Shown piece by piece: positions 1 through 64,000 of a DNA stretch of 64,000 nucleotides. Location: NCBI GenBank assembly GCA_017640605.1, contig JAEPQH010000004.1, forward strand, positions 1 to 64,000, written 5' to 3'. The notes under the pieces are model-generated. The model had not been told where the DNA came from and searched no databases. It was given only the letters and a program-made list of their open reading frames with translations. Numbering within the stretch: the first letter of the stretch is position 1; each line of letters starts with the position of its first letter. The DNA comes from Balneolaceae bacterium. Lineage in GTDB: Bacteria > Bacteroidota > Rhodothermia > Balneolales > Balneolaceae. Made by a program: the position numbers and the translations under genes.

Positions 1-867
1 AATTAGATTACGCAATAAGTCACGGTACTTAGTACCACTGCTGTGATTTGAACTCTTTTCGAGATGAATTAGATTCTCTGCTGACAAACGTACTTCTTAA
101 TAGCTGCTGTGATTTGAACTCTTTTCGAGATGAATTAGATTTGGAAGCTGCAGATCTTGCCGTGCTTCTTCGCTGTGATTTGAACTCTTTTCGAGATGAA
201 TTAGATTAATGGTTGGAGCGATGACCACCGCCAAGATGCTGTGATTTGAACTCTTTTCGAGATGAATTAGATTATCGGTCAACCAGGCAGCAAAGGATTA
301 GACGCTGTGATTTGAACTCTTTTCGAGATGAATTAGATTGTATAAAAACCTATTCAACAGAATAAGCTTGCTGTGATTTGAACTCTTTTCGAGATGAATT
401 AGATTACGATACGAGATAAGCTGTTTACTAATGTGGCTGTGATTTGAACTCTTTTCGAGATGAATTAGATTAATGTACTGGGTACACTAATCCCGAACGT
501 TGCTGTGATTTGAACTCTTTTCGAGATGAATTAGATTCTATAGCGAAACAAGTAATAGAAGGTGAGCGCTGTGATTTGAACTCTTTTCGAGATGAATTAG
601 ATTAAACGATCGGTATAAGGCAAGTCTCCTGGAGCTGTGATTTGAACTCTTTTCGAGATGAATTAGATTAGTGATGTGCTGCACCACCATCCCAATTTCG
701 CTGTGATTTGAACTCTTTTCGAGATGAATTAGATTGCTCAACTTGCCCGATTGTTAATCCGACAAGCTGTGATTTGAACTCTTTTCGAGATGAATTAGAT
801 TAATTTGTAGTAAACCAGACTCGGGTGCAGTGCTGTGATTTGAACTCTTTTCGAGATGAATTAGATT
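1..867 (+). CRISPR. Type II-C CRISPR array (left end outside window)
   Basis: Thirteen complete 36-bp repeats begin at 40, 106, 172, 238, 304, 370, 436, 502, 568, 634, 700, 766 and 832; bases 1-9 are the last nine bases of another. They look identical on reading. The thirteen spacers (first 10-39, last 802-831) are all 30 bp, giving an exact 66-bp period. The repeat starts GCTGTGATTTG and ends GAATTAGATT. Its sense orientation is set by the tracrRNA at 5281, whose anti-repeat is complementary to the plus-strand repeat, so crRNAs should be read left to right, convergent with the cas operon. The last repeat is not degenerate, so the leader end cannot be decided; any leader would lie left of base 1. 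Confidence 0.99.
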
Positions 868-872
868 AGGTT

Positions 873-907
873 CTGTTCAAGTAATTGTCCTCCAGTTACT
901 TGTTCAG
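873..907. repeat. Imperfect palindrome just after the last CRISPR repeat
   Basis: CTG-TT-CAAGTAA (873-884) and TTACTTG-TT-CAG (896-907) are inverted copies separated by 11 bases; only the TT/TT pair fails to match. It lies in the 57 bp between the array and the cas2 stop, where two transcripts should converge. No T-run follows on either strand, so it is not a standard intrinsic terminator. It may slow convergent transcription or mark an old array end. Confidence 0.5.
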
Positions 908-924
908 TTCCAAGTCTTAAAAAA

Positions 925-1239
925 CTAAAACATTTGAAGTTGTTTGGGCGCATTTTCTGTAGGTTTTCTTCGCCTTCCGCGAAAAATTTTCATATTTCCG
1001 AATTGCTTATCGGTGATCCTTATTATGCGAACTTCTCCATCCGGTGGCAATATTTTTTTTACTCTTCGCTCATGTACATCGGCATTTTCTCGGCTCGGGC
1101 AATGGCGCATATATACAGAGAGTTGCATCATCGTAAATCCATCTTTTTTAATTCGCTTTCTAAAATCATTCGCTTCTTTTCTTGCCGCTTTAGTATCTAC
1201 CGGTAAATCGAACATTACAACCATCCACATTGTTTTCAT
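925..1239 (-). CDS. cas2: CRISPR-associated endonuclease Cas2
   Basis: Cas2 forms the spacer-integration complex with Cas1. The protein begins near the family pattern: a first beta strand followed by FDLP (the conserved Asp), then a helix rich in Lys/Arg and the MMQLSVYMR strand. The ATG at 1239 is chosen because a GGGGG ribosome-binding stretch lies just upstream and because it gives 104 residues, normal for Cas2; a longer frame back to 1320 would overlap cas1 and add a tail absent from the family. The C-terminus carries a basic RGRRRK patch. It is the last gene of the cas9-cas1-cas2 unit, and the missing cas4 and csn2 point to subtype II-C. Confidence 0.96.
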   Translation of the reverse strand: MKTMWMVVMFDLPVDTKAARKEANDFRKRIKKDGFTMMQLSVYMRHCPSRENADVHERRVKKILPPDGEVRIIRITDKQFGNMKIFRGRRRKPTENAPKQLQMF

Positions 1240-1271
1240 TCCCCCGAAAATGTAACTCTTCGCCCCCATTA

Positions 1272-2165
1272 CTACACCAATTTTGGAAATGCAATTTGTT
1301 GACGTTCTTTCAAGTAACAACTTACCAATGAACTTGCCATTATGTGTAAACTTTCCATTAGTGGATATTTCATATCATCCACCAAAACGTCGGCAGTTAA
1401 TAATTCCAACAATGGCTTCTTCGTCTCTTTAGTCACTTTAATTTCTAGCGATTGGCTTATCACATATTGTTCATAGACTATGGAGTCTACTAAAGGTCTG
1501 TATGGTTCCATCAAATCATCTGCTAGGCAATAAGGATTGTACTGATTATGATGATGTAAACCCATAGAAGGGTGTAAACCAGCAGCAGTAATACTTCTTG
1601 CTACAGCCGCTCGAATAATCGCATAACCATAATTTAGCAATGCATTTAGATCATTTAGCTTATAATTCCTTTTGAATTCAGAATCTCTAAAAAGCGATTT
1701 CCAATATTTCTTAGCAGCCCTTGCTTCGATATTTGTAGTATCACCCGATTTTACTTTTTTCATTAGGTGCTTTAAACCATCATCGTTGCCATGTTTTCGC
1801 ACTAGTGTTTCTGACTGAACTTTAATTTTTTCTCGCACCACTTGCTGCCAAAGTCGTTTTTTTAATGGTTTTTTTACTTCAGCTTGCACTTGTAAACGCG
1901 CTTGGTGCAATTGGTTATCCTCAAATGGTAGTAGTAAACCCTCTGGCATATGTTGCCGATTACAAAACAAAACCGCAACATTATTTTCCAATAATTCATA
2001 CATCAATTGATGGGTATAACTGATTGCTGGATTAGAAAGAACCAGTAACCCCATATCTTCAACAGGAATCGAATGAGTTTTTCCATTTTTTTTTAGCAAC
2101 ATCTGTTTATGCTTAATGGATAAATGAATTGGCCCACTCGATATTTCAATAGTTCGTTTAATCAT
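1272..2165 (-). CDS. cas1: CRISPR-associated endonuclease Cas1 (type II)
   Basis: Cas1 is the integrase that inserts new spacers. Counting from the MIKRTIEISSG start, the metal-binding triad is visible as Glu147 (in IEARAAKKYW), His198 (in GLHPS) and Asp216 (in CLADD). The length of 297 residues is usual for type II Cas1. The start at 2165 gives the family N-terminus and an 8-bp overlap with the cas9 stop (ATGATTAA), which suggests translational coupling; an ATG 21 bp further upstream would add seven unrelated residues. The stop is followed after 32 bp by the cas2 start. Confidence 0.97.
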   Translation of the reverse strand: MIKRTIEISSGPIHLSIKHKQMLLKKNGKTHSIPVEDMGLLVLSNPAISYTHQLMYELLENNVAVLFCNRQHMPEGLLLPFEDNQLHQARLQVQAEVKKPLKKRLWQQVVREKIKVQSETLVRKHGNDDGLKHLMKKVKSGDTTNIEARAAKKYWKSLFRDSEFKRNYKLNDLNALLNYGYAIIRAAVARSITAAGLHPSMGLHHHNQYNPYCLADDLMEPYRPLVDSIVYEQYVISQSLEIKVTKETKKPLLELLTADVLVDDMKYPLMESLHIMASSLVSCYLKERQQIAFPKLV

Positions 2166-5100
2166 TTGCAGGGAAGATCTCTCCAATTGGAGATATCTTT
2201 ATTTTTGATGCTTTTAATGTGCTAGGCATTTTCCTGTAAACACCTGGATCAAATGCCCCTTTTAAAGCTACTTCGCTTTTTCTAAAAGTAATCTCCCCTT
2301 TACTATTTATCTTCTGAACTCTATAAATCTTTTCATCCTCATGATTTATAATCATATCATTTATCGAAAGAGTAAATTTAAAGGTATGATCATGTGCCCG
2401 AAATGTTTTATCAATTATAGGCTCTTCATCCATTGCTCTACGAGCTGCTTCCATTGCAGGTACCACAAATCCAACTTGTTTGGCTTCACCAGTCTTATCT
2501 AAAGTCTCATAAATAGCTATATGATGGTTATTTCCATAAAGTGCATGTTTAAACTCATTTCCATCGTCATCTGAAAATGAATGCATGATTTCCGGACTTT
2601 TCTCCATGAGTAGCCGAACCTTTCGAATCGGCACTCTCGCTTTTTCAGAAATAATAAACGGGGGATCTGCTTCTAAACTTTTTATGGCATTAGCTTGTGA
2701 AAGCCCAGCATCTACTCTTTTCTGAACCGTCTCATTCACTATCTGCCTAATACCTCTGTCTCTAATTAATTTCAACTCTTTTGCTGATAGTGCATGTATA
2801 GGTTTGCGAACTACCATCATAACTTTATTCTTAGGTGCTTTCTCTTTAGTTAACCCATAGAAAGTTTCTTCATGAAATGCACCAGAAATTTTTCTTTTTA
2901 CTCGATGTGATACAGTGATATCATTTACCGATCGTTCAACGTCTTTTCTAAAACTCGGCCACGGATGACTGAGCCAAATTCTTCCATCCATTCTTTTTTT
3001 CAACTCAGCATATTGTGCTTTTCCAGTTTCTTCTAAGGTTTTCCATTCATCTTCGGTTAGCTTTTTATTTTCATCACTCATTCGTTTCAACATCGAACGA
3101 GAGGTTAAGGCAACAACAATAGCATCAACCGCATGGTGGCGATGATCATCACGACTTTTCATCTCCTCATTCTCCGGATTTAAAACACTATTTAACCCCC
3201 ACACATGTCGAAGTAGTGATGTTGTTTGTCCCTTTACTACTTCCACATCTTTACATGCAAGTTGCTTTAAATACGAACTCGCTTCTTTGCTGATGTAACG
3301 TGTGTCGTTTAATTGTCGACTTATGAAGCTGGATTGATCAACCGATTTTTGAATAAATTTCTTTCTTTTGTTCCAGGGGAGTTCTCGAATCTGTTGTAGT
3401 AAATCGTCCTCTTTAATTAGCCCTGCCTGCACACACTCCCATGGAGTCCTATTTCCTTTTTTACGATTGAAATCGGCGTCGCATAATGTCTTATTTGCAA
3501 AAGAATCGTCTAATGATCTGCTGAATGGTATAATATGTTCAATTTGAAACTCACCGAAATTGAATGATTCTGCGGGAATAGATCTATTGGTATAAGGACA
3601 TGTTCTATTGCATTCATTCCAAAGGTTATACCATAAAATATCTGAATAAGTTGGTTCTTGACATTCGAATGGCGCTTTTTTTAAAGCTTCACGTGCTTTT
3701 TGATTTCTCTTCTCAAGGTCACGCATTTTTTTAGTCATCTTTTGGCGACGATCATAACCAGCTTTAATATCTCGTGTTAGCTCAACTCGAATAATATCCG
3801 GCATTCCATACACTCTGATAATTCCATTGATTACCTTTCGAAGCTCAATGAGTGCATGATACACTACCGAGTTTTTTATTTCTGGAGGCATAGGCAGCTT
3901 GTTTAGATTACCTTGCTTTTTTTCGAAGAGGTCGTATCCTGCCTCCTTTATTGCTGTGCTTTCTTCTTTACCTTCTCTTAGTAAAGGAAGTAGTTTTTTT
4001 ATCGCCTTTTCAGAAAAATTACCATAATCACTCTCTAAACGTAAATGGCTTAGAGTCTTTGCTTGCTCATCACTTCTTCCCCATTCATTTTTAGCTTTTT
4101 CATATACTTTTTGCGGATCATCAAAATGGATTAAAACATAGACAATATAATCCTGCAATTCTCTTTCGAGTGTAAACCAATCGTCGCCAAATGCTTTAGG
4201 TTTCGATAACCTATGATTAGTAGTATTTCCTCTAAGGTTCTTACGGTCTCCTCTTTCTAGATTAAATGTAACATTCGAATTTGCAATCACATTATTTTTA
4301 ATCAACACAGTTTTTAACGCACTAAATGTTGCATCAGAACGCTTGTTTAAAAATGCAAACAACTTCTCTTTATCTTCTTGTTTTAAAGTAATGTGCAATC
4401 CATTTTCGTCAGCAAGACTGAGATTATTAAGTTCTTTTCTAATTCGAAATTCTTGAAAAAGTAAATGTGCCTTTGGAATTCGTTTCTTGTTTTTCTCTAA
4501 TGGACACTTGCCAATCAGATGAGCTTGGCTTTTCATTTTCCTTTGAAAAAATATCGTATCAAACAGTTCATTTTTTAATTCTTCTGTTAAAACTGTTGGA
4601 TGATGCTTTTTCTGCGCCTCCCATAGAAACTTAAATTCTGAAATGAACATGTCACGATGGGTGTAATTATTTCGAATCCTCCAATCATCATCATTAGGTG
4701 TTTTACTTTCATCATGATGATTTCCAGAAATTTTGAAGCAGTACTCACCATAGGTTCTTGCGTCGTATTGCTTCATTAATTCATTAATCTTTTTTATTCC
4801 TTGGCTTACAGCTCCATCCTTATCTTCACCATCTTTTCGATTACTCTTATATCCTCGATGCTGATTTAAGTGATATAATGCTCGTCCAAATTCAGCAAGA
4901 CTTACTTTATTATCTAATGCACTTGCTCGAATTTGATATGGATCTAGCGAAATCCACTTTTCTGAATCTTCCCTTTTTGGCGCAAGATCATTTTTAAATA
5001 ATAGATTGTACAATTTTTGCTTTCGTCTAGACCTTCTATCTCTTTGCCTTCTTACAGACCTTTTAGTTCCTCGATCAGATTTTGCAGATTCACCAGGTGC

Positions 5101-5235
5101 AGCTAGTGCTCTTTCGCTATTTGATTGAAATATTCTTACACCGCTTTTTAAGATTTGTCCACCCTCATCGAATTGTTCAATTAAAGACCAACCAATCGAT
5201 GCAACACCTAAATCAAGACCTAATATCTTAGTCAT
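2158..5235 (-). CDS. cas9: CRISPR-associated endonuclease Cas9, compact II-C type
   Basis: This is the RNA-guided DNA nuclease of the locus, 1,025 residues, in the short class typical of subtype II-C. Seen in order: RuvC-I with Asp8 (GLDLGVASIGW), an Arg-rich bridge helix at about 55-75, a recognition lobe, RuvC-II with Glu485 (VELTRD), an HNH domain with His567 (IEHIIPFSRS) and the following N-rich FNRKKGNRTPWE, and RuvC-III with HHAVD at 700-704. All catalytic residues are present, so it should cut both strands. The C-terminal ~250 residues should read the PAM, which cannot be predicted here. GGGG stands four bases before the ATG. The gene is divergent from the tracrRNA. Confidence 0.98.
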   Translation of the reverse strand: MTKILGLDLGVASIGWSLIEQFDEGGQILKSGVRIFQSNSERALAAPGESAKSDRGTKRSVRRQRDRRSRRKQKLYNLLFKNDLAPKREDSEKWISLDPYQIRASALDNKVSLAEFGRALYHLNQHRGYKSNRKDGEDKDGAVSQGIKKINELMKQYDARTYGEYCFKISGNHHDESKTPNDDDWRIRNNYTHRDMFISEFKFLWEAQKKHHPTVLTEELKNELFDTIFFQRKMKSQAHLIGKCPLEKNKKRIPKAHLLFQEFRIRKELNNLSLADENGLHITLKQEDKEKLFAFLNKRSDATFSALKTVLIKNNVIANSNVTFNLERGDRKNLRGNTTNHRLSKPKAFGDDWFTLERELQDYIVYVLIHFDDPQKVYEKAKNEWGRSDEQAKTLSHLRLESDYGNFSEKAIKKLLPLLREGKEESTAIKEAGYDLFEKKQGNLNKLPMPPEIKNSVVYHALIELRKVINGIIRVYGMPDIIRVELTRDIKAGYDRRQKMTKKMRDLEKRNQKAREALKKAPFECQEPTYSDILWYNLWNECNRTCPYTNRSIPAESFNFGEFQIEHIIPFSRSLDDSFANKTLCDADFNRKKGNRTPWECVQAGLIKEDDLLQQIRELPWNKRKKFIQKSVDQSSFISRQLNDTRYISKEASSYLKQLACKDVEVVKGQTTSLLRHVWGLNSVLNPENEEMKSRDDHRHHAVDAIVVALTSRSMLKRMSDENKKLTEDEWKTLEETGKAQYAELKKRMDGRIWLSHPWPSFRKDVERSVNDITVSHRVKRKISGAFHEETFYGLTKEKAPKNKVMMVVRKPIHALSAKELKLIRDRGIRQIVNETVQKRVDAGLSQANAIKSLEADPPFIISEKARVPIRKVRLLMEKSPEIMHSFSDDDGNEFKHALYGNNHHIAIYETLDKTGEAKQVGFVVPAMEAARRAMDEEPIIDKTFRAHDHTFKFTLSINDMIINHEDEKIYRVQKINSKGEITFRKSEVALKGAFDPGVYRKMPSTLKASKIKISPIGEIFPAND

Positions 5236-5245
5236 TTTCCCCGAA

Positions 5246-5276
5246 TTTGATTTTTAATTTAAATGCAATACCTTTG
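5246..5276 (+). promoter_or_regulatory. tracrRNA promoter (Bacteroidota type)
   Basis: TTTG (5246-5249) and TACCTTTG (5269-5276) match the Bacteroidota -33/-7 consensus TTTG-N19-21-TAnnTTTG with 19 bp between them. The predicted start, a few bases after 5276, falls almost exactly on the first base of the anti-repeat at 5281. The promoter sits in the short gap upstream of cas9 and points away from it. Confidence 0.75.
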
Positions 5277-5280
5277 AGTA

Positions 5281-5382
5281 ATTCATCTCGAAAAGAGTCT
5301 TTTCACATCAAAGATGTCATTAAGACTCTGCCGGCTCTGCTCAAACGAGTATCCTTATACCCCGCTTCTGTGGGGTTTTTTA
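5281..5382 (+). ncRNA. tracrRNA with terminator
   Basis: Bases 5281-5309 are complementary to the CRISPR repeat: ATTCATCTCGAAAAGAGT pairs without a break to the 3' half of the repeat, then a short mismatched bulge (CTTT against TTTGA), then TCACA pairs again next to the spacer side. This is the usual shape of a type II repeat:anti-repeat duplex. Small hairpins follow (ACATC-AAA-GATGT, GTC-ATTAA-GAC), and the transcript ends at a CCCC-GCTTCTG-GGGG stem followed by six T at 5359-5380. The predicted length is about 100 nt. Confidence 0.9.
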
Positions 5383-5483
5383 TTTATAGAGGGAAAACTA
5401 TTCAAAAAGAGGAAAATGTCAAACCAAATATACACTCAAAGTGTTAATTCTTATAAAGCTTAGTTGAAGAACAGATTTTTAGT

Positions 5484-6572
5484 TTACTCCTCTCCTTTAT
5501 ACTCAATCTGATTCCCAAGCAAATACCCATAGGGTTTTAGCTCGTCGATTTCAGTAAATATCACTCGAAGAATTCCGATGAGCGGCACAAATAAAATCAT
5601 CCCTGAAATACCCCAAATCTCGCCACCGATAATTAATGCCAACATTGCCATAAACGGGTTGATAGCGACTTTTGAGCCTACAATCCTAGGCGAGATGAAG
5701 TTTCCTTCCAAAAATTGAACAGTACCGAACACTGCCAACACAAAAACAGGTGTCCACAGATTTTCGCCTAACAGCAGCGCAAACAGTAATGGCGGAAGTG
5801 CTCCAATGATGATCCCGATATATGGAATAATCGCCATCAACGAGGCAAATACCCCAAAGAAAATGGCGTGCTCAAGTCCTACTATCATTAACCCTGTTGT
5901 GTTTAGAATAGCTAGGATTCCAATTACCGTAAGTAAGCCAACCAGGTAATTTTGAGTAACATCCTGAACATTGTCGAGCACTTCATCGATTTTAGAAACC
6001 CCTTCTTTACGTTCGAATAATTTTCGGAAGAATGTTTGATACATTTCTTTGTAGTACAGCATGAAAAACACAAAAATGGGCAAGAGCGACATTAACGTAA
6101 AAGTGCTGGTGGTAGCTCCAAGTATGGAACTTACGTAACTTCCACTTCGATCTATCAAATTGCTAAGACCTTGTTCCAGATAATCGGTGCGTTGTTCTTC
6201 CGATAAACCTACCGTTTCCTCTAAAAAGCGGATTCCATCTGCCGTAACATCTTTAAGGCGTTCAGTCACTTCCGGTACTCGTTCAGCAAACTGCACAAAT
6301 TGCGCAGAGATTAAAGTGATTACCCCCGCAAACACTATAAGCACCATCAACATAGTAATGATAATGCTGAATGCACGACCTAACTTCCAACTTTCTAACT
6401 TGTCGACAATCGGGTTCAGCAACATCGACAAGAAAGCGGCGAAGGCTAATGGCATCAATATAAATTTGCCGTAACTGAGAATTACAAACAGCAACGATAA
6501 GCCGGCTAATGTTACCGATGCTTTTAGCCAGAATGGATATTGTTTGTTTGATTTTACCTGATGATGTTTCAT
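5484..6572 (-). CDS. AI-2E family transporter (PerM-like)
   Basis: This is an inner-membrane protein of 362 residues of the AI-2E/PerM family, whose members are exporters or Na+/H+ antiporters of various substrates; the name does not prove autoinducer transport. Two N-terminal membrane segments are followed by a soluble stretch with many charged residues (about 90-155), then further hydrophobic segments. The family signature near the end is clear: a long hydrophobic run with NPFMAMLALIIGGEIWG and a final ILFVPLIGILRVI segment. Its start overlaps the stop of the upstream DUF4153 gene by four bases (ATGA), so the two are probably translated together. Confidence 0.9.
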   Translation of the reverse strand: MKHHQVKSNKQYPFWLKASVTLAGLSLLFVILSYGKFILMPLAFAAFLSMLLNPIVDKLESWKLGRAFSIIITMLMVLIVFAGVITLISAQFVQFAERVPEVTERLKDVTADGIRFLEETVGLSEEQRTDYLEQGLSNLIDRSGSYVSSILGATTSTFTLMSLLPIFVFFMLYYKEMYQTFFRKLFERKEGVSKIDEVLDNVQDVTQNYLVGLLTVIGILAILNTTGLMIVGLEHAIFFGVFASLMAIIPYIGIIIGALPPLLFALLLGENLWTPVFVLAVFGTVQFLEGNFISPRIVGSKVAINPFMAMLALIIGGEIWGISGMILFVPLIGILRVIFTEIDELKPYGYLLGNQIEYKGEE

Positions 6573-8437
6573 TCCACTATGCGTACGTAAAGGTTAAATT
6601 TTGCCCGGTTCAGCTGCTGTTCATCTCCCATCATACCTGAAAGCGAGTCCATAATTACACGTAAAGATAACCAGTCGTTTTCAGTTTCAAAGGTCATTTC
6701 AGAGAGTGAGATATCTTTATAATAATTTGACGGATTAACTGTGTATTTGAAGGCGTCAATATCATTTAATATATTAATAGTTAGTTCACTTTCTTCCACA
6801 TCCTTCAATGATATGGCGAGTGCAAATTTGTCTGGATCAAAACGCACTAAGAGTTGATCATCTCCCACTTCGAACTCATATTCCAGTTCAACCGTATTCA
6901 CGGTAATCGGGGCGATGAAGTAGTCGTAATTGCCGATATTTTGTTGCACCCCGGTCTCGGCTGTAAACTCGAAGTACACACTTTGATTCATAGTCTCAAT
7001 GGTAACCCATTCGTTGGTAAGCTCAACATTTAATGAAGCAAGTAAACTGGCTGCATCGCCGTGGCCCGGGTCATAATACCCAATTCGTTTTTGATAACTT
7101 GAATCATCCACAACAGTCTCGATGGAAGTTTCGAAATAGGGCTGAAATACTTCTATTCCGTGATGATCGGTTAAATAAGTAACAATGGAGCTTAGCTCTT
7201 TTCGAGTATCCAACTCCAACACTTCCGAAGCCGATACTGCAATTCCACTTTCAGTAATCATCGACTGTTCGCTCAATATTTCCTCAAACCGATGCAGCTG
7301 ACTGCTTTCTGACACAGAAAAAGCACTAAATGGACCAAATGCTGCACCTAAAGTTATAACACACAACGAAATGGGAATCACCATAATGCTTTTCGATTTA
7401 CTGATGATAAAATATAGCACCATCAAAGTAAGCCACACCCCCAAGGTTGCAACAATAAATCGGTTAATGGTAACCCCGTAATCATCAATTCGCACCCAAA
7501 TCGAAAAAAGTAATAACACAACCAAGGGTATTAGTGCGCGATAATATCCGGTTGAAAACCACTTGATCCATTGTTTGTCGGAATCCTCTTTTACAGGATG
7601 CAAGAGTAATAAGGCTAGGATACCGACAATGGAAAAACTGAGCACTAAATAGGTAACCCACCCATTGGGTAATTCCCACTCGATCAAAATTTTCGCGAGG
7701 TAGGCATATAAAATCAGAATGTACGCCGTAACTAGTGGAATTAACACAAACTGAACAAATACTCTCAGTCCTTTAGGGTAATCTATTGAATGCGTTTGAA
7801 TCGTCTTGGCATCCGGTACCCCTGCAAGAAAAAACCAGGTATTGAAGATTCCCGCGAGTATAAAAAACATGGATAAATAGGTGCGCTCATCGATGTCGAA
7901 GCCCAATAAAACATCTAAAGCAATTAGTGCAACCGAGAGCCCCACATAGAGGAAACCGGTATAAATCCCCGAAAGTAAAAAGCGCAGGAAAATGGTTTTA
8001 TTATATTCCCAAAATTGATCTACCGATCCGGCTGAAATGAACGGAGCATATGCCGCGAATAAATGTGCGATCAAAAAAAGCATGACCAACCTGTACCAAT
8101 CTAAATAGGCTCCTTCTGTAAGATCATCTTTTAAAAGCGCATAATAGATGATTAATACAATGAGAGAAGTAAGGTTAAATAACGTGCGAATCAGGGTACT
8201 CCATGTTTGTTGTTCAGCAAAAGTAGTAGAAGCGTACATCCATGAAATGCCCAGAAAACCAACGAACATCATTTTAAATATCTGGGGATGGTCGGTTTGT
8301 ACATCATAAGGCTGGTAGAAATACCAAACCGCGGCGCAGGAGGCGACAACAGCGCATAAAATCACAAAGGGAAAACGTGACAGTGTTTGATAAGCTTCGG
8401 TAGTAATGTGCTGAATGGAAGGCAGTGAAAACTTCAT
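6569..8437 (-). CDS. DUF4153-like multi-pass membrane protein
   Basis: The 622-residue protein has a hydrophobic N-terminal ~380 residues with roughly ten to twelve membrane segments and a soluble C-terminal part of ~240 residues that is rich in beta-type sequence and acidic residues. This layout is that of DUF4153 proteins, whose function is unknown. It is the first gene of a two-gene unit with the AI-2E transporter, with a four-base overlap. No catalytic motif was recognised. Confidence 0.72.
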   Translation of the reverse strand: MKFSLPSIQHITTEAYQTLSRFPFVILCAVVASCAAVWYFYQPYDVQTDHPQIFKMMFVGFLGISWMYASTTFAEQQTWSTLIRTLFNLTSLIVLIIYYALLKDDLTEGAYLDWYRLVMLFLIAHLFAAYAPFISAGSVDQFWEYNKTIFLRFLLSGIYTGFLYVGLSVALIALDVLLGFDIDERTYLSMFFILAGIFNTWFFLAGVPDAKTIQTHSIDYPKGLRVFVQFVLIPLVTAYILILYAYLAKILIEWELPNGWVTYLVLSFSIVGILALLLLHPVKEDSDKQWIKWFSTGYYRALIPLVVLLLFSIWVRIDDYGVTINRFIVATLGVWLTLMVLYFIISKSKSIMVIPISLCVITLGAAFGPFSAFSVSESSQLHRFEEILSEQSMITESGIAVSASEVLELDTRKELSSIVTYLTDHHGIEVFQPYFETSIETVVDDSSYQKRIGYYDPGHGDAASLLASLNVELTNEWVTIETMNQSVYFEFTAETGVQQNIGNYDYFIAPITVNTVELEYEFEVGDDQLLVRFDPDKFALAISLKDVEESELTINILNDIDAFKYTVNPSNYYKDISLSEMTFETENDWLSLRVIMDSLSGMMGDEQQLNRAKFNLYVRIVE

Positions 8438-8495
8438 GGCTTTTAGCTAATTGAACACCATTAAGTTAGCACAAATACACTGCCTTTCAACCGCT

Positions 8496-9275
8496 TCAGG
8501 GTTCCAGATCGTAATTAATTCGATTTATTTCGTTACCCAACGAATCGTATTCAATCCAAATACCGGCTTCATCCCAATTTCGAAATTCCCCTTCTGCGCG
8601 AAGCTGCCCATTTGGGAACCATCTTTTTACAGGACCATTTCCTCGCACTCCTCTTGGCCTGAAATAACTTGGGCTTCCATCCGGGTAATATGATAAGCTC
8701 ATACTGTCTTCGCGAATAGTGTAATAATCCACTTCACCACTAATCGTGAAATAGGTGGTTAAACTGTCTTCTTGGATCTCGCGTGGTTTTTGAGTGGATG
8801 GATTGTAATGCACGTGTTGATCTGCATTCCAGGCGATGGATCGTGCTCCATCAGAATTCCACACAATGCCGGATTGCTCAATAAAATTCGCATCCATGCC
8901 TAATGTACGGTTTGGATGCCAATACCGTAGCCGCTGAATGTATCCATCCTGAAAAATGGCTTCGATGTTATAGATACCCCAATGAAAAGTGCGGATGAAC
9001 CCGCTGTACGGACTTCCATCTTTTCTGTAAGTAAGAATTAGCGATTGATCCAACACACGATATGTGTTTGAACCATTGTCCGTTTCGTTGGCAATGAAAA
9101 AACGAGTGGGTACAGGGTCTCCCTCTTGAGTTCGGAAAATCAGTTCCGGGTATCCATCTAAAAAGTAATGATCCGGTTCGGGTTGATGCACGCAACTCAT
9201 CAACCCAACCAGAATTAATAAAAAGAAGGATAATCGTTTGTTACTGATCGTAAGTGTAGCCGTAAGTTTGCTCAA
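8496..9275 (-). CDS. Lipoprotein with MORN/YwqK-like C-terminus
   Basis: A lipoprotein signal is visible (hydrophobic run ending LVGLMSC, with Cys28 as the likely lipidated residue). The C-terminal ~60 residues show the antitoxin-YwqK/MORN pattern of short strands with G, W, YPDG and FPNGQL turns, as in proteins that print 'input text' repeats on the cell surface; their biochemical role is not settled. The only upstream start giving the signal peptide is a TTG at 9275, which overlaps the end of the cyclophilin gene by 35 bp; the start is therefore uncertain. It probably belongs to the same transcript as the cyclophilin gene. Confidence 0.68.
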   Translation of the reverse strand: MSKLTATLTISNKRLSFFLLILVGLMSCVHQPEPDHYFLDGYPELIFRTQEGDPVPTRFFIANETDNGSNTYRVLDQSLILTYRKDGSPYSGFIRTFHWGIYNIEAIFQDGYIQRLRYWHPNRTLGMDANFIEQSGIVWNSDGARSIAWNADQHVHYNPSTQKPREIQEDSLTTYFTISGEVDYYTIREDSMSLSYYPDGSPSYFRPRGVRGNGPVKRWFPNGQLRAEGEFRNWDEAGIWIEYDSLGNEINRINYDLEP

Positions 9276-10110
9276 TGTCTGATTTATCCATGGTTTCTAC
9301 GCGCACCGTCATTGGTATTTCTTCTAACGGTCTGTCGGCTTGCCCCGTTTCCTGCACAGCAATACTATCGATGATATCTAGGCCTAAAATTACTTCTCCA
9401 AATACAGTGTAATTTCCATCTAAAAATGGAGCGCCACCAATATCGTTGTATAAATCAACTTGTGTTGGAGTGTAGGTAGTTGGAACAAAACCTTCGGTAG
9501 CGATGGGTTCGATTTCAGAAATAGCGGCTTCTACACTATCCACCATGTTCGATTGCATAAAGGTTTGAAGCTTTGATAAAAGCTCTTGTTGCTCGGGAGC
9601 TTGCACATATTTTCTAATCATATCTTGCCGGGCCAGTTCGTTACGCTGTGCCTGCATCTGATCGAGCTCTATACTTTGTACCGGTCGGCCATGCACAATA
9701 TAAAACTGAGAACCACTGCTTCTTCGCTCCGGATTTTGTTGATCACCCAAGCGTGCCGCTGCAATCGCTCCTTTTTTGTGTACCAGCTGATTGTCAAATT
9801 CAGCCTCAAGAGTATATCCAGGACCTCCTTGACCATCGTTCATCGGATTATCGTCTTTGGAATTAGGATCGCCACCTTGGATCATAAATCCTTGAATCAC
9901 GCGGTGAAACGTGGTGCTGTCGTAGAAGCCTTCGTTCGCGAGTTTTATGAAATTATCTTTATGAATGGGTGTTTGATCGTATAACAAGACATGCATTTCG
10001 CCAAATTCGGTGCTAATAATTGCAATATCATCTTGTTTAGTGGCGTCATCTCCGCTGCTGCACGAAATAAATACTAACACAGTTACAGCAAGCAATAAAA
10101 GTTTTTTCAT
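9241..10110 (-). CDS. Cyclophilin-type peptidyl-prolyl cis-trans isomerase, lipoprotein
   Basis: This enzyme isomerises prolyl bonds during folding of envelope proteins. The signal peptide ends in VFISCSS, a lipobox, so it is likely anchored in the periplasm. Cyclophilin motifs are clear: TTFHRVIQGFMIQGGDP with the catalytic Arg in FHR, then GSQFYIVHG, and after an inserted helical segment of about 80 residues the final strand GNYTVFGEVILGLDII. The insertion, rich in Gln and Glu, is the main departure from the short cyclophilin fold. The gene is divergent from the epimerase gene. Confidence 0.95.
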   Translation of the reverse strand: MKKLLLLAVTVLVFISCSSGDDATKQDDIAIISTEFGEMHVLLYDQTPIHKDNFIKLANEGFYDSTTFHRVIQGFMIQGGDPNSKDDNPMNDGQGGPGYTLEAEFDNQLVHKKGAIAAARLGDQQNPERRSSGSQFYIVHGRPVQSIELDQMQAQRNELARQDMIRKYVQAPEQQELLSKLQTFMQSNMVDSVEAAISEIEPIATEGFVPTTYTPTQVDLYNDIGGAPFLDGNYTVFGEVILGLDIIDSIAVQETGQADRPLEEIPMTVRVETMDKSDIEQTYGYTYDQ

Positions 10111-10133
10111 CAGGGGTTCATTTAATTTTCATG

Positions 10134-10141
10134 TAAATTTG
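10134..10141 (+). promoter_or_regulatory. Candidate -7 box for the epimerase gene
   Basis: TAAATTTG matches TAnnTTTG and lies 49 bp before the epimerase ATG. No TTG is seen 19-21 bp further upstream, so support is partial. Confidence 0.4.
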
Positions 10142-10189
10142 CGATGCTAAACTTACGAAAAGAACCAGACACTTAAACCCGCTTTTCAC

Positions 10190-10588
10190 ATGCATATCGA
10201 TCATATAGGAATTGCCGTTGCCGACTTTGAAGCCGCTGTAAAAACATACGAAACCATCCTTAACAGCCCGTGTACCAAACGCGAAGTTGTAGAAAGTGAA
10301 AAAGTTGAGACGGCCTTTTTCCAAACCGGCGAATCTAAAGTAGAATTACTAGGCGCAACTAGCGACGATTCTGTAATCGCGAAGTATGTTGCCAAAAAAG
10401 GTCAGGGGCTGCACCATGTAGCTTTCGAAGTGGAAGATATTTATGCTGAGCTAGATCGCTTGCGCGCTGAAGGCTTTACTATTTTAAATGAACAACCAAA
10501 AGATGGTGCCGATAATAAGTTGGTGGCGTTCATCCATCCGAAAGACAATGCCGGGGTGTTGGTAGAACTGTGCCAGAGTAAGAAATAA
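10190..10588 (+). CDS. mce: Methylmalonyl-CoA epimerase
   Basis: The enzyme interconverts (2R)- and (2S)-methylmalonyl-CoA between propionyl-CoA and succinyl-CoA. The 132-residue VOC-fold protein starts MHIDHIGIAV, giving the first metal His (fourth or fifth residue), and keeps the family pattern KVELLG (Glu ligand), GQGLHHVAFEV (second His) and GVLVELCQ (last Glu) near the end. Two paired beta-alpha-beta units are visible. It ends 3 bp before the stop of the convergent regulator gene, with no terminator between them. Confidence 0.95.
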   Translation: MHIDHIGIAVADFEAAVKTYETILNSPCTKREVVESEKVETAFFQTGESKVELLGATSDDSVIAKYVAKKGQGLHHVAFEVEDIYAELDRLRAEGFTILNEQPKDGADNKLVAFIHPKDNAGVLVELCQSKK

Positions 10589-10591
10589 CGT

Positions 10592-13456
10592 TCAAGAATT
10601 TATCTTTTCAAATTGCTCCATAAACTGGGTGGGGCTTGCTTTATAATGTTTTTTAAATACTTTTGAAAAATATGATTGTGAACTAAACCCTGTTTCGTCT
10701 GCAATCTCGGTTATGGTTTTTTGGGTCGTACTCATTAATTCCACAGCTTTCTCTAAGCGAACCGACAGAATAAATTCATTTAAACTTTCCTCACGAGCTT
10801 TGGCCCAAGCTCTGTACAATGAAGAGCGGCTCATTTTTACTTCGCTTGCCAAAACATCTAAGTTGAAATTTGAATCTTGATAGTGATTGTTTACAACTGA
10901 GATTATTGAATCAACTTCAGAAGGTAGCTGCTGTTTTTCCTCAGTACTCTCTAAATTTTCATTTTCAAAATCTGCCAAAGCGTTAGTTCGATTTCTGTGA
11001 TGTACTATAACTGTTACAATGGCCAATAAAACCCCAAGTGCTGCAAGTAATTGCATCCAAAGCTGATTAAAGAAAGGAGCATCTCGGATTATAGTTAACG
11101 TAAAGAAGGAGCTAGTTTGAGGATACATGGCAAACTGAACTTCCATGTTACCACGCAAAAGTTTTTCGTTGTTGGTTAAGCCTGTTTGTTTTGGAAATTG
11201 CCATTGTTCACCATCTACAGAATACCACACCTGATTTGTATAATTGTTTGAAGTGTTGATTTGTGCAAAACTTATCTCGATGTCATTTTTCCATCCACTA
11301 AATAAAACAGAATCAGAACTCAGCCACTCTTCGTAGCTATAATTTTCATTAATATTTCGAATGTAGAATGAAATTTCAGAATCGGTTTTTCTCCTAAAAT
11401 CCTGTGGGTTCACTCGAACTAAACCAGACTGATTTGTAAACCAAAGAAACCCATGTTCATCAGAAATCCCTGTACTTTGTGTTCCACCATTGAACTCTCG
11501 ATTCAATAAGCCGTCTGTTTCTGTGTAGATGGAATAGTTTTTTAGTTTAGCTCCGGTTTCGGCGGCCTCAACTAATGCTTTTTCTTCAATTCGTATTAAT
11601 CCATCATTGCTGGAAATCCATAAATGATCGTCGCTCCCTTTAAGGATTCTATGAAACCCAGTATCCGGTAAGCCATTTATCTCATCCGCTGCCTTAACAG
11701 AAATCAAATTTTTAAAATCATCGAATTTTAGTTGCACTAAACCATCACTATAGCTAGCTAGTAAAAGCTCGTTTTTGTTTATCACGTAAACATCTCTGAT
11801 ATGCCGCGGGATTGTCCCTGTCGAAAATGAATGAATAGATCCTTTTTCATACACCAGTAACCCATTGTCTTGAGTACATAAGTAAAGTTTTTCGGAAAAA
11901 GGATCCGGCACAATCCGATTTACTTTTTTAACCGCAGATCCGTCACTGAAACTGATCTCAGTTATCTTATCCGTTTCAACCAAGAATAATTGTTCCAGGC
12001 TTCCTATTAAAAAACGACCATCTTCATATTCGTAAAATGCTTCAGCAACATTAGTAGTCGGCCATTTTAGACTGTTAAATTGGCTAAACGATTGTATCTC
12101 CCCATTTTTAAAAAGCACTGGTGCTTTTCCCCATGTTGATATAAGTACGCCACCATCATTTAAACCTCCCATCATACGAACAGTATTATTTGGCAGGGCA
12201 GAATTCTCTGATGAAATTAAAGCGTTACTATTTTTTAAGGCAGAGAACCCATATTCAAAACTCCCTCCATACACGCCATCCTTAGAGTTTATTACCGCAT
12301 AACTGTTAACTAGTCCTTTTGAATTAAAGTGTGAAAATCTATTTAGCTGAATTTGAACTATTCCGTATTGATCTGAAGTCAACCAAAGGCTCGTCCCATC
12401 TGAGGTTGCATCTACAAACTCTATGTTTGGTGTATAGATTTCTCTATTATTTTCAATAACTTTTTGCGTAGTTAAGATAAAATTGCCCGAGTTATTCTGA
12501 ATCAAACTTTCATACATTAGTGCTTCATCTTCTATAAGCTCGGTTACCTTAGACCCATTCATTTTTAGCAGCCTTAGCGTGGTGGCAATCAAGTACTCTT
12601 CCTCATCAAGCATTGTTATGTGATACACTTTTTCATCATCAATGCTATTAAAAGCTAATTCTTTGCACTTATTCAGTGTTTGCGAATCAAAACAATCAAC
12701 CCCTCCATTACCCATAATTAACACTCTTTTATCTTGTACCTGAATTCGAGTAAAATATTCGAGATTTACATGATCGAATTCTGATACCAATATGGAACCT
12801 CCATCTACATCACCACGATATAAGCCAATACTTGTTATTGCATATAAGTGATTATCAATTTTTGCGACATCCCAAATTTTGCCCTCGAACGCATGCGGCA
12901 TACCCTCTATTAACAATTCTGAGTTTATATTTATAATCTGATTGTTGGTTAGAACTACTAGATTATCATCAAATGACGCAGCTGCTTCTACAACAACAGG
13001 AATGTCACTTTCCGGATAATTTATGATCCTGATTTCTCTTGCCTTGTTTAAATAGTATAAATGATTGGACTGGTCTTGAATAAAAACCTGCCCTGCTTCT
13101 GTCTCAAAGATTTTAAGAATTCGATCTGAAAGTAATTCCGGACTGTTCCCGGTATGTAGAACATCCCAATTTAACCCATCGTAGATTATCAAGCCTTCAA
13201 TACTAGCTGTAATTAAAAAACCATGCTTTGTACTGTGGATATCAGTTACTGTGTTTGTTGGTAGTACATCATTCTTACTAAAACTTCTTACCACAAACTC
13301 CTCAACTACGGATACATTTTGAAATCCAAAAAGCATTTGAGGAAACAGTAGTAAAGAGCCTATTACTACGTGATACAATGCCGTTTTTTTGAGAAATAAA
13401 TGAACCAAGAATTGCCTTTGAACTGATATTACATGTCCTGTTGTCTCGTAGTGCAT
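10592..13456 (-). CDS. Membrane one-component regulator: periplasmic propeller sensor fused to AraC-type HTH
   Basis: The 954-residue protein has an N-terminal hydrophobic signal (about 28-45), a long periplasmic part made of propeller-like repeats (recurring GLxxYE, LWISSNDGLIRI and similar strands), a Y_Y_Y-like beta domain before the membrane (about 700-790), one membrane segment (LLAALGVLLAIVTVIVHH), and a C-terminal AraC HTH (MSRSSLYRAWAK and ITEIADETGFSSQSYFSKVFKKHY). This is the layout of hybrid two-component sensors such as BT regulators of polysaccharide use, but the histidine kinase and receiver domains are absent, leaving sensor joined directly to DNA-binding domain. It should sense a periplasmic ligand and act at the nearby repeats at 13541-13690. 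Confidence 0.88.
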   Translation of the reverse strand: MHYETTGHVISVQRQFLVHLFLKKTALYHVVIGSLLLFPQMLFGFQNVSVVEEFVVRSFSKNDVLPTNTVTDIHSTKHGFLITASIEGLIIYDGLNWDVLHTGNSPELLSDRILKIFETEAGQVFIQDQSNHLYYLNKAREIRIINYPESDIPVVVEAAASFDDNLVVLTNNQIININSELLIEGMPHAFEGKIWDVAKIDNHLYAITSIGLYRGDVDGGSILVSEFDHVNLEYFTRIQVQDKRVLIMGNGGVDCFDSQTLNKCKELAFNSIDDEKVYHITMLDEEEYLIATTLRLLKMNGSKVTELIEDEALMYESLIQNNSGNFILTTQKVIENNREIYTPNIEFVDATSDGTSLWLTSDQYGIVQIQLNRFSHFNSKGLVNSYAVINSKDGVYGGSFEYGFSALKNSNALISSENSALPNNTVRMMGGLNDGGVLISTWGKAPVLFKNGEIQSFSQFNSLKWPTTNVAEAFYEYEDGRFLIGSLEQLFLVETDKITEISFSDGSAVKKVNRIVPDPFSEKLYLCTQDNGLLVYEKGSIHSFSTGTIPRHIRDVYVINKNELLLASYSDGLVQLKFDDFKNLISVKAADEINGLPDTGFHRILKGSDDHLWISSNDGLIRIEEKALVEAAETGAKLKNYSIYTETDGLLNREFNGGTQSTGISDEHGFLWFTNQSGLVRVNPQDFRRKTDSEISFYIRNINENYSYEEWLSSDSVLFSGWKNDIEISFAQINTSNNYTNQVWYSVDGEQWQFPKQTGLTNNEKLLRGNMEVQFAMYPQTSSFFTLTIIRDAPFFNQLWMQLLAALGVLLAIVTVIVHHRNRTNALADFENENLESTEEKQQLPSEVDSIISVVNNHYQDSNFNLDVLASEVKMSRSSLYRAWAKAREESLNEFILSVRLEKAVELMSTTQKTITEIADETGFSSQSYFSKVFKKHYKASPTQFMEQFEKINS

Positions 13457-13540
13457 TTTAAAGAAGTACGAGCTCCATTAAAAATCAAATATTAGAAATT
13501 ATCTTCTAAAACTCACTTTAAAGATGCTTAAACAAAGATT

Positions 13541-13690
13541 TGAATGGATTTTACACACCCCATTCAACTCTGAAAACATTTAAAATAATGAGTTAGGTGT
13601 TAGTTTTATGTTTTTAACTCCTACTAGCTGAATTAATTTTACACACACCAGCCACCTAGCTTTTCGAATATGGAATGATTCTACACACTT
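13541..13690 (+). promoter_or_regulatory. Three direct repeats, probable operators of the AraC-type regulator
   Basis: The pattern TGAATNNATTTTACACAC occurs three times on the plus strand, at 13541, 13629 and 13671 (third copy TGGAATGATTCTACACAC). Spacings are 88 and 42 bp; 42 bp is four helical turns. They stand in the 340-bp divergent gap between the regulator and the lipoprotein gene at 13797, the usual place for AraC-family sites. I saw no copy before the 15455 gene. Confidence 0.6.
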
Positions 13691-13701
13691 TTGAATGCAA
13701 G

Positions 13702-13718
13702 TTACATTTGAGATGTAA
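13702..13718. promoter_or_regulatory. Palindrome in the divergent promoter region
   Basis: TTACAT-TTGAG-ATGTAA is a perfect 6-bp inverted repeat just downstream of the third direct repeat. It could be a separate operator for a dimeric regulator or part of the transcript leader of the 13797 gene. The rest of the gap shows no further structure that I recognise. Confidence 0.35.
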
Positions 13719-13796
13719 TTATTGGCGAGTAATATCATGGCGGCTTCTGAAAGGGGGAAGTCGAATTAATTAATACCAATAAATACGTTGAAAACC

Positions 13797-15296
13797 ATGA
13801 CTACTAATGCTCAAATAAGTACAAGAATAATTATATCATTTTTCTTGGTGATCGGGTTGGTAACATTGAATTGTAACGATGTAAACTTAGCACCGACAAG
13901 CAATACTAACACAGAAGCTTCCACTTCTGATATAAATTTTAAGAAAGGCGGAGTGCCTGCGGGCCTCGTTCCCAATTCGCAACGATACAAAGAAAGTGGT
14001 ATGCCATCTGCCTCTGGTCGTGATGGAGAAGTAACTGTAACAGCCCGAGCTATGATCGATAAAGATGGCAACACGTTGTTAGAAGTTACAACTGCTTCGC
14101 TAGACAATGATGGTACCGCACCTGGTAAGATTACAAAACAACAGGTTAAAGCACTCAACTCAGATAATCCTGATAAGGATAACCCAGAGTGGACTGAAAA
14201 CTACAATAAACTCCGAAACGGTGGTTATTTCTCAAATACTTACACCGGTCTAGAAAGGGGGCAACAATTAGCGCTTCACACTAATGTTAAAGGAATCATC
14301 AAAGGAACTGCTGTGGTTTTCCTTGATGAAACAATTAAAGCCCGGCCTGATATTCAGGTAACTGATGTTAGTACAGGTGTGGACGAAGCCTTAATTGATG
14401 AAGTGGTAACCATTACAGCGGGCATACAAGAAGCCAATGGTGATTTAGGGGCTACTACATCTTGTGTACTATATATTGATGGCGAAGAAGTTGACCGCGC
14501 TAATAATGTATGGGTTGATGCCGGTGATATGGTTGGTTGTCAATTTACAACGAGTTTTTCTGAAGCCGGTGAGAAGCATATTCTTGTAACTGCAGAAGAT
14601 GTAACCCCCGGTGATTACGATTCCTCTAACAATAGCGCATACACTACTTTAACTATTCTCGAACCACAAACAGGTGGTCCAAATCAATTCAGCTGGTATG
14701 CGAGTGTATTCATGTCGTCTGACTATTATTGGGAACGACGATATTCAGAAACTGAATACGAGATAAGAGAAAATTCAAGCTACCTTATCTTTTTTAATGG
14801 TAATAAAGACTTACCTGCCAATTTTGAAATGCCAGACACTTTCAGTGCTAAAGTAACGACGGGTGGAGAAACAGCCTTTGATGTAGATCTTACGCTGGTA
14901 AATGGTAGGTTCAGCGATTTTAGTACCGGGTTTAATGCAAGTATCGGTACTTGGAGCAATCGATTGAGCTACAGCTTTTACTTCTACTCATACAAGCAAA
15001 TCTACTATGGCTACCGTGAATTTTCAGGTGATTTCTATAGTGAAAACCTAACTGGTCCACAATTTGAGCTTGGCGAAGATTTAGGCTTTGAATTCGAATT
15101 TGGTGGCCATTCAGCTTCAGGTGAGATTCAATTAACAACTTATGAGAGTGAATATCGCCAGGATTACGGTCCAAATAATTATCAGATAAATAGAAGTAGG
15201 AGTTATAACGGTTGGGGCCGTGGTGAACCAACAATCGAGGAGGTTGGAGCTGAATCTGCGGATGTTGAAGGCGAAGAAGATGTGGAAGAATACTAA
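13797..15296 (+). CDS. Secreted lipoprotein with CARDB-like adhesion domain
   Basis: Function not recognised. A signal sequence ends in LVTLNCN, so it is probably a lipoprotein. Residues around 185-295 show the CARDB pattern (RPDIQVTDVS, ITAGIQEANGDLG, HILVTAEDVTPGDYDSSNN), a cell-adhesion-related beta domain; the last ~200 residues are rich in Tyr and Ser with a very acidic end (VEGEEDVEEY). The ATG at 13797 is chosen; a TTG nine bases upstream is in frame. AAGGGGGAAG lies 37 bp upstream, too far for a ribosome site. It is divergent from the sensor regulator and followed by its own terminator, so it is likely a single-gene transcript controlled by that regulator. Confidence 0.75.
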   Translation: MTTNAQISTRIIISFFLVIGLVTLNCNDVNLAPTSNTNTEASTSDINFKKGGVPAGLVPNSQRYKESGMPSASGRDGEVTVTARAMIDKDGNTLLEVTTASLDNDGTAPGKITKQQVKALNSDNPDKDNPEWTENYNKLRNGGYFSNTYTGLERGQQLALHTNVKGIIKGTAVVFLDETIKARPDIQVTDVSTGVDEALIDEVVTITAGIQEANGDLGATTSCVLYIDGEEVDRANNVWVDAGDMVGCQFTTSFSEAGEKHILVTAEDVTPGDYDSSNNSAYTTLTILEPQTGGPNQFSWYASVFMSSDYYWERRYSETEYEIRENSSYLIFFNGNKDLPANFEMPDTFSAKVTTGGETAFDVDLTLVNGRFSDFSTGFNASIGTWSNRLSYSFYFYSYKQIYYGYREFSGDFYSENLTGPQFELGEDLGFEFEFGGHSASGEIQLTTYESEYRQDYGPNNYQINRSRSYNGWGRGEPTIEEVGAESADVEGEEDVEEY

Positions 15297-15310
15297 ACAC
15301 TTTGATTTTA

Positions 15311-15328
15311 CTATCTGTTGACTAACAG
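15311..15328 (+). other. 3' untranslated hairpin, first copy
   Basis: CTATCTGTTGACTAACAG begins 15 bp after the stop; CTGTT and AACAG pair around GACT. A nearly identical element follows the next gene at 18497, so the element is shared rather than incidental. It precedes the terminator. Confidence 0.5.
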
Positions 15329-15352
15329 TTAAGAGTTAGTATTACACTACCT

Positions 15353-15384
15353 AAAGGCAGCTCGTGAAAAAGCTGCCTTTTTTT
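15353..15384 (+). terminator. Intrinsic terminator after the 13797 gene
   Basis: AAAGGCAGCT and AGCTGCCTTT form a perfect 10-bp stem with loop CGTGAAAA, followed by four more T. Confidence 0.93.
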
Positions 15385-15454
15385 AACCATTTTTTTCTTT
15401 TATCATCAGAAAAAATATACGCGGGTTTCACTAACAATCAACACTAATACATCT

Positions 15455-18400
15455 ATGGGGTACTATATGCACACCAAGTATAATTGGTATAAGGGAATAC
15501 TGTTTGTATTTCTAATTCCAATCCTAATCATATCATGTAAAGATCAGAATAATTCGCCGTTATCACCGGAAATGGATCTTGAGCAACCTGAACTTACTGC
15601 TGAAGTAAGTACTGAAGTAATGTCACCGGAAGAAATCATGGATCCAATGGGGACAGATCCGAGATTTAAAGACTTAAACCTTGAAGATTTCAAAGTAGAA
15701 AACAATTCTAGACTGAAAACTTCTTCATCAGGCTTTGAGATAAATGAACTCCCTGTTCTGAATTCAAACAATCCTAGCGGATATGCCACGGCTATTAGTA
15801 ACACTGGCTATATAGCAGGCTATATGTACACAGGTTCTGATTGGCGATCTGTACTTTGGTATAATGGCCAAATTACAGTACTGGAAACATTACCAAACTC
15901 ATATTACAATTACACCTGGGCAGAAGATGTAAATGATAACGGGCAAGTTGCCGGCTATAGTTATGTCGACTATAATAACAATTACAGTTATTACTACCAT
16001 GCGGTTCGATGGGAAAGTGATGGAACTGCAACCGATCTTGGAACCTTACCTAACGGAACCTATAGTTACTCTACTGGAATAAATAATAGTGGTCAGGTTA
16101 CCGGATATTCTAATACCAGCAATGGAACCCGATCTTTTATTTGGGATGAAGTTAATGGTATGGTGGATATTGGAGTACCAAATAGTACCACGAACAGTGT
16201 AGTCGCAAGAGCAATCAATGATGATGGCGTTATTGTAGGATATTACAGCTACCAAAATACGTCTGGTTATTGGGTAAATGCAGTTTTTACATGGGATGAA
16301 CAGAACGGATTTACCGACTTAGGTTTTCTTGGAGAAACAAGCAGTACCAATTACCCAAGCATTTATGCTTACGACATCAATAACAATGGTCAAATTGTTG
16401 GGGATGCCTATAATATTGATGGACATGAAGGTGGAGCTTTTTTCTATGATCCGGGAACCGGCTTTCAAAGTTTGAATAATGATGGCGATTCAAACACCTA
16501 TTTTTATGTACGTGCATTAAACAATAATGGAATCGTGATTGGCCATTATTACGATTATAACAATACCAATTATTATTACAGTTACACTGCTATGCAGTGG
16601 GACGAACAAAACGGGTTCATAGATCTGGGGCACCTGGATGAGAATCAATCGTATTATTACGCATATAGTTACCCTTACGACATTAACGATAATGCCGAGG
16701 TAGTTGGATATAGTTATGATGAGAATGGTACTAACCGAGCTGTTATCTGGAATGGCGATGGTTCTGGTGGTTCGGGTACGGTAAACAACACTTATGTTAG
16801 TGGAACCGGTATAACTACATGGGATCCTGTATTACCCGGTACCGAAGACACAAACTGGGCTTCTACTGTATGCTACCAGAGTAATGACTTTGGATTAACT
16901 GCTAACTGGGTTAATCCACATAATGCATTTGAAGTTACACAGGATAACGGCACCCCACACCCATGGGATAATTCAACATTTGATGCCGCTTGGATTAACT
17001 CATTCAACAGCATGAACTCTAGTGAGTCAGGTGGACCTGGCGGCCATAACTGGTCAAAGTATGAAACTCAGGTTTCGGGTGATGGAGATTTCGTAATTCA
17101 ATTATTAGCAGATAACTGCTCCTGGGTATATTTAGCTGACGAAAATGGTGATAATCCACAATTGATTGGTTATCAACCAGCAGTAAGTACACCCGGCGAA
17201 TATGGCGTTACGTTAACTGGAGATCATACCCTTACCTTCGTAATTTTTGATGGTGGCGGATTAGCCGGTGGAAAATTCAGACTGGAAACTACTGAAGACT
17301 TTGGTGGCACACCTCCACCTCCAATCAATTTGAATACTGCTCCTGTTGCCGATGCGGGTGCTGATCAATCTGTAGAAGCTACCGGTGTAACTACTTCAGT
17401 ATCATTAGATGGTTCAGGTTCTTCAGATGCAGATGGTGATGATTTAACATACAGCTGGACCATCGATGGAACAGAAGTAGCAACCGGCGCATCTCCTTCT
17501 ATCGATCTGGAACGTGGTGTTTACACGATTACACTTACGGTTAATGATGGTGAAGAATCAGATTCTGACGATGTAACTGTGGAAGTATATAATACTGCCC
17601 CTATTGCTGATGCTGGTGCTGACCAATCTGTAGAAGCAACAGGACATACTACATCGATTACCCTTGATGGATCAGGATCCTCTGATGCCAACAACGATCC
17701 ACTTACGTACAGCTGGAGCTTGAATGGTAATGAAGTAGCAACTGGTGCGAACCCTTCTCTGGATCTTGAAAGAGATATCTACACCTTTACACTTACTGTA
17801 GATGATGGTTATGGTGCAAGCAGTACCGACGAAGTAACTGTAGAAGTTTACAATACTGCTCCTGTTGCAGATGCAGGCGCTGATCAAACCTTCGAAGCAA
17901 CGGGACCGACATCTCCGGTTTCACTTTCAGGTAGCGGAACTGACGCCAATGGCGATGCATTGACATTCAGCTGGAGCTTAAATGGAAATGAAGTTGCTAC
18001 CACAGCAGACGCTGACTTCGATCTGGCTCCGGGAACCTATGTGTTTACGCTTACTGTAGATGATGGATACGGTGGAACTGGGAGCGATGACGTTACTATC
18101 ACTATCACCGATACAACTGCACCGGACTTAACCTTTACTACACAAACCAATTCGCTATGGCCACCAAACCATAAAATGGTACTTGTAGTTAGTGGTATTA
18201 GTGCCTACGACATTGTTGATGAAGCAACTGATGTTGAAATCATTGTTACAAGCAGTGAAGATGCTAATGGTAATGGCGACGGTAATACTGATGAAGATTA
18301 TGATATCGTAGCGAATGCAGACGGCAGTTACGACGTATATGTACGAGCTGAGCGTGCTGGAGGCGGCGGTGGTCGTATCTATACTATTTCATTCTCTACC

Positions 18401-18490
18401 TCTGATATAGCCGGTAATACTTCCGGTGATACCGTGGAAGTTTCTGTGGTCGGAAACCAAGGCAATGGAAAAGGTGGTAAGAAAAAATAA
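15455..18490 (+). CDS. Large surface lipoprotein with HAF repeats and PKD domains
   Basis: The 1,011-residue protein starts with a signal ending in LIISCKD (lipobox). Residues ~100-430 hold seven or so HAF-type repeats (VNDNGQVAGYSY, INNSGQVTGYS, INNNGQIVGDAY), short beta units known from extracellular proteins. After a region with a jelly-roll-like appearance (about 450-620) come three PKD domains, each beginning NTAP(V/I)ADAGADQ and ending in TLTVDDG. A final HYR-like domain contains LWPPNHKM, followed by a Gly/Lys tail. An in-frame ATG at 15467 is an alternative start. PKD and HAF suggest carbohydrate or matrix contact at the surface; no enzyme motif was seen. It shares a 3' hairpin and terminator style with the gene upstream. 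Confidence 0.85.
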   Translation: MGYYMHTKYNWYKGILFVFLIPILIISCKDQNNSPLSPEMDLEQPELTAEVSTEVMSPEEIMDPMGTDPRFKDLNLEDFKVENNSRLKTSSSGFEINELPVLNSNNPSGYATAISNTGYIAGYMYTGSDWRSVLWYNGQITVLETLPNSYYNYTWAEDVNDNGQVAGYSYVDYNNNYSYYYHAVRWESDGTATDLGTLPNGTYSYSTGINNSGQVTGYSNTSNGTRSFIWDEVNGMVDIGVPNSTTNSVVARAINDDGVIVGYYSYQNTSGYWVNAVFTWDEQNGFTDLGFLGETSSTNYPSIYAYDINNNGQIVGDAYNIDGHEGGAFFYDPGTGFQSLNNDGDSNTYFYVRALNNNGIVIGHYYDYNNTNYYYSYTAMQWDEQNGFIDLGHLDENQSYYYAYSYPYDINDNAEVVGYSYDENGTNRAVIWNGDGSGGSGTVNNTYVSGTGITTWDPVLPGTEDTNWASTVCYQSNDFGLTANWVNPHNAFEVTQDNGTPHPWDNSTFDAAWINSFNSMNSSESGGPGGHNWSKYETQVSGDGDFVIQLLADNCSWVYLADENGDNPQLIGYQPAVSTPGEYGVTLTGDHTLTFVIFDGGGLAGGKFRLETTEDFGGTPPPPINLNTAPVADAGADQSVEATGVTTSVSLDGSGSSDADGDDLTYSWTIDGTEVATGASPSIDLERGVYTITLTVNDGEESDSDDVTVEVYNTAPIADAGADQSVEATGHTTSITLDGSGSSDANNDPLTYSWSLNGNEVATGANPSLDLERDIYTFTLTVDDGYGASSTDEVTVEVYNTAPVADAGADQTFEATGPTSPVSLSGSGTDANGDALTFSWSLNGNEVATTADADFDLAPGTYVFTLTVDDGYGGTGSDDVTITITDTTAPDLTFTTQTNSLWPPNHKMVLVVSGISAYDIVDEATDVEIIVTSSEDANGNGDGNTDEDYDIVANADGSYDVYVRAERAGGGGGRIYTISFSTSDIAGNTSGDTVEVSVVGNQGNGKGGKKK

Positions 18491-18496
18491 ACCATA

Positions 18497-18518
18497 CTAT
18501 CTGTTTACTAACAGATAG
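18497..18518 (+). other. 3' untranslated hairpin, second copy
   Basis: CTATCTGTT and AACAGATAG pair perfectly over 9 bp around TACT, seven bases after the stop. It matches the element at 15311 in 15 of the first 18 positions or better and again stands before a terminator. Confidence 0.55.
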
Positions 18519-18528
18519 CATTTAATTG

Positions 18529-18562
18529 AAAGGCGACTGATTTATTTCAGTCGCCTTTTTTT
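18529..18562 (+). terminator. Intrinsic terminator after the HAF/PKD gene
   Basis: AAAGGCGACTGA pairs with TCAGTCGCCTTT (loop of six), followed by T residues. Confidence 0.93.
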
Positions 18563-18611
18563 ATTTATGGAAACCTTGGCATCTTTCTTATAATCAGTAA
18601 AAAATAATCAC

Positions 18612-19649
18612 ATGTACAAGAAAGCAGGACTGGCTCCGGGAACACTTCTTTACACCGGAGATCATACAGACGTCCCGGTAAGTTTAGAGGCTACTCAATA
18701 CAATCCACAAACATTAATAGAGGAACCCATTTCTTCTCACGAGGCTGTTTATAGTGCAATTCGTGGAGATATGGTAAATTGGTTTAATGTATCCGGTTTG
18801 CACGATTCTGATATCATTTCAAGTATTGGAACACAATTTTCCATCAATAATCTTGCCTTAGAAGATGCACTAAATACCAGCGAATTACCGAAAACTGAAG
18901 AGTTTGAGCATCAGCTTTTCATCACGTTAAAGATGATTCGCTTGCAAGACGACGAAATCGAAACCGAGCATATGAGCTTGGTGCTAGGTGATCGGTATTT
19001 GCTTGTTTTGCAAGAAAAACCCGGCGATGTATTTGATGGTGTTCGAAATCGACTTCGTATATCTTATGGAAAATTCAGATCCCGAGGCCATGACTATTTA
19101 CTCTATGCATTGCTTGATGCCGTAGTAGATAATTACTTTTTAGTACTCGATGAGTTCACCACAGAAATTGATCAGCTGGAGGAGAAAATCTTCAAAAATA
19201 ACAGCAAGGATACTCTAAACGATATTAACTGGCTGAAAAAAGAACTCATTCAACTTAGAAAATATATGGTGCCGCTGGATCTGGCTATTCAGCACATCAC
19301 TAAGCATGAGTCTGAATTTATAAGCGATGAAATATCTCACTTTTATGAAGATCTGAAAAATCACTTAAATCAGATTGTAGGCCAATTAAACGATCACCGT
19401 GATGCCTTAAAAACCTTAACCGATTTACACATTTCTCTACTCAGTAACGAAATGAATCAGGTGATGAAGGTGCTCACCATTGTTGCTGCAATTTTTATCC
19501 CTCTTACCTTTTTAGCCGGAATTTATGGTATGAATTTCCAGCACATGCCGGAACTCCAATATCCCTGGGCGTATCCAACTTTACTTGGAGTAATGCTAGT
19601 AACAACCATAGGACTTGTGGCATTTTTTAAACACAAAAAGTGGTTGTAA
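18612..19649 (+). CDS. corA: CorA-family magnesium/cobalt transporter
   Basis: CorA is a pentameric inner-membrane channel for Mg2+. The 345-residue protein has the long cytoplasmic N-terminal domain with helical stretches (about 150-280), two membrane segments at the end, and the family signature YGMNF between them, followed by the MPEL loop. The C-terminus is basic (FFKHKKWL), as usual. The gene after it starts 6 bp downstream, so the two may share a transcript. Confidence 0.96.
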   Translation: MYKKAGLAPGTLLYTGDHTDVPVSLEATQYNPQTLIEEPISSHEAVYSAIRGDMVNWFNVSGLHDSDIISSIGTQFSINNLALEDALNTSELPKTEEFEHQLFITLKMIRLQDDEIETEHMSLVLGDRYLLVLQEKPGDVFDGVRNRLRISYGKFRSRGHDYLLYALLDAVVDNYFLVLDEFTTEIDQLEEKIFKNNSKDTLNDINWLKKELIQLRKYMVPLDLAIQHITKHESEFISDEISHFYEDLKNHLNQIVGQLNDHRDALKTLTDLHISLLSNEMNQVMKVLTIVAAIFIPLTFLAGIYGMNFQHMPELQYPWAYPTLLGVMLVTTIGLVAFFKHKKWL

Positions 19650-19655
19650 GCCGGT

Positions 19656-20804
19656 ATGAATACAAATTTTTATGCCTCACTCCCTAGTTTACAAGATTTC
19701 CACGCAATCACAGAGCCGGACTCTTATCACCGAATTCCTGACGAATGGTATGTTGTACTTTCGGATGTAGTTGGTAGCCGTGATGCAATTAAAGCCGGTA
19801 AATATAAAGAGGTAAATACTATTGGGGCTTCTTGTATTGTCGCAACCATTAACGCTTTAGATACCATTGATGTGCCTTATGTTTTTGGTGGAGATGGTGC
19901 AAGTATTTGTGTACCCCCTGAATATCTGGAACTCACCAAGGAGGCTTTTTTAGGAACTAAAAACATGGCCAAGGTGGCTTTTTCTCTGGAGCTTAGAATC
20001 GGGGCGATTTCTGTTAAAGAAATCAGGGATGAAGGCGGGGAACTGCTGGTTGCCAAAGTTCAACTCTCTAAAGTGTATGAGCAGGCGGTATTCACCGGCG
20101 GAGGATTGGCACTCGCTGATAAATTGCTTAAGCAAAAGAACTCGAAGTATATCATCGAATCGGACAGCCAAAAAGTGATGGCAGATTTTACGGGCTTAGA
20201 ATGCCGCTGGGATCGGGTTTCACAAGATGGAAAACTAGTAGTGTCAATGCTGGTTAAATGTACCGAAAGCTCATTGAACTCGGTGAAAGAATACCGTAAG
20301 ATTATCAACAATATTGAAGAAATAGTGAGTTCTGAACATCCTATTACTGAGCCGGCACTAAAATTCTCATTTAATCCCCGTTGGTTAAAAAATGAATTTC
20401 GCACCCGTACTTTTGCAAAATCCTTCTTCGATAAAACAAAATATATCATTGACCTTTATTACCGAATCATTATTGGGAAAATTTTGATGGGGTTTAACTT
20501 CAAAACTAACTCTTTCAATTGGGGGAACTATAAATCAGACCTCATCATGAACTCTGACTATAAAAAGTTCGACGACATGCTGCGTGTTGTACTTTCTTGT
20601 ACCGAAGATGAAAAAGTAAGCCTCACCAACTATCTAAATCAGCTCGAAGAAGAAGGATCGTTTCGTTTTGGCATACATACATCCGAGGCGGCTTTGGTAA
20701 CCTGCATGATCAAAGAATACTCGGGCATGCATTTTCATTTTGTGGATGGCGACGACGGCGGTTACGCAATGGCCGCCATCGACATGGCTTCGAAAATTGG
20801 TTAA
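19656..20804 (+). CDS. DUF3095 family protein, cyclase-like N-terminal part
   Basis: The 382-residue protein matches DUF3095 in pattern. The first ~110 residues resemble the class III nucleotidyl cyclase/GGDEF fold: VVLSDVVGSRDAI at about 33-45, KEVNTIGASCIVATINAL, and FGGDGASI at about 79-86, where cyclases carry metal and substrate residues. Whether it makes a cyclic nucleotide is not shown. If it did, the Crp/Fnr regulator gene at 21801 would be a natural partner; that link is inference. It follows corA after 6 bp and no terminator is seen right after it. Confidence 0.75.
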   Translation: MNTNFYASLPSLQDFHAITEPDSYHRIPDEWYVVLSDVVGSRDAIKAGKYKEVNTIGASCIVATINALDTIDVPYVFGGDGASICVPPEYLELTKEAFLGTKNMAKVAFSLELRIGAISVKEIRDEGGELLVAKVQLSKVYEQAVFTGGGLALADKLLKQKNSKYIIESDSQKVMADFTGLECRWDRVSQDGKLVVSMLVKCTESSLNSVKEYRKIINNIEEIVSSEHPITEPALKFSFNPRWLKNEFRTRTFAKSFFDKTKYIIDLYYRIIIGKILMGFNFKTNSFNWGNYKSDLIMNSDYKKFDDMLRVVLSCTEDEKVSLTNYLNQLEEEGSFRFGIHTSEAALVTCMIKEYSGMHFHFVDGDDGGYAMAAIDMASKIG

Positions 20805-20831
20805 ATATTTTCACCCTTAAACTAACAATCG

Positions 20832-20870
20832 CTTAATCTAGGTTAAGAGAATTAAGTGAACTACTTAAAG
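20832..20870 (+). promoter_or_regulatory. Paired dyads, probable Crp/Fnr-type operator (copy 1)
   Basis: Dyad 1, CTTAATCTAGGTTAAG (20832-20847), is near palindromic. Dyad 2 (20855-20870, AGTGAACTACTTAAAG) is weaker and starts 23 bp later. The same pair with the same 23-bp step is found before the cupin gene at 22396-22434, where dyad 1 is the exact reverse complement. The second dyad centre lies about 41.5 bp before the predicted start, the class II activator position for Crp/Fnr proteins; the start site is estimated from the -7 box. Confidence 0.65.
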
Positions 20871-20891
20871 GATGGAAGGCTGGATGATGTG

Positions 20892-20899
20892 TAATTTTG
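20892..20899 (+). promoter_or_regulatory. -7 box of the 20936 gene
   Basis: TAATTTTG matches TAnnTTTG exactly and lies 21 bp after the second dyad. No -33 TTG is present at the normal distance, which fits an activator-dependent promoter. Confidence 0.55.
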
Positions 20900-20935
20900 T
20901 TGTGTAAAAATAATCACAAACTAAATATATACGTC

Positions 20936-21607
20936 ATGAGAACTATACTATTCATACTATTGAGCCTAAGCTTCACAGGCAGCGCTATTGGTCAAGATTA
21001 CATTGCTGCCTCGGTTAAATCAGCATCGCTGAAATCAACCATCAATACCGAATATACCGACCTGTTATTCTTTGCGACTTCAACCGACTATAACAGTTGG
21101 TATAATTATGCTTTTTTAGCAGATACCGACCGAAGAGCACAGTATTGCCGCGAAGATCAAACAATTGTTGCTAAAGTTGATGATCGCAAAGGATTGGTTA
21201 TTTTGAAATCGTTTGATTTACAAAGAATGCCGGAATTTGCCGGACACCCAAGCATGAAATCGCTGGCGGAAAAATATCACGTAGACCACGATGTTTTTCG
21301 ATTAACCAATCTAAAAGATATAAATCCAAACGATGCACCAGACCGAGCTGATTTAGCATTCATTATTACCTTTGATAATTATTACAGCTGGATTAATAAT
21401 GCATTCAATCCTGATTCAAAACGAAGAGCACTTTTTGCTGATGAAGCTAAAACTCAAGTAATAAAGGTTAACGATCAACAAGCAGTAGTTTTACTCTATG
21501 AATTTGATATGACTAGAATGGGTGAGTTCATTAGTGATGACACCATGAATTCTTTAATTCAAAAATACAATGTAACTCATGAAGCCTTTTTGATGAAAGG
21601 TATCTGA
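20936..21607 (+). CDS. Secreted protein of two tandem ~90-residue domains
   Basis: Function not recognised. The 223-residue protein has a cleavable signal (FILLSLSFTGSAIGQ). It then repeats one domain: DLLFFATSTDYNSWYNYAFLADTDRRAQY...VILKSFDLQRMPEF and DLAFIITFDNYYSWINNAF...VVLLYEFDMTRMGEF, each ending in a helix and YxVxHxxF. The pattern recalls the dimeric alpha-beta barrel of small cyclase/monooxygenase-like proteins, so the gene may encode a covalent dimer; that is a weak inference. The ATG at 20936 is preferred over a TTG at 20897. Its promoter matches that of the cupin gene beyond the regulator. Confidence 0.72.
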   Translation: MRTILFILLSLSFTGSAIGQDYIAASVKSASLKSTINTEYTDLLFFATSTDYNSWYNYAFLADTDRRAQYCREDQTIVAKVDDRKGLVILKSFDLQRMPEFAGHPSMKSLAEKYHVDHDVFRLTNLKDINPNDAPDRADLAFIITFDNYYSWINNAFNPDSKRRALFADEAKTQVIKVNDQQAVVLLYEFDMTRMGEFISDDTMNSLIQKYNVTHEAFLMKGI

Positions 21608-21644
21608 TCGCTCTCGTTCACCTTTAACTCAGTCATTTTTTTTC

Positions 21645-21680
21645 GGGTATTGCTCTATGAGTAATACCCATTCTTTTTTT
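21645..21680 (+). terminator. Intrinsic terminator after the tandem-domain gene
   Basis: GGGTATTGCTC and GAGTAATACCC pair over 11 bp (one G-T pair) around TAT, followed by ATTC and a run of T. Confidence 0.9.
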
Positions 21681-21738
21681 AAACGCTTTTCCCCCTTCCA
21701 ATTACAAATCTTTTTTTTAAGAGAGTGATTTTTTTAAC

Positions 21739-21786
21739 GATTTAGCTCAATCAGTCGATAACAACGAAAACTATCTAAGCTAAATC
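21739..21786 (+). promoter_or_regulatory. Inverted repeat before the Crp/Fnr gene
   Basis: GATTTAGCT (21739-21747) and AGCTAAATC (21778-21786) are perfect inverted copies separated by 30 bp and end 14 bp before the regulator ATG. They differ from the CTTAA-type dyads, so they may be a separate control site or a hairpin in the transcript leader. Confidence 0.4.
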
Positions 21787-21800
21787 CTCTGCTCCGTGTT

Positions 21801-22400
21801 ATGAGTATCAAACACCAGCAATTAATTAACTATTTAGAGTGCGCAGTCTCACTTCCCGAAGAAACACAAGAAATAATTCGTGAGTGCTTTATGCTACGGC
21901 GATTTAAAAAGGGGCAGTACATTCTAAACGAAGGTGAGTTTTGCAGGTATAATAACTTTGTTCTTCAGGGAGCTTTTAGGATGTTTATTGTAGATGAAAA
22001 CTTTAAAGAGCATAATCTGCAGTTCGCTTTTAATAACTGGTGGATTGGTGACCCTAAAAGTTTTTTTAATGATGTAACAACAAGACTAAACATCCAATGC
22101 TTTGAAAATGCAGAAGTATTAAGTGTTACAAAAGCGAATCAAGAAAAAATGCTTGAAAGCTGCCCGGAACTAAACTCTCTGTTTCGAGAAAAATTCCGAA
22201 ACAGTATGATTCGCTCGTATGATCGTATTTTGAGCTTAATTGGCTCAAATGCGCAATCTCGGTACAAAGATTTTTTGGAAACCTATCCGCAGTATCTTCA
22301 TCGCTTACCTAATCAATACATTGCCTCATATATAGGTGTTACTCCAGAATTTTTCTCTAAACTGAAAAAAGAGTATTGGCAGCAGTCCAAAGCTTCTTAA
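21801..22400 (+). CDS. Crp/Fnr-family transcriptional regulator
   Basis: The 199-residue protein has the cyclic-nucleotide-binding fold: an RRFKKGQYILNEGE entry strand, a hydrophobic core to about residue 110, a long helix (ANQEKMLESCPELNSLFREKFRN), and a C-terminal helix-turn-helix (YIASYIGVTPEFFSKLKKEYW). The effector is not predictable from the sequence; the usual Arg for cAMP phosphate is not obvious. The stop lies inside one copy of the CTTAA-type dyad (22396-22411), so the gene's end overlaps the control site of its neighbour. It is the best candidate to bind both dyad pairs. Confidence 0.9.
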   Translation: MSIKHQQLINYLECAVSLPEETQEIIRECFMLRRFKKGQYILNEGEFCRYNNFVLQGAFRMFIVDENFKEHNLQFAFNNWWIGDPKSFFNDVTTRLNIQCFENAEVLSVTKANQEKMLESCPELNSLFREKFRNSMIRSYDRILSLIGSNAQSRYKDFLETYPQYLHRLPNQYIASYIGVTPEFFSKLKKEYWQQSKAS

Positions 22401-22434
22401 CCTAGATTAAGTGCCCTTCTTAACCTACTTCAAG
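22396..22434 (+). promoter_or_regulatory. Paired dyads, probable Crp/Fnr-type operator (copy 2)
   Basis: CTTAACCTAGATTAAG (22396-22411) is the exact reverse complement of the first dyad before the 20936 gene. CTTAACCTACTTCAAG (22419-22434) follows 23 bp later. The -7-like box lies 21 bp beyond it, as in copy 1. This dyad overlaps the regulator stop codon. Confidence 0.65.
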
Positions 22435-22455
22435 GTACTGAATTTACTTTGTTTG

Positions 22456-22463
22456 TAAATTTT
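22456..22463 (+). promoter_or_regulatory. -7-like box of the cupin gene
   Basis: TAAATTTT matches TAnnTTTG except for the last base and aligns at the same distance from the dyads as TAATTTTG in copy 1. A further shared stretch, AATCACAAAC, begins 20 bp after each -7 box start (20912 and 22476). A competing TTACTTTG lies at 22444. Confidence 0.45.
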
Positions 22464-22501
22464 AAACGTCAAGTTAATCACAAACAAAATATATCAGAGC
22501 G

Positions 22502-22936
22502 ATGAACACATTAGAACCAAAGTACATCAAGCGTGGCGAAGGCGAACACGTAAAAGTTTTAGCTGATAATATTACCATTAAAGTATCCAGCGAAGAAACA
22601 CACGGACAATTTGCCGTAGTTGAAACGAATAACGAAGCAGGAGCCGGAGTTCCTCCTCATTATCATACTAACGAAGATGAAGTTTTTTATATCGTAGAAG
22701 GTGAGGCCGAATTTATGGTGCATGGCAAAAAGATTGTTGCCGGTCCTGGAGATACAATTTTTGGCCCAAGAAACGTGCCACATGCGTATACATTTTTAAA
22801 ACCCACAAAAATGCTTGTTACCATAGCACAAGGTGGTTTCGAACGCATGTTTAAAGAAGTGCACAACATGGATCAATCAAATATTGAAGAAGTAGTGAAA
22901 ACCTTCAATAAATATGGTGTTTTCTTGGCGGAATAA
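22502..22936 (+). CDS. Cupin-domain protein
   Basis: The 144-residue protein is a single cupin barrel. The two motifs are GAGVPPHYHTNEDEVFYIVEGE, giving the metal ligands His, His and Glu, and GDTIFGPRNVPHAYTF with the second-motif His. Such proteins bind a metal and may be dioxygenases, isomerases or sensors of small molecules; the substrate is unknown. Its control region matches that of the 20936 gene, so both are probably activated together by the neighbouring regulator. Confidence 0.92.
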   Translation: MNTLEPKYIKRGEGEHVKVLADNITIKVSSEETHGQFAVVETNNEAGAGVPPHYHTNEDEVFYIVEGEAEFMVHGKKIVAGPGDTIFGPRNVPHAYTFLKPTKMLVTIAQGGFERMFKEVHNMDQSNIEEVVKTFNKYGVFLAE

Positions 22937-22950
22937 ATGCCATATATATT

Positions 22951-22989
22951 CAAGTCAGTTCATCTACCATAGGGATGAACTGACTTTTT
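22951..22989 (+). terminator. Intrinsic terminator after the cupin gene
   Basis: AAGTCAGTTCATC and GATGAACTGACTT form a perfect stem followed by a run of T. It lies between convergent genes (GH31 ends at 23040) and may serve both. Confidence 0.9.
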
Positions 22990-23039
22990 TTGTCTCAATT
23001 CTGCAAAAAAACAGGTTTTGAATTATTGCTTATTCTGAT

Positions 23040-25421
23040 TTAAAACCGAATTAAAATCTCAGCCTTATCCGCTGTATTCCAATCTAAGGCAAAACTCAAT
23101 CGCTGTTCGTCCCAATTCCAGGTACTTACCACAGGTTCACCATTTACGGTAACTTGCGCCGGATCTCTATCTATATTACGAAGTACCAGATTTAAGCTTT
23201 TATCTTGTGCTGCATAATTTGCACCAATTTCTGCACTTAATGAGAGAGCTACTGATTCTTCATCGGCTACTGCTTCGAATTGTAATAGTTCATACTCCCC
23301 TTTTTCGTAGGCTTCGAAGGTAAGCCCATCATCGTTGTAGACTGTGGCTGTAGTAGAACCGGCATCAGCATGGTAGAAATAATGAATATCCAGTGTATTG
23401 CCGTCATATTCTTTGGTGGATTGCATCGGCTGCGCCATCGGAATTATTGCTCCTGATCGAACATATGTTGGAATGTATTCCATGTGTGTTGCTACGGTAT
23501 GATATTGCCCGCCATCAAATCGCTCATCTGTGTAGAAATCAAACCAAGAAGAACCTGCTGGCGCATAAAACTCGATGGTTTCTTGTCCGGCATTCATGAT
23601 GGGAGCAATTAAGAAATCCTCGCCCCACAAATAGGAAGTATCGTAATCGAAAAGTTGCTCGTTTTCAGGCTCTTCGAAAAATAATGGTCGCATGAGGGGA
23701 GCTCCCGTCATCGTATTTTCCCAGCTTAGTGTATAATTATATGGCAACATTTGATAGCGTAACTCAATGGCTTGTTTGGCTAAAGCCTTGGTGGTATCGT
23801 CCCAGAATACGGGCTCGCTTGGCAGAGCTTTATCGGCATGTGGACGATAAATGGGCTGAAATGTACCATACTGCATCCACCGCGCGTAGAGTTCTCCGTC
23901 CGCTTCAGCCGGGGTAAATCCACCCAAATCTGAGTGCATGTAGGCTAATCCCTGCATTCCCATCTGAAGCGCAATTTCTACTTGCGAACTTAGTCCATCC
24001 CAAGAACGGCTTACATCGCCCGACCATGGAACTAACCCATATCGTTGTGAACCAGAATATCCTGCTCGCATAAGTACAAAAGGACGCATGTTTTCATCAA
24101 CCTCAAGAAACGAGTTGAATACCAATCGCGCCCAATCATGACCGTAAATATTGTGCACTTCATCCGCAGTTCCGGCTTCATGAATTACGTACGATGGATG
24201 AGCTTCGGGTTCACCAAGGTCGCCCCACATTCCCGTTACACCACGTTCAAAAAGTGCTTTATTGATGTCTGCAAACCAAGTATATCCTTTTTCGCTGTAG
24301 ATATCGATAATTCCACCTTCACCGAAATAAAATTCAAATTCGGCAGCCTCTCCGGTTGAATCAACAGCAAGAATTTCTTCTTCGAGTGCTTCTTCCCATC
24401 GGTTTGAAGTTTTAAGAATAAAAGGCTCGGTGATGAGAATGGTTTCTACATCCTGCTCACGTAACTCGCGAATCATCCGATCAGGATCGGGAAATGAATC
24501 AGCATAAAATTCCAAATTACCCAAGGTGTATTGAATCGTTTTACCGAACCAAAATAGATCTATGATTACCGCATCAACAGGGATTTCATCTTCTTTGAAT
24601 TTTGCTACTGTTTCTAATACTTCGTCTTGAGTGTGATAGCCAAATCGGCTTGCAAAGTTACCTAACGCCCATTGCGGCAGCATAGGTTGTTTTCCGGTAA
24701 GTGTGGTGTAATTGTCCATTATATCCAGCCAGCTATCTCCAACGACCAATTGATAGGTTTTTCTGCCCGAAATCGTCTCATAAGTGAGGGTATTATCACC
24801 TTGGCTGTCTAAATCAATAAAACCAATCGGCGCATTATCGAAGTGTAACAGATATTGTTTTGAGGATAATACCACAGGAAGCGTGTAATTTAACTGTTCG
24901 CTGTAATTGCTATATCCATACTGAGCTTTGTTGTAAAGTGGCAGCCGATGTCCGCGCCGATCCATCCCCAAAGCACGCGAACCTGTTCCGTACAAAGCTT
25001 CGTTTTCAGTTATAGAAAACTCGATGGTTTCCAACGTATCTCGCTCAAAACCGGCTCGCTCTGAAATAACTTGTTTGTCGTCATGGAAATAGGAAATTTG
25101 AAAGGGATCTTTTCTGATCCGAACGGAAAGAGCTTTACTTTCTAGAGTGATGGAATTTCGTTGTTCATTTACCTGTGCAATTGCCTGTTGAGGAAGCTCC
25201 ATCACTACAGCATGAGAACTATCTTCCATAGATTCTCCAGTTGGAATAAAATGAACTTCTAAGATTTCAGGCGAATAGAATTGAAAAATATATTCGCCGT
25301 CATCCACAGTTACCGAATATTGATTACCCGAATGCTCGAAATCAATAAAATCCCGATTTGAGTAGGTCGAGCAGCTGAGAAATACCGCTGTTAAAAACAC
25401 AAGAGTGAGTAATCGCTTCAT
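23040..25421 (-). CDS. Glycoside hydrolase family 31 (alpha-glucosidase-like), lipoprotein
   Basis: This enzyme should hydrolyse alpha-linked sugar from short oligosaccharides. The 793-residue protein has a signal ending in VFLSCST (lipobox), an N-terminal beta domain, then the GH31 barrel: the nucleophile region WGDLGEPE at about residue 399, the acid/base region WSGDVSRSWDGL at about 468, and the later conserved LAYMHSDLGGF and MRPLFFEEPENEQLF. The end has the beta domain found after GH31 barrels (DUF5110-like). It is likely periplasmic or surface-held. The neighbours do not form a polysaccharide locus. Confidence 0.95.
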   Translation of the reverse strand: MKRLLTLVFLTAVFLSCSTYSNRDFIDFEHSGNQYSVTVDDGEYIFQFYSPEILEVHFIPTGESMEDSSHAVVMELPQQAIAQVNEQRNSITLESKALSVRIRKDPFQISYFHDDKQVISERAGFERDTLETIEFSITENEALYGTGSRALGMDRRGHRLPLYNKAQYGYSNYSEQLNYTLPVVLSSKQYLLHFDNAPIGFIDLDSQGDNTLTYETISGRKTYQLVVGDSWLDIMDNYTTLTGKQPMLPQWALGNFASRFGYHTQDEVLETVAKFKEDEIPVDAVIIDLFWFGKTIQYTLGNLEFYADSFPDPDRMIRELREQDVETILITEPFILKTSNRWEEALEEEILAVDSTGEAAEFEFYFGEGGIIDIYSEKGYTWFADINKALFERGVTGMWGDLGEPEAHPSYVIHEAGTADEVHNIYGHDWARLVFNSFLEVDENMRPFVLMRAGYSGSQRYGLVPWSGDVSRSWDGLSSQVEIALQMGMQGLAYMHSDLGGFTPAEADGELYARWMQYGTFQPIYRPHADKALPSEPVFWDDTTKALAKQAIELRYQMLPYNYTLSWENTMTGAPLMRPLFFEEPENEQLFDYDTSYLWGEDFLIAPIMNAGQETIEFYAPAGSSWFDFYTDERFDGGQYHTVATHMEYIPTYVRSGAIIPMAQPMQSTKEYDGNTLDIHYFYHADAGSTTATVYNDDGLTFEAYEKGEYELLQFEAVADEESVALSLSAEIGANYAAQDKSLNLVLRNIDRDPAQVTVNGEPVVSTWNWDEQRLSFALDWNTADKAEILIRF

Positions 25422-25615
25422 ACATCGTAGTTTTAAAAATTCAGCTTAGAATATAATTGAATCTATGAAGTGATGATGAATTAGATGAACTGATTTTTTG
25501 CCTCATCAATTTTCTCTATGGGCTTTACGGATAGAATCGAAATACAAATTGGAACTGATTATTACTTCTTCTCTTTTAAAGTATTGAATTAAGTATTAAT
25601 CAATAGAATTATCAT

Positions 25616-26716
25616 ATGTTATTTACAGAATATTCACTTCGAAATGTATCATTAAAGAATAGAATCGTCATGGCTCCCATGACCCGCAACCGTGCGGATC
25701 AAGATCACATTCCCACCGAAATAATGGCCACTTATTACGGGCAGCGATCAGGAGCCGGGCTTATTATTACAGAAGGTGTTGGGCCATCACCGAATGGAGT
25801 AGGGTATCCAAGAATTCCCGGGATATATAATGATGAACAAACCGAGGCTTGGAAGAAAATTACGGATGAAGTACACGCCAATAATGGTAAGATCTTTATG
25901 CAATTAATGCATACGGGACGAGTATCACATCCACTAAACTTGCCGGACGATGCAAAAGTTGTAGCTCCAAGCCCGGTAAAAATCGAAGGTGAGCAAATGT
26001 ATACCGATCAGGAAGGTCCTCAGGATTTTCCTACGCCTGATGCTATGAGCTTGGATGATATTGAATCTACTATTCAAGAATACGTGGATGCTGCACAACG
26101 AGCAATCGAAGCTGGTTTTGATGGCGTGGAACTACACGGTGCAAACGGGTATTTAATTGAGCAATTTTTGGCCCCAAATGTGAATCAAAGAGAAGATGAA
26201 TATGGTGGAAGTTTCGAGAACAGAAACCGTTTTGCACTAGAAGTGGCGAAGGCTGTTTCTAATGCTATTGGGGCGGATAAGACAGGAATTCGTTTATCGC
26301 CGTTTGGAGTATTCAACGAGATAAAGCCTCATCAAGAACTCAATGAACAGTATAATCTACTTGCAGCAGGCTTAAATAATATTGGGCTAGCATATATTCA
26401 CATCGTAGATCACTCTGCGATGGGAGCGCCGGAAGTTCCGCGTGAAATCAAGCAGAGTATTCGTGATGCTTTTTCGAACGGAGCAATTATTTTATCAGGC
26501 GGTTACACATCAGAAGCTCAGGCAAACGAAGATTTAGATGCCGATTTAGGTGATTTAATTGCCTTCGGCCGACCGTTCATTTCAAATCCTGATCTACCTA
26601 CCCGACTAAATAATAATATCGATTTAGCAGAACCGAATCCTGATACATTTTATACGCCGGGGAAAAAAGGATACATTGACTATCCGGTATCAGACGAATT
26701 GGAAGCAGCTGAGTGA
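25616..26716 (+). CDS. Old Yellow Enzyme family alkene reductase (FMN)
   Basis: The enzyme reduces activated C=C bonds with FMN and NAD(P)H. The 366-residue barrel opens with LKNRIVMAPMTRNRAD and has the substrate-binding HGANGYLIEQF at about 180, then LAPNVNQREDEYGGSFENRNRF, the family signature. The phosphate-binding end GGYTSEAQA and AFGRPFISNPDLPTRL is also clear. A terminator follows at 26752. The physiological substrate is unknown; members act on enones, quinones and nitro esters. Confidence 0.95.
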   Translation: MLFTEYSLRNVSLKNRIVMAPMTRNRADQDHIPTEIMATYYGQRSGAGLIITEGVGPSPNGVGYPRIPGIYNDEQTEAWKKITDEVHANNGKIFMQLMHTGRVSHPLNLPDDAKVVAPSPVKIEGEQMYTDQEGPQDFPTPDAMSLDDIESTIQEYVDAAQRAIEAGFDGVELHGANGYLIEQFLAPNVNQREDEYGGSFENRNRFALEVAKAVSNAIGADKTGIRLSPFGVFNEIKPHQELNEQYNLLAAGLNNIGLAYIHIVDHSAMGAPEVPREIKQSIRDAFSNGAIILSGGYTSEAQANEDLDADLGDLIAFGRPFISNPDLPTRLNNNIDLAEPNPDTFYTPGKKGYIDYPVSDELEAAE

Positions 26717-26751
26717 TGTTAGCAAACCCAATTTGATAAATCATTATGATT

Positions 26752-26787
26752 ACTAAGACCCTGACTATTAAAGTCGGGGTTTTTTGT
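26752..26787 (+). terminator. Intrinsic terminator after the alkene reductase gene
   Basis: ACCCTGACT and AGTCGGGGT pair (one G-T) around ATTAA, followed by a run of T. It lies in the 76-bp convergent gap and may serve both strands. Confidence 0.85.
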
Positions 26788-26792
26788 TCGAT

Positions 26793-27599
26793 TTATTGCT
26801 CGCCCAAGGTTTGAATTAAGTAGGTATCGATTATACTTTGCAGGAAAAGTGCGTCTTGATCGTCTTGAACACTTAATTGTACGGAATCACCATGATGATC
26901 GATTGTTTGTACTCTGCTATCAAGATATGAAGCCTTTTCTCCGGTAAAAAAGGCATAAAAAACGCAGGCGTTGAAATAAGTACCGGTCGAGTTGGGATGG
27001 TTGCCATCAGGATCGTATAAATCCAGTCCGGGTTTTAGCTCTTTTACTTTTTCCCAAAGTGTCCCAATCGGAATCTTTTTAGTATTCGTTTCTCGAGCCA
27101 GCTCATCGTGCGCACTAGTTATTAATTCTTGCATGAAGGGATCTCTCTTCGGTGCCCATGTTTCGAAGATTAAAGGAATAGCATCTGCATTTCTTATTAA
27201 TTGGATTAACTTTTTCCCATATCTCAAAAATTGATCGAGAGAATCGATACTGCTTCTACTTTGATTTTGAAGTACAACAACATCCCAATCACCGTTTTCA
27301 ATTTTCTCAATCGTCTTTAGATCGAATCTTCTATGCCAATGATCGTTTAGAGAAGCGCCACTTGCTGTGGAAGTTCTTGTATAAATGTACCGATCCCCAT
27401 TTCGACTAAGTCCCTCAACAAGTTGGGCGAGTCCCCAAAAGTATGTGTAACTATTTCCGACGAAGAGTACTCTAAGCGTATCAAGATTATCTTGAATTCC
27501 GATCGTTTGAACCGCACCTGTCAATTTCAGCTGTTCGGATGCTTCTATTTGGAGTGGGACGAATACACTAAGCAGGCAAAGAATAATGATTTTGAGCAT
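26793..27599 (-). CDS. SGNH-like hydrolase (DUF4886-type)
   Basis: The 268-residue protein has a signal sequence (ILCLLSVFVPLQIEAS). It then has VLFVGNSYTYFW, the block-I pattern with the catalytic Ser in GNSYT, GDWDVVVLQNQS (block II/III position), and DPDGNHPNSTGTYFNACVFY near the end, giving the Asp-x-x-His pair of block V. This is the SGNH/GDSL order, so an esterase of polysaccharide acyl groups or lipid is likely. It does not show an obvious operon partner. Upstream lie the altered tRNA copies. Confidence 0.8.
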   Translation of the reverse strand: MLKIIILCLLSVFVPLQIEASEQLKLTGAVQTIGIQDNLDTLRVLFVGNSYTYFWGLAQLVEGLSRNGDRYIYTRTSTASGASLNDHWHRRFDLKTIEKIENGDWDVVVLQNQSRSSIDSLDQFLRYGKKLIQLIRNADAIPLIFETWAPKRDPFMQELITSAHDELARETNTKKIPIGTLWEKVKELKPGLDLYDPDGNHPNSTGTYFNACVFYAFFTGEKASYLDSRVQTIDHHGDSVQLSVQDDQDALFLQSIIDTYLIQTLGEQ

Positions 27600-27713
27600 A
27601 GATGTCTTTAATGCGATCTACAATTAATCAGCTCAAATAAATGTCTCTCGTGGCATTTAATGTAAATCATTAACTCTGCAAGTTCAATCTTTGGCCCAAG
27701 CCTTCGGTTTAAC

Positions 27714-27753
27714 AAAAAAACCCCCAAACCAATTTTAAATTTGGTTGAGGTTT
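27714..27753 (-). terminator. Terminator after altered tRNA copy A
   Basis: Read on the minus strand, AACCTCAACCAAATTT pairs with AAATTGGTTTGGGGGTT with a G-T pair and small loop, followed by T. It is one of four related terminators in this block, each just after a tRNA copy. Confidence 0.75.
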
Positions 27754-27759
27754 GCAATG

Positions 27760-27845
27760 TCGGGACGATCCCGCCGGGCGGGAAACCTGCGACCCCTCGA
27801 CCCCCCAGCCGAGTGCGCTACTCACGCCCCAGCGTTACCACGTCC
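27760..27845 (-). pseudogene. Altered tRNA-Pro copy A
   Basis: Compared with the intact tRNA at 28382-28458: the T arm is replaced by the palindrome TCCCGCC-G-GGCGGGA (plus strand, near 27769), the D arm carries the hairpin TAACGC-TGGG-GCGTGA (one mismatch), the anticodon region has one extra base, and CCA is lost. The acceptor-side ends GTCGGGACG and CCACGTCC remain. It cannot fold as a normal tRNA. Confidence 0.85.
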
Positions 27846-27924
27846 TTCAATTTCGATTTCAAAATTCTCTGAGCTGTCATTTCTGCTCATGAATTAGCTG
27901 TCGGTTATCGAAAAATTTCACTAA

Positions 27925-27961
27925 TAAAAAACCCCAACCAAATCTAATTTGATTGAGGTTT
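27925..27961 (-). terminator. Terminator after altered tRNA copy B
   Basis: On the minus strand AACCTCAATCAAATTAGATTTGGTTGGGGTT-like halves pair (AACCTCAATCAAAT with ATTTGGTTGGGGTT), followed by T. Confidence 0.78.
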
Positions 27962-27967
27962 GCAATG

Positions 27968-28052
27968 TCGGGACGATCCCGCCGGGCGGGAAACCTGCGA
28001 CCCCTCGGCCCCCAACCGAGTGCGCTACTCACGCCCTAGCGTGACCACGTCC
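27968..28052 (-). pseudogene. Altered tRNA-Pro copy B
   Basis: It is the least decayed of the three altered copies. The anticodon stem-loop is intact (CTCGG, loop TTGGGGG, CCGAG; anticodon GGG). The T arm is again the perfect palindrome TCCCGCC-G-GGCGGGA and the D arm is the perfect hairpin TCACGC-TAGG-GCGTGA on the minus strand. CCA is absent. Confidence 0.85.
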
Positions 28053-28129
28053 TTCAATTTCGATTTCATCTTTATCTGAGCTGTTTACTCTGTTCATAAA
28101 TTAACTGTCGGTTATCAAAAAGTTTCCCC

Positions 28130-28169
28130 AAAAAAAAACCTCAACCAAAAATAAATTTGGTTGAGGTTT
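28130..28169 (-). terminator. Terminator after altered tRNA copy C
   Basis: AACCTCAACCAAATTTAT and TTTTGGTTGAGGTT pair on the minus strand, followed by a T-run; the stem is nearly perfect. Confidence 0.75.
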
Positions 28170-28175
28170 GCAATG

Positions 28176-28261
28176 TCGGGACGATCCCGCCGGGCGGGAA
28201 ACCTGCGACCCCTCGACCCCCCAGCCGAGTGCGCTACTCACGCCCTAGCGCGACCACTTCC
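28176..28261 (-). pseudogene. Altered tRNA-Pro copy C
   Basis: The same T-arm palindrome and D-arm hairpin (TCGCGC-TAGG-GCGTGA, one G-T pair) are present, with an extra base in the anticodon region as in copy A. Copies A, B, C and the intact gene start at 27760, 27968, 28176 and 28385, a period of 208-209 bp, and the spacer between them is repeated as well. Confidence 0.85.
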
Positions 28262-28340
28262 TTCTATTTCGATTTCAAAGTTCTCTGAGTTGTCATTTCT
28301 GCTCATGAATTAGCTGTCGGTTATCGAAAAGTTTCACTAA

Positions 28341-28378
28341 TAAAAAACCCCAACCAAATCTAATTTGATTGAGGTTTT
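28341..28378 (-). terminator. Terminator of the intact tRNA-Pro
   Basis: On the minus strand AACCTCAATCAAAT pairs with ATTTGGTTGGGGTT, followed by a run of T, just past the CCA end of the tRNA. Confidence 0.85.
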
Positions 28379-28381
28379 ACA

Positions 28382-28458
28382 TGGTCGGGACGACAGGATT
28401 TGAACCTGCGACCCCTCGGCCCCCAGCCGAGTGCGCTACCGGACTACGCCACGTCCCG
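28382..28458 (-). tRNA. tRNA-Pro (anticodon GGG), CCA encoded
   Basis: Read on the minus strand: acceptor CGGGACG pairs with CGTCCCG, D arm GCGTAGTCCGGTAGCGC, anticodon stem CTCGG/CCGAG with loop CTGGGGG (anticodon GGG), T arm GCAGG-TTCAAAT-CCTGT, discriminator A at 28385 and CCA at 28382-28384. All arms pair, and it is the only complete copy in the block. A tandem copy of its 5' acceptor and flank lies at 28785-28800. Confidence 0.97.
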
Positions 28459-28493
28459 AGTGACTCAAAGATACAACGATGAAGTACCTAATC

Positions 28494-28766
28494 TCAATTT
28501 GTTTTTGAGGACTCGTCTTCCAAAAATCGTTTAGCACCTCGTTTTTTTATCTTTCGCTCCAAAAGGAGAGCCTCCGTCTTCGTCATTGCTTGCGATTGCC
28601 AAACCTGAACCCATGGAATGCCGGATTTAGTAGATCTTGTTTCTCCTAAGTTATGCTGAATCAGCCGTTTTTTCGTGTCCTCAGAATAGCCGGTATAATA
28701 TTTCGCCTTCGATTCACTGTATAAAATATAAACGTATACATCCCCTATTTGCCTGTTGTGCGCTAC
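28494..28766 (-). CDS. GIY-YIG nuclease-like frame, copy 1, no ordinary start codon
   Basis: The frame is open for 90 codons from the TGA at 28767-28769 to the TGA at 28494. Residues after GDV read YVYILYSES...YYTGYSEDTKKRLIQHNLG (the GIY and YIG strands as YVY and YTG, with catalytic Arg and His), then TEALLLERKIKKRG with the catalytic Glu. This is the small UPF0213-type GIY-YIG nuclease. No ATG, GTG or TTG precedes YVYILY in frame; an ATA with AGG upstream lies at 28746-28748. The only nearby ATG (28739) is in another frame. The frame begins directly after the D-arm sequence of an altered tRNA-Pro, GTAGCGCA. Confidence 0.7.
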   Translation of the reverse strand, partial: VAHNRQIGDVYVYILYSESKAKYYTGYSEDTKKRLIQHNLGETRSTKSGIPWVQVWQSQAMTKTEALLLERKIKKRGAKRFLEDESSKTN

Positions 28767-28794
28767 TCACGCCCTAGCGTGACCACGTCCCGAG
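28759..28794 (-). pseudogene. tRNA-Pro 5' half joined to the GIY-YIG frame
   Basis: The minus strand reads CGGGACGTGG, then the perfect hairpin TCACGC-TAGG-GCGTGA, then GTAGCGCA, and passes straight into GIY-YIG copy 1. The hairpin is identical to that in altered tRNA copy B. The break point is just before the anticodon stem. Confidence 0.8.
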
Positions 28795-28827
28795 TGACTC
28801 AAAGATACAACGATGAAGTACCTAATC

Positions 28828-29100
28828 TCAATTTGTTTTTGAGGACTCATCTTCCAAAAATCGTTTAGCACCTCGTTTCTTAATCCTTCGTTCCAAGCGA
28901 AGTGCCTCCGTCTTCGCCATTGTATGCGATTTCCAAACCTGAACCCATGGAATGCCGGATTTAGTAGATCTTGTTTCTCCTAAGTTATTCTGAATCAGCC
29001 GTTTTTTCGTGTCCTCAGAATAGCCGGTATAATATTTCCCCTTTGATTCACTGTATAAAATATAAACGTATACATCCCCTATTTGCCTATTGTACGCTAC
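28828..29100 (-). CDS. GIY-YIG nuclease-like frame, copy 2, no ordinary start codon
   Basis: This is the duplicate of copy 1, again 90 open codons without a frameshift. I count about eight amino-acid changes (for example KAK to KGK, QHN to QNN, ALLLERK to ALRLERR), none at the catalytic Tyr, Arg or Glu; the His of QHN is replaced by Asn. Open frames in both copies suggest either recent duplication or selection for the protein. The same ATA stands at the position of the likely start. Upstream there is only a decayed D-arm trace (TACGCAAGTGCTTGAGTAGCG region). Confidence 0.65.
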   Translation of the reverse strand, partial: VAYNRQIGDVYVYILYSESKGKYYTGYSEDTKKRLIQNNLGETRSTKSGIPWVQVWKSHTMAKTEALRLERRIKKRGAKRFLEDESSKTN

Positions 29101-29197
29101 TCAAGCACTTGCGTATCAAATTCTCCAACGTTTTGGGGTAAGGAAATACAGGACCTGATCTCAATTCGATTTTCTAACTAAAATCAGTGATACAATA

Positions 29198-29665
29198 TTA
29201 TCCTTTATCGATCACTACGGTATTCCCATTTCGAGAAACCTGAAATTCGGCAAGATCTCGTTCAGCAGGCCCGCTTATTGGTCTACCATTTAAGTTAAAC
29301 ACAGAATTATGACATGTACACACGAATCGGTCTCCGGGTAGGTTCCAATTGTTGGTACAGCCAGTATGCGTGCATACATTTGTAAAAGCCCGAATGGTAG
29401 TACCATCAACATTTACTGCTAAAAAACCACCCGAAACTGAGACAACCATTCCACCCTGATTTTGTAAATCATCAAAGAAAGAGCTGGAAATATCAAGAGT
29501 AACTTTATTGCCTTCAATAGTTATTGGGTTCTCGCCGTTGCCGTCATCATCATTATTAGTTTCCGGTCCGGTTGAGGATGAACAGGCTGTATATTGGATT
29601 CCTAGCGCTGCAAAAAGTGCAACTGAGCCTGCTTTTTTGAGAAATTCTTTACGATCAGAGTACAT
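29198..29665 (-). CDS. Rieske 2Fe-2S lipoprotein
   Basis: The 155-residue protein binds a 2Fe-2S cluster: Cys98 and His100 in CTHTGC, Cys116 and His119 in CTCHNS; Cys103 and Cys118 should form the disulfide of the fold. The N-terminus has a hydrophobic segment (VALFAALGIQYTAC) with a lipobox-like Cys and RKEFL before it, hinting at Tat export as is common for cofactor-loaded proteins. It is the last gene of the minus-strand set with two outer-membrane barrels and the giant repeat protein; no quinol oxidase genes are nearby, so its partner is unknown. Confidence 0.92.
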   Translation of the reverse strand: MYSDRKEFLKKAGSVALFAALGIQYTACSSSTGPETNNDDDGNGENPITIEGNKVTLDISSSFFDDLQNQGGMVVSVSGGFLAVNVDGTTIRAFTNVCTHTGCTNNWNLPGDRFVCTCHNSVFNLNGRPISGPAERDLAEFQVSRNGNTVVIDKG

Positions 29666-29723
29666 ATAATTGTTGGTTAATTATTTGAAAGATATGTGCC
29701 TGATCGTAATCGAATCACAAATA

Positions 29724-31391
29724 CTAGAAGCGAATACCTACAGAGTATTTTAGCATCAGATCAGGAACAGCCAAAACCGTAACACCAACGTCAAGATTCC
29801 CGAAAATAGTGTATTGCCGTCCCATAGAAAATGATTGAGGTAAAGGATTACCCAAGTTATTTCTTAAACTTTCATTATCGTTAGTTGCTATTCCTTCTCC
29901 AATAATCACATTTCCACCAATTCGATAGTGCGAATTTTTGTAGCCGGTGAAGCGTCCTAAACTCTGAAAAATCAAGCCATCAATATCCAAGAATAGTAAT
30001 CGCACAGGAAGCGTTAGAATTTGTGCAGGACTAACCCAACGATCACGCATTCGAAAATCGAAACCAAGGCCTAAACCATGTGTTGCGGCCTTACCAATAG
30101 TTGTACTGCCATGTTTGAAGGATAAATCACCAAAATATCTCGAATAATTAAACGCCATGGTATGCTTACCTAAACCAAAGTCTATACCTAGCAGCAGCGA
30201 GGAAGGGATTTGAAGTTCTCCATCACTTACCAATGATGAAATATCTCTTTCGGTAGTTAAGTTTGGTTTGTTAGCCTGTAAACTATCTAGTGCAACCTCA
30301 ATATCGCCGCTTAACACTTCATCCCCTGTGCCAACAAGAAACACCGGCAAGAAAGCACTCGCTACTTTATTGGTCCCTCTCATTTGAAAGGTCGGCATTT
30401 GATTGTACACAATCGAAAGGTTGAACTCATCGTCAAGATTGTAATACAAACCGAGTCGGGTACCGTATTCAGTAGCTGCAAACTCCCCGTAGGCATTCAT
30501 AAAAAAGGAATTCGACTCGCCTAGATCTCTGTTTAAGTTTGGGTCGTTCGGATCGTTAAAATATCGCTCATCAGCTCCACCAACTACTACTAATCCTGAC
30601 AGATCAGCTTGTAAATTTCTGGTGTTTGTTAATTCATATCGTGTAACCGTGGCGCCAACACTCAGTTTTTTTCGTCGAGTATCAAATATTTTTGCTCCAC
30701 CTCCCAGCGATAGTGAGGACATTCTGAAATTCATTTGTGTGAGCAACGAAATATTCATTAAAACATCGAATCGAATGGCTACTTCGTCGGTTCCTTGCTC
30801 CTGCGCCAATTTTGCTGATAATCCGGTAACACCAAAATCCAGATTTACAGAAACGGGATAGGTATATGCCCCTGCTAAGGTAAAGTTATCACTAATGGGC
30901 GCTGCAAAGGCAATGGATGCAATTTCATCATCAAAGCCAACATCCAGGCTGCGCATTTCTGTTGGTTTGATGTAAGTTTCCGGGAAGGTTGTCCACGAAG
31001 CTTCGTTCGAAAACTCATCATTAACAGCGGTATCCAGTTCTTCGTTAACCGTTTTAAGTAGTTCTTTATTTACACTAGAGATGTAATTAGTTCCTAATCC
31101 CAATCGTGTATCAATAGCTAAATAGCCTTTCTTAAGATTTGTTAGGTGAGCCGGATTTAAATTAACACTTAATGCTCCATTCGAAACTCTAGAAGAAATA
31201 ACCCCACCCATACTGCCGGAACCCAGGCTACTGCCAACAGTATTTACATTGAGCCCAAAGTTAACATCCATATAGCCACCACGGAATACATGTAACTCGT
31301 TGGCATCTTCATTTTCTTCTTCTTGCGCCCATCCAGCTAGTGGCAGAACGCTTAGCACAATCAATACGGTAATTTTTTTTATGAATTTCAT
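29724..31391 (-). CDS. Outer-membrane beta-barrel protein (DUF5723-like)
   Basis: The 555-residue protein has a signal peptide (ITVLIVLSVLPLAGWAQ) and then alternating strands with Gly- and aromatic-rich turns to the end, finishing in LMLKYSVGIRF, a typical barrel C-terminus with final Phe. Its pattern fits the DUF5723 group of Bacteroidota. It starts 12 bp after the PorV-like gene ends, so the genes are probably one transcript. Function not known; the neighbours suggest a part in export or display of the giant protein. Confidence 0.75.
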   Translation of the reverse strand: MKFIKKITVLIVLSVLPLAGWAQEEENEDANELHVFRGGYMDVNFGLNVNTVGSSLGSGSMGGVISSRVSNGALSVNLNPAHLTNLKKGYLAIDTRLGLGTNYISSVNKELLKTVNEELDTAVNDEFSNEASWTTFPETYIKPTEMRSLDVGFDDEIASIAFAAPISDNFTLAGAYTYPVSVNLDFGVTGLSAKLAQEQGTDEVAIRFDVLMNISLLTQMNFRMSSLSLGGGAKIFDTRRKKLSVGATVTRYELTNTRNLQADLSGLVVVGGADERYFNDPNDPNLNRDLGESNSFFMNAYGEFAATEYGTRLGLYYNLDDEFNLSIVYNQMPTFQMRGTNKVASAFLPVFLVGTGDEVLSGDIEVALDSLQANKPNLTTERDISSLVSDGELQIPSSLLLGIDFGLGKHTMAFNYSRYFGDLSFKHGSTTIGKAATHGLGLGFDFRMRDRWVSPAQILTLPVRLLFLDIDGLIFQSLGRFTGYKNSHYRIGGNVIIGEGIATNDNESLRNNLGNPLPQSFSMGRQYTIFGNLDVGVTVLAVPDLMLKYSVGIRF

Positions 31392-31402
31392 GATTATTCC
31401 CC

Positions 31403-32383
31403 TTAAAAACTGATTGTGAAGCTAATGCGTTGTGAATTTTGTATCGGATCAATTACATAGGCAAAATCGGATTGCAGCCGAAGTTTGTCTTTAATCCTTA
31501 TATCGAGACCCGTTCCCAAGGTGAAACGGTCATCATCAATTTCGTTGATTCCTTGCTCGGTTCCTGCCCGAACCATTAACACGTTAACCAATCTGCCTTC
31601 TACCCCGGCACGCACCCAATTCGTTCGCTCACTACTCGTTGCCGGTTGAAAATCGACCACAGCCAGAAAGTTCTTTGAAAAGGTTAACGCTGATCCAACA
31701 ATTAGTTCATAAGGTAAATCTTCGTCGTACTCTCCACGGGCCTGATATTCTACACTCCGTGCCTCACTGTTCCAACTCATAGGGGCATAAGCATCTCTCA
31801 CAACCACTCCAAGTTGAAACTGTTCTGTAGGTTGAATTAAAACCCCAAGATCAAGGCCAATTCCATTCGCATCCCCAAAAACTTGTTGCCCAAACCCGAT
31901 ATCTATTTCTTCGTCATCAAACACAACATAATCGTCGCGATTGAGAGTATTGTTTCCGAAAGAAGCATTGCGATACTTTAATGCAACTCCCAAGCTCACA
32001 ATGTTAAAGCGAATACCGTAGGCAGCATGCACCGAAAGTTCTTCCATGGCTTCATCCCCTGAGGAAATCACAGAAATACCCACTGCATGTTGATTTCCCG
32101 GAAGTGGCATAGTAGCAGAAGCGTAATTGTAGGTGATTAATCCCAGCTGATCGGCTTGAGAGAACCCTGCTTTTATCTCATTAAGTTGTGTTAACCCGGC
32201 CGGATTCCAGTACGGACTGTTTTCATCGTCGGCAAGGCCAACAAAGGCAAATCCCATTCCTACGGGGCGTGTTCCAAAACCAATGTCTACGAAGGAGCCG
32301 GGAATCATTGATAATTCCTGAGATTGTGCATTGCCGGAAGCAAGCACTGCGAGTGTAACTAAAAGGAGTATGAGTCTTTTCAT
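31403..32383 (-). CDS. PorV/PorQ-family outer-membrane protein
   Basis: The 326-residue protein starts MKRLILLLVTLAVLASGNAQS, a signal peptide, and continues with SFVDIGFGTRPVGMGFAFVGLADDENSPYWNPAGL, the PorV/PorQ signature (FadL-like N-terminal motif). The rest alternates as in a beta barrel and ends in Phe. PorV carries type IX secretion cargo to its attachment step in Bacteroidota; this paralogue may serve the giant protein upstream. A frame extending to 32509 lies inside the giant gene and lacks a signal, so the ATG at 32383 is chosen. It follows the giant gene by 5 bp. Confidence 0.88.
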   Translation of the reverse strand: MKRLILLLVTLAVLASGNAQSQELSMIPGSFVDIGFGTRPVGMGFAFVGLADDENSPYWNPAGLTQLNEIKAGFSQADQLGLITYNYASATMPLPGNQHAVGISVISSGDEAMEELSVHAAYGIRFNIVSLGVALKYRNASFGNNTLNRDDYVVFDDEEIDIGFGQQVFGDANGIGLDLGVLIQPTEQFQLGVVVRDAYAPMSWNSEARSVEYQARGEYDEDLPYELIVGSALTFSKNFLAVVDFQPATSSERTNWVRAGVEGRLVNVLMVRAGTEQGINEIDDDRFTLGTGLDIRIKDKLRLQSDFAYVIDPIQNSQRISFTISF

Positions 32384-32388
32384 GGTGC

Positions 32389-35300
32389 TTACTTGATTAG
32401 AATTACTTGTAAAAGTTGAACATCTTCGCCCTGTTGGTCTTTGGCAGAAATTTGAACTACGTAGCGTCCGTTTCTTGCCATATTTCCGGCATCTGTAAGT
32501 CCATCCCACAGAATTTCTTTCGTGCTCGATTGGGAGCCATATCGTCCGGGTTGCTGCAAATCATTCTCTAGCAATGTTCGCACCAATTCTCCACGAATAT
32601 TGAAGATTTTGATGGTCACCTTAGCTGGTGGGAAGGCAGTATCGAGCCAATATCCAATTTTCACCGGGGCAATATCCGGCGAGAATGGACTAGGTAAAAC
32701 GGCGGCATTTCGAATTCCTAATGGTTCATTAGCTGCCAGTACAGCAAATTGCCCAAGTCGCTCTGTGGTTACAGTGCCTGCAAGCTCAGAAAATGCGTTT
32801 TTCGCTGCAATGTCGCTAAACACTTCCCATTGCAGGGTTGTGAAATTAAATCTAGCAATTTCCCGCTCCCCATTATTCAATTCGGAAATGGTGGTATCGG
32901 TTGGCAAGGTTAGTTGTGCCGACGATTTTAATTCACTTCCCGAGAATGAAAGCACATAAATCCGATCACCAACGGTATAACTCTGATCCGAGCCCTGTGC
33001 AAATACAAACTTTTTAGAGGGTGGGGGATTGGTTTCTGTTAAGGCAATTCTTGATGTGAAATCAACAGAACCTGCCGGTAATTGCAGTTCCAGCCCGCCT
33101 CCATTGATTAAGGTATAGGCTTCATCCGGTTTTACATTGGCAACTAAGTCAACGCTTTCTGTGCTACCAATTAAGCCTGAAACTGAATCACTTGCCGAAA
33201 TTATAAACGAGCCTAAGAACGAGTTTGAAGTAGGCACAAACACGCCTCTGTTGTCAATAGTACCAAAATTAGATGGTTTAATATTCCACTCAAGACTTTC
33301 ACCCAGTAACACCGTTTTGCCTGACGTATCGATTGCAGAGTACGAAAAAACATGAGTGGCAGCATTATCGAGCTGCTTTGCAGGCGCGTTTACAAGAATA
33401 GACTGTAACGGAATATCACTCACCGAGAAAGAAACACTCGTAGCAACATTACTTCCATTCAAAATTGCTGTAGCTCGCACTTTGTAGGTACCACTTTTTA
33501 GAGCTTTTAAACGAATGGATGTACCGGTTGTAATTGCCAACTCAATGCCTGTGGTATCTGATAAATTGGACACTGATATGTTTCCTAAGGCGTTTTCGCC
33601 AACAAACTTATCAGCCAGGGACTTATTCACTCCATCACGAACTAACAGTTGCAGATTATAAGTTTCGCCCACCCGTAGAGTTTGCCCATTTACCGATGGT
33701 GTAAGTCGAACATTTGTTAAAATTCCACTCGCCAAAGGAGTAATTGTGCGTTGATTACTCACAAAGGTATTTGAAGCATTAGTATCATCAATAGAAGTGT
33801 AAAACGTAACCTGCTCTGTAGAGTTAATCGCAGGAATAAACGCTGAAAGCGTATCTCCACTTTGCACCATAGCTACTTTTTGGAACTGAGTTTGTGATGC
33901 TCTTTTGTAAAATAGATTGCCCGACACTCCCGAATTATCATACCCACTTGGGTTTATCACACGTACAGGAGTTTCTTCATCTGCTAAAATTCGATTCACT
34001 ACTAATTGCCTGAATGGCAGAACTACTTCATTTTCAATAATTGTTGTATCACTCGGTAAAGAAATTCTGATGGTATTTTTTGGAATGAGAAATCCACTTT
34101 TCGAAACAGCCACCACGTAAGTTGCTTTGCGCAAGTTATCATCCGAAGAAAAACTACCGTCTGATCCCGTTACAATCTCGTTTGATTCTCCACCTGATAT
34201 TCCAAATTCCAGAATCGCTCCTTCAAGGGGATTAACTCCATCGGTAACCAATAAATTTACCTGACCACTTGGCAAATTGGTTGTGGGCACATTTCTGCGC
34301 TGCCCAATATCATCGGCGGTGAGCGACAGGGTATAACTTTTAGTAAAAAGCCCGGATTTAATACGCACTTGATACGTAGTAGTATCCGAAGCACCGGTTT
34401 TTACCGGTAACGTGCTGAATCTAAATTGGCCACTAGAATTAGTAGTGGCATTGAATGATGAACCAGATATAGCTTCAACAGAAATACCTTGTACACCATC
34501 ACCTTTGTATCGAACAATCCCACGCACATCCACAGAAGCTCTGTTTAGTATAAGATCGTTAGCTGTGGCAGTTGCACCCGCAGATACAACAACAGTAACC
34601 GTATCCTTTGTAAATCCCTCGCGTTCTGCAATTAAGGTGTAGGTTCCTGTTGGCAGATTTGCAATAGTATATGCCCCAGATTGATTTGTGCTTGCACTAA
34701 AACTTTGCCCCGTACTGTTTAATGTGGCCGCAACGTCTACATTCCTCAGGTTTGAAGTTGTAGTACCATTATCCAAAAGCACGTTTCCACTAATTGTTGC
34801 AGCATTTGCCAATATCTGGAAACTAACTGAGGTAGAATCTCCCGAATTTAACGCTACATTTCGAGTTTCAGGATCTGAGGTAAATTGAGATTTAGATGCT
34901 CGAACCGTGTAGTCTGTACCGGCTTTTATATTACTAAATGTGGCTACACCGTTTGCTCCTGTTTTCTTTGATAAGATTACTGTGGTATCAGCCGAAACAA
35001 TGGTAACGTTTACGTTAGATTGGCCCACGCCATTTGCATTATTTGCCAACACCGAGATGCTACCAATATTCGCCTGAGCAGAAAAATTCTGAGTGTTGGA
35101 TTCTTCACCTCCCAACACAATTACTGAAGTGGTATCAGGCGAGAATACATACCCTAATCTATTTGCGACCACACGATAACGACCTGCTTCAAGAAACTCA
35201 AATTGATATGCACCTGAAGTGTTTGAATTGGCGAGATTTATGATTTGTCGAGTATCTGCGTTTAATAATTTCACACTAGCAGCGTTTATCCCGGCGTTTC

Positions 35301-38300
35301 CACTTATCGTACCTTGTTTTACGATTACTTCCAGATTATCGCCTAAACTAACCTCATCTGCACCTAAAGGGACATCAATTTCTGTACTCGTATTTTCATA
35401 GCCTTCTCGGTAGATATCTGTTTCTATGGAGTAACTTACCCCTGTTTCTACGCCTTCAAAAGCGAATTCCCCTACATCGTTAGTTTGAGTGGTAAAAGTT
35501 TCGGTATCGCTCGAAGCTATTACAGTTACTCGGAAAGGCAGCACCTGATTTTCGGCATCAGTAATGGTTCCGACAATGGTTCCGTTGTTCTGTAATAAAG
35601 TGCTGTTCGAAACTAAAGTGGGATTACCCGGATCAATGGTTACAGTAATGGTATCAGATTTAAAACCGTCCTTACTACTAATGAGTGTGTAATCAGCAGG
35701 GATTAGATTCGTAATCTCGAACTGTCCATTAGCGCCCGTGATCGCAAAGCCTGAACCCCTACTTCCGTTTGCAGATAGTTGAACATCTTTAATCGGATCC
35801 CCGGTAATTACATTGGTAATTCTACCCTGAATAACTCCATTATTAGGTATAAGATTAGCCACATCAACATCAGTAGCGTTTAAATTATCGAGATTGATAA
35901 TTACAGAAGAAGCGCTGGCTGTGGTGTAACCGGTTAGAGCCGCATTTACGGAATAACTGGATGGTTCCACCGCATTAATCGTATACTCACCATTTAAATC
36001 AGAAATTGCAGTGTAAGTTACCCCTTCCGTATTGGTTGCGGTGACGGTTGCGTCGCTTAGTATGAGGCCGTTTTCGTCAGATATCGAACCAGAAATACTA
36101 CCATTTTTTGGATCTAGCTGGCGATTGAAGCTCAAGAAATCGCCATCTTGTAATTCAAACGTTTCTTTTATAGTAACAAAACCGGTTTTACTTATTTCTA
36201 TGGTAAATGTGCCGGTTGTTAATCGAGATATGTTAAAATTTCCTTCCTGATCTGAAATAGCGGATGCACCATTACCTCCTTGTTTTTGCAGACTAATAAA
36301 CGCTTGTTCTATACCACTTCCATTACCATCCGTAATTGTTCCATTGATGAACGCAAAATTTTCATCTACATCCAGGTCGATGCCCGTTAAATTTTGCCCA
36401 ATACTTAAACTGGTTGATGTTTCTGTGCGCGTGTAACCTGATTTCTTTACCCTTAGCGTGTAATTACCAGGGTCTAATCCCAATAAATAATTACCATTTG
36501 TTGAGCTTTCTGTACTATCAATGGCATTCCCATTCGAGTTAATGGCTATCACTTTAGCTTTTGATAAAACATCTCCACCATCTACCGTAACTTTACCGGC
36601 TACAGAGCTTGGGTTAGCATCCAGCGCAAAATCTGAAACTACTGTAGTGCCTGCTACCAGTTCGTTGGTTGTACTAGAGGCAGATTTATAACCATCCTTG
36701 GTAGATCTGATGCTATACGTTTCACCGGCGGGCAAAGAAAAAGCAAATGTTCCATTTACTTGGGTAACGGTGCTTTGTTCGAACGTTGCATCATTGGGTT
36801 TAGTAATGGTTACTCTTGCATTTCTTAACGCAGCAGTACCATCAGTTACAGTACCGCGAAGTGTGGTTAAGTTTTCTACAAGTACAAGGTTTTGATTCAC
36901 TAACTGCTGTCCTGGCCCAACTGTTAAAACTTCGGTTGAATCACTTATAAAGCCGGATTTTGTAGCCCTGATATACCAACTACCCGAGTTTAGGTTAAAA
37001 GAATAGCTACCATTTAAATTATTGGTTATCGATGTGATAGAGCCGGTAGCAGTATTTCTTGCTGTAAGACGAACGTTCGATAAAGCTTCACCACCCGCAG
37101 TAATTCTTCCAGACACAGTGCCTGCATTTGGAGTCATTTGAAAATCTACACCGGTTAATTCTTGTCCAACTGCCACCGAAATAGTGCGTGGTTCAGGACT
37201 AACCAAACCAGTCTTGGTAACCGTAATTTCATGTTCACCTTCCGGTACACTAATTTCATAAAAACCACTACCAGAAGTCTCCACCGAACCAACTCCACGA
37301 ATCGAGACGAGTGCATCTGCAACACCATTACCATCAGGTAAAGTTACAGTACCTGCAATGGCACTAGGATTTGGGATCAATTCAAAATCCATCCCGGAAA
37401 TCGTCTCACCTACTGCAATACCAATTACCAGTTCTCTTTCTTCATTTGATGTGTAATTATCCTCAATAGCTTCGATAGTATATGAACCGCTTTTTAGAGA
37501 AAGCGTGTATTGTCCATTTCTTCCGGTTATTGTAGATATTGGTTCGCCTACATTTGGTATAGCCTTTACTTCCACGCCTTCAAAAATGCTGGTACCTACA
37601 GTTCCATCACTATTAGTTATTTGCTCTCTCACAAAACCAGTAACTTGGTTTGCGTTACCTGTTAACACAAAATCCTGATTCTGCAGAACATCACCTGTAG
37701 AAAGTGTTATTTGTTGATCTGAAGGTTTAACAAAACCTACCTTTTCTGATGATAACAGCCACTCACCGCTCGCCACGGTAAACTGATAGAGTCCGTCCCC
37801 ATTAGTGTTTACTTCGTACGTAAATTCATTGTTTTGAATTCGAACTTTTGCACGTTGAATAGGTTCACCATCCTCGTTAAATACATAGCCCGAAACGGTG
37901 GCTTCATCGTTTATCAGAGTAAAAGATTCAGCAAATGCTTTTTGTTCGTTCAAACCAACGGTTACACTTTGTTCATCCGCACTTATATATCCGGATTTAC
38001 TTACTGTAGCGTTGTAACTACCTTGGTTTAACGAAATAGAAAATTCACCATTAATATCAGTATTAATTACATCGTTAAAGTCTGCTCCAATACCGGATAT
38101 ATTGACTTGAGCGTCTGGAACAACATCGCCATTTTCATCAACAACCAAACCATTTATGGTTGATGGTAGAGGGTTTAATTCGATTGTAAATCTAGTTTGG
38201 GCATCATCTCTGATAGTATGCGTACCACTACCTGATTCAAACCCTTCTTTTGTAGCAGTGAATTCGTAAGTACCTGCAACTAAACTATCATAATGGGTAC

Positions 38301-39543
38301 TATTTTGAACGAAATAAGGGATAGAAGGAGTAACACCACCTGAAACAGCTCTTGCACTTAGTTCAACTCCTAATAATATCGAATTGTCTTCGCTTGATCG
38401 GATACTTGCTGCAAACTCACCGGTTTCCACTTCATAGGTAAAAAACCGGCTATTACTTGTAGAACCACCACCGCTATTGTTATTAGTAGTTACATTCCAT
38501 TGATACCGCCCGTTTTTTAAGTTATCTAGTGCAGGATATTCGATTAATGAATTTGTAGTGGTACTTGTCCAAATCGGGATGGTAACATCTATACCTTGTT
38601 GTTTTACTATCTGCAGTAAATTTATTGTGTAGTTGGTAGCTTCCGGTACTTCATCCCAAGAAAAAGTGATCGTTTCTTCCGAGAAAAACACCTCTTCGTT
38701 AACCGGTTCAATTAAGGAAGTAACCGGAACGGCGTTAGGATCAAAATAAGTAAACGGTACAATCCCTCCGAAAACCGGACTCGTATATCCTGGATTATTT
38801 TCTTCATATACATTTAGTATAGTGTAGCTGTATTCTTGACCGGAATTTAATGGTGGCGCTTCGTCGGTAAATGGCGACTGATAATTAATATCGCCATAGT
38901 TTGCTGTAGTATTTTTTGTGATGTATTGCCAAACAATGGTAGCTCCTTCTATGGCAACTTCACCATTTTCATCTTCAACAATATCGAATGGTGTACTGGA
39001 CAATATTAACCAATAGGAAGGAACTCCTGAAACTGCCGTCCATTGAAATATAGGCGAAGAATTATTTATTGTGCCTCTGGGGGCCGTAATGGCTGGTGCT
39101 TCATTAGCCTCAATCAACAGCTGTATTTCGTTCGAATAAATAATGCCGTTGGGATCATTTTCGAAGTCAGCCTGAATCTCTGAAGTCGTACGATTCGTCG
39201 AATTTGTAATTCGCGCGTAGTACCTACCGGGAGTCAAACCTAAATTATCGGCAATAAATTGAGCATTTGTCCCGGAAATATTTTCAGAGAGAACATCATA
39301 ATCATTAGGAGTTCTGCCAATCAATAGTTTCGCATTTGCCCCATTCAAATTTAATGCCGATTCATCCGGATTTAACCAGGTTAAACGAAAAACTTTATCT
39401 CTTTTGATTAAAAGCTTAACCGAAAACCCACCGTCCGAACCTTGTAGCTCTGCAGGTTTCAGAACAAAAGTTTGAGCATTCAACGCATCAGTTGTTACTG
39501 CGAGTAGAAGAATCAACCCGACTTTAAGTAGTACCCCTTTCAT
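32389..39543 (-). CDS. Giant secreted protein of ~17 carboxypeptidase-regulatory-like repeats with FlgD-like end
   Basis: The 2,384-residue protein has a signal peptide (GLILLLAVTTDALNAQT), an N-terminal FN3-like region (to ~400), then about seventeen ~85-residue domains of the CarboxypepD_reg type, each starting like STINGLVVDENG or GTVSGRITAGGE with later GSYxxxxxKxGF; then Big-like and other beta domains (about 1850-2250), and a final FlgD-like Ig domain (VKIGYWLDTAF...ILWDGLTDAG). It should form a long rod outside the cell. The ATG at 39543 has AAGAGA upstream; an ATG at 39603 adds a tail without a signal. It heads the set with the PorV-like and barrel genes. Confidence 0.87.
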   Translation of the reverse strand: MKGVLLKVGLILLLAVTTDALNAQTFVLKPAELQGSDGGFSVKLLIKRDKVFRLTWLNPDESALNLNGANAKLLIGRTPNDYDVLSENISGTNAQFIADNLGLTPGRYYARITNSTNRTTSEIQADFENDPNGIIYSNEIQLLIEANEAPAITAPRGTINNSSPIFQWTAVSGVPSYWLILSSTPFDIVEDENGEVAIEGATIVWQYITKNTTANYGDINYQSPFTDEAPPLNSGQEYSYTILNVYEENNPGYTSPVFGGIVPFTYFDPNAVPVTSLIEPVNEEVFFSEETITFSWDEVPEATNYTINLLQIVKQQGIDVTIPIWTSTTTNSLIEYPALDNLKNGRYQWNVTTNNNSGGGSTSNSRFFTYEVETGEFAASIRSSEDNSILLGVELSARAVSGGVTPSIPYFVQNSTHYDSLVAGTYEFTATKEGFESGSGTHTIRDDAQTRFTIELNPLPSTINGLVVDENGDVVPDAQVNISGIGADFNDVINTDINGEFSISLNQGSYNATVSKSGYISADEQSVTVGLNEQKAFAESFTLINDEATVSGYVFNEDGEPIQRAKVRIQNNEFTYEVNTNGDGLYQFTVASGEWLLSSEKVGFVKPSDQQITLSTGDVLQNQDFVLTGNANQVTGFVREQITNSDGTVGTSIFEGVEVKAIPNVGEPISTITGRNGQYTLSLKSGSYTIEAIEDNYTSNEERELVIGIAVGETISGMDFELIPNPSAIAGTVTLPDGNGVADALVSIRGVGSVETSGSGFYEISVPEGEHEITVTKTGLVSPEPRTISVAVGQELTGVDFQMTPNAGTVSGRITAGGEALSNVRLTARNTATGSITSITNNLNGSYSFNLNSGSWYIRATKSGFISDSTEVLTVGPGQQLVNQNLVLVENLTTLRGTVTDGTAALRNARVTITKPNDATFEQSTVTQVNGTFAFSLPAGETYSIRSTKDGYKSASSTTNELVAGTTVVSDFALDANPSSVAGKVTVDGGDVLSKAKVIAINSNGNAIDSTESSTNGNYLLGLDPGNYTLRVKKSGYTRTETSTSLSIGQNLTGIDLDVDENFAFINGTITDGNGSGIEQAFISLQKQGGNGASAISDQEGNFNISRLTTGTFTIEISKTGFVTIKETFELQDGDFLSFNRQLDPKNGSISGSISDENGLILSDATVTATNTEGVTYTAISDLNGEYTINAVEPSSYSVNAALTGYTTASASSVIINLDNLNATDVDVANLIPNNGVIQGRITNVITGDPIKDVQLSANGSRGSGFAITGANGQFEITNLIPADYTLISSKDGFKSDTITVTIDPGNPTLVSNSTLLQNNGTIVGTITDAENQVLPFRVTVIASSDTETFTTQTNDVGEFAFEGVETGVSYSIETDIYREGYENTSTEIDVPLGADEVSLGDNLEVIVKQGTISGNAGINAASVKLLNADTRQIINLANSNTSGAYQFEFLEAGRYRVVANRLGYVFSPDTTSVIVLGGEESNTQNFSAQANIGSISVLANNANGVGQSNVNVTIVSADTTVILSKKTGANGVATFSNIKAGTDYTVRASKSQFTSDPETRNVALNSGDSTSVSFQILANAATISGNVLLDNGTTTSNLRNVDVAATLNSTGQSFSASTNQSGAYTIANLPTGTYTLIAEREGFTKDTVTVVVSAGATATANDLILNRASVDVRGIVRYKGDGVQGISVEAISGSSFNATTNSSGQFRFSTLPVKTGASDTTTYQVRIKSGLFTKSYTLSLTADDIGQRRNVPTTNLPSGQVNLLVTDGVNPLEGAILEFGISGGESNEIVTGSDGSFSSDDNLRKATYVVAVSKSGFLIPKNTIRISLPSDTTIIENEVVLPFRQLVVNRILADEETPVRVINPSGYDNSGVSGNLFYKRASQTQFQKVAMVQSGDTLSAFIPAINSTEQVTFYTSIDDTNASNTFVSNQRTITPLASGILTNVRLTPSVNGQTLRVGETYNLQLLVRDGVNKSLADKFVGENALGNISVSNLSDTTGIELAITTGTSIRLKALKSGTYKVRATAILNGSNVATSVSFSVSDIPLQSILVNAPAKQLDNAATHVFSYSAIDTSGKTVLLGESLEWNIKPSNFGTIDNRGVFVPTSNSFLGSFIISASDSVSGLIGSTESVDLVANVKPDEAYTLINGGGLELQLPAGSVDFTSRIALTETNPPPSKKFVFAQGSDQSYTVGDRIYVLSFSGSELKSSAQLTLPTDTTISELNNGEREIARFNFTTLQWEVFSDIAAKNAFSELAGTVTTERLGQFAVLAANEPLGIRNAAVLPSPFSPDIAPVKIGYWLDTAFPPAKVTIKIFNIRGELVRTLLENDLQQPGRYGSQSSTKEILWDGLTDAGNMARNGRYVVQISAKDQQGEDVQLLQVILIK

Positions 39544-39782
39544 AACAATTCTCTTAAAAAGTTCGGTGGCATGGTAATAATAATATCCTTGTGATGATAC
39601 CAAATCTGTCTACTTATCGGACTAAAAAATCATTTCTACATAATCATGTAGGTGAGATAGAGTAAAAAGAGAAATTTTTTTTACTCATCTATGCCTAATA
39701 AAATCAGTGCTTTTTTGTGATTTGTTAATGATGTATTGAATAAAAATATTTATTAAGACTTTCTAATGTTAGAGAATATTAA

Positions 39783-39790
39783 TATATTTG
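39783..39790 (+). promoter_or_regulatory. -7 box of the DUF4402-like gene
   Basis: TATATTTG matches TAnnTTTG, 59 bp before the ATG at 39842. The 240-bp divergent gap holds little else apart from AT-rich sequence. Confidence 0.5.
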
Positions 39791-39841
39791 TCTCAGAGAG
39801 AGAGTCAAGCTGGTCAAGAGAGAAACAAAATACTACTGGTC

Positions 39842-40249
39842 ATGAGAGCAATTAACACATACTGGACATTCATCATACTGTTGTTAGTGAGTACAAATAT
39901 TTTGGCTCAGAAGTCTGCAACAGCAGTGATGAATGTTTCGGTATCTGTTATCAGCGGAGTTACACTAAGCGAAGTAAGTACTGTGGATATAAATTTTGAT
40001 GACAACACCATCTCGGAAGGCGGGTTTGAAATTACTACTCCAAAAAGCATGGATGCCCAAATCGTAAATCAAGAATCGGTGGTTATCACTAACGAATTCG
40101 GCGAAAGTATTACCATTGGCTCAGATAGTAGCTCTACCATCGATAACGATGTACGCTTTGTTACCTTAGGAGCTGATATTGGCCAACCAACGGCAAACCT
40201 GCGAGGCACCTACCACGGCACACTAACCACAACAATTTCTTATTTCTAA
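39842..40249 (+). CDS. Small secreted protein with DUF4402-like fold
   Basis: The 135-residue protein has a signal peptide (FIILLLVSTNILAQ). The mature part is a beta domain ending RGTYHGTLTTTISYF, the pattern at the end of DUF4402 domains, which are pilin-like or adhesion-related. The ATG at 39842 is chosen because the upstream frame has no signal. It is divergent from the giant protein; a shared role in surface structure is possible but is inferred only from position. Confidence 0.7.
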   Translation: MRAINTYWTFIILLLVSTNILAQKSATAVMNVSVSVISGVTLSEVSTVDINFDDNTISEGGFEITTPKSMDAQIVNQESVVITNEFGESITIGSDSSSTIDNDVRFVTLGADIGQPTANLRGTYHGTLTTTISYF

Positions 40250-40352
40250 GTACACCTTTTTATTCTGTACCCTATGCCTCAACCGGGTGATGCCGGTGAG
40301 GCTTTTTTATTTCCATAAACTTCCATTCCTTTTCACTTTCACTAATTACAAT

Positions 40353-42290
40353 ATGAGCATGAAGAGGATTATACTATTTAGCCTGTTTTTAATTTTCACA
40401 TTTAATTTACAGGCACAGGAAATACGAACTTTTATTGAGTATAAATGGCCGGAGTCAGATGCAGATACCTCCACCTATACGGTAAAGGGGGAAAGACACG
40501 GCATTAGTTTTTTTCCACAATATCAACACCCGGAAGTTGAATATACCCCCGGCGAACAACTCACCTTTGATGTGTACCACACCGTTGATGTTATGTACTA
40601 TTGGTACAAAAAATGGGCACAAGAATACCCTGAAATTGTAGATCTCTATGAAATTGAGCGCAGTTTTGAGGGACGCCCCATCCTTCAAATGACCATCACA
40701 AACAAAGAAACCGGAAAAGACACAGATAAACCAGCGGCTTATTTCGAAGGGGGAAGGCATAGCGGAGAAATTACAAGTAGTGAATCGATTCTGTGGCTTA
40801 CTAAGCATTTATTGGAAAATTATGGTAAAGATGATGCCATCACCCACCTTATCGACACCAAGGCCATTTACCTGCGCCCACAAAATAACCCCGATGGCTC
40901 GAATCTCTATCTACACACCGCTCAACGAAATAGAAGCTCGGTGCGGCCTCATGACAATGATAGAGATGGTTTATTAGATGAAGACGACGAAGAGGATTTA
41001 GATGGAGATGGTATCATATATTCAATTCGAGTAAAAGCTACCGGTGAAGAACTTGAAGATGCGAACTACATTGTAGACCCGCGAGATCCATCCGGGAGGT
41101 TAATGACTCGCGTGTTAGCCGGCAAAGGCACTCATTTTGTGTATACAGAAGGCATAGATAACGATGGTGATGGCGATTACAACGAAGATGGAGTTGGGGG
41201 ATTAGATCTTCATCGTAATTATGCTGAGAACTGGCGCCCCGGTGTTGGCGGCGATTTAACCGGACGCGGTTATACTCAATACGGCGCCGGAGCTGCACCA
41301 CTTAGTGAACCTGAGTCAAGGTCAGTGGTACTTTGGATGCTATCTCATCCTAACATTTCGGTTGTTAACTCTATGGATACGCGTGTACCCATGCATTTAC
41401 GACCACCTTCAACTTCTAAAAGCACCGATCGAATGTATCCGGAGGATCTGGCTATTTATGAACGATTGGATAAATTAGGATTAGAAATAACTGAATACCC
41501 TTGGGCAGGAGATGTGTACGAAACCTATATGACTCGCTACCCAACCAATCGGATAACAGGCGACCCGTCGAAACCGAGTCCGCTTTTTGGACATGGCCCT
41601 GATTTTGGGTACTTCTATTTTGGCTCTATTTGGTATGGAGATGAACTTTGGAACAATGGAACCATGAAAGATTACGACGGTGATGGTATATATGATAACT
41701 ACGATGCACTTCGCTGGGATGATGAAGAAAACGATGGTAACGGTTTCAGAGAATGGGAACCATTTCAACATCCCACTCTAGGTGAGGTAGAAATTGGTGG
41801 ATTTCATCCAAAATTTTTCAGTCAAAATGGTCCGACTTGGATGCTCGAACATTGGGCAGAAAAACAAGCCCTCTTTAATCTCGAAATGGCAATGCAACTG
41901 CCACAAATAACCTTAGATGAGATTAAAGTGAACAAGATAGACGATTCCACCTATCAGATTTCTGTTCAAATTTCGAATACCGGTAAATTACCGGTAGCGC
42001 TTAAACAGGCACAACTTGTAAAAATAGTTCAGGAAGATCGAATTCAACTACATTTTGATAGCGAATTAACCAAAGGGTTCGAAAATGCAAAGATTACGAT
42101 TACTGAACCTTCATTATATGATAAAACCGTGTACTTAGGATATACAGAACCGGGTGAATCAAAACGAGCAACATTCAGGGTTACATTAAATGGAGTTGAT
42201 GGCGCAAAAGGTACAGTGAAAGTACTTTCTACTAGAGGAGGGTACATCGAAAAAGAAATTGAAATTGGTACAATCGGCAGCGAAGAATAG
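40353..42290 (+). CDS. M14-family zinc carboxypeptidase, secreted
   Basis: The 645-residue protein has a signal peptide (LFSLFLIFTFNLQAQE). The catalytic part has FEGGRHSGEITSSES with His and Glu ligands, KAIYLRPQNNPDGSN, and later TRVPMHLRPPS with the third His. Two Asp-rich insertions (DNDRDGLLDEDDEEDLDGDG and DNDGDGDYNEDGVGGLDLHRNY) look like calcium loops. The C-terminal ~130 residues are a beta domain. It should remove C-terminal residues or act on cell-wall peptides outside the cell. ATG at 40353 chosen; one at 40359 is also possible. Confidence 0.93.
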   Translation: MSMKRIILFSLFLIFTFNLQAQEIRTFIEYKWPESDADTSTYTVKGERHGISFFPQYQHPEVEYTPGEQLTFDVYHTVDVMYYWYKKWAQEYPEIVDLYEIERSFEGRPILQMTITNKETGKDTDKPAAYFEGGRHSGEITSSESILWLTKHLLENYGKDDAITHLIDTKAIYLRPQNNPDGSNLYLHTAQRNRSSVRPHDNDRDGLLDEDDEEDLDGDGIIYSIRVKATGEELEDANYIVDPRDPSGRLMTRVLAGKGTHFVYTEGIDNDGDGDYNEDGVGGLDLHRNYAENWRPGVGGDLTGRGYTQYGAGAAPLSEPESRSVVLWMLSHPNISVVNSMDTRVPMHLRPPSTSKSTDRMYPEDLAIYERLDKLGLEITEYPWAGDVYETYMTRYPTNRITGDPSKPSPLFGHGPDFGYFYFGSIWYGDELWNNGTMKDYDGDGIYDNYDALRWDDEENDGNGFREWEPFQHPTLGEVEIGGFHPKFFSQNGPTWMLEHWAEKQALFNLEMAMQLPQITLDEIKVNKIDDSTYQISVQISNTGKLPVALKQAQLVKIVQEDRIQLHFDSELTKGFENAKITITEPSLYDKTVYLGYTEPGESKRATFRVTLNGVDGAKGTVKVLSTRGGYIEKEIEIGTIGSEE

Positions 42291-42316
42291 CTACATATTC
42301 AATTGAGATAGACCGA

Positions 42317-42351
42317 ATAAAAAAAAGCCGCTACTTTTTACGTAGCGGCTT
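42317..42351 (-). terminator. Terminator of the cold-shock gene
   Basis: On the minus strand AAGCCGCTAC pairs perfectly with GTAGCGGCTT, loop GTAAAAA, followed by six T. On the plus strand the following TTACTC is poorer in T, but it may also stop the M14 transcript. Confidence 0.9.
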
Positions 42352-42374
42352 ACTCTTTAGAAATGGTGTTTATC

Positions 42375-42584
42375 TCATTCTAAAACGTATACTTCTGTTG
42401 CGTTCAACCCTTTAGGAGTTTCTGTAATTGCGAACTCCACTTCATCACCATCTTTTAAAGACTCGTGATGAGCTAGGTTTTCAACATTATTGCGGTGTAC
42501 AAATACGTCGTTGCCACCTTCATTTCTGGTTATAAATCCGAATCCTTTTTCGTCATTAAACCACTTTACTTTACCGTATTCCAT
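42375..42584 (-). CDS. Cold-shock protein, CspA family
   Basis: The 69-residue protein is a single OB-fold that binds single-stranded RNA or DNA. KWFNDEKGFGFI is the RNP1 region and DVFVHRN the RNP2 region. Length and pattern are normal. The 298 bp upstream to 42882 hold no frame that I support; a long leader would be normal for cold-shock genes, but no structure was recognised there. Confidence 0.97.
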   Translation of the reverse strand: MEYGKVKWFNDEKGFGFITRNEGGNDVFVHRNNVENLAHHESLKDGDEVEFAITETPKGLNATEVYVLE

Positions 42585-42882
42585 TATTAAATCTTGTATT
42601 ACTTGTTTGCACAGGTACAGTTGTTCACGAAATATGAGCCCGCGAATTACATTCTTAATCGGCTGTGCGGATATTTTTATTTACAAACTAGAGAAGGGAA
42701 TCAAATACTGTACTAAAAGACCGAAACCTGACCTTTAACTTGTTGCTCCCAATTTATCATAAATTATTGACAATTCGAAACTTAATATAGAATAGGTATT
42801 ATTCGCACAAACTAATATTTCATAGTTGAGTTAGCCAGAGTTCATTGATTTAGTCTACGACTTTAAGGGAAGAACCTACAGC

Positions 42883-43173
42883 ATGAGTTATGGCACTAAT
42901 ACCGAAGAAGTATTTGTCTTAAATGAGGATAAACAAATTGACTATGTAAAAATGACTCCATCGGCTGGCTTATTTATCGATAAGAACAACTCTTTACTAA
43001 TTTCTTTAGTAGTAACTACGCATAGCGTATATCAAGAAAATATCCGGCTTGACGTTTTTCCTGGAGTATTCAAAATTGGTAAGATATCACCCGGTTTTTG
43101 GATAAATTACAGCTTTGATTACGACACTTACCTGGGTATTACATTTAAAGGATTACCCGGAATCGGATTTTAG
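42883..43173 (+). CDS. Hypothetical protein of 96 residues
   Basis: Function not recognised. The frame has AAGGGAAG 12 bp before the ATG and ends 9 bp before the next gene, with which it would form an operon. The sequence looks like short beta strands with aromatic residues (YVKMTPSAGLFID, GFWINYSFDYDTYLG) and no signal peptide. Amino-acid use is ordinary, which favours a real gene over chance. Confidence 0.5.
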   Translation: MSYGTNTEEVFVLNEDKQIDYVKMTPSAGLFIDKNNSLLISLVVTTHSVYQENIRLDVFPGVFKIGKISPGFWINYSFDYDTYLGITFKGLPGIGF

Positions 43174-43182
43174 AAGGATACT

Positions 43183-44580
43183 ATGTACAAAATAATCGGA
43201 CTTGCAAAAGAAGTAGAATCACCTGAAAACCCTGGTGCGCTGGAACAACGCGTAGCTCTCATCCCCGCCGATGTAAAAAAACTCATTGACGCAGGATCTA
43301 CTGTGTTTGTTGAAGAAGATGCCGGTATTGGAGTAGGTTTTTCTAATGAAGAATACCTCCATGCAGGTGCTACTATAGTTTCGCATGAGGATTTATACAC
43401 AAATAAAGATCTGATTGTAAAGTTTAAAGGTCCTGCCATGGAAAGCATCCCAAAAATGAAATCCGGAAGCACCTTGTTCTGTATGGCTCATTTTCACTCT
43501 TTTCCGGATCGGGCAAAGCTTCTGGAAGACCATCAAATAAATGTAATTGCGATGGAAAACGTGGTGCAATCTCCCGAGAAATTACACAAAGAATTAGTTT
43601 TGGGCACCATGGCTGCTGATAACTGTGTGGAAATGGATTTAAGAGTTGCGGGAATTGATCAAGATCAGTTTCATGTGATCGGTTACAACACTAAAATGGC
43701 CGGTGTGATACGAAGGTTGATGAATCACAATCCTAAAGATCTTGTATTGCACCACGTAAATGGCAACATCAAGGATTTAGGGGAATTAAACGAACAAATT
43801 CGTGTTGTTTTTGACTCTACCACCATTCAGGATGCACCTACCCTTATCAAGGAACTCAAGAAACATAATGTGCGCTATTACGATGTTAATGAGTTCATCA
43901 CTCAACATGGAGATCAAGCTCTCAAGTATTATCGCCATGTAAATCCAGCTCCGGAATTTGGTAAACGCAAAATCGAGGCCTTACATGAAACAGGGCGTGC
44001 CGGTGCCCGATATGGCTTAGAACTATTAGCCACCAAAAGCAGTAAAGCACTTAACCCAGAGGAAGCAACCGTTACAGTTCTTGGCTATGGTAACGTTGGT
44101 ATGGGCGCCATTCATGAATGCTATAACGCAGGAGTAAAAGAAATTCGGGTTTTAGGGAAGCATCAAACACAGCCTGATAGAATCGAAGAGTTCATACAAG
44201 ATGCTGATTTAATTATTAACGGCGCTGAACAACCAAAGCATTTACGCGGTAAAAACTATTTAATTACTAAAAAGCATACCGAATCACTTTTGGAAAAGGG
44301 TACTGTTGTGATCGATTTAATCGGTGGCTCTGCAACCAATCGAAGTGCTGTAGAAAACGTTATTGAATGTACCTACCTCACTAACCCGTATTTTGAGGAA
44401 GATGGAATTTTGTTTTCGGCATTATGGGGCTGGCCAATGATGGGCTTTATGCGCGAAACTGCTATTAAATACAGCGGTCAGATTGTGGAAATACTCTTAG
44501 GTGAAGATCAGTTGATAAGAGGGATCAACCATTTAGCTCCGGGTGTAAAAAAAGCTTTGGTATGCGGTCCATTTTATTAA
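43183..44580 (+). CDS. Alanine dehydrogenase/transhydrogenase-fold oxidoreductase with a large insertion
   Basis: The 465-residue protein has the AlaDh/PNT N-terminal domain (EQRVALIPADVKKLIDAGSTVFVEEDAGIGVGF, with the substrate Arg and the conserved KFKGP and FHSFPDR loops) and an NAD-binding domain whose GYGNVGMGA motif is near residue 303. That is about 150 residues later than in alanine dehydrogenase, so an inserted domain (roughly 140-290) separates the two. The end (FSALWGWPMMGFMRETAIKYS) is conserved in appearance. The substrate may be alanine, lysine or another amino acid. Confidence 0.8.
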   Translation: MYKIIGLAKEVESPENPGALEQRVALIPADVKKLIDAGSTVFVEEDAGIGVGFSNEEYLHAGATIVSHEDLYTNKDLIVKFKGPAMESIPKMKSGSTLFCMAHFHSFPDRAKLLEDHQINVIAMENVVQSPEKLHKELVLGTMAADNCVEMDLRVAGIDQDQFHVIGYNTKMAGVIRRLMNHNPKDLVLHHVNGNIKDLGELNEQIRVVFDSTTIQDAPTLIKELKKHNVRYYDVNEFITQHGDQALKYYRHVNPAPEFGKRKIEALHETGRAGARYGLELLATKSSKALNPEEATVTVLGYGNVGMGAIHECYNAGVKEIRVLGKHQTQPDRIEEFIQDADLIINGAEQPKHLRGKNYLITKKHTESLLEKGTVVIDLIGGSATNRSAVENVIECTYLTNPYFEEDGILFSALWGWPMMGFMRETAIKYSGQIVEILLGEDQLIRGINHLAPGVKKALVCGPFY

Positions 44581-44635
44581 CTTAAACAGGCACTATAATT
44601 CTAAAATTGGCGTTGCAACAGAGAGAATCAATACC

Positions 44636-45262
44636 ATGCCATCACAAACAAAAATATCAAGATTTAGCCTAATGGGCTTGCTGTTAATTTCACTTACAGC
44701 TTGCTTTACTACCAATAATCAGAACTCTGAAATTGCTCTAGAGTTTGTAGAGGGTGAAGTTTTCATCCGATTAGAACGTGGCGTTTCCTATCAGGATTTA
44801 CTGGAACTTGCTGAGGATTTAGAGTTCGAAATTGACCGACCACTCGGCAATGGCTACGTCGTAAAAGTACCAAAAGACGCTGAACCACTTTGGATTACTC
44901 AGTTAAATTCCGTTCTGATAATCGACGAAGCCAGGTATAATGTTTTTGGCTACGATTACTCCATTTCTATTAACGAACCGGAACCAACTGTAGAAAACAA
45001 CGAGCTTACTATTACGGTTAACTACTCGGGTTGCGATGACGGACATACATTTAAACTAGAGCACCCACAAACTTTTTCTAATAACCTCAACATCTGGCTG
45101 TTTAAATCTACCCCGGATCAAGATTGCAACGCTTATTTCCAAAGCGAATACACATTCAGCATTCCTCGCCTTGTACAACTTGCTTCAAGAGTTATTATCG
45201 AAGATCCTTATGGAAACGAAGTTCAACTTTGGCCGGAAGTTGTACCCGAGGAAAGTGATTAA
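44636..45262 (+). CDS. Lipoprotein with prodomain-like N-terminal region
   Basis: The 208-residue protein has a signal ending in LISLTACF (lipobox). Residues ~35-85 (EGEVFIRLERGVSYQDLLELAEDLEFEIDRPLGNGYVVKVP) resemble the small inhibitor-like prodomain of subtilisin-type proteases, but no protease domain follows. The rest is beta-rich with two Cys. Its stop overlaps the stop of the convergent gene (shared TTAA at 45259-45262). Function unknown. Confidence 0.7.
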   Translation: MPSQTKISRFSLMGLLLISLTACFTTNNQNSEIALEFVEGEVFIRLERGVSYQDLLELAEDLEFEIDRPLGNGYVVKVPKDAEPLWITQLNSVLIIDEARYNVFGYDYSISINEPEPTVENNELTITVNYSGCDDGHTFKLEHPQTFSNNLNIWLFKSTPDQDCNAYFQSEYTFSIPRLVQLASRVIIEDPYGNEVQLWPEVVPEESD

Positions 45263-46317
45263 TCCAATCCTAAAATCTTACGATTAGTATCGGAGTCTAT
45301 ATTGCCCCCGGCAAAGTCATCAAATACTTTAGTTGTAGCTTCGATAATGTGCTGCTGAATGAAATCTGCTCCTTCTCGTGCTCCCTGCTCCGGGCTCTTA
45401 ATACAACATTCCCATTCCATAACAGCCCATACATCGCAACCATATTCCGTTAATTTTGTGAAGATAGTTTTAAAATCGATTTGTCCGTCTCCCGGCGACC
45501 GATACCGCCCGGCTCTATGTTTCCAAGTACCGTATCCGCCAAAAGCTCCTTTTTTTCCATTTGGGATAAACTCAGAATCTTTAACATGAAAAGCTTTTAT
45601 AAATTCATGGTAATGATCGATATACGTTATATAATCTAGCTGTTGGAGCACAAAATGACTGGGGTCATAAAGAATGTTCGCTCGTTTGTGATGACCTGTT
45701 GCTTCCAAAAAGCGTTCGAAGGTAACCCCGTCGTGTAAATCTTCACCGGGATGGATTTCGTAACACGCATCTACACCGTTCTCATCAAATACATCCAGAA
45801 TCGGGAGCCATCGTTTCGCTAATTCTTCAAACCCTTGATCTACAAGTCCATCGGGTTGCTGCGGCCATGGGTGAAAATATGGCCAGAGTAAGGATCCTGA
45901 AAACGTTGCATGGGCATTCAATCCGAGTCTGCGACTGGCAATTGCCGCTTTTTTCATCTGATCAACTGCCCATTCAGTTCGGGCTGTCGGAATATTTCTA
46001 ACCTCAACCGGCGCAAAATTATCGAACATCAAATCATAGGCAGGATGAACAGCCACCAGCTGCCCTTGTAAATGCGTAGAAAGTTCTGTGATTTCCAGAC
46101 CGTATCCTTCAATTTTCCCTTTTAGCTCATCGCAGTAGGCTTGGCTTTCCGCTGCTTTATCTAGGTCGATCAACCACTTATCCAGCGTGGGAATTTGAAT
46201 GCCTTTGTAGCCCAAATCCGCAGCCCACTTACACAAACCGTCCAATGAATTAAATGGCTCATTTTCATCAATAAACTGTGCTAGAAAAATTGCCGGTCCT
46301 TTAATCGTTTTCATCAT
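45259..46317 (-). CDS. Sugar phosphate isomerase/epimerase-like TIM barrel
   Basis: The 352-residue protein has the xylose-isomerase-like barrel. EIHPGEDL and NILYDPSHFV give the Glu, Asp and His metal ligands, followed by FHVKDSEF and WAVMEWEC. It is the third gene of an operon with the Gfo/Idh/MocA oxidoreductase (3 bp apart) and the MFS carrier, a typical set for oxidation and rearrangement of a sugar or inositol-like compound. The exact substrate is unknown. Confidence 0.92.
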   Translation of the reverse strand: MMKTIKGPAIFLAQFIDENEPFNSLDGLCKWAADLGYKGIQIPTLDKWLIDLDKAAESQAYCDELKGKIEGYGLEITELSTHLQGQLVAVHPAYDLMFDNFAPVEVRNIPTARTEWAVDQMKKAAIASRRLGLNAHATFSGSLLWPYFHPWPQQPDGLVDQGFEELAKRWLPILDVFDENGVDACYEIHPGEDLHDGVTFERFLEATGHHKRANILYDPSHFVLQQLDYITYIDHYHEFIKAFHVKDSEFIPNGKKGAFGGYGTWKHRAGRYRSPGDGQIDFKTIFTKLTEYGCDVWAVMEWECCIKSPEQGAREGADFIQQHIIEATTKVFDDFAGGNIDSDTNRKILGLD

Positions 46318-46320
46318 CTG

Positions 46321-47487
46321 TTAATCTGTTACGTTTACCCAAATATTTCCTTTTTCTGTGGATTCAATCACAGCCTCCACTAAACTCATTCCGTGCACAC
46401 CATCCTCAATGCCCGGATAGTCGTAAACATCCATATTGTGTGTTATTCCCGCATCGATGGCTCGTAAATGCATTGCAAAATTCTTGTAGATATTTGCAAA
46501 GGCTTCTAAATATCCTTCCGGGTGGCCGGCAGGAGTACGGGAATTTGCTTGTGCTGCTTCCGACACATACCCGGTTCCTGTTCGGTAAATTTCATCTGGA
46601 GCATCATTCCATTTTACTAACAAGGTATTCGGATCACGCTGTGTCCACTCAAGGCCGCCTTTCTCGCCATAAACCCGTACCCGAATTGCATTTTCTTCGC
46701 CTGCAGATACTTGTGAAACTGTTAATACACCCGGAACTCCGCCCTCAAACTCCATAAAAGCGCTGGCGTCATCATCCAATAAGCGTCCGGGTACAATCTT
46801 TTTAACCATTGAAAGTACTTTAGTGATTTGCAATCCGGACACATACTCTCCCATATTAGCAGCATGAGTACCAATATCGCCATAGGCACCGCTTTTTCCT
46901 GATTTTGATGGATCGGTACGCCAAGACGCCTGCTTTTGATCAGAATCTTCAATTTTCTCAGCCAACCAACCTTGGGGATACTCCATCATCACTTTTCGGA
47001 TAGCTCCAAATTTGCCGCTTTTAACCAATTGTCGGGCTTCTTTAATCATCGGGTAACCGGTATATGTATGCGTAAGCGCTAATGGTAATCCTGTTTCATT
47101 TACTTTGTTTCGGATCGCATACGCCTCTTCCATATTAAAGCAGAGAGGTTTATCGATTATTACCGGAAATCCGTGCTCCAGTGCTAACAATGCCGGCTCT
47201 GCATGTACATGATTTGGGGTTACGATGGAAACAAAATCCATGCGTTGGCTTTCGGGCAAACCGGCTTCCGTTTCGATCATTTGCTTGAAAGAGTCATATA
47301 CACGACTTTCATCCAAAAACAGTTCTTTACCTGTTTGTTTAGAGGTTGCAGGATCTCTACTAAAAGCTCCGCATACTAATTCAATTTGTCCATCCAGATT
47401 GGCTGCAAGACGATGCACTGCTCCGATAAAAGCGCCAACACCGCCACCAATCATTCCCATTCTAAGTTTTCTATTTGTTAGGCTCAT
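46321..47487 (-). CDS. Gfo/Idh/MocA family oxidoreductase
   Basis: The 388-residue protein starts LRMGMIGGGVGAFIGAVHRLAA, an NAD(P)-binding loop, and contains VSIVTPNHVHAEPALLALEHGFPVIIDKPL, the family signature with the EKP-type Lys in DKPL. The C-terminal domain ends with the usual glutamate-rich stretch. It overlaps the stop of the MFS gene by four bases (ATGA). It should oxidise the sugar or polyol brought in by that carrier. Confidence 0.96.
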   Translation of the reverse strand: MSLTNRKLRMGMIGGGVGAFIGAVHRLAANLDGQIELVCGAFSRDPATSKQTGKELFLDESRVYDSFKQMIETEAGLPESQRMDFVSIVTPNHVHAEPALLALEHGFPVIIDKPLCFNMEEAYAIRNKVNETGLPLALTHTYTGYPMIKEARQLVKSGKFGAIRKVMMEYPQGWLAEKIEDSDQKQASWRTDPSKSGKSGAYGDIGTHAANMGEYVSGLQITKVLSMVKKIVPGRLLDDDASAFMEFEGGVPGVLTVSQVSAGEENAIRVRVYGEKGGLEWTQRDPNTLLVKWNDAPDEIYRTGTGYVSEAAQANSRTPAGHPEGYLEAFANIYKNFAMHLRAIDAGITHNMDVYDYPGIEDGVHGMSLVEAVIESTEKGNIWVNVTD

Positions 47488-48788
47488 TCTACTACAGGAC
47501 TTAAATCTGATTCTTTTTCTAGGTTATCGTCGGCTTCTTTATCCCAAAAAGTGAGAAAGAAAAGTGCTGCAACGCCTAAAGCGAGGATTCCGGGCATCAC
47601 CCAAAACGATTGTGCACCGCTTAGCCAACCTTCGCTGGTTGAACCATCTAGTGCAATACTGTCGCCCCACCAACCCAGCACGTAATTACCAATTAGCATC
47701 CCAGCGCCGTAGGTTAGCAAATTAAAAAACCCTTGAGCACTGGCTCTCAAATTTTTTGGAGCTTTCTTATCCACATAAAGCTGACCGGTTACGAAGAAGA
47801 AATCGTAACACACGCCATGTAATGCAATACCTAGAATAACTAAGGCTGTTGAACTTGGGAAAAATCCGAACAAGAAATAACGGGCCGTCCACGCAAGCAT
47901 ACCTACTAGTAACATCCATTTTACTCCTAAACGGTATAAGAAAAATGGGATGGCAAGCATGAACAATACTTCGCTCATCTGCCCGATTGCCATAAAGGAT
48001 GGCGATTGTGCCCCAAAAGCAACTGCTGCGATAAAGTCGTTGGTACGAGCGTAGTAAAAGGCTAATGGAATACTGATCGCAAAACAGCAGAACGAAAAGA
48101 CTGCGAAATTTCTATCGGTTAGTAACTTAACAGCATCTAACCCTAAAGCTTGTTTTAAATCGAATTTTTCACCTTTTGCCGATGGAGGCGTTTCGGGTAA
48201 AGTGAAGCTATACAAACCATAAATCACCGAAATTACCGCGCTTACTTTTAGCGGTATATCTGTAGATTGAATGTTACTCTCTACGCCGGTTATCCATCCA
48301 AGTAGTGGAATTTCGAAAAAACCAAGCACCGTTTGAGCTACAATAAAACCAGCTACAATCCAACCAATGGTTCCCCAAACTCTGATTTTCGGAAACTCTG
48401 ATCCCGGATCTGTGATATTTGCAAAAGCGATGGCGTTTACGAGTGCCAATGTGGGCATGTATAACATAAAGTAGGCCAACATAATCCAAATAAATAAGCC
48501 CGGTTCTGTAATAGTAGAAGCATACCATAACAACGCAGCCCCTAATAAATGAGATATCGCGTTTACTTTTTCGGCATTAAAAAAACGATCAGCCAATAAT
48601 CCAACAAACACCGGAGCCAGTAATCCAGCCCAGTTGTGAGTGGCATATGCCGACCCAATAATTGTATTTAAGCCTTCTTCTCCACTAAAAATTTCGAGCA
48701 GATAGGCACCCATTGTTACAAAAAACGCCCCCCAAATGAAGAACTGAAGGAACATCATCAAACTTAGGCGTGCATTAATATTTTTCAT
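47484..48788 (-). CDS. MFS transporter, nucleoside-proton symporter (NupG-like) family
   Basis: The 434-residue protein has about twelve membrane segments. The N-terminal MFLQFFIWGAFFVTMGAYL, the VFVGLLADRFF loop and KIRVWGTIGWIVAGFI match the NUC_H_symport group (NupG/XapB). Bacteroidota use this group for sugar and related uptake as well as nucleosides; with its operon partners, a sugar or polyol is more likely here. First gene of the three-gene operon. Confidence 0.92.
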   Translation of the reverse strand: MKNINARLSLMMFLQFFIWGAFFVTMGAYLLEIFSGEEGLNTIIGSAYATHNWAGLLAPVFVGLLADRFFNAEKVNAISHLLGAALLWYASTITEPGLFIWIMLAYFMLYMPTLALVNAIAFANITDPGSEFPKIRVWGTIGWIVAGFIVAQTVLGFFEIPLLGWITGVESNIQSTDIPLKVSAVISVIYGLYSFTLPETPPSAKGEKFDLKQALGLDAVKLLTDRNFAVFSFCCFAISIPLAFYYARTNDFIAAVAFGAQSPSFMAIGQMSEVLFMLAIPFFLYRLGVKWMLLVGMLAWTARYFLFGFFPSSTALVILGIALHGVCYDFFFVTGQLYVDKKAPKNLRASAQGFFNLLTYGAGMLIGNYVLGWWGDSIALDGSTSEGWLSGAQSFWVMPGILALGVAALFFLTFWDKEADDNLEKESDLSPVVE

Positions 48789-49087
48789 TGAATTTGATTA
48801 GTTAGTATCCGGATCACTTGGTCGGAAAATCTAAAGCATATCTCGCCATTTCCAAAAAAAAAGGAAGGGCTTCCAAAAAGTTTAACAGTCGGTATAATTA
48901 TCTAGTCTTTTTTCGACTTTAACTCGTCAAATTCCCACTGTTCGTTTATGTTTAACTTTATTTTCGGACATTAAACCTAATGATCTACTTGAAGTTGAAA
49001 GCTCAATCTTGACATGAGAACTTACAATTGAAAGTATTTCGCGAACTAGTTATTAATGTTTTCCACAAAAATCGGGGTAACCATTGT
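48789..49087. other. Divergent gap without recognised features
   Basis: This 299-bp gap holds the promoters of the MFS operon and the 49088 gene. A TTGACA at 49010 is followed by TACAAT after only eight bases, so it is not counted as a promoter. I see no frame or RNA gene. Confidence 0.5.
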
Positions 49088-49564
49088 ATGTATCGATTGG
49101 CATTTATTTTAGCACTATACTTTTTAAATGTTGTGAATTGCGGCATTGATAAATCCCAAGAAATTGTACAAAATACGCCACCTGAATACCTGACCGGCAC
49201 TTTCGAAGATGATTATGAAATACAGTATTTAGTAAACGACTCCCTTTTTATTCTCCTGCCTGCTGATGTGTATCATATAAAAAAGTGGAACCTGAAGGAT
49301 CAGTATATAATTGCTCAAAATGATTCAATGAATGCCTATGATCCGGGAGCGTGGACTCGCATCGATTGGATCAACCTGGAAAACATGGAACCATTCGAAT
49401 GGGCATTTTGCCTTGGTATATACAATGCCGGAAGTGCTCAAGCTGCTGAAGCATTTACAGAAACAAATCCGCAAACTCCCCGCACAGGCTGTAACGGCTT
49501 TCCTTTTTCCCGAATGAAAAAGATAACTGAGGCGCAATCTGATAAAAACAACTACTCCAACTAA
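49088..49564 (+). CDS. Hypothetical lipoprotein
   Basis: Function not recognised. The 158-residue protein starts MYRLAFILALYFLNVVNCGID, where NVVNC is a lipobox. It has several aromatic and acidic residues and two further Cys near FEWAFCLGIYNAG and TGCNGFPFSR. An upstream TTG at 49028 is in frame but gives no better signal. It ends 10 bp before the DUF2461 gene. Confidence 0.65.
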   Translation: MYRLAFILALYFLNVVNCGIDKSQEIVQNTPPEYLTGTFEDDYEIQYLVNDSLFILLPADVYHIKKWNLKDQYIIAQNDSMNAYDPGAWTRIDWINLENMEPFEWAFCLGIYNAGSAQAAEAFTETNPQTPRTGCNGFPFSRMKKITEAQSDKNNYSN

Positions 49565-49574
49565 AACTATTACT

Positions 49575-50243
49575 ATGCTTGAAGCTTCAACTTTCGATTT
49601 CTTATCCGACTTAAAAAAGAACAACAATCGAGATTGGTTTATCGAACATAAAAATCGTTATCAGGATGCACATCAAAACGTGATCGCATTTATGGATGCG
49701 CTGATCACAGAAATGAAGAAAGTGGATAACATTGAAAACGAATCGGGGAAAAAATCGATGTTTCGAATCTATCGAGATGTTCGTTTTAGTAAAGATAAAT
49801 CGCCTTACAAAACAGCACTACCAGGTAGTTTAAAACGAGCTACACAATGGCTGCGCGGGGGATATTATATACACATTGAACCGGATAACGTATTTCTGGG
49901 AGTAGGGTTTTGGAATCCAAACCCATCAGACCTTAAACTAATTCGGGATGAGATTGCCCATGATGCTCAGCCTTTACGAAACATCTTAAACGATTCGACT
50001 TTCAGCAAAACTTGGGGCGCATTAAAGGGCGATCAGGTGAAAACAGCTCCCAAAGGGTTTGCGAAAGATCACCCTGCAATCGATTTACTTCGTTTTAAGG
50101 CTTTTACTTTTATGAAACCATTTACAGATTCAGAAGCTCAATCGGATGATTTTTTATACGAGGTTGTAAGGGCATTCTTAGAGGTGCGCCCGTTTCTTGA
50201 TTATATGAGCGAAGTACTTACACGCCCACTTGATGAAACCTGA
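49575..50243 (+). CDS. DUF2461 family protein
   Basis: The 222-residue protein starts with FDFLSDLKKNNNRDWFIEHKNRY, the signature of the TIGR02453/DUF2461 family; MFRIYRDVRFSKDKSPYKT is also characteristic. No function is established for the family. It is followed without a gap by other small frames on the same strand, so a shared transcript is likely. Confidence 0.93.
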   Translation: MLEASTFDFLSDLKKNNNRDWFIEHKNRYQDAHQNVIAFMDALITEMKKVDNIENESGKKSMFRIYRDVRFSKDKSPYKTALPGSLKRATQWLRGGYYIHIEPDNVFLGVGFWNPNPSDLKLIRDEIAHDAQPLRNILNDSTFSKTWGALKGDQVKTAPKGFAKDHPAIDLLRFKAFTFMKPFTDSEAQSDDFLYEVVRAFLEVRPFLDYMSEVLTRPLDET

Positions 50244-50333
50244 TTGATCAGCAAAACGGCCTTAACGAGGCTAATTTGGAACAATTTGCCGAAAAATGAC
50301 TTACTAATGATGTATCAATTAAAAAAAACAATT

Positions 50334-50531
50334 ATGAAACGCACTATTGGAAGCATATTAGCCGGCGGCGGACTACTCGGTCTCATTTATTTTGGATATC
50401 AATATTTCCAGAATTCAGAATCTTTTGAAGCATTTGGAGCCGATGTTGCTGTTAGTACCGGCAATATTACCCCGGTAATCATCTCGGGAGTTGTTTTAGT
50501 TGTAGGCTTAGTAGTAGCGCGGATTAAATAG
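50334..50531 (+). CDS. Small two-helix membrane protein (DUF3185-like)
   Basis: The 65-residue protein has membrane segments IGSILAGGGLLGLIYFGY and PVIISGVVLVVGLVVAR around a short acidic loop, as in DUF3185 proteins. The ATG at 50334 is chosen; upstream start codons in the frame give a soluble leader without support. It lies before another small membrane gene. Confidence 0.65.
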   Translation: MKRTIGSILAGGGLLGLIYFGYQYFQNSESFEAFGADVAVSTGNITPVIISGVVLVVGLVVARIK

Positions 50532-50543
50532 TTAGGAGATTTC

Positions 50544-50711
50544 ATGTTACGTTGGAGCATTTCTTTTTTAGTAATAGCCATACTTGCAGCCATTTTTGGT
50601 TTCGGCGGAATTGCCGGAGCTGCTGTTGATATCGCTAAAATTCTTTTCTTTGTATTTGTATCTCTGTTCGTATTATCACTTATTCTTGGAAACAACCCTT
50701 CCACAGAGTAA
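50544..50711 (+). CDS. DUF1328 small membrane protein (YtjA-like)
   Basis: The frame is 55 residues, starting [29 protein letters not shown] and continuing with a second membrane segment, the pattern of DUF1328/YtjA. AGGAG stands 7 bp before the ATG, a good ribosome site. It starts 12 bp after the previous gene ends and is followed after 9 bp by the synthase gene. Function unknown. Confidence 0.85.
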
Positions 50712-50720
50712 ACCCAATAC

Positions 50721-51863
50721 GTGCATACAATATCCCTTTTAGAACAAACAGTAGGCATACCTTTCACTCATGATAATACTGTTGAGGTGCTGAAGAACGG
50801 GGATGAGATTTTTCCGGCAATGTTAACGGCCATCGAAAATGCCACACAAAGTGTTGACTTCTTAACCTTTGTGTATTGGGAAGGATATATCGCTGATAAG
50901 TTCGCAGAAGCCTTATCCGAAAAAGCCTCGCAGGGAATACAAGTTCGTGTATTATTGGATGCATTCGGTGCATTGCCAATGAATAAAGCTCTGCTTGATA
51001 AAATGAAAAAGGCGGGAGCGCACGTTATTTGGTTTCGCCCGTTGGCGCGATGGAAAATTTGGAAATCAGACAATAGAACACATCGCAAGATTTTAATTTG
51101 CGACGATCAAATAGCGTTTACCGGTGGCGTAGGGATTGCTCAGGAATGGGAAGGTGATGCCCGTAATCCAAACGAGTGGCGCGAAACACATTTTAAGTTA
51201 AAAGGATCAGCCGTTCGGGGTATTAAATCTGCTTTTGTAGAAAATTGGATTGAGGCGACCGATACACTTAATCACGATCTGTTTAAATCTGACGATCATC
51301 CATCCTCGGGTACAACCAGCGTACAAGTACTGCGAACTTCAGCATCAGTGCGCTGGAGTGATATTGTATTGTTATATCAAACGTTGTTATCGAGTGCGAG
51401 CAAGAAAATTCATATTTGCACAGCATACTTCAATCCTGATGATGCCCTCGTAGAAATTCTTTGCCGTAAAGCGAATGAAGGAGTGGATGTTAAGATTATT
51501 CTGCCGGGTTCTCATACCGATAAACGGGTTTCCAAGATTGCCGCCGAGGATATTTTTGAACCCCTTCTCGCATCAGATATTGAGCTCTATTACTATCAGA
51601 AAACAATGATGCACGCCAAAATTCTGCTGGTAGATGATGAGGTTTCCTGTTTTGGCAGTGCAAACTTCAATCATCGGTCGATGCTTAAAGATGATGAAAT
51701 TAATTTAGTAGCCATTGATAAAGCATTGAATACAGAACTAGATGCACATTTTGAGGAAGATCTATCAAATTCCGAACGTGTAACTCGACAACGCTGGAAA
51801 CGACGGTCGTTAACCCGAAGAATGTATGAATCAGCAATCCGATTGATAAAGCAGGAAATCTGA
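50721..51863 (+). CDS. Phospholipase-D-family phosphatidyltransferase (cardiolipin synthase-like)
   Basis: The 380-residue protein has two HKD-type motifs: THRKILICDDQIAFTGG near 116 and MHAKILLVDDEVSCFGSANFNHRS near 300, giving the two His of the active site. This arrangement is that of cardiolipin synthase, which joins phosphatidylglycerol units, though related enzymes use other alcohols. The GTG start is 9 bp after the DUF1328 stop. No N-terminal membrane segments are seen, unlike many cardiolipin synthases, so membrane contact must be peripheral. Confidence 0.9.
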   Translation: MHTISLLEQTVGIPFTHDNTVEVLKNGDEIFPAMLTAIENATQSVDFLTFVYWEGYIADKFAEALSEKASQGIQVRVLLDAFGALPMNKALLDKMKKAGAHVIWFRPLARWKIWKSDNRTHRKILICDDQIAFTGGVGIAQEWEGDARNPNEWRETHFKLKGSAVRGIKSAFVENWIEATDTLNHDLFKSDDHPSSGTTSVQVLRTSASVRWSDIVLLYQTLLSSASKKIHICTAYFNPDDALVEILCRKANEGVDVKIILPGSHTDKRVSKIAAEDIFEPLLASDIELYYYQKTMMHAKILLVDDEVSCFGSANFNHRSMLKDDEINLVAIDKALNTELDAHFEEDLSNSERVTRQRWKRRSLTRRMYESAIRLIKQEI

Positions 51864-52229
51864 TTATTCAGTCAAACCCGTACCAAAGGTAAGTTGATTT
51901 CCTTCGGGATCAACGATATCAAAATCACGCATGTGATAATCACGATCTTCCGGTATTGAAATCAGTCTTACTCCACGCTTTACTACCTCGGTGTACATTG
52001 CATCTACATCTTTACAAAACACATAAAGTTGTCGGGCTTGTATAGTTTCATTTCCTGATCTAATAAAATGTATAGAGATCTTATGTTCTCGGTTCGTTAC
52101 CACGTAATCGGTGGGGTCACCCCAACGGAAGGTAATTTCAAATCCAAGTTTCTCTTTATACCAGGTGGCTAATTGCTCAGGGTCAACTGCGGGAAAAATG
52201 GCTGCAAAGTGTGAGATGTTCGCGCTCAT
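51864..52229 (-). CDS. VOC-family protein (glyoxalase/bleomycin-resistance fold)
   Basis: The 121-residue protein has paired beta-alpha-beta units. Possible metal ligands are His7 and the C-terminal DPEGNQLTFG region. Which substrate it binds cannot be said. It overlaps the SDR gene by four bases and is the second gene of the pair; its stop abuts that of the convergent synthase gene. Confidence 0.87.
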   Translation of the reverse strand: MSANISHFAAIFPAVDPEQLATWYKEKLGFEITFRWGDPTDYVVTNREHKISIHFIRSGNETIQARQLYVFCKDVDAMYTEVVKRGVRLISIPEDRDYHMRDFDIVDPEGNQLTFGTGLTE

Positions 52230-53080
52230 AGCAAAGATTGTTGATTTAATCCGGTAAGTTCTTCACTAATCTCCCATAATTTTCTCGCTGCTGCTGGATC
52301 CATAGCTTGTTTTCGTGGGGTTTTAACTTTGCAATCAGCAAAATATGCGCCGTTTACTTCTTCCACCTCGGGGGATGTAGCAAGATAGATTGTAGTTTGA
52401 GCTCCTTCTTTTTCGGATTTCATAAAAGGTTGCCCCATCCACCAAAACAGTTTAAACATAGGGCGTAATCCGGCACTAAAATTGGTTTTTACCACGCCCG
52501 GGTGTAGGCAATTGGCTGTTACAACGGTGCCTTTTAATCGTTCAGCCAACTCAATAGTAAACAAGATATTGAACAGCTTAGAATTGCCGTAAGCTTGCCA
52601 TGCTTTAAAATTGTCTTTCTGCTGTAAATCTTCAGGATCAAAGGTTCCATTTCGATGAGCTTCAGAGGCTACATTAATAATCCGGGCTGATCCTGAATTT
52701 AAAATGGTTGGCAGCAATAAATTGGTAAACAAAAAATAGCCCAAATGATTTACTGCAAAAGTGCTTTCAAATCCATCCACTGTTTCTTGATATTCGCTGG
52801 CAATAAAACCATGGTTATTTATCAGAATATCAATTTTTTCGTATTTGTTGATGATCTCATCGGCTGCTTTTCGAATTTCATCCTGACTCGAAAAATCACA
52901 CAAAACGATATCAATGCCTGCGCTTGGTGTGTCCTGCTGAATGGCTTGTTTTGCTTCAATGGCTTTGTCTTCATTTCTGCACACCATCACAATAAATGCT
53001 CCTTGCCGTGCAAGTTCTTTAGCAGTTTCGAATCCGATCCCGGAATTAGCTCCTGTAATTATGCATAGTTTGTTTGTCAT
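52226..53080 (-). CDS. Short-chain dehydrogenase/reductase
   Basis: The 284-residue SDR has TGANSGIGFETAKELA at the start (NAD(P) binding), NNHGF after the fourth strand, and YGNSKLFNI with the catalytic Tyr and Lys. The pattern resembles retinol-dehydrogenase-like SDRs. A 4-bp overlap links it to the VOC gene. Confidence 0.94.
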   Translation of the reverse strand: MTNKLCIITGANSGIGFETAKELARQGAFIVMVCRNEDKAIEAKQAIQQDTPSAGIDIVLCDFSSQDEIRKAADEIINKYEKIDILINNHGFIASEYQETVDGFESTFAVNHLGYFLFTNLLLPTILNSGSARIINVASEAHRNGTFDPEDLQQKDNFKAWQAYGNSKLFNILFTIELAERLKGTVVTANCLHPGVVKTNFSAGLRPMFKLFWWMGQPFMKSEKEGAQTTIYLATSPEVEEVNGAYFADCKVKTPRKQAMDPAAARKLWEISEELTGLNQQSLL

Positions 53081-53163
53081 GGCAGAATGATGGCATTGTG
53101 TTTGCTGTTAATCTATGGTTGAAACAATCGATTTCAAATTCCCATTTCGTAGAATAGAACACA

Positions 53164-53535
53164 ATGATTCAGCAATATTTAAATTCAATTGAAAAATTTA
53201 TCGTCGTGGGCGATCGGGTACTCATAAAACCACGCGATCTTGAAACGCATACTCGCAGCGGGCTGGTACTACCTGCCTCGGTAAAAGAAAAAGAAGAAAT
53301 CCAAAGTGGATACATTTTAAAAACTGGTCCCGGTTACCCGATCCCAAATATGGAAGTAGAAGAAGCTTGGAAAGGAACCGAAGACACCAAATATATTGGG
53401 ATGCAAGCGACCGAAGGTGATTTAGCTATATTTCTAAAAAGCAGAGCGCACGAAATTAAGTTCGAAAACGAAACCTATTTAATTGTACCGCATTCGGCTA
53501 TTTTGTTGTTAATCAGAGATGAGTTGGACGGGTAA
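53164..53535 (+). CDS. GroES-like co-chaperonin family protein
   Basis: The 123-residue protein has the GroES beta-barrel pattern: DRVLIKPRDLETHTRSGLVLPASVKEKEE (mobile loop region) and the end FENETYLIVPHSAILLLIRD. It is longer than GroES (about 97 residues) because of a middle insertion (NMEVEEAWKGTEDTKYIG). No groEL is next to it. It may be a second, specialised chaperone cap. It shares one base with the next gene. Confidence 0.85.
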   Translation: MIQQYLNSIEKFIVVGDRVLIKPRDLETHTRSGLVLPASVKEKEEIQSGYILKTGPGYPIPNMEVEEAWKGTEDTKYIGMQATEGDLAIFLKSRAHEIKFENETYLIVPHSAILLLIRDELDG

Positions 53536-54170
53536 TGGCGCAGACTGAAACCATTACCATCGATCCAAAATTAAAAAAACATTCCCCTTTCGAAGATTTT
53601 CAGGCACTACTGATTGGCTCATTGCTAGTGGCTTTTGGAATCGCCATTTTTACGGAGCTGAAATTTCTTACCGGTGGAACAGCCGGTTTTGCCTTCCTGA
53701 TTTCGTACTACACCGACTTCAGTTTTGGACAGGTCTTTTTTGTTCTGAATCTACCATTTTATGCGCTTGCTATCTGGCGATTGGGTATTCCTTTCACACT
53801 TAAAACTTTCACTGCGGTTTTTCTACTTTCAGCATTTACCGAGCTCATTCCACGCGTTTTTGAGTTTGGAGCCATCGCTCCTTGGTTTGGTGCCGTTTTT
53901 GGCGGATTAACCATTGGTACCGGTGTTTTGATGCTTTTTCGGCATAAAGCCAGCCTGGGTGGGGTTAACATCGTTTCGTTGTACTTACAAAAATATCACA
54001 ATGTAAACGCTGGCCGTTTTCAAATGGTTGTGGATGTGGCCATAATAGTTTGTGCATTTTTTGTTGTTGATTTCTGGTCGGTGGTGTATTCTGTACTCGC
54101 GGCAATTTGCATGAATCTGCTTTTGGCTATAAACTTTGTGAAGGGCCGCTATCTGGGTTCACTCGATTAA
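53535..54170 (+). CDS. YitT-family membrane protein
   Basis: The 211-residue protein has five or six membrane segments and the FLTGGTAGFAFLISY and LFRHKASLGGVNIVSLY loops, which are typical of the YitT/DUF161 family. Function is not established. It overlaps the GroES-like gene by one base and may be co-translated. Confidence 0.87.
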   Translation: MAQTETITIDPKLKKHSPFEDFQALLIGSLLVAFGIAIFTELKFLTGGTAGFAFLISYYTDFSFGQVFFVLNLPFYALAIWRLGIPFTLKTFTAVFLLSAFTELIPRVFEFGAIAPWFGAVFGGLTIGTGVLMLFRHKASLGGVNIVSLYLQKYHNVNAGRFQMVVDVAIIVCAFFVVDFWSVVYSVLAAICMNLLLAINFVKGRYLGSLD

Positions 54171-54185
54171 CTAATACTCTTATTT

Positions 54186-55091
54186 ATGAAACGATCTGAT
54201 TTTCTTAGGAATACTGCGCTAATGGGTGCAGCAACTCTATTGCCGTTCCCGGCATTTTCAAAATTAGCTAAACGATCAAACTTTACAGAAATCAGACGTG
54301 GCGTTGGTATGTACACCGAGCGCGGTGGAACTATTGGTTGGTTGATGAACGATAATGCCTTGGTTGCTGTGGATTCTCAATATCCGCAAACTGCTGCTAA
54401 TTTTATTGCCGGTGTAAAAGATAAAACATCGCGAAAGATGGATTATCTCATTAATACGCATCATCATGGTGATCATACTGCCGGTAACGTGGCTTTCAAA
54501 GACTTTACCTCGCACATTGTAGCTCACAATAATGTACCCGGTTATCAGAAAGCGGCGGCAGAATCGCGTGGACAAGAAACTGTGGATGCGCAAGTGTATG
54601 CTGATATGACCTATGCAGAAAAATGGAGCCAAGATATTGGAAATGAAACTATTCACTTAACGCATTATGGCCCAGCCCACACCGGTGGTGATTCAGTCGT
54701 CTATTTCGAGCAAGCAAATGTGGCTCACATGGGCGATTTGGTGTTCAATCGCGCGTATCCTTTTATCGATCCGGGTGCAGGAGCAAACATCGCAAATTGG
54801 GTAAATGTTCTCCGATCAACTGCCGATGATTTGCCTAACGATGCAATCTACATTTTTGGTCATGGCAATCCAAAATACGGCGTGCAAGGCTCTAAAGGCG
54901 ATGTTATTGTGATGAGTAACTTTTTGGAAGAGCTGCTTTCGTTTGTGCAAAAAGGAATGGATGAAGGAAAATCGAAAGAGGAACTTGCGAAAACAGAAGT
55001 GCTTCCCGGCTTTGAAGAATTCGCTTTTGAAGGATGGTTTCTCGGGTTAGACTTCCAGATTAATACCGCCTACGACGAATTGATGAAGTGA
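54186..55091 (+). CDS. MBL-fold metallo-hydrolase, secreted
   Basis: The 301-residue protein has a signal peptide (FLRNTALMGAATLLPFPAFS; RSDFLRN hints at Tat export). The metal-binding motif THHHGDHTAG is at about 94-103, followed by the later His in HYGPAHTGGDS and GDLVF Asp and FGHG. The substrate cannot be named. It is the last gene of a run of three; convergent with tamB across an inverted-repeat gap. Confidence 0.94.
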   Translation: MKRSDFLRNTALMGAATLLPFPAFSKLAKRSNFTEIRRGVGMYTERGGTIGWLMNDNALVAVDSQYPQTAANFIAGVKDKTSRKMDYLINTHHHGDHTAGNVAFKDFTSHIVAHNNVPGYQKAAAESRGQETVDAQVYADMTYAEKWSQDIGNETIHLTHYGPAHTGGDSVVYFEQANVAHMGDLVFNRAYPFIDPGAGANIANWVNVLRSTADDLPNDAIYIFGHGNPKYGVQGSKGDVIVMSNFLEELLSFVQKGMDEGKSKEELAKTEVLPGFEEFAFEGWFLGLDFQINTAYDELMK

Positions 55092-55093
55092 CC

Positions 55094-55216
55094 TTAAATT
55101 CCAAATTCCAAGAGAACAAATTTCAAACAAGTTCCAATGTTGAAATTAACTAATAAGCTCTAAAACACTAAAAAATCTGTCCGATTGGAATTTAACCCTT
55201 GGAATTTGGAATTTAA
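55094..55216. repeat. Long inverted repeat between convergent genes
   Basis: TTAAATTCCAAATTCCAAG (55094-55112) and its exact reverse complement (55198-55216) are 19 bp each and 85 bp apart. Inside, AATTTCAA (55120-55127) and TTGAAATT (55140-55147) also pair. The 130-bp gap between the MBL gene and tamB holds no frame. It may form a cruciform or a bidirectional stop signal, or be a short mobile repeat. Confidence 0.65.
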
Positions 55217-55221
55217 CACCT

Positions 55222-58200
55222 TTAATAATCGTATTGATACCGCACATCAATGCCCTGTCGTGCATCGTCGCCCTGTGTGATTATCAAATCCCAGCTTTCA
55301 TTCAGAATATACTCCAGCACAAACAATGTTTTTGGTGTTGAGCTGGTGATTTCATTGATGATGGAAAAGAATGTGCGATCGTTTAAATACCAACCGGTTC
55401 TAATTGCAGTAGCGCCATTTTGGCCGGAGTTATCGATCTGCACCACATCTACGCCAAGTTCGCGAGTAGCTAGTGTTTCAACCTGATCCAAAAGTACATC
55501 CGCTAATGCCTGAAAAGCCATAGCATCGTTACCTTCGGCGAGTACACTTTGCCATGAATCCAAAGAATAGCACGGTTTATTAAACAAGGTGTAGCAAATT
55601 ACATCCGATTGCTCCATTTCGGGCTCACTTTCAAAACTGAATTCTGGGTCGTCGGCAGTTCCGGTAATTACGTAATAAAGCACCACCGATTCTCCTTTTT
55701 GACGAGTTTGTGGCACGTAAGCACTTCTGATATCCAGCTCCGGATTTTCATAATCTCCAATAAACTGGAAGGTTCCCCGCTCGATCTCAAAACGTTTTCC
55801 AAGTGGGCGAATATATCCTTGATCGGCATTAAGTGAGCCAAAAAGTCTCATTTCCTGATCGCGCTCTTTGGCAATTTCGAGTGTGCCAACCGGCTCAAGT
55901 TCAAGATCTAAGTAGTCGCGCGATCGCACAAAAAAGTCGCGACGTAATTCTAAAGTTATATCAATTTTAAGGGAATCGAAGGGAGCAAAGCTATCAATTC
56001 CTTCGTCTTCAAGTTCCACTTCTTCGATAGCTTCTTCCCCAAAATTCGAGAGATAATAGTAGCCACTATTTACAATCAAATTACCTGATAGCTCAGGTTG
56101 TAAAAGCTCTCCTTTCATGGCTGCATCCAAATCAATAGCCAATTTCATATCTCTGGTATTCGAAATCTCGAACAATCGTGCATTAGTTTTGATATCGATA
56201 TCGGAGGGAGAAAGCCCGTCTAAGGCTGCCGAACCATTAGCGGTAAACCGACCTCTTCCACTTTCCGCATAGATTCTGTTGATGGTCAATTTCTCGGGAT
56301 TCACATTAATCTCAGAATTGATATTGCGAAGCTTTATTCCGGTAAAGGGTACATCAAAACTTGCGTTCTTCACATTTACAAAACCATCGGGTTTAATTTC
56401 GCCGACTGTACCGGTAAAGGCGATGTCGGCATTTAATTCCCCTTTCAGCCCTTTTACATAATTAGGATCTATAAAATCATCAAATAACGCCAAGTTCAGT
56501 TTATTACTCACTGCTTGTATGGCAAGATTATCTTCGTCGCCAGGCAGCTTAAATTCATACGTTCTAAAATCGATGGCGAATGGATATTCGATGGTAATTT
56601 CGGCCGCTGAAGTGTTGGCCGCAAATATTTCGGATTGCACATCCAGAGATTGACGTTCTGCGCTGTACGTAAATTCTGAGGTTATCGTATTTATGGGAAT
56701 ACCGGAAAGAACCGGCTCATCGATGGTTAATTGTCCGGTAAATGTAGGAGAGCCGGCCGTTCCTCTCATCGAGCTATTAAAAGAAGCTATGCCTGTTGTA
56801 TTTTCAATTCCAGCATCGGCAAGCAATTGTTTAAATCTGGCAAGATTAGTTGGCTTTAGTGATAAAGATCCACTCACTGAACTTCCAAAAAATTCATCAT
56901 CCAAAGAATCTGTATTAATCACGAAAGGTACATCTGCCGATCCTGTTAACATCACCTGATTATCCCAGCTTAACCGCGTTTCCAATCGTAGTCGTTCTTC
57001 AGAAATCTCGAAATTAGTAACTAAACTGTCGGCTGTGGTTTCGTTATAGTTAATGTTGCTGATGATCGCATTTCCTTTTCCTGATGTAAGCTCGCCATCT
57101 TGTTGATATTGAATTTTCCCTGAAAGTAGCCCGTCTAAAAAACGTTCACCTAAAATAATCTCCTGAATCAGTCCTAAATCGAAATTGGTACCATTGAGGT
57201 GCACTTCTTTATCAAGCTCGCTTAAATACGGGATTGAACACTCAAAATAGGCACCGGTTTGCGAGGATAGAATGAGTGTATCGGTTCCAAACCCTTCTTC
57301 GGACACTCGGATATTGTAAGGCTGTTGAAGCACTAGATTTGACCCCGAAGTGATGAAATCGAATTGAGAAAACCGAACATCCATCAGCATTTTGTTCAAA
57401 TCTTTTGTGATGTTTGCTTTCTGTTCCAATCGGCCACGTTCGCTACCGGTAATGGTGATTGATAAATCGGCCGTTAATGAATCGGATGTTGTTGCCCCGT
57501 TCACATCCATCATAATATCTTGTAAAACAACCTCTTGCAGGCTTGGCTCCTTGATATTAAATCCTCCATCAAACCCAATGGTTTCTGCAAATCTAAGGCT
57601 AGCCTCGCCACTCACAGAAATTGCACTGAACATCGAATCAACCGTTACATTATTTAGCCCGAGATCAAATATTCCTTCTAACCCTTGGTTTTCAGCTTGA
57701 GTTATTTCGCCCGTTAATTTACCTGTTGCCTGTAAGGTTTGTAGCCCCAAAAAACCTGCCAATGGCTGCGTATTCAACACATCCAGATTTAAGTTTAATC
57801 GGTTATTGGGATCGGTTAAATCGAATAAATTTCGTTGCCCTCTAATTTTCCCTGACGCAATTTCACTATCGATAGTGCCTTCTTTAAGGATCAAAACACC
57901 TTCATCCAGATTGATGCTACTTTTAAAAGTATCGAGTCGCGCTTCATTTATCTCACTGTCGGTGATGGATAATGTACCAAAGATATTCATCGTTTCTAGC
58001 GACTTACCATTTCCTATCCCATAAAAACTGCCGTTTATGTTGGTAAAATTGCCTTCCAGTGGCTTAAAACTACCGGCATTAATGGAATCAAATTCTATCT
58101 GATAGCTATACTCGGGAATTTCGCTAAAGATATTTGTAGCCTGAAAATCTGCCCTAACCTCATTTTCTTGTTTTTTTGCAAAAAAGTCGGCGTATGTTTT

Positions 58201-59670
58201 TAATTCTCCGAACTCACCGGAAAGGCGTAGCGCTTCAAGCTCTTCATCAAATAATTGAATCGGAATCAGTTCATCTTCATCCAGCCTTTTATTGGCTAAC
58301 GAATAGGTCCAGCCGGAATCGGGAATCGCCCAACCAAAACCTTTTACTGTTCCGGAAAGTGTAAATAATCCGCTCAGACTTTCATTTTGCGTCCATGTTC
58401 TAGGATTAATCTCCACCAGTTCATATCCAACTTCCCAATTTGGTATTTCTTCAAATAAACCGGTTATGTTTCCATCAACAAATATTTGTTCATTGCTTTG
58501 AGTATTGGCTGAAAATTGTGTTTCAACTTCACCTTTATCAATAGTACCCTTCCATCGAATTGCAGAAAGTTGGTATTCGTTGTACCGCGGATTGGATAAT
58601 TCTCCCTCCCAAGTTCCAGAGTATTCTTTACTTGCCGGACGTATTTCTCCATTCCATTTGAGCGAAACCGGACCTGTAGCTATGTATGTACTGTCGTTTA
58701 ATACCTGATCAAAATTCAAATAAGAAGCTTTAACCTCCAGCGCATTTACCGTCCATTCGGGCTCTGAAACTACATTTGCGCTAATCTTTCCTTGTTCGAT
58801 ATTATCGCTATCCAAAAGTACAGAGACTTCGAACTCTGAAAAATTTCCCTCTAAACTTAATTGTAGATCAATGTCATCGGCATTTAATTCCTGATTGGTC
58901 CACGTAGTGATGGTTTTTTGATAAACAGGTGTGCCGGCGAACCTGCTATTCACATCTTCATTAGAAAGATTAGCATCCACACTTCCATTCAGGATAGTTT
59001 CTCCTACTTTAAGAATAATATCGTTGAGTTGAATGGTATTATCATCAACTGCGCCTTGCAGGCCAACCAATAGGTTTCCGGGTAATTTTCCGCTTTCTAT
59101 GGCAAAAGAGATATCCTGAATGGTAATAGCATTTGTTTCGCCTACTTGCAGTGACGTTGCCAATTGAAAATTATCGACAATAAGAGCGGTATCTTTGAAA
59201 AACTCTTCGTCGCGATATTCGGTCCTTAAATCGCTGATCGAAAAGATATCCACCACAAAGGTAGTTGTACTTTCTTCTTCATTAGCAGGGATGAGTTCTT
59301 CAAAATTAGGATTGTTGAATTTTGCTAACACCGAATCCACATAAATACCGCGGATGTTTACATCCCCAAATAATAGTTCTTTAATGGAGTAATCGATTAG
59401 GATTTCCGCAATCTTCACATCGTTCTCAGCTTTTTTCCAACTCAAACCTTGGATAGATAATTGTGAAAATATTTCGCCGGTTACTTCCTCAATTTGTACT
59501 TCGGCATCCAGAATCTGCGAAGCTGTTTCCTCAATCTTTTCCTCGATGGTGTTGAACAACCAATCGCTCTGTACAAGCCATGCTCCACTAAAATACACGC
59601 CGGTTATTATTGCTACGGCGATAGCAATTCCTTTAAGCCAATTGGTATCTGTTGGTTGCTTATCGGTCAT
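55222..59670 (-). CDS. tamB: TamB-like inner-membrane-anchored protein
   Basis: TamB spans the periplasm and works with TamA in outer-membrane biogenesis, possibly in phospholipid transport. The 1,482-residue protein has one N-terminal membrane segment (WLKGIAIAVAIITGVYFSG) and then long beta-helix-like repeats, ending in a DUF490-type domain (RPLGKRFEIERGTFQFIGDYENPELDIRSAYVPQT; later FVLEYILNESWDLIITQG). It overlaps the tamA stop by one base (TAATG), which fits coupled translation. Confidence 0.94.
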   Translation of the reverse strand: MTDKQPTDTNWLKGIAIAVAIITGVYFSGAWLVQSDWLFNTIEEKIEETASQILDAEVQIEEVTGEIFSQLSIQGLSWKKAENDVKIAEILIDYSIKELLFGDVNIRGIYVDSVLAKFNNPNFEELIPANEEESTTTFVVDIFSISDLRTEYRDEEFFKDTALIVDNFQLATSLQVGETNAITIQDISFAIESGKLPGNLLVGLQGAVDDNTIQLNDIILKVGETILNGSVDANLSNEDVNSRFAGTPVYQKTITTWTNQELNADDIDLQLSLEGNFSEFEVSVLLDSDNIEQGKISANVVSEPEWTVNALEVKASYLNFDQVLNDSTYIATGPVSLKWNGEIRPASKEYSGTWEGELSNPRYNEYQLSAIRWKGTIDKGEVETQFSANTQSNEQIFVDGNITGLFEEIPNWEVGYELVEINPRTWTQNESLSGLFTLSGTVKGFGWAIPDSGWTYSLANKRLDEDELIPIQLFDEELEALRLSGEFGELKTYADFFAKKQENEVRADFQATNIFSEIPEYSYQIEFDSINAGSFKPLEGNFTNINGSFYGIGNGKSLETMNIFGTLSITDSEINEARLDTFKSSINLDEGVLILKEGTIDSEIASGKIRGQRNLFDLTDPNNRLNLNLDVLNTQPLAGFLGLQTLQATGKLTGEITQAENQGLEGIFDLGLNNVTVDSMFSAISVSGEASLRFAETIGFDGGFNIKEPSLQEVVLQDIMMDVNGATTSDSLTADLSITITGSERGRLEQKANITKDLNKMLMDVRFSQFDFITSGSNLVLQQPYNIRVSEEGFGTDTLILSSQTGAYFECSIPYLSELDKEVHLNGTNFDLGLIQEIILGERFLDGLLSGKIQYQQDGELTSGKGNAIISNINYNETTADSLVTNFEISEERLRLETRLSWDNQVMLTGSADVPFVINTDSLDDEFFGSSVSGSLSLKPTNLARFKQLLADAGIENTTGIASFNSSMRGTAGSPTFTGQLTIDEPVLSGIPINTITSEFTYSAERQSLDVQSEIFAANTSAAEITIEYPFAIDFRTYEFKLPGDEDNLAIQAVSNKLNLALFDDFIDPNYVKGLKGELNADIAFTGTVGEIKPDGFVNVKNASFDVPFTGIKLRNINSEINVNPEKLTINRIYAESGRGRFTANGSAALDGLSPSDIDIKTNARLFEISNTRDMKLAIDLDAAMKGELLQPELSGNLIVNSGYYYLSNFGEEAIEEVELEDEGIDSFAPFDSLKIDITLELRRDFFVRSRDYLDLELEPVGTLEIAKERDQEMRLFGSLNADQGYIRPLGKRFEIERGTFQFIGDYENPELDIRSAYVPQTRQKGESVVLYYVITGTADDPEFSFESEPEMEQSDVICYTLFNKPCYSLDSWQSVLAEGNDAMAFQALADVLLDQVETLATRELGVDVVQIDNSGQNGATAIRTGWYLNDRTFFSIINEITSSTPKTLFVLEYILNESWDLIITQGDDARQGIDVRYQYDY

Positions 59671-61658
59671 TAAAACGCCTGTCCTATGCTAAAGTGGATT
59701 CGCCACCGCCTTCCGGCCACATCCTGAATTCCGGTTAACACATCTAAATCAGCATCGGTTGGATTTAGTACATAGGCTAAGTCAATACGAAGGGGACCAA
59801 TGGGTGTTTGATAACGAATTCCCCCACCGGTACTGTATTGAATTTCGCGGCTACTCAGGCTTTTTAAACCAGACCAAACCTGTCCACCATCCAGAAAAGT
59901 GGCTACACCAAATCCTTTTAGTAATCGATCTAATTGCTGGCGAAGTTCTACATTAAAGGTGAACATTGCTTTTCCACCAATCGGCACAAAATTCACTGTT
60001 TGTTGCCTTGAACCCGGTTCCGGTTCGGATACTATCGCTCTTTTTGGGCCCAAATCTCGCCTACTGAAACCTCGCACCGAGTTGGTTCCTCCGGCATAAA
60101 ACTCTATATCAGCCGGTAATGAATCTTGTTTAGAATAATAAATAGCGCCGGCTTGTACACGAGTAGCCAATACTAATTTATTGTTCAGTTCGGTGTACTT
60201 TCGTACGTCCAAAGCGGCTTTTTGAAAACTGAAGGTGGATTCTCCGAATAAACCCGAAAATTCGAGATAAGGCTGTATTATCAAACCCCGTTTACCGCGG
60301 CTTAATCCTCGCGCGTAATATGCATTGAACGAAAAACTAGAAATATTATAATTCAGCACACTATCCGGTAACACTTCGCTCACATTTACATTTGTAGCTT
60401 CCGTAATATCGTACTCATTGTTCAGGGCAAATTCGTACGAAAATGTACCGGTCAGGCTTCTGTTGTACTCATAACCCAATGTATTTATTAACCCACCGGT
60501 AGTAATTGAATAGGATGGCTCAATCCTGTTTTCGATAAATGGACTGATATTTAAGCTACTTTTTGTATTAAATACATAAGGAATCAAATATTCCGCGCTC
60601 AGCTCTTTTTCATAAAATGATGCTCTTATATTGGTACTAAATTGTGTGCCTAAACCTGCCACATTGCGATGCACCCAGGTTGATTGAGCTCGTACTAATT
60701 TCCAAGAATTTCCGAAACTGAGTGTTTCATCCAATCGATCAAAATCACCTACTCCAAAACGGTTCCGCCAAGATCGAAGCGATAGCTCTTTAACTCTCAA
60801 GTTTAATTCTAGGGTTGTGTCTTTTGGTTGATCCGGAACCGACATCAGCGCTAGCCGAAAAAGGTGGTGTTTAAAAACTTCACGCTGTGCATCACGGATT
60901 TTAGTTTCAGTGTATGTGCTGCCTATTCTCAAACCGGTTTCTCTGATGATGATCTCGTCGCTCAACGATTCATTACCTTCCACAGTTACGGTTGTAATGC
61001 GTGTTCGTGGACCGGGAGTGCTTTCAATGGTGATCTTGGCTTCATTTGCTAAAGAATCAACCTTTATGGCAACCGAAGTATTTGCATATACATACCCAAT
61101 ATTCTTTAATGTGCGCGTGAATGTACCCACTACTTCCGATTCTTCGATTTGTTGAAATCTCCGCCCTTCCCTGAATGGAACTCGTCGCACCGTTCGCTGA
61201 TATTCCGGATGCTCGGTGATGAATGATTTTGTTTGATCATTTGCATTTAATTCTATTTCAACCGCACTGATTATAAGTGGTGCCCCCTCATTAATCACAA
61301 AAGTGAGCTCTTTCCGTTTGGGCGAACCATCATCGGTTAATTCGAATCGAACTTCTACAAATGGATAGCCTCGCCGTTGATAAAATCGCTCGATGCGAAT
61401 CACATCCCTTCTTATCTCAAACATATCTACATCCATCCCCGCTGAACGACGTGCAAATATTCTTTTCAATAACGGAGGCCTTTCATTTGCGATGTAGCGC
61501 TTAATCACTAAATCTTCGAATTGCTTATTCCCTTCAATCTCTACATTCCAAATGCGCGCAGGATCCTCTTCCTGAGCAAAAACTTGTGTTAACAATCCGC
61601 TCAACATGAAAAAAACGAGAAGTGAGAGAGAGCTATGTCGGAACGTATTTATAACCAA
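59670..61658 (-). CDS. tamA: TamA-like Omp85 outer-membrane protein
   Basis: The 662-residue protein has a signal sequence (LSLLVFFMLSGLLTQVFAQ), POTRA-like domains in about residues 35-300, and an Omp85 barrel. Family motifs include GGTNSVRGFSRRDLGP and RIDLAYVLNPTD, with a C-terminal Phe (FSIGQAF). Context with tamB favours TamA over BamA. The start is a TTG at 61658; no ATG gives the signal peptide whole. Confidence 0.93.
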   Translation of the reverse strand: MVINTFRHSSLSLLVFFMLSGLLTQVFAQEEDPARIWNVEIEGNKQFEDLVIKRYIANERPPLLKRIFARRSAGMDVDMFEIRRDVIRIERFYQRRGYPFVEVRFELTDDGSPKRKELTFVINEGAPLIISAVEIELNANDQTKSFITEHPEYQRTVRRVPFREGRRFQQIEESEVVGTFTRTLKNIGYVYANTSVAIKVDSLANEAKITIESTPGPRTRITTVTVEGNESLSDEIIIRETGLRIGSTYTETKIRDAQREVFKHHLFRLALMSVPDQPKDTTLELNLRVKELSLRSWRNRFGVGDFDRLDETLSFGNSWKLVRAQSTWVHRNVAGLGTQFSTNIRASFYEKELSAEYLIPYVFNTKSSLNISPFIENRIEPSYSITTGGLINTLGYEYNRSLTGTFSYEFALNNEYDITEATNVNVSEVLPDSVLNYNISSFSFNAYYARGLSRGKRGLIIQPYLEFSGLFGESTFSFQKAALDVRKYTELNNKLVLATRVQAGAIYYSKQDSLPADIEFYAGGTNSVRGFSRRDLGPKRAIVSEPEPGSRQQTVNFVPIGGKAMFTFNVELRQQLDRLLKGFGVATFLDGGQVWSGLKSLSSREIQYSTGGGIRYQTPIGPLRIDLAYVLNPTDADLDVLTGIQDVAGRRWRIHFSIGQAF

Positions 61659-61774
61659 AATATGAATTGAAAATGCTTAACAGTATACTCCTATCTTTTA
61701 TTAGATAAAACGCACTTTAAAAGTTTAAAAGCAGCGAATTGCTTTCTATTTTAGGCGCAAACGATATTTATACT

Positions 61775-63031
61775 ATGAAACTGAAGTTACTGTTATTTGT
61801 TTCCATAATCTTAATCTCATGTAAATCAACACAGGAATTTACAGGATTTTCTTACGACCCGCCGGGTGTTACAAATACCACCGGGAAAGAAGTTACTCCT
61901 CAACATCGACGTGTAATTGGTGTTGGCGAACCGAAGATTTGGCTCAGTAACGAATTTGAAAGTGCACGTGCTGTTGATTTCTATCAGATTGATGACACCA
62001 CCTACGAAGTGCTCGTCGAACCGGAAAACTTCCCAATTAATAACAGTCCTTGGTATGCGTTTAAGATTTGGGCAGATGTACCAAAAGCCATTAACCTGAG
62101 ACTGGCGTACAATGAAGGCCGGCATCGCTACTTACCCAAGGTGTACCGAAGCATGGGCTCATTATCGGCACAGCATATAATCACCGATGCCGAATTCGAT
62201 TCAACCAATGGAACCGCCACTTTTGGGCTATTTCTGGAAAGAGAACCTCAAACTATTTCTGCGCATTTTTTAGAGAATAGCCGGTATTCCGAGTTAATAC
62301 TGAAATCTCGCTCATTCCCTCAATCCTATATCACCGTTGATACTGTCGGGTACTCTAATCAAAATCGAGCAATTTTAGCATTTACGGTTGATGAATCCGA
62401 TGTAGACCAAGCCGGAGTTTTGGTGCTAATTAGTAGGCAGCATCCCCCTGAATTTCCCGGTTATCATGCCTATCGCAGCTTTTTTGATACAATGATTGGA
62501 GATTCAGAGTTAGCCATGGAATTTCGGAAGCATTTTGTGATCAAAGCTTTTCCGATGCTTAACCCCGATGGTGTGGTGAACGGACATTGGCGCCACAACG
62601 CAATGGGAGTAGATTTAAATCGTGATTGGCAAAATTTCAATCAACCGGAAACCAGAGCCGTTCGGGATGCACTTTCTCCACTCGTCGATGATCCAACAAA
62701 AAAAGTGTACTACGGTATCGATTTTCATTCCACCAACGAGAATATCTTTTATCCGATTAACGAAGAAATTGTGACTACACCTGATAATCTAACACAGCGT
62801 TGGTATGACGTAATTACCGAAGAATTGCCTGAAATGAATTTTGTTGCCGAGGAATTTGACACCTCATCCCCAATTGCGAAAAACTGGATTTATCGCACTT
62901 TTGGTTCAGATGCGCTCACCTACGAAGTAAGTGATGAATTACCCATTGACCAAATCCAAAAACTTGGTGTACATTCAGCAGAATCTCTGATGCGACTGAT
63001 GCTCGAAGAGTGGAAATCGCAAAACAACTAA
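61775..63031 (+). CDS. M14-family carboxypeptidase, lipoprotein
   Basis: The 418-residue protein has a signal ending in IILISCKS (lipobox). RQHPPEF gives His and Glu of the zinc site, MLNPDGVVNGHWRHNAMGVDLNRDW gives the substrate Asn/Arg pattern, and YGIDFHSTNENIFYP has the last zinc His. An N-terminal beta domain precedes the catalytic part, as in cytosolic-carboxypeptidase-like M14 enzymes. ATG at 61775 is preferred over the upstream in-frame start at 61739. Confidence 0.93.
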   Translation: MKLKLLLFVSIILISCKSTQEFTGFSYDPPGVTNTTGKEVTPQHRRVIGVGEPKIWLSNEFESARAVDFYQIDDTTYEVLVEPENFPINNSPWYAFKIWADVPKAINLRLAYNEGRHRYLPKVYRSMGSLSAQHIITDAEFDSTNGTATFGLFLEREPQTISAHFLENSRYSELILKSRSFPQSYITVDTVGYSNQNRAILAFTVDESDVDQAGVLVLISRQHPPEFPGYHAYRSFFDTMIGDSELAMEFRKHFVIKAFPMLNPDGVVNGHWRHNAMGVDLNRDWQNFNQPETRAVRDALSPLVDDPTKKVYYGIDFHSTNENIFYPINEEIVTTPDNLTQRWYDVITEELPEMNFVAEEFDTSSPIAKNWIYRTFGSDALTYEVSDELPIDQIQKLGVHSAESLMRLMLEEWKSQNN

Positions 63032-63046
63032 TACAAGCAGCTAACT

Positions 63047-63496
63047 TTGATTTTAACCAAAGCTCTTAATAACTGGAAATTACGACTCATACTAAGTGCT
63101 CTGTTATGCATAATGGGGCTTGCAGCGATGATAAGCATGGTTCTTGGTTTGTTTGTAGAGCTTTCTGTGTACGATAAATCATTGGTTGCAATTGCAATTT
63201 TTATGGTGGGTATTCCTGCCTATTTGATTATCAGCGGACTGGCAAAAATTGATGAGCTCACCATTGCAGAGTTTCTAAACCAGCAAGTGGATGAGTTAAA
63301 GAATCGCGCTGAATTACTGGCACAAAGTGAAGAAATTTTGAATGACAATGAGAGAGAAATCAAGCAAGAGTTACTGCAATTCATAAACGAACACCCCATC
63401 GAAACGCTACTTCCAGACAAACCGGTTAAACAAGCCTACTTGCTAATGTTAGGTTCGATAATAGTGAGTTTCGGTATTTGGTTTTTTGGGGCTTGA
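63047..63496 (+). CDS. Hypothetical two- or three-helix membrane protein
   Basis: Function not recognised. The 149-residue protein has hydrophobic segments near residues 13-35, 42-62 and 128-148, and a charged helical middle (about 65-115) that may form a coiled coil. The start is a TTG; no earlier ATG is in frame, so its beginning is uncertain. It lies 15 bp after the M14 gene. Confidence 0.55.
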   Translation: MILTKALNNWKLRLILSALLCIMGLAAMISMVLGLFVELSVYDKSLVAIAIFMVGIPAYLIISGLAKIDELTIAEFLNQQVDELKNRAELLAQSEEILNDNEREIKQELLQFINEHPIETLLPDKPVKQAYLLMLGSIIVSFGIWFFGA

Positions 63497-63604
63497 ACGA
63501 ATATCTGACCCTATCTCAGTACTGATACTTCGCAAGAATTAACGGCTATTAAAAAGCAAGTTTCGTACTTTTTATGTACAAAATTATTCATCAATAATAC
63601 TTCA

Positions 63605-64000
63605 ATGAGAATATTCATTGCACTTACATTATTACTAGGAGCAGCCTGCCAGCGAACCCAAGTAATCGACGATTTGAATGATGCCTCTTTCGAATTAGTC
63701 AATCAAGATAGTGTCTCGGTTACCTTCCCCGACGACTTTAAAGGAAAATATGTGGTGATGGGATTTGTGTATACCAACTGCCCGGATATTTGTCCGCTAA
63801 TTACACAAAATATGATCAAAATTAAAGAAGAATTGGGCTCGCCGGATGATGTACACTTTCTAGGCTTTACTTTTGATCCCGAACGAGATACTCCTGCAAA
63901 ATTAAGTGAATACAAATCGGCCTTCCGACTTGATGAGAACTTCGATTTCATCACCGGTGACACCACCACGGTTTCTGCTTTAATGGATAGTTTGCGTGTG
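63605..64000 (+). CDS. SCO1/SenC family protein (partial)
   Basis: The gene runs off the window. The start MRIFIALTLLLGAACQ gives a lipoprotein signal. The thioredoxin-like domain has VYTNCPDICPLITQNM with the CxxxC copper site, and later GFTFDPERDTPAKL. SCO proteins deliver copper to cytochrome oxidase. Confidence 0.93.
   Translation, partial: MRIFIALTLLLGAACQRTQVIDDLNDASFELVNQDSVSVTFPDDFKGKYVVMGFVYTNCPDICPLITQNMIKIKEELGSPDDVHFLGFTFDPERDTPAKLSEYKSAFRLDENFDFITGDTTTVSALMDSLRV

Follow-up and report, generated by a model that had tools for sequence, protein, structure and literature searches.

Promoter-like elements in the repeats of a Balneolaceae type II-C CRISPR array and their relation to the Bacteroidota sigma-factor code

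A type II-C CRISPR array at the end of a Balneolaceae contig raises the question of where its crRNAs begin, upstream of the array or within its repeats. Repeat-internal promoters are textbook for this subtype (PMC12080349, PMC3656092). In Campylobacter jejuni the repeats end in GGTAAAAT, an extended -10 element of the sigma70 type, and the crRNAs start at spacer position five (PMC3656092). The primary sigma factor promoters of the Bacteroidota consist of TTTG at -33 and TAnnTTTG at -7 (PMC7366714, PMC9723704). An earlier note, made from the letters of the sequence, had proposed that every repeat of the array carries a promoter of the latter kind. We present an analysis of this proposal in the locus itself, in its relatives across the phylum and in a small outgroup.

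The window, i.e. the whole stretch of 64,000 bp that was analysed, begins at a contig end within the array. The other half lies on a second contig, C17, whose exact overlap of 113 bases with the window includes unique spacers, and the whole array comprises approximately 31 repeats. The features of the locus are as follows:

1..9, plus strand: 3' end (AATTAGATT) of a further repeat, truncated by the contig end
40..867, plus strand: CRISPR array, 13 identical 36-nt repeats and 12 spacers of about 30 nt, continuing leftward on contig C17
868..924, plus strand: leader or integration side, separating the last repeat from the stop codon of cas2
925..1320, minus strand: cas2 ORF (TIGR01573)
1272..2186, minus strand: cas1, type II, NMENI type (TIGR03639)
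2158..5235, minus strand: cas9, 1025 aa, short II-C type (TIGR01865)
5246..5276, plus strand: tracrRNA promoter, TTTG-N19-TACCTTTG, with the same layout as the element in the repeats
5281..5383, plus strand: tracrRNA, with its predicted start at 5281, anti-repeat at 5281-5313 and terminator hairpin at 5360-5383

The full repeats start at 40, 106 and so on to 832 with a period of 66, and all 13 read GCTGTGATTTGAACTCTTTTCGAGATGAATTAGATT. As is typical of type II-C, cas9, cas1 and cas2 are present without csn2 or cas4, the matches to TIGR01865, TIGR03639 and TIGR01573 all exceeding the curated cut-offs, and the anti-repeat matches the repeat in its transcribed orientation (duplex of -32.7 kcal/mol) with a terminator downstream. 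The tracrRNA is encoded on the plus strand and the repeat is its pairing partner, so that the crRNA strand is also the plus strand, running towards cas2 like those of other II-C loci. Growth of II-C arrays occurs at the last repeat (PMC12080349). The closest named relative of the Cas9, 74% identical, comes from a Balneola metagenome assembly. The next gene (5484-6572) encodes a transporter-like membrane protein, and C17 carries the opposite end of the array.

Within the repeats the following elements are found:

47..50 in the first full repeat, plus strand: -33-like TTTG, repeat bases 8-11; then every 66 bp at 113, 179, 245, 311, 377, 443, 509, 575, 641, 707, 773 and 839
70..75 in the first full repeat, plus strand: -7-like core TAGATT, repeat bases 31-36; then every 66 bp at 136, 202, 268, 334, 400, 466, 532, 598, 664, 730, 796 and 862
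136..143, plus strand: the sole full TAGATTTG in the window's array, where the spacer after repeat 106-141 starts with TG

The gap between TTTG and TAGATT is exactly 19 bp in 13/13 repeats. The earlier note had described this arrangement, the same spacing in the tracrRNA promoter and the full box at 136-143, and all three are present. The elements lie within the repeat, on the crRNA strand, and end near the spacer, as would those of a repeat-internal promoter. The likeness to the promoters of the phylum extends to the TTTG, the spacing of 19 and the TAnnTT core, which every repeat possesses; the repeats differ in leaving the terminal TG to the spacer, where it is usually absent, so that the full TAnnTTTG is found in 1/13. 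The -33 element itself is not conserved in the rnpB and ssrA promoters of the Balneolaceae, which in turn have a yG before the box that the window repeat lacks. The pattern TTTG-N19-TAnnTT occurs 17 times in the window (7.5 expected), 13 of the 17 being the same repeat, and the full form with TTTG twice (0.65 expected). Shuffling the repeat produces TTTG-N19-TAnnTT in 3.0% of cases when bases 1-11 are kept and in 0.14% when the whole repeat is shuffled, and the looser TTG-N17-21-TAnnTT appears in 5.6% of shuffles of bases 12-36. Since 13 identical copies represent one event, and one which arises in 3% of shuffles, the array by itself proves little, and the motif is at best suggestive on this array alone.

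Several hundred Bacteroidota genomes were searched for Cas9 loci, and arrays were taken from approximately 100 of the loci, resulting in 77 unique repeats which form 29 clusters and represent 28 taxonomic families; 300 dinucleotide shuffles of the repeats from base 12 to the end served as a control. TTG-N19-[TG]AnnTT was found in 14.8 of the 29 clusters versus 1.8 in the shuffles, none of the 300 reaching 14.8, and on the reverse strand in none of the 29. Counted by family, the values are 14.5/28 and 2.0; the repeats are related by descent, which limits the weight of all these counts. The spacing has a sharp peak at N19 (14.8 clusters, with 3.0 at N18, 1.8 at N20 and 4.0 at N21), and the 7.4 clusters at N12 reflect the same box paired with the second TTG of GTTGTGATTTG.

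There are two main registers, one with the box at 24-31 and TTG at 2-4, the other with the box at 31-36 and TTG at 9-11. The 19 bp are kept in both, and the repeat start, GTTGTGATTTG, has two TTGs seven bases apart. The first register belongs mostly to long-Cas9 loci, and its box lies entirely within the repeat (e.g. GTATCTTTG, GTATTTTTG, GTACCTTAG); the second is represented by TAGATT in the Balneolaceae and by TACATT in four other families. Three loci of one genus (L060, L063, L064) have the box at 21-28, reading TAGATTTG, TAATTTTG and TAGTTTTG, which differ only at the two free positions. GATATT, in which the T of TAnnTT is missing, forms the end of Flavobacterium-type repeats, of some other 36-nt repeats and of those in two families from the order to which the window belongs. 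Taken over the 77 repeats, the signal suggests that the putative repeat promoter follows the phylum's own sigma-factor code. A broader reading, which we advance tentatively and at slightly less than even odds, is that the II-C repeats of the Bacteroidota have re-tuned a built-in crRNA promoter to the sigma factor of the phylum, and that this promoter slides between at least two registers at 19 bp, the two TTGs of the repeat start permitting it.

The outgroup is small: other phyla are represented by seven II-C repeats, all from plasmids. Their bases 31-36 read TATAAT (Subdoligranulum, Sphingobium), TACAAT (Ilyobacter, Azospirillum) or, in the remainder, TAGACT, TAGGTT and TATGCT. TAnAAT at this position is thus found in 4/7 of them versus 0/29 of the Bacteroidota repeats of 36-37 nt (Fisher p = 0.0006), and TTG-N19-[TG]AnnTT in 0/7 versus 36/77 (p = 0.018). 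The box thus has a common place across phyla, and whether A or T stands at its fifth base tends to go with the sigma type of the host. TTG at 2-4, as part of GTTG at the repeat start, is also common to repeats from outside the Bacteroidota and therefore has another reason to exist.

The tracrRNA provides a comparison within the same loci. In a congener (G001) TTTG-N19-TAAATTTG stands at the same place before the tracrRNA, the layout TTTG-N19-TAnnTTTG being kept while the intervening bases have changed. In the 60 bp before the anti-repeat of 59 plausible tracrRNA loci, TAnnTTTG was found in 24 (3.4 expected) and TTG-N17-21-TAnnTTTG in 14 (0.2 expected). Calibration against other host promoters was less rewarding. 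In the window's own genome TTG-N17-21-TAnnTTTG is not enriched (373 occurrences versus 417 of the reversed pattern), and TAnnTTTG upstream of 217 genes is weakly so (36 forward, 32 reverse, 20 shuffled). As this gene-level signal is too weak for calibration, 34 regions upstream of rnpB and ssrA in the Balneolaceae were used, with the sites picked by TAnnTT so that only the flanking bases are informative. These promoters have CG-TAtnTT as their box and conserve neither TTG at -33 nor the terminal TG; this stable-RNA box (L202-L261) departs from the textbook Bacteroidota consensus. Under a model built on the 34 promoters the repeat box is weak, ranking only within the top 2-7% of random positions in the genome, and the window's tracrRNA box is in the top 2.7%; the calibrating promoters score far higher. 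We infer that boxes without a preceding CG, such as those of the window's tracrRNA and repeats, may lean on the TTTG at -33.

The crRNAs of the window array probably start mainly from the repeats, as far as can be judged from sequence comparison; we are less confident of the exact promoter elements. Confidence is limited chiefly by the common ancestry of the repeats, the size of the outgroup and the weak calibration. In the main competing reading, a promoter ahead of the first repeat drives a single long pre-crRNA, which RNase III and the tracrRNA then process as in type II-A; the repeat motif would be incidental. A 36-nt repeat and a strong tracrRNA duplex are compatible with such cutting, and the window genome has one TATATTTG (C17:1298-1291) some 32 bp ahead of its decayed first repeat, but this is not retained in the congener, which has TTATTTATG. 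Ahead of the arrays, of which 64 were examined, TAnnTTTG is at chance level (3/64 within 60 bp with 2.3 expected; 7 within 150 bp with 5.8 expected), and neither yGTAnnTT nor TTG-N17-21-TAnnTTTG is enriched in these 60-150 bp, whereas enrichment is strong beside the tracrRNA of the same loci. Since a standard promoter often precedes the tracrRNA and none recurs upstream of the arrays, the repeats are the remaining place. A study of Riemerella, also of the Bacteroidota, has reported its II-C repeats to be promoterless (PMC5006608), a claim on which transcription from the repeats, if correct, would bear; it relied, however, on a predictor for eukaryotic promoters. In Campylobacter, moreover, the II-C arrays do start in their repeats (PMC3656092), and overall we consider the long pre-crRNA unlikely, with perhaps one chance in several of being correct.

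Two further explanations are less probable still. TTTG and TAGATT could be kept for other reasons, such as recognition of the repeat end by Cas1-Cas2, contacts of Cas9 with a bulge in the repeat or pairing with the tracrRNA, and resemble a promoter by coincidence. That shuffles of the window repeat give the pattern 3-5% of the time is consistent with this, as are the occurrence of GTTG at repeat starts outside the phylum and the TACATT group (e.g. L053, L054, L056), whose repeat end does pair with the tracrRNA. In the window, on the other hand, if the tracrRNA starts at 5281 as assumed, repeat bases 8-10 and 31-36 are unpaired, i.e. most of TTTG and the entire box. These two segments, TTT and TAGATT, are the main ones outside the duplex, and pairing therefore does not explain them. 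Recognition of repeat ends by the integrase would not place boxes at 21-28, 24-31, 26-33 and 31-36. The box also varies by phylum as the sigma factors predict (TATAAT/TACAAT versus TACATT/TAGATT), and we regard this explanation as improbable. Slightly more doubtful is the idea, put forward in the earlier note, that the spacer completes the -7 box, in which case spacers starting with TG would give strong promoters and spacer sequence would tune the array. The consensus TAnnTTTG does include the TG (PMC7366714, PMC9723704), and one spacer of the window yields the full box. Among 692 spacers, however, TG starts are not above chance in any of the three groups whose repeats end in [TG]AnnTT: 6/158 after TAGATT (10.7 expected), 6/117 after TACATT (8.8 expected) and 23/417 after GATATT (27.3 expected). 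With TG starts at or below chance there is no selection for box-completing spacers, and the one at 136-143 is a chance occurrence; the terminal TG is likewise unconserved in the 34 stable-RNA promoters of the family, and the candidate was rejected. The phylum-wide comparison thus backs the core of the earlier proposal, a Bacteroidota -33/-7 promoter in each II-C repeat, whereas the box is weak beside the promoters of the family and its completion by spacers fails.

If the crRNAs do start from the repeats, the repeat of this array would double as a promoter. The primary sigma factor would read TTTG (8-11) and the TAGATT core (31-36), the last two bases of the box being free to vary, and RNA polymerase would initiate about seven bases into the next spacer. 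From the location of the box at -12 to -5 relative to the start (PMC9723704) the following position is predicted:

82, plus strand: putative crRNA start at spacer base 7; likewise 148, 214 and so on every 66 bp

Each spacer would then give rise to a short transcript in which a guide of about 24 nt is followed by the next repeat, the handle that would pair with the tracrRNA; RNase III may trim the 3' side. In the 24-31 register the start would fall on repeat base 36. The system would resemble those of C. jejuni and Neisseria meningitidis, which also have cas9, cas1 and cas2 only, a 36-nt repeat with the box in its final bases and a start a few bases into the spacer; it differs from that of C. 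jejuni in having TAGATT with TTTG 19 bp upstream in place of GGTAAAAT.

The idea of a repeat promoter in the Bacteroidota, presented as new in the earlier note, had already been proposed in 2021 and 2023. For the II-C array of Flavobacterium columnare a repeat-internal TTG 33 bp before the spacer was proposed as the -33 element, and eight reads support transcription towards the leader (PMC8092290); in the available part of that report only the TTG is named, without a -7 box, and the Flavobacterium-type repeats surveyed here end in GATATT, not TAnnTT. For the II-C system of F. psychrophilum (Fp2Cas9) a TTG 35 bp before the spacer was proposed and RNA-seq shows the array to be transcribed (PMC10309648); the part available to us invokes TAnnTTTG for cas9 only and gives neither a -7 box nor mapped start sites for the repeats. 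New here are the -7 box, the spacing, the two registers and the phylum-wide statistics, and no description of the box, the N19 rule or the registers was found in the open literature. If the reading is correct, the repeat itself provides for the expression of each guide, in line with the sigma code of the host, which would explain how Bacteroidota II-C arrays can do without a leader promoter. The register would determine whether a crRNA starts in the repeat tail or inside the spacer, a testable rule for start positions. Cas9 with its tracrRNA, the integrase and the host sigma factor would jointly shape the repeat. This could limit the transfer of arrays between phyla, and a host whose promoter code differs may express them poorly unless they are supplied with a promoter.

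Several minor observations were made on the arrays. At the leader-distal end, the first repeat has often lost its 5' half to decay or replacement, with the 3' 20-30 bases intact and often a sharp junction (L014, at C17 1224-1259; L013, L015-L017 and many other Bacteroidota arrays), while almost every array has an intact last repeat. This agrees with the published silencing of extraneous crRNA (PMC12080349). TAnnTT is retained in the decayed first repeats of 5/5 Balneolaceae arrays and TTG is often lost; this natural deletion map was not counted as proof, as decay from the outside in would look alike. The common 46-nt repeats (L067, L081, L154, L164 and relatives) contain TTCTTTG and [GA]ATATTT[GA] at bases 22-29 and 32-39 with no clean in-register TAnnTT, and a decayed extra repeat of L164 retains only GACGATATTTGTTACAAC. 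Comparison of the array with phage records gave no match. The spacer at 670-699 is self-targeting: it matches the organism's own chromosome (C27:84046-84075) in 29/30 bases, with the mismatch at spacer base 13, and the target lies within a gene which reads like an M42-type aminopeptidase.
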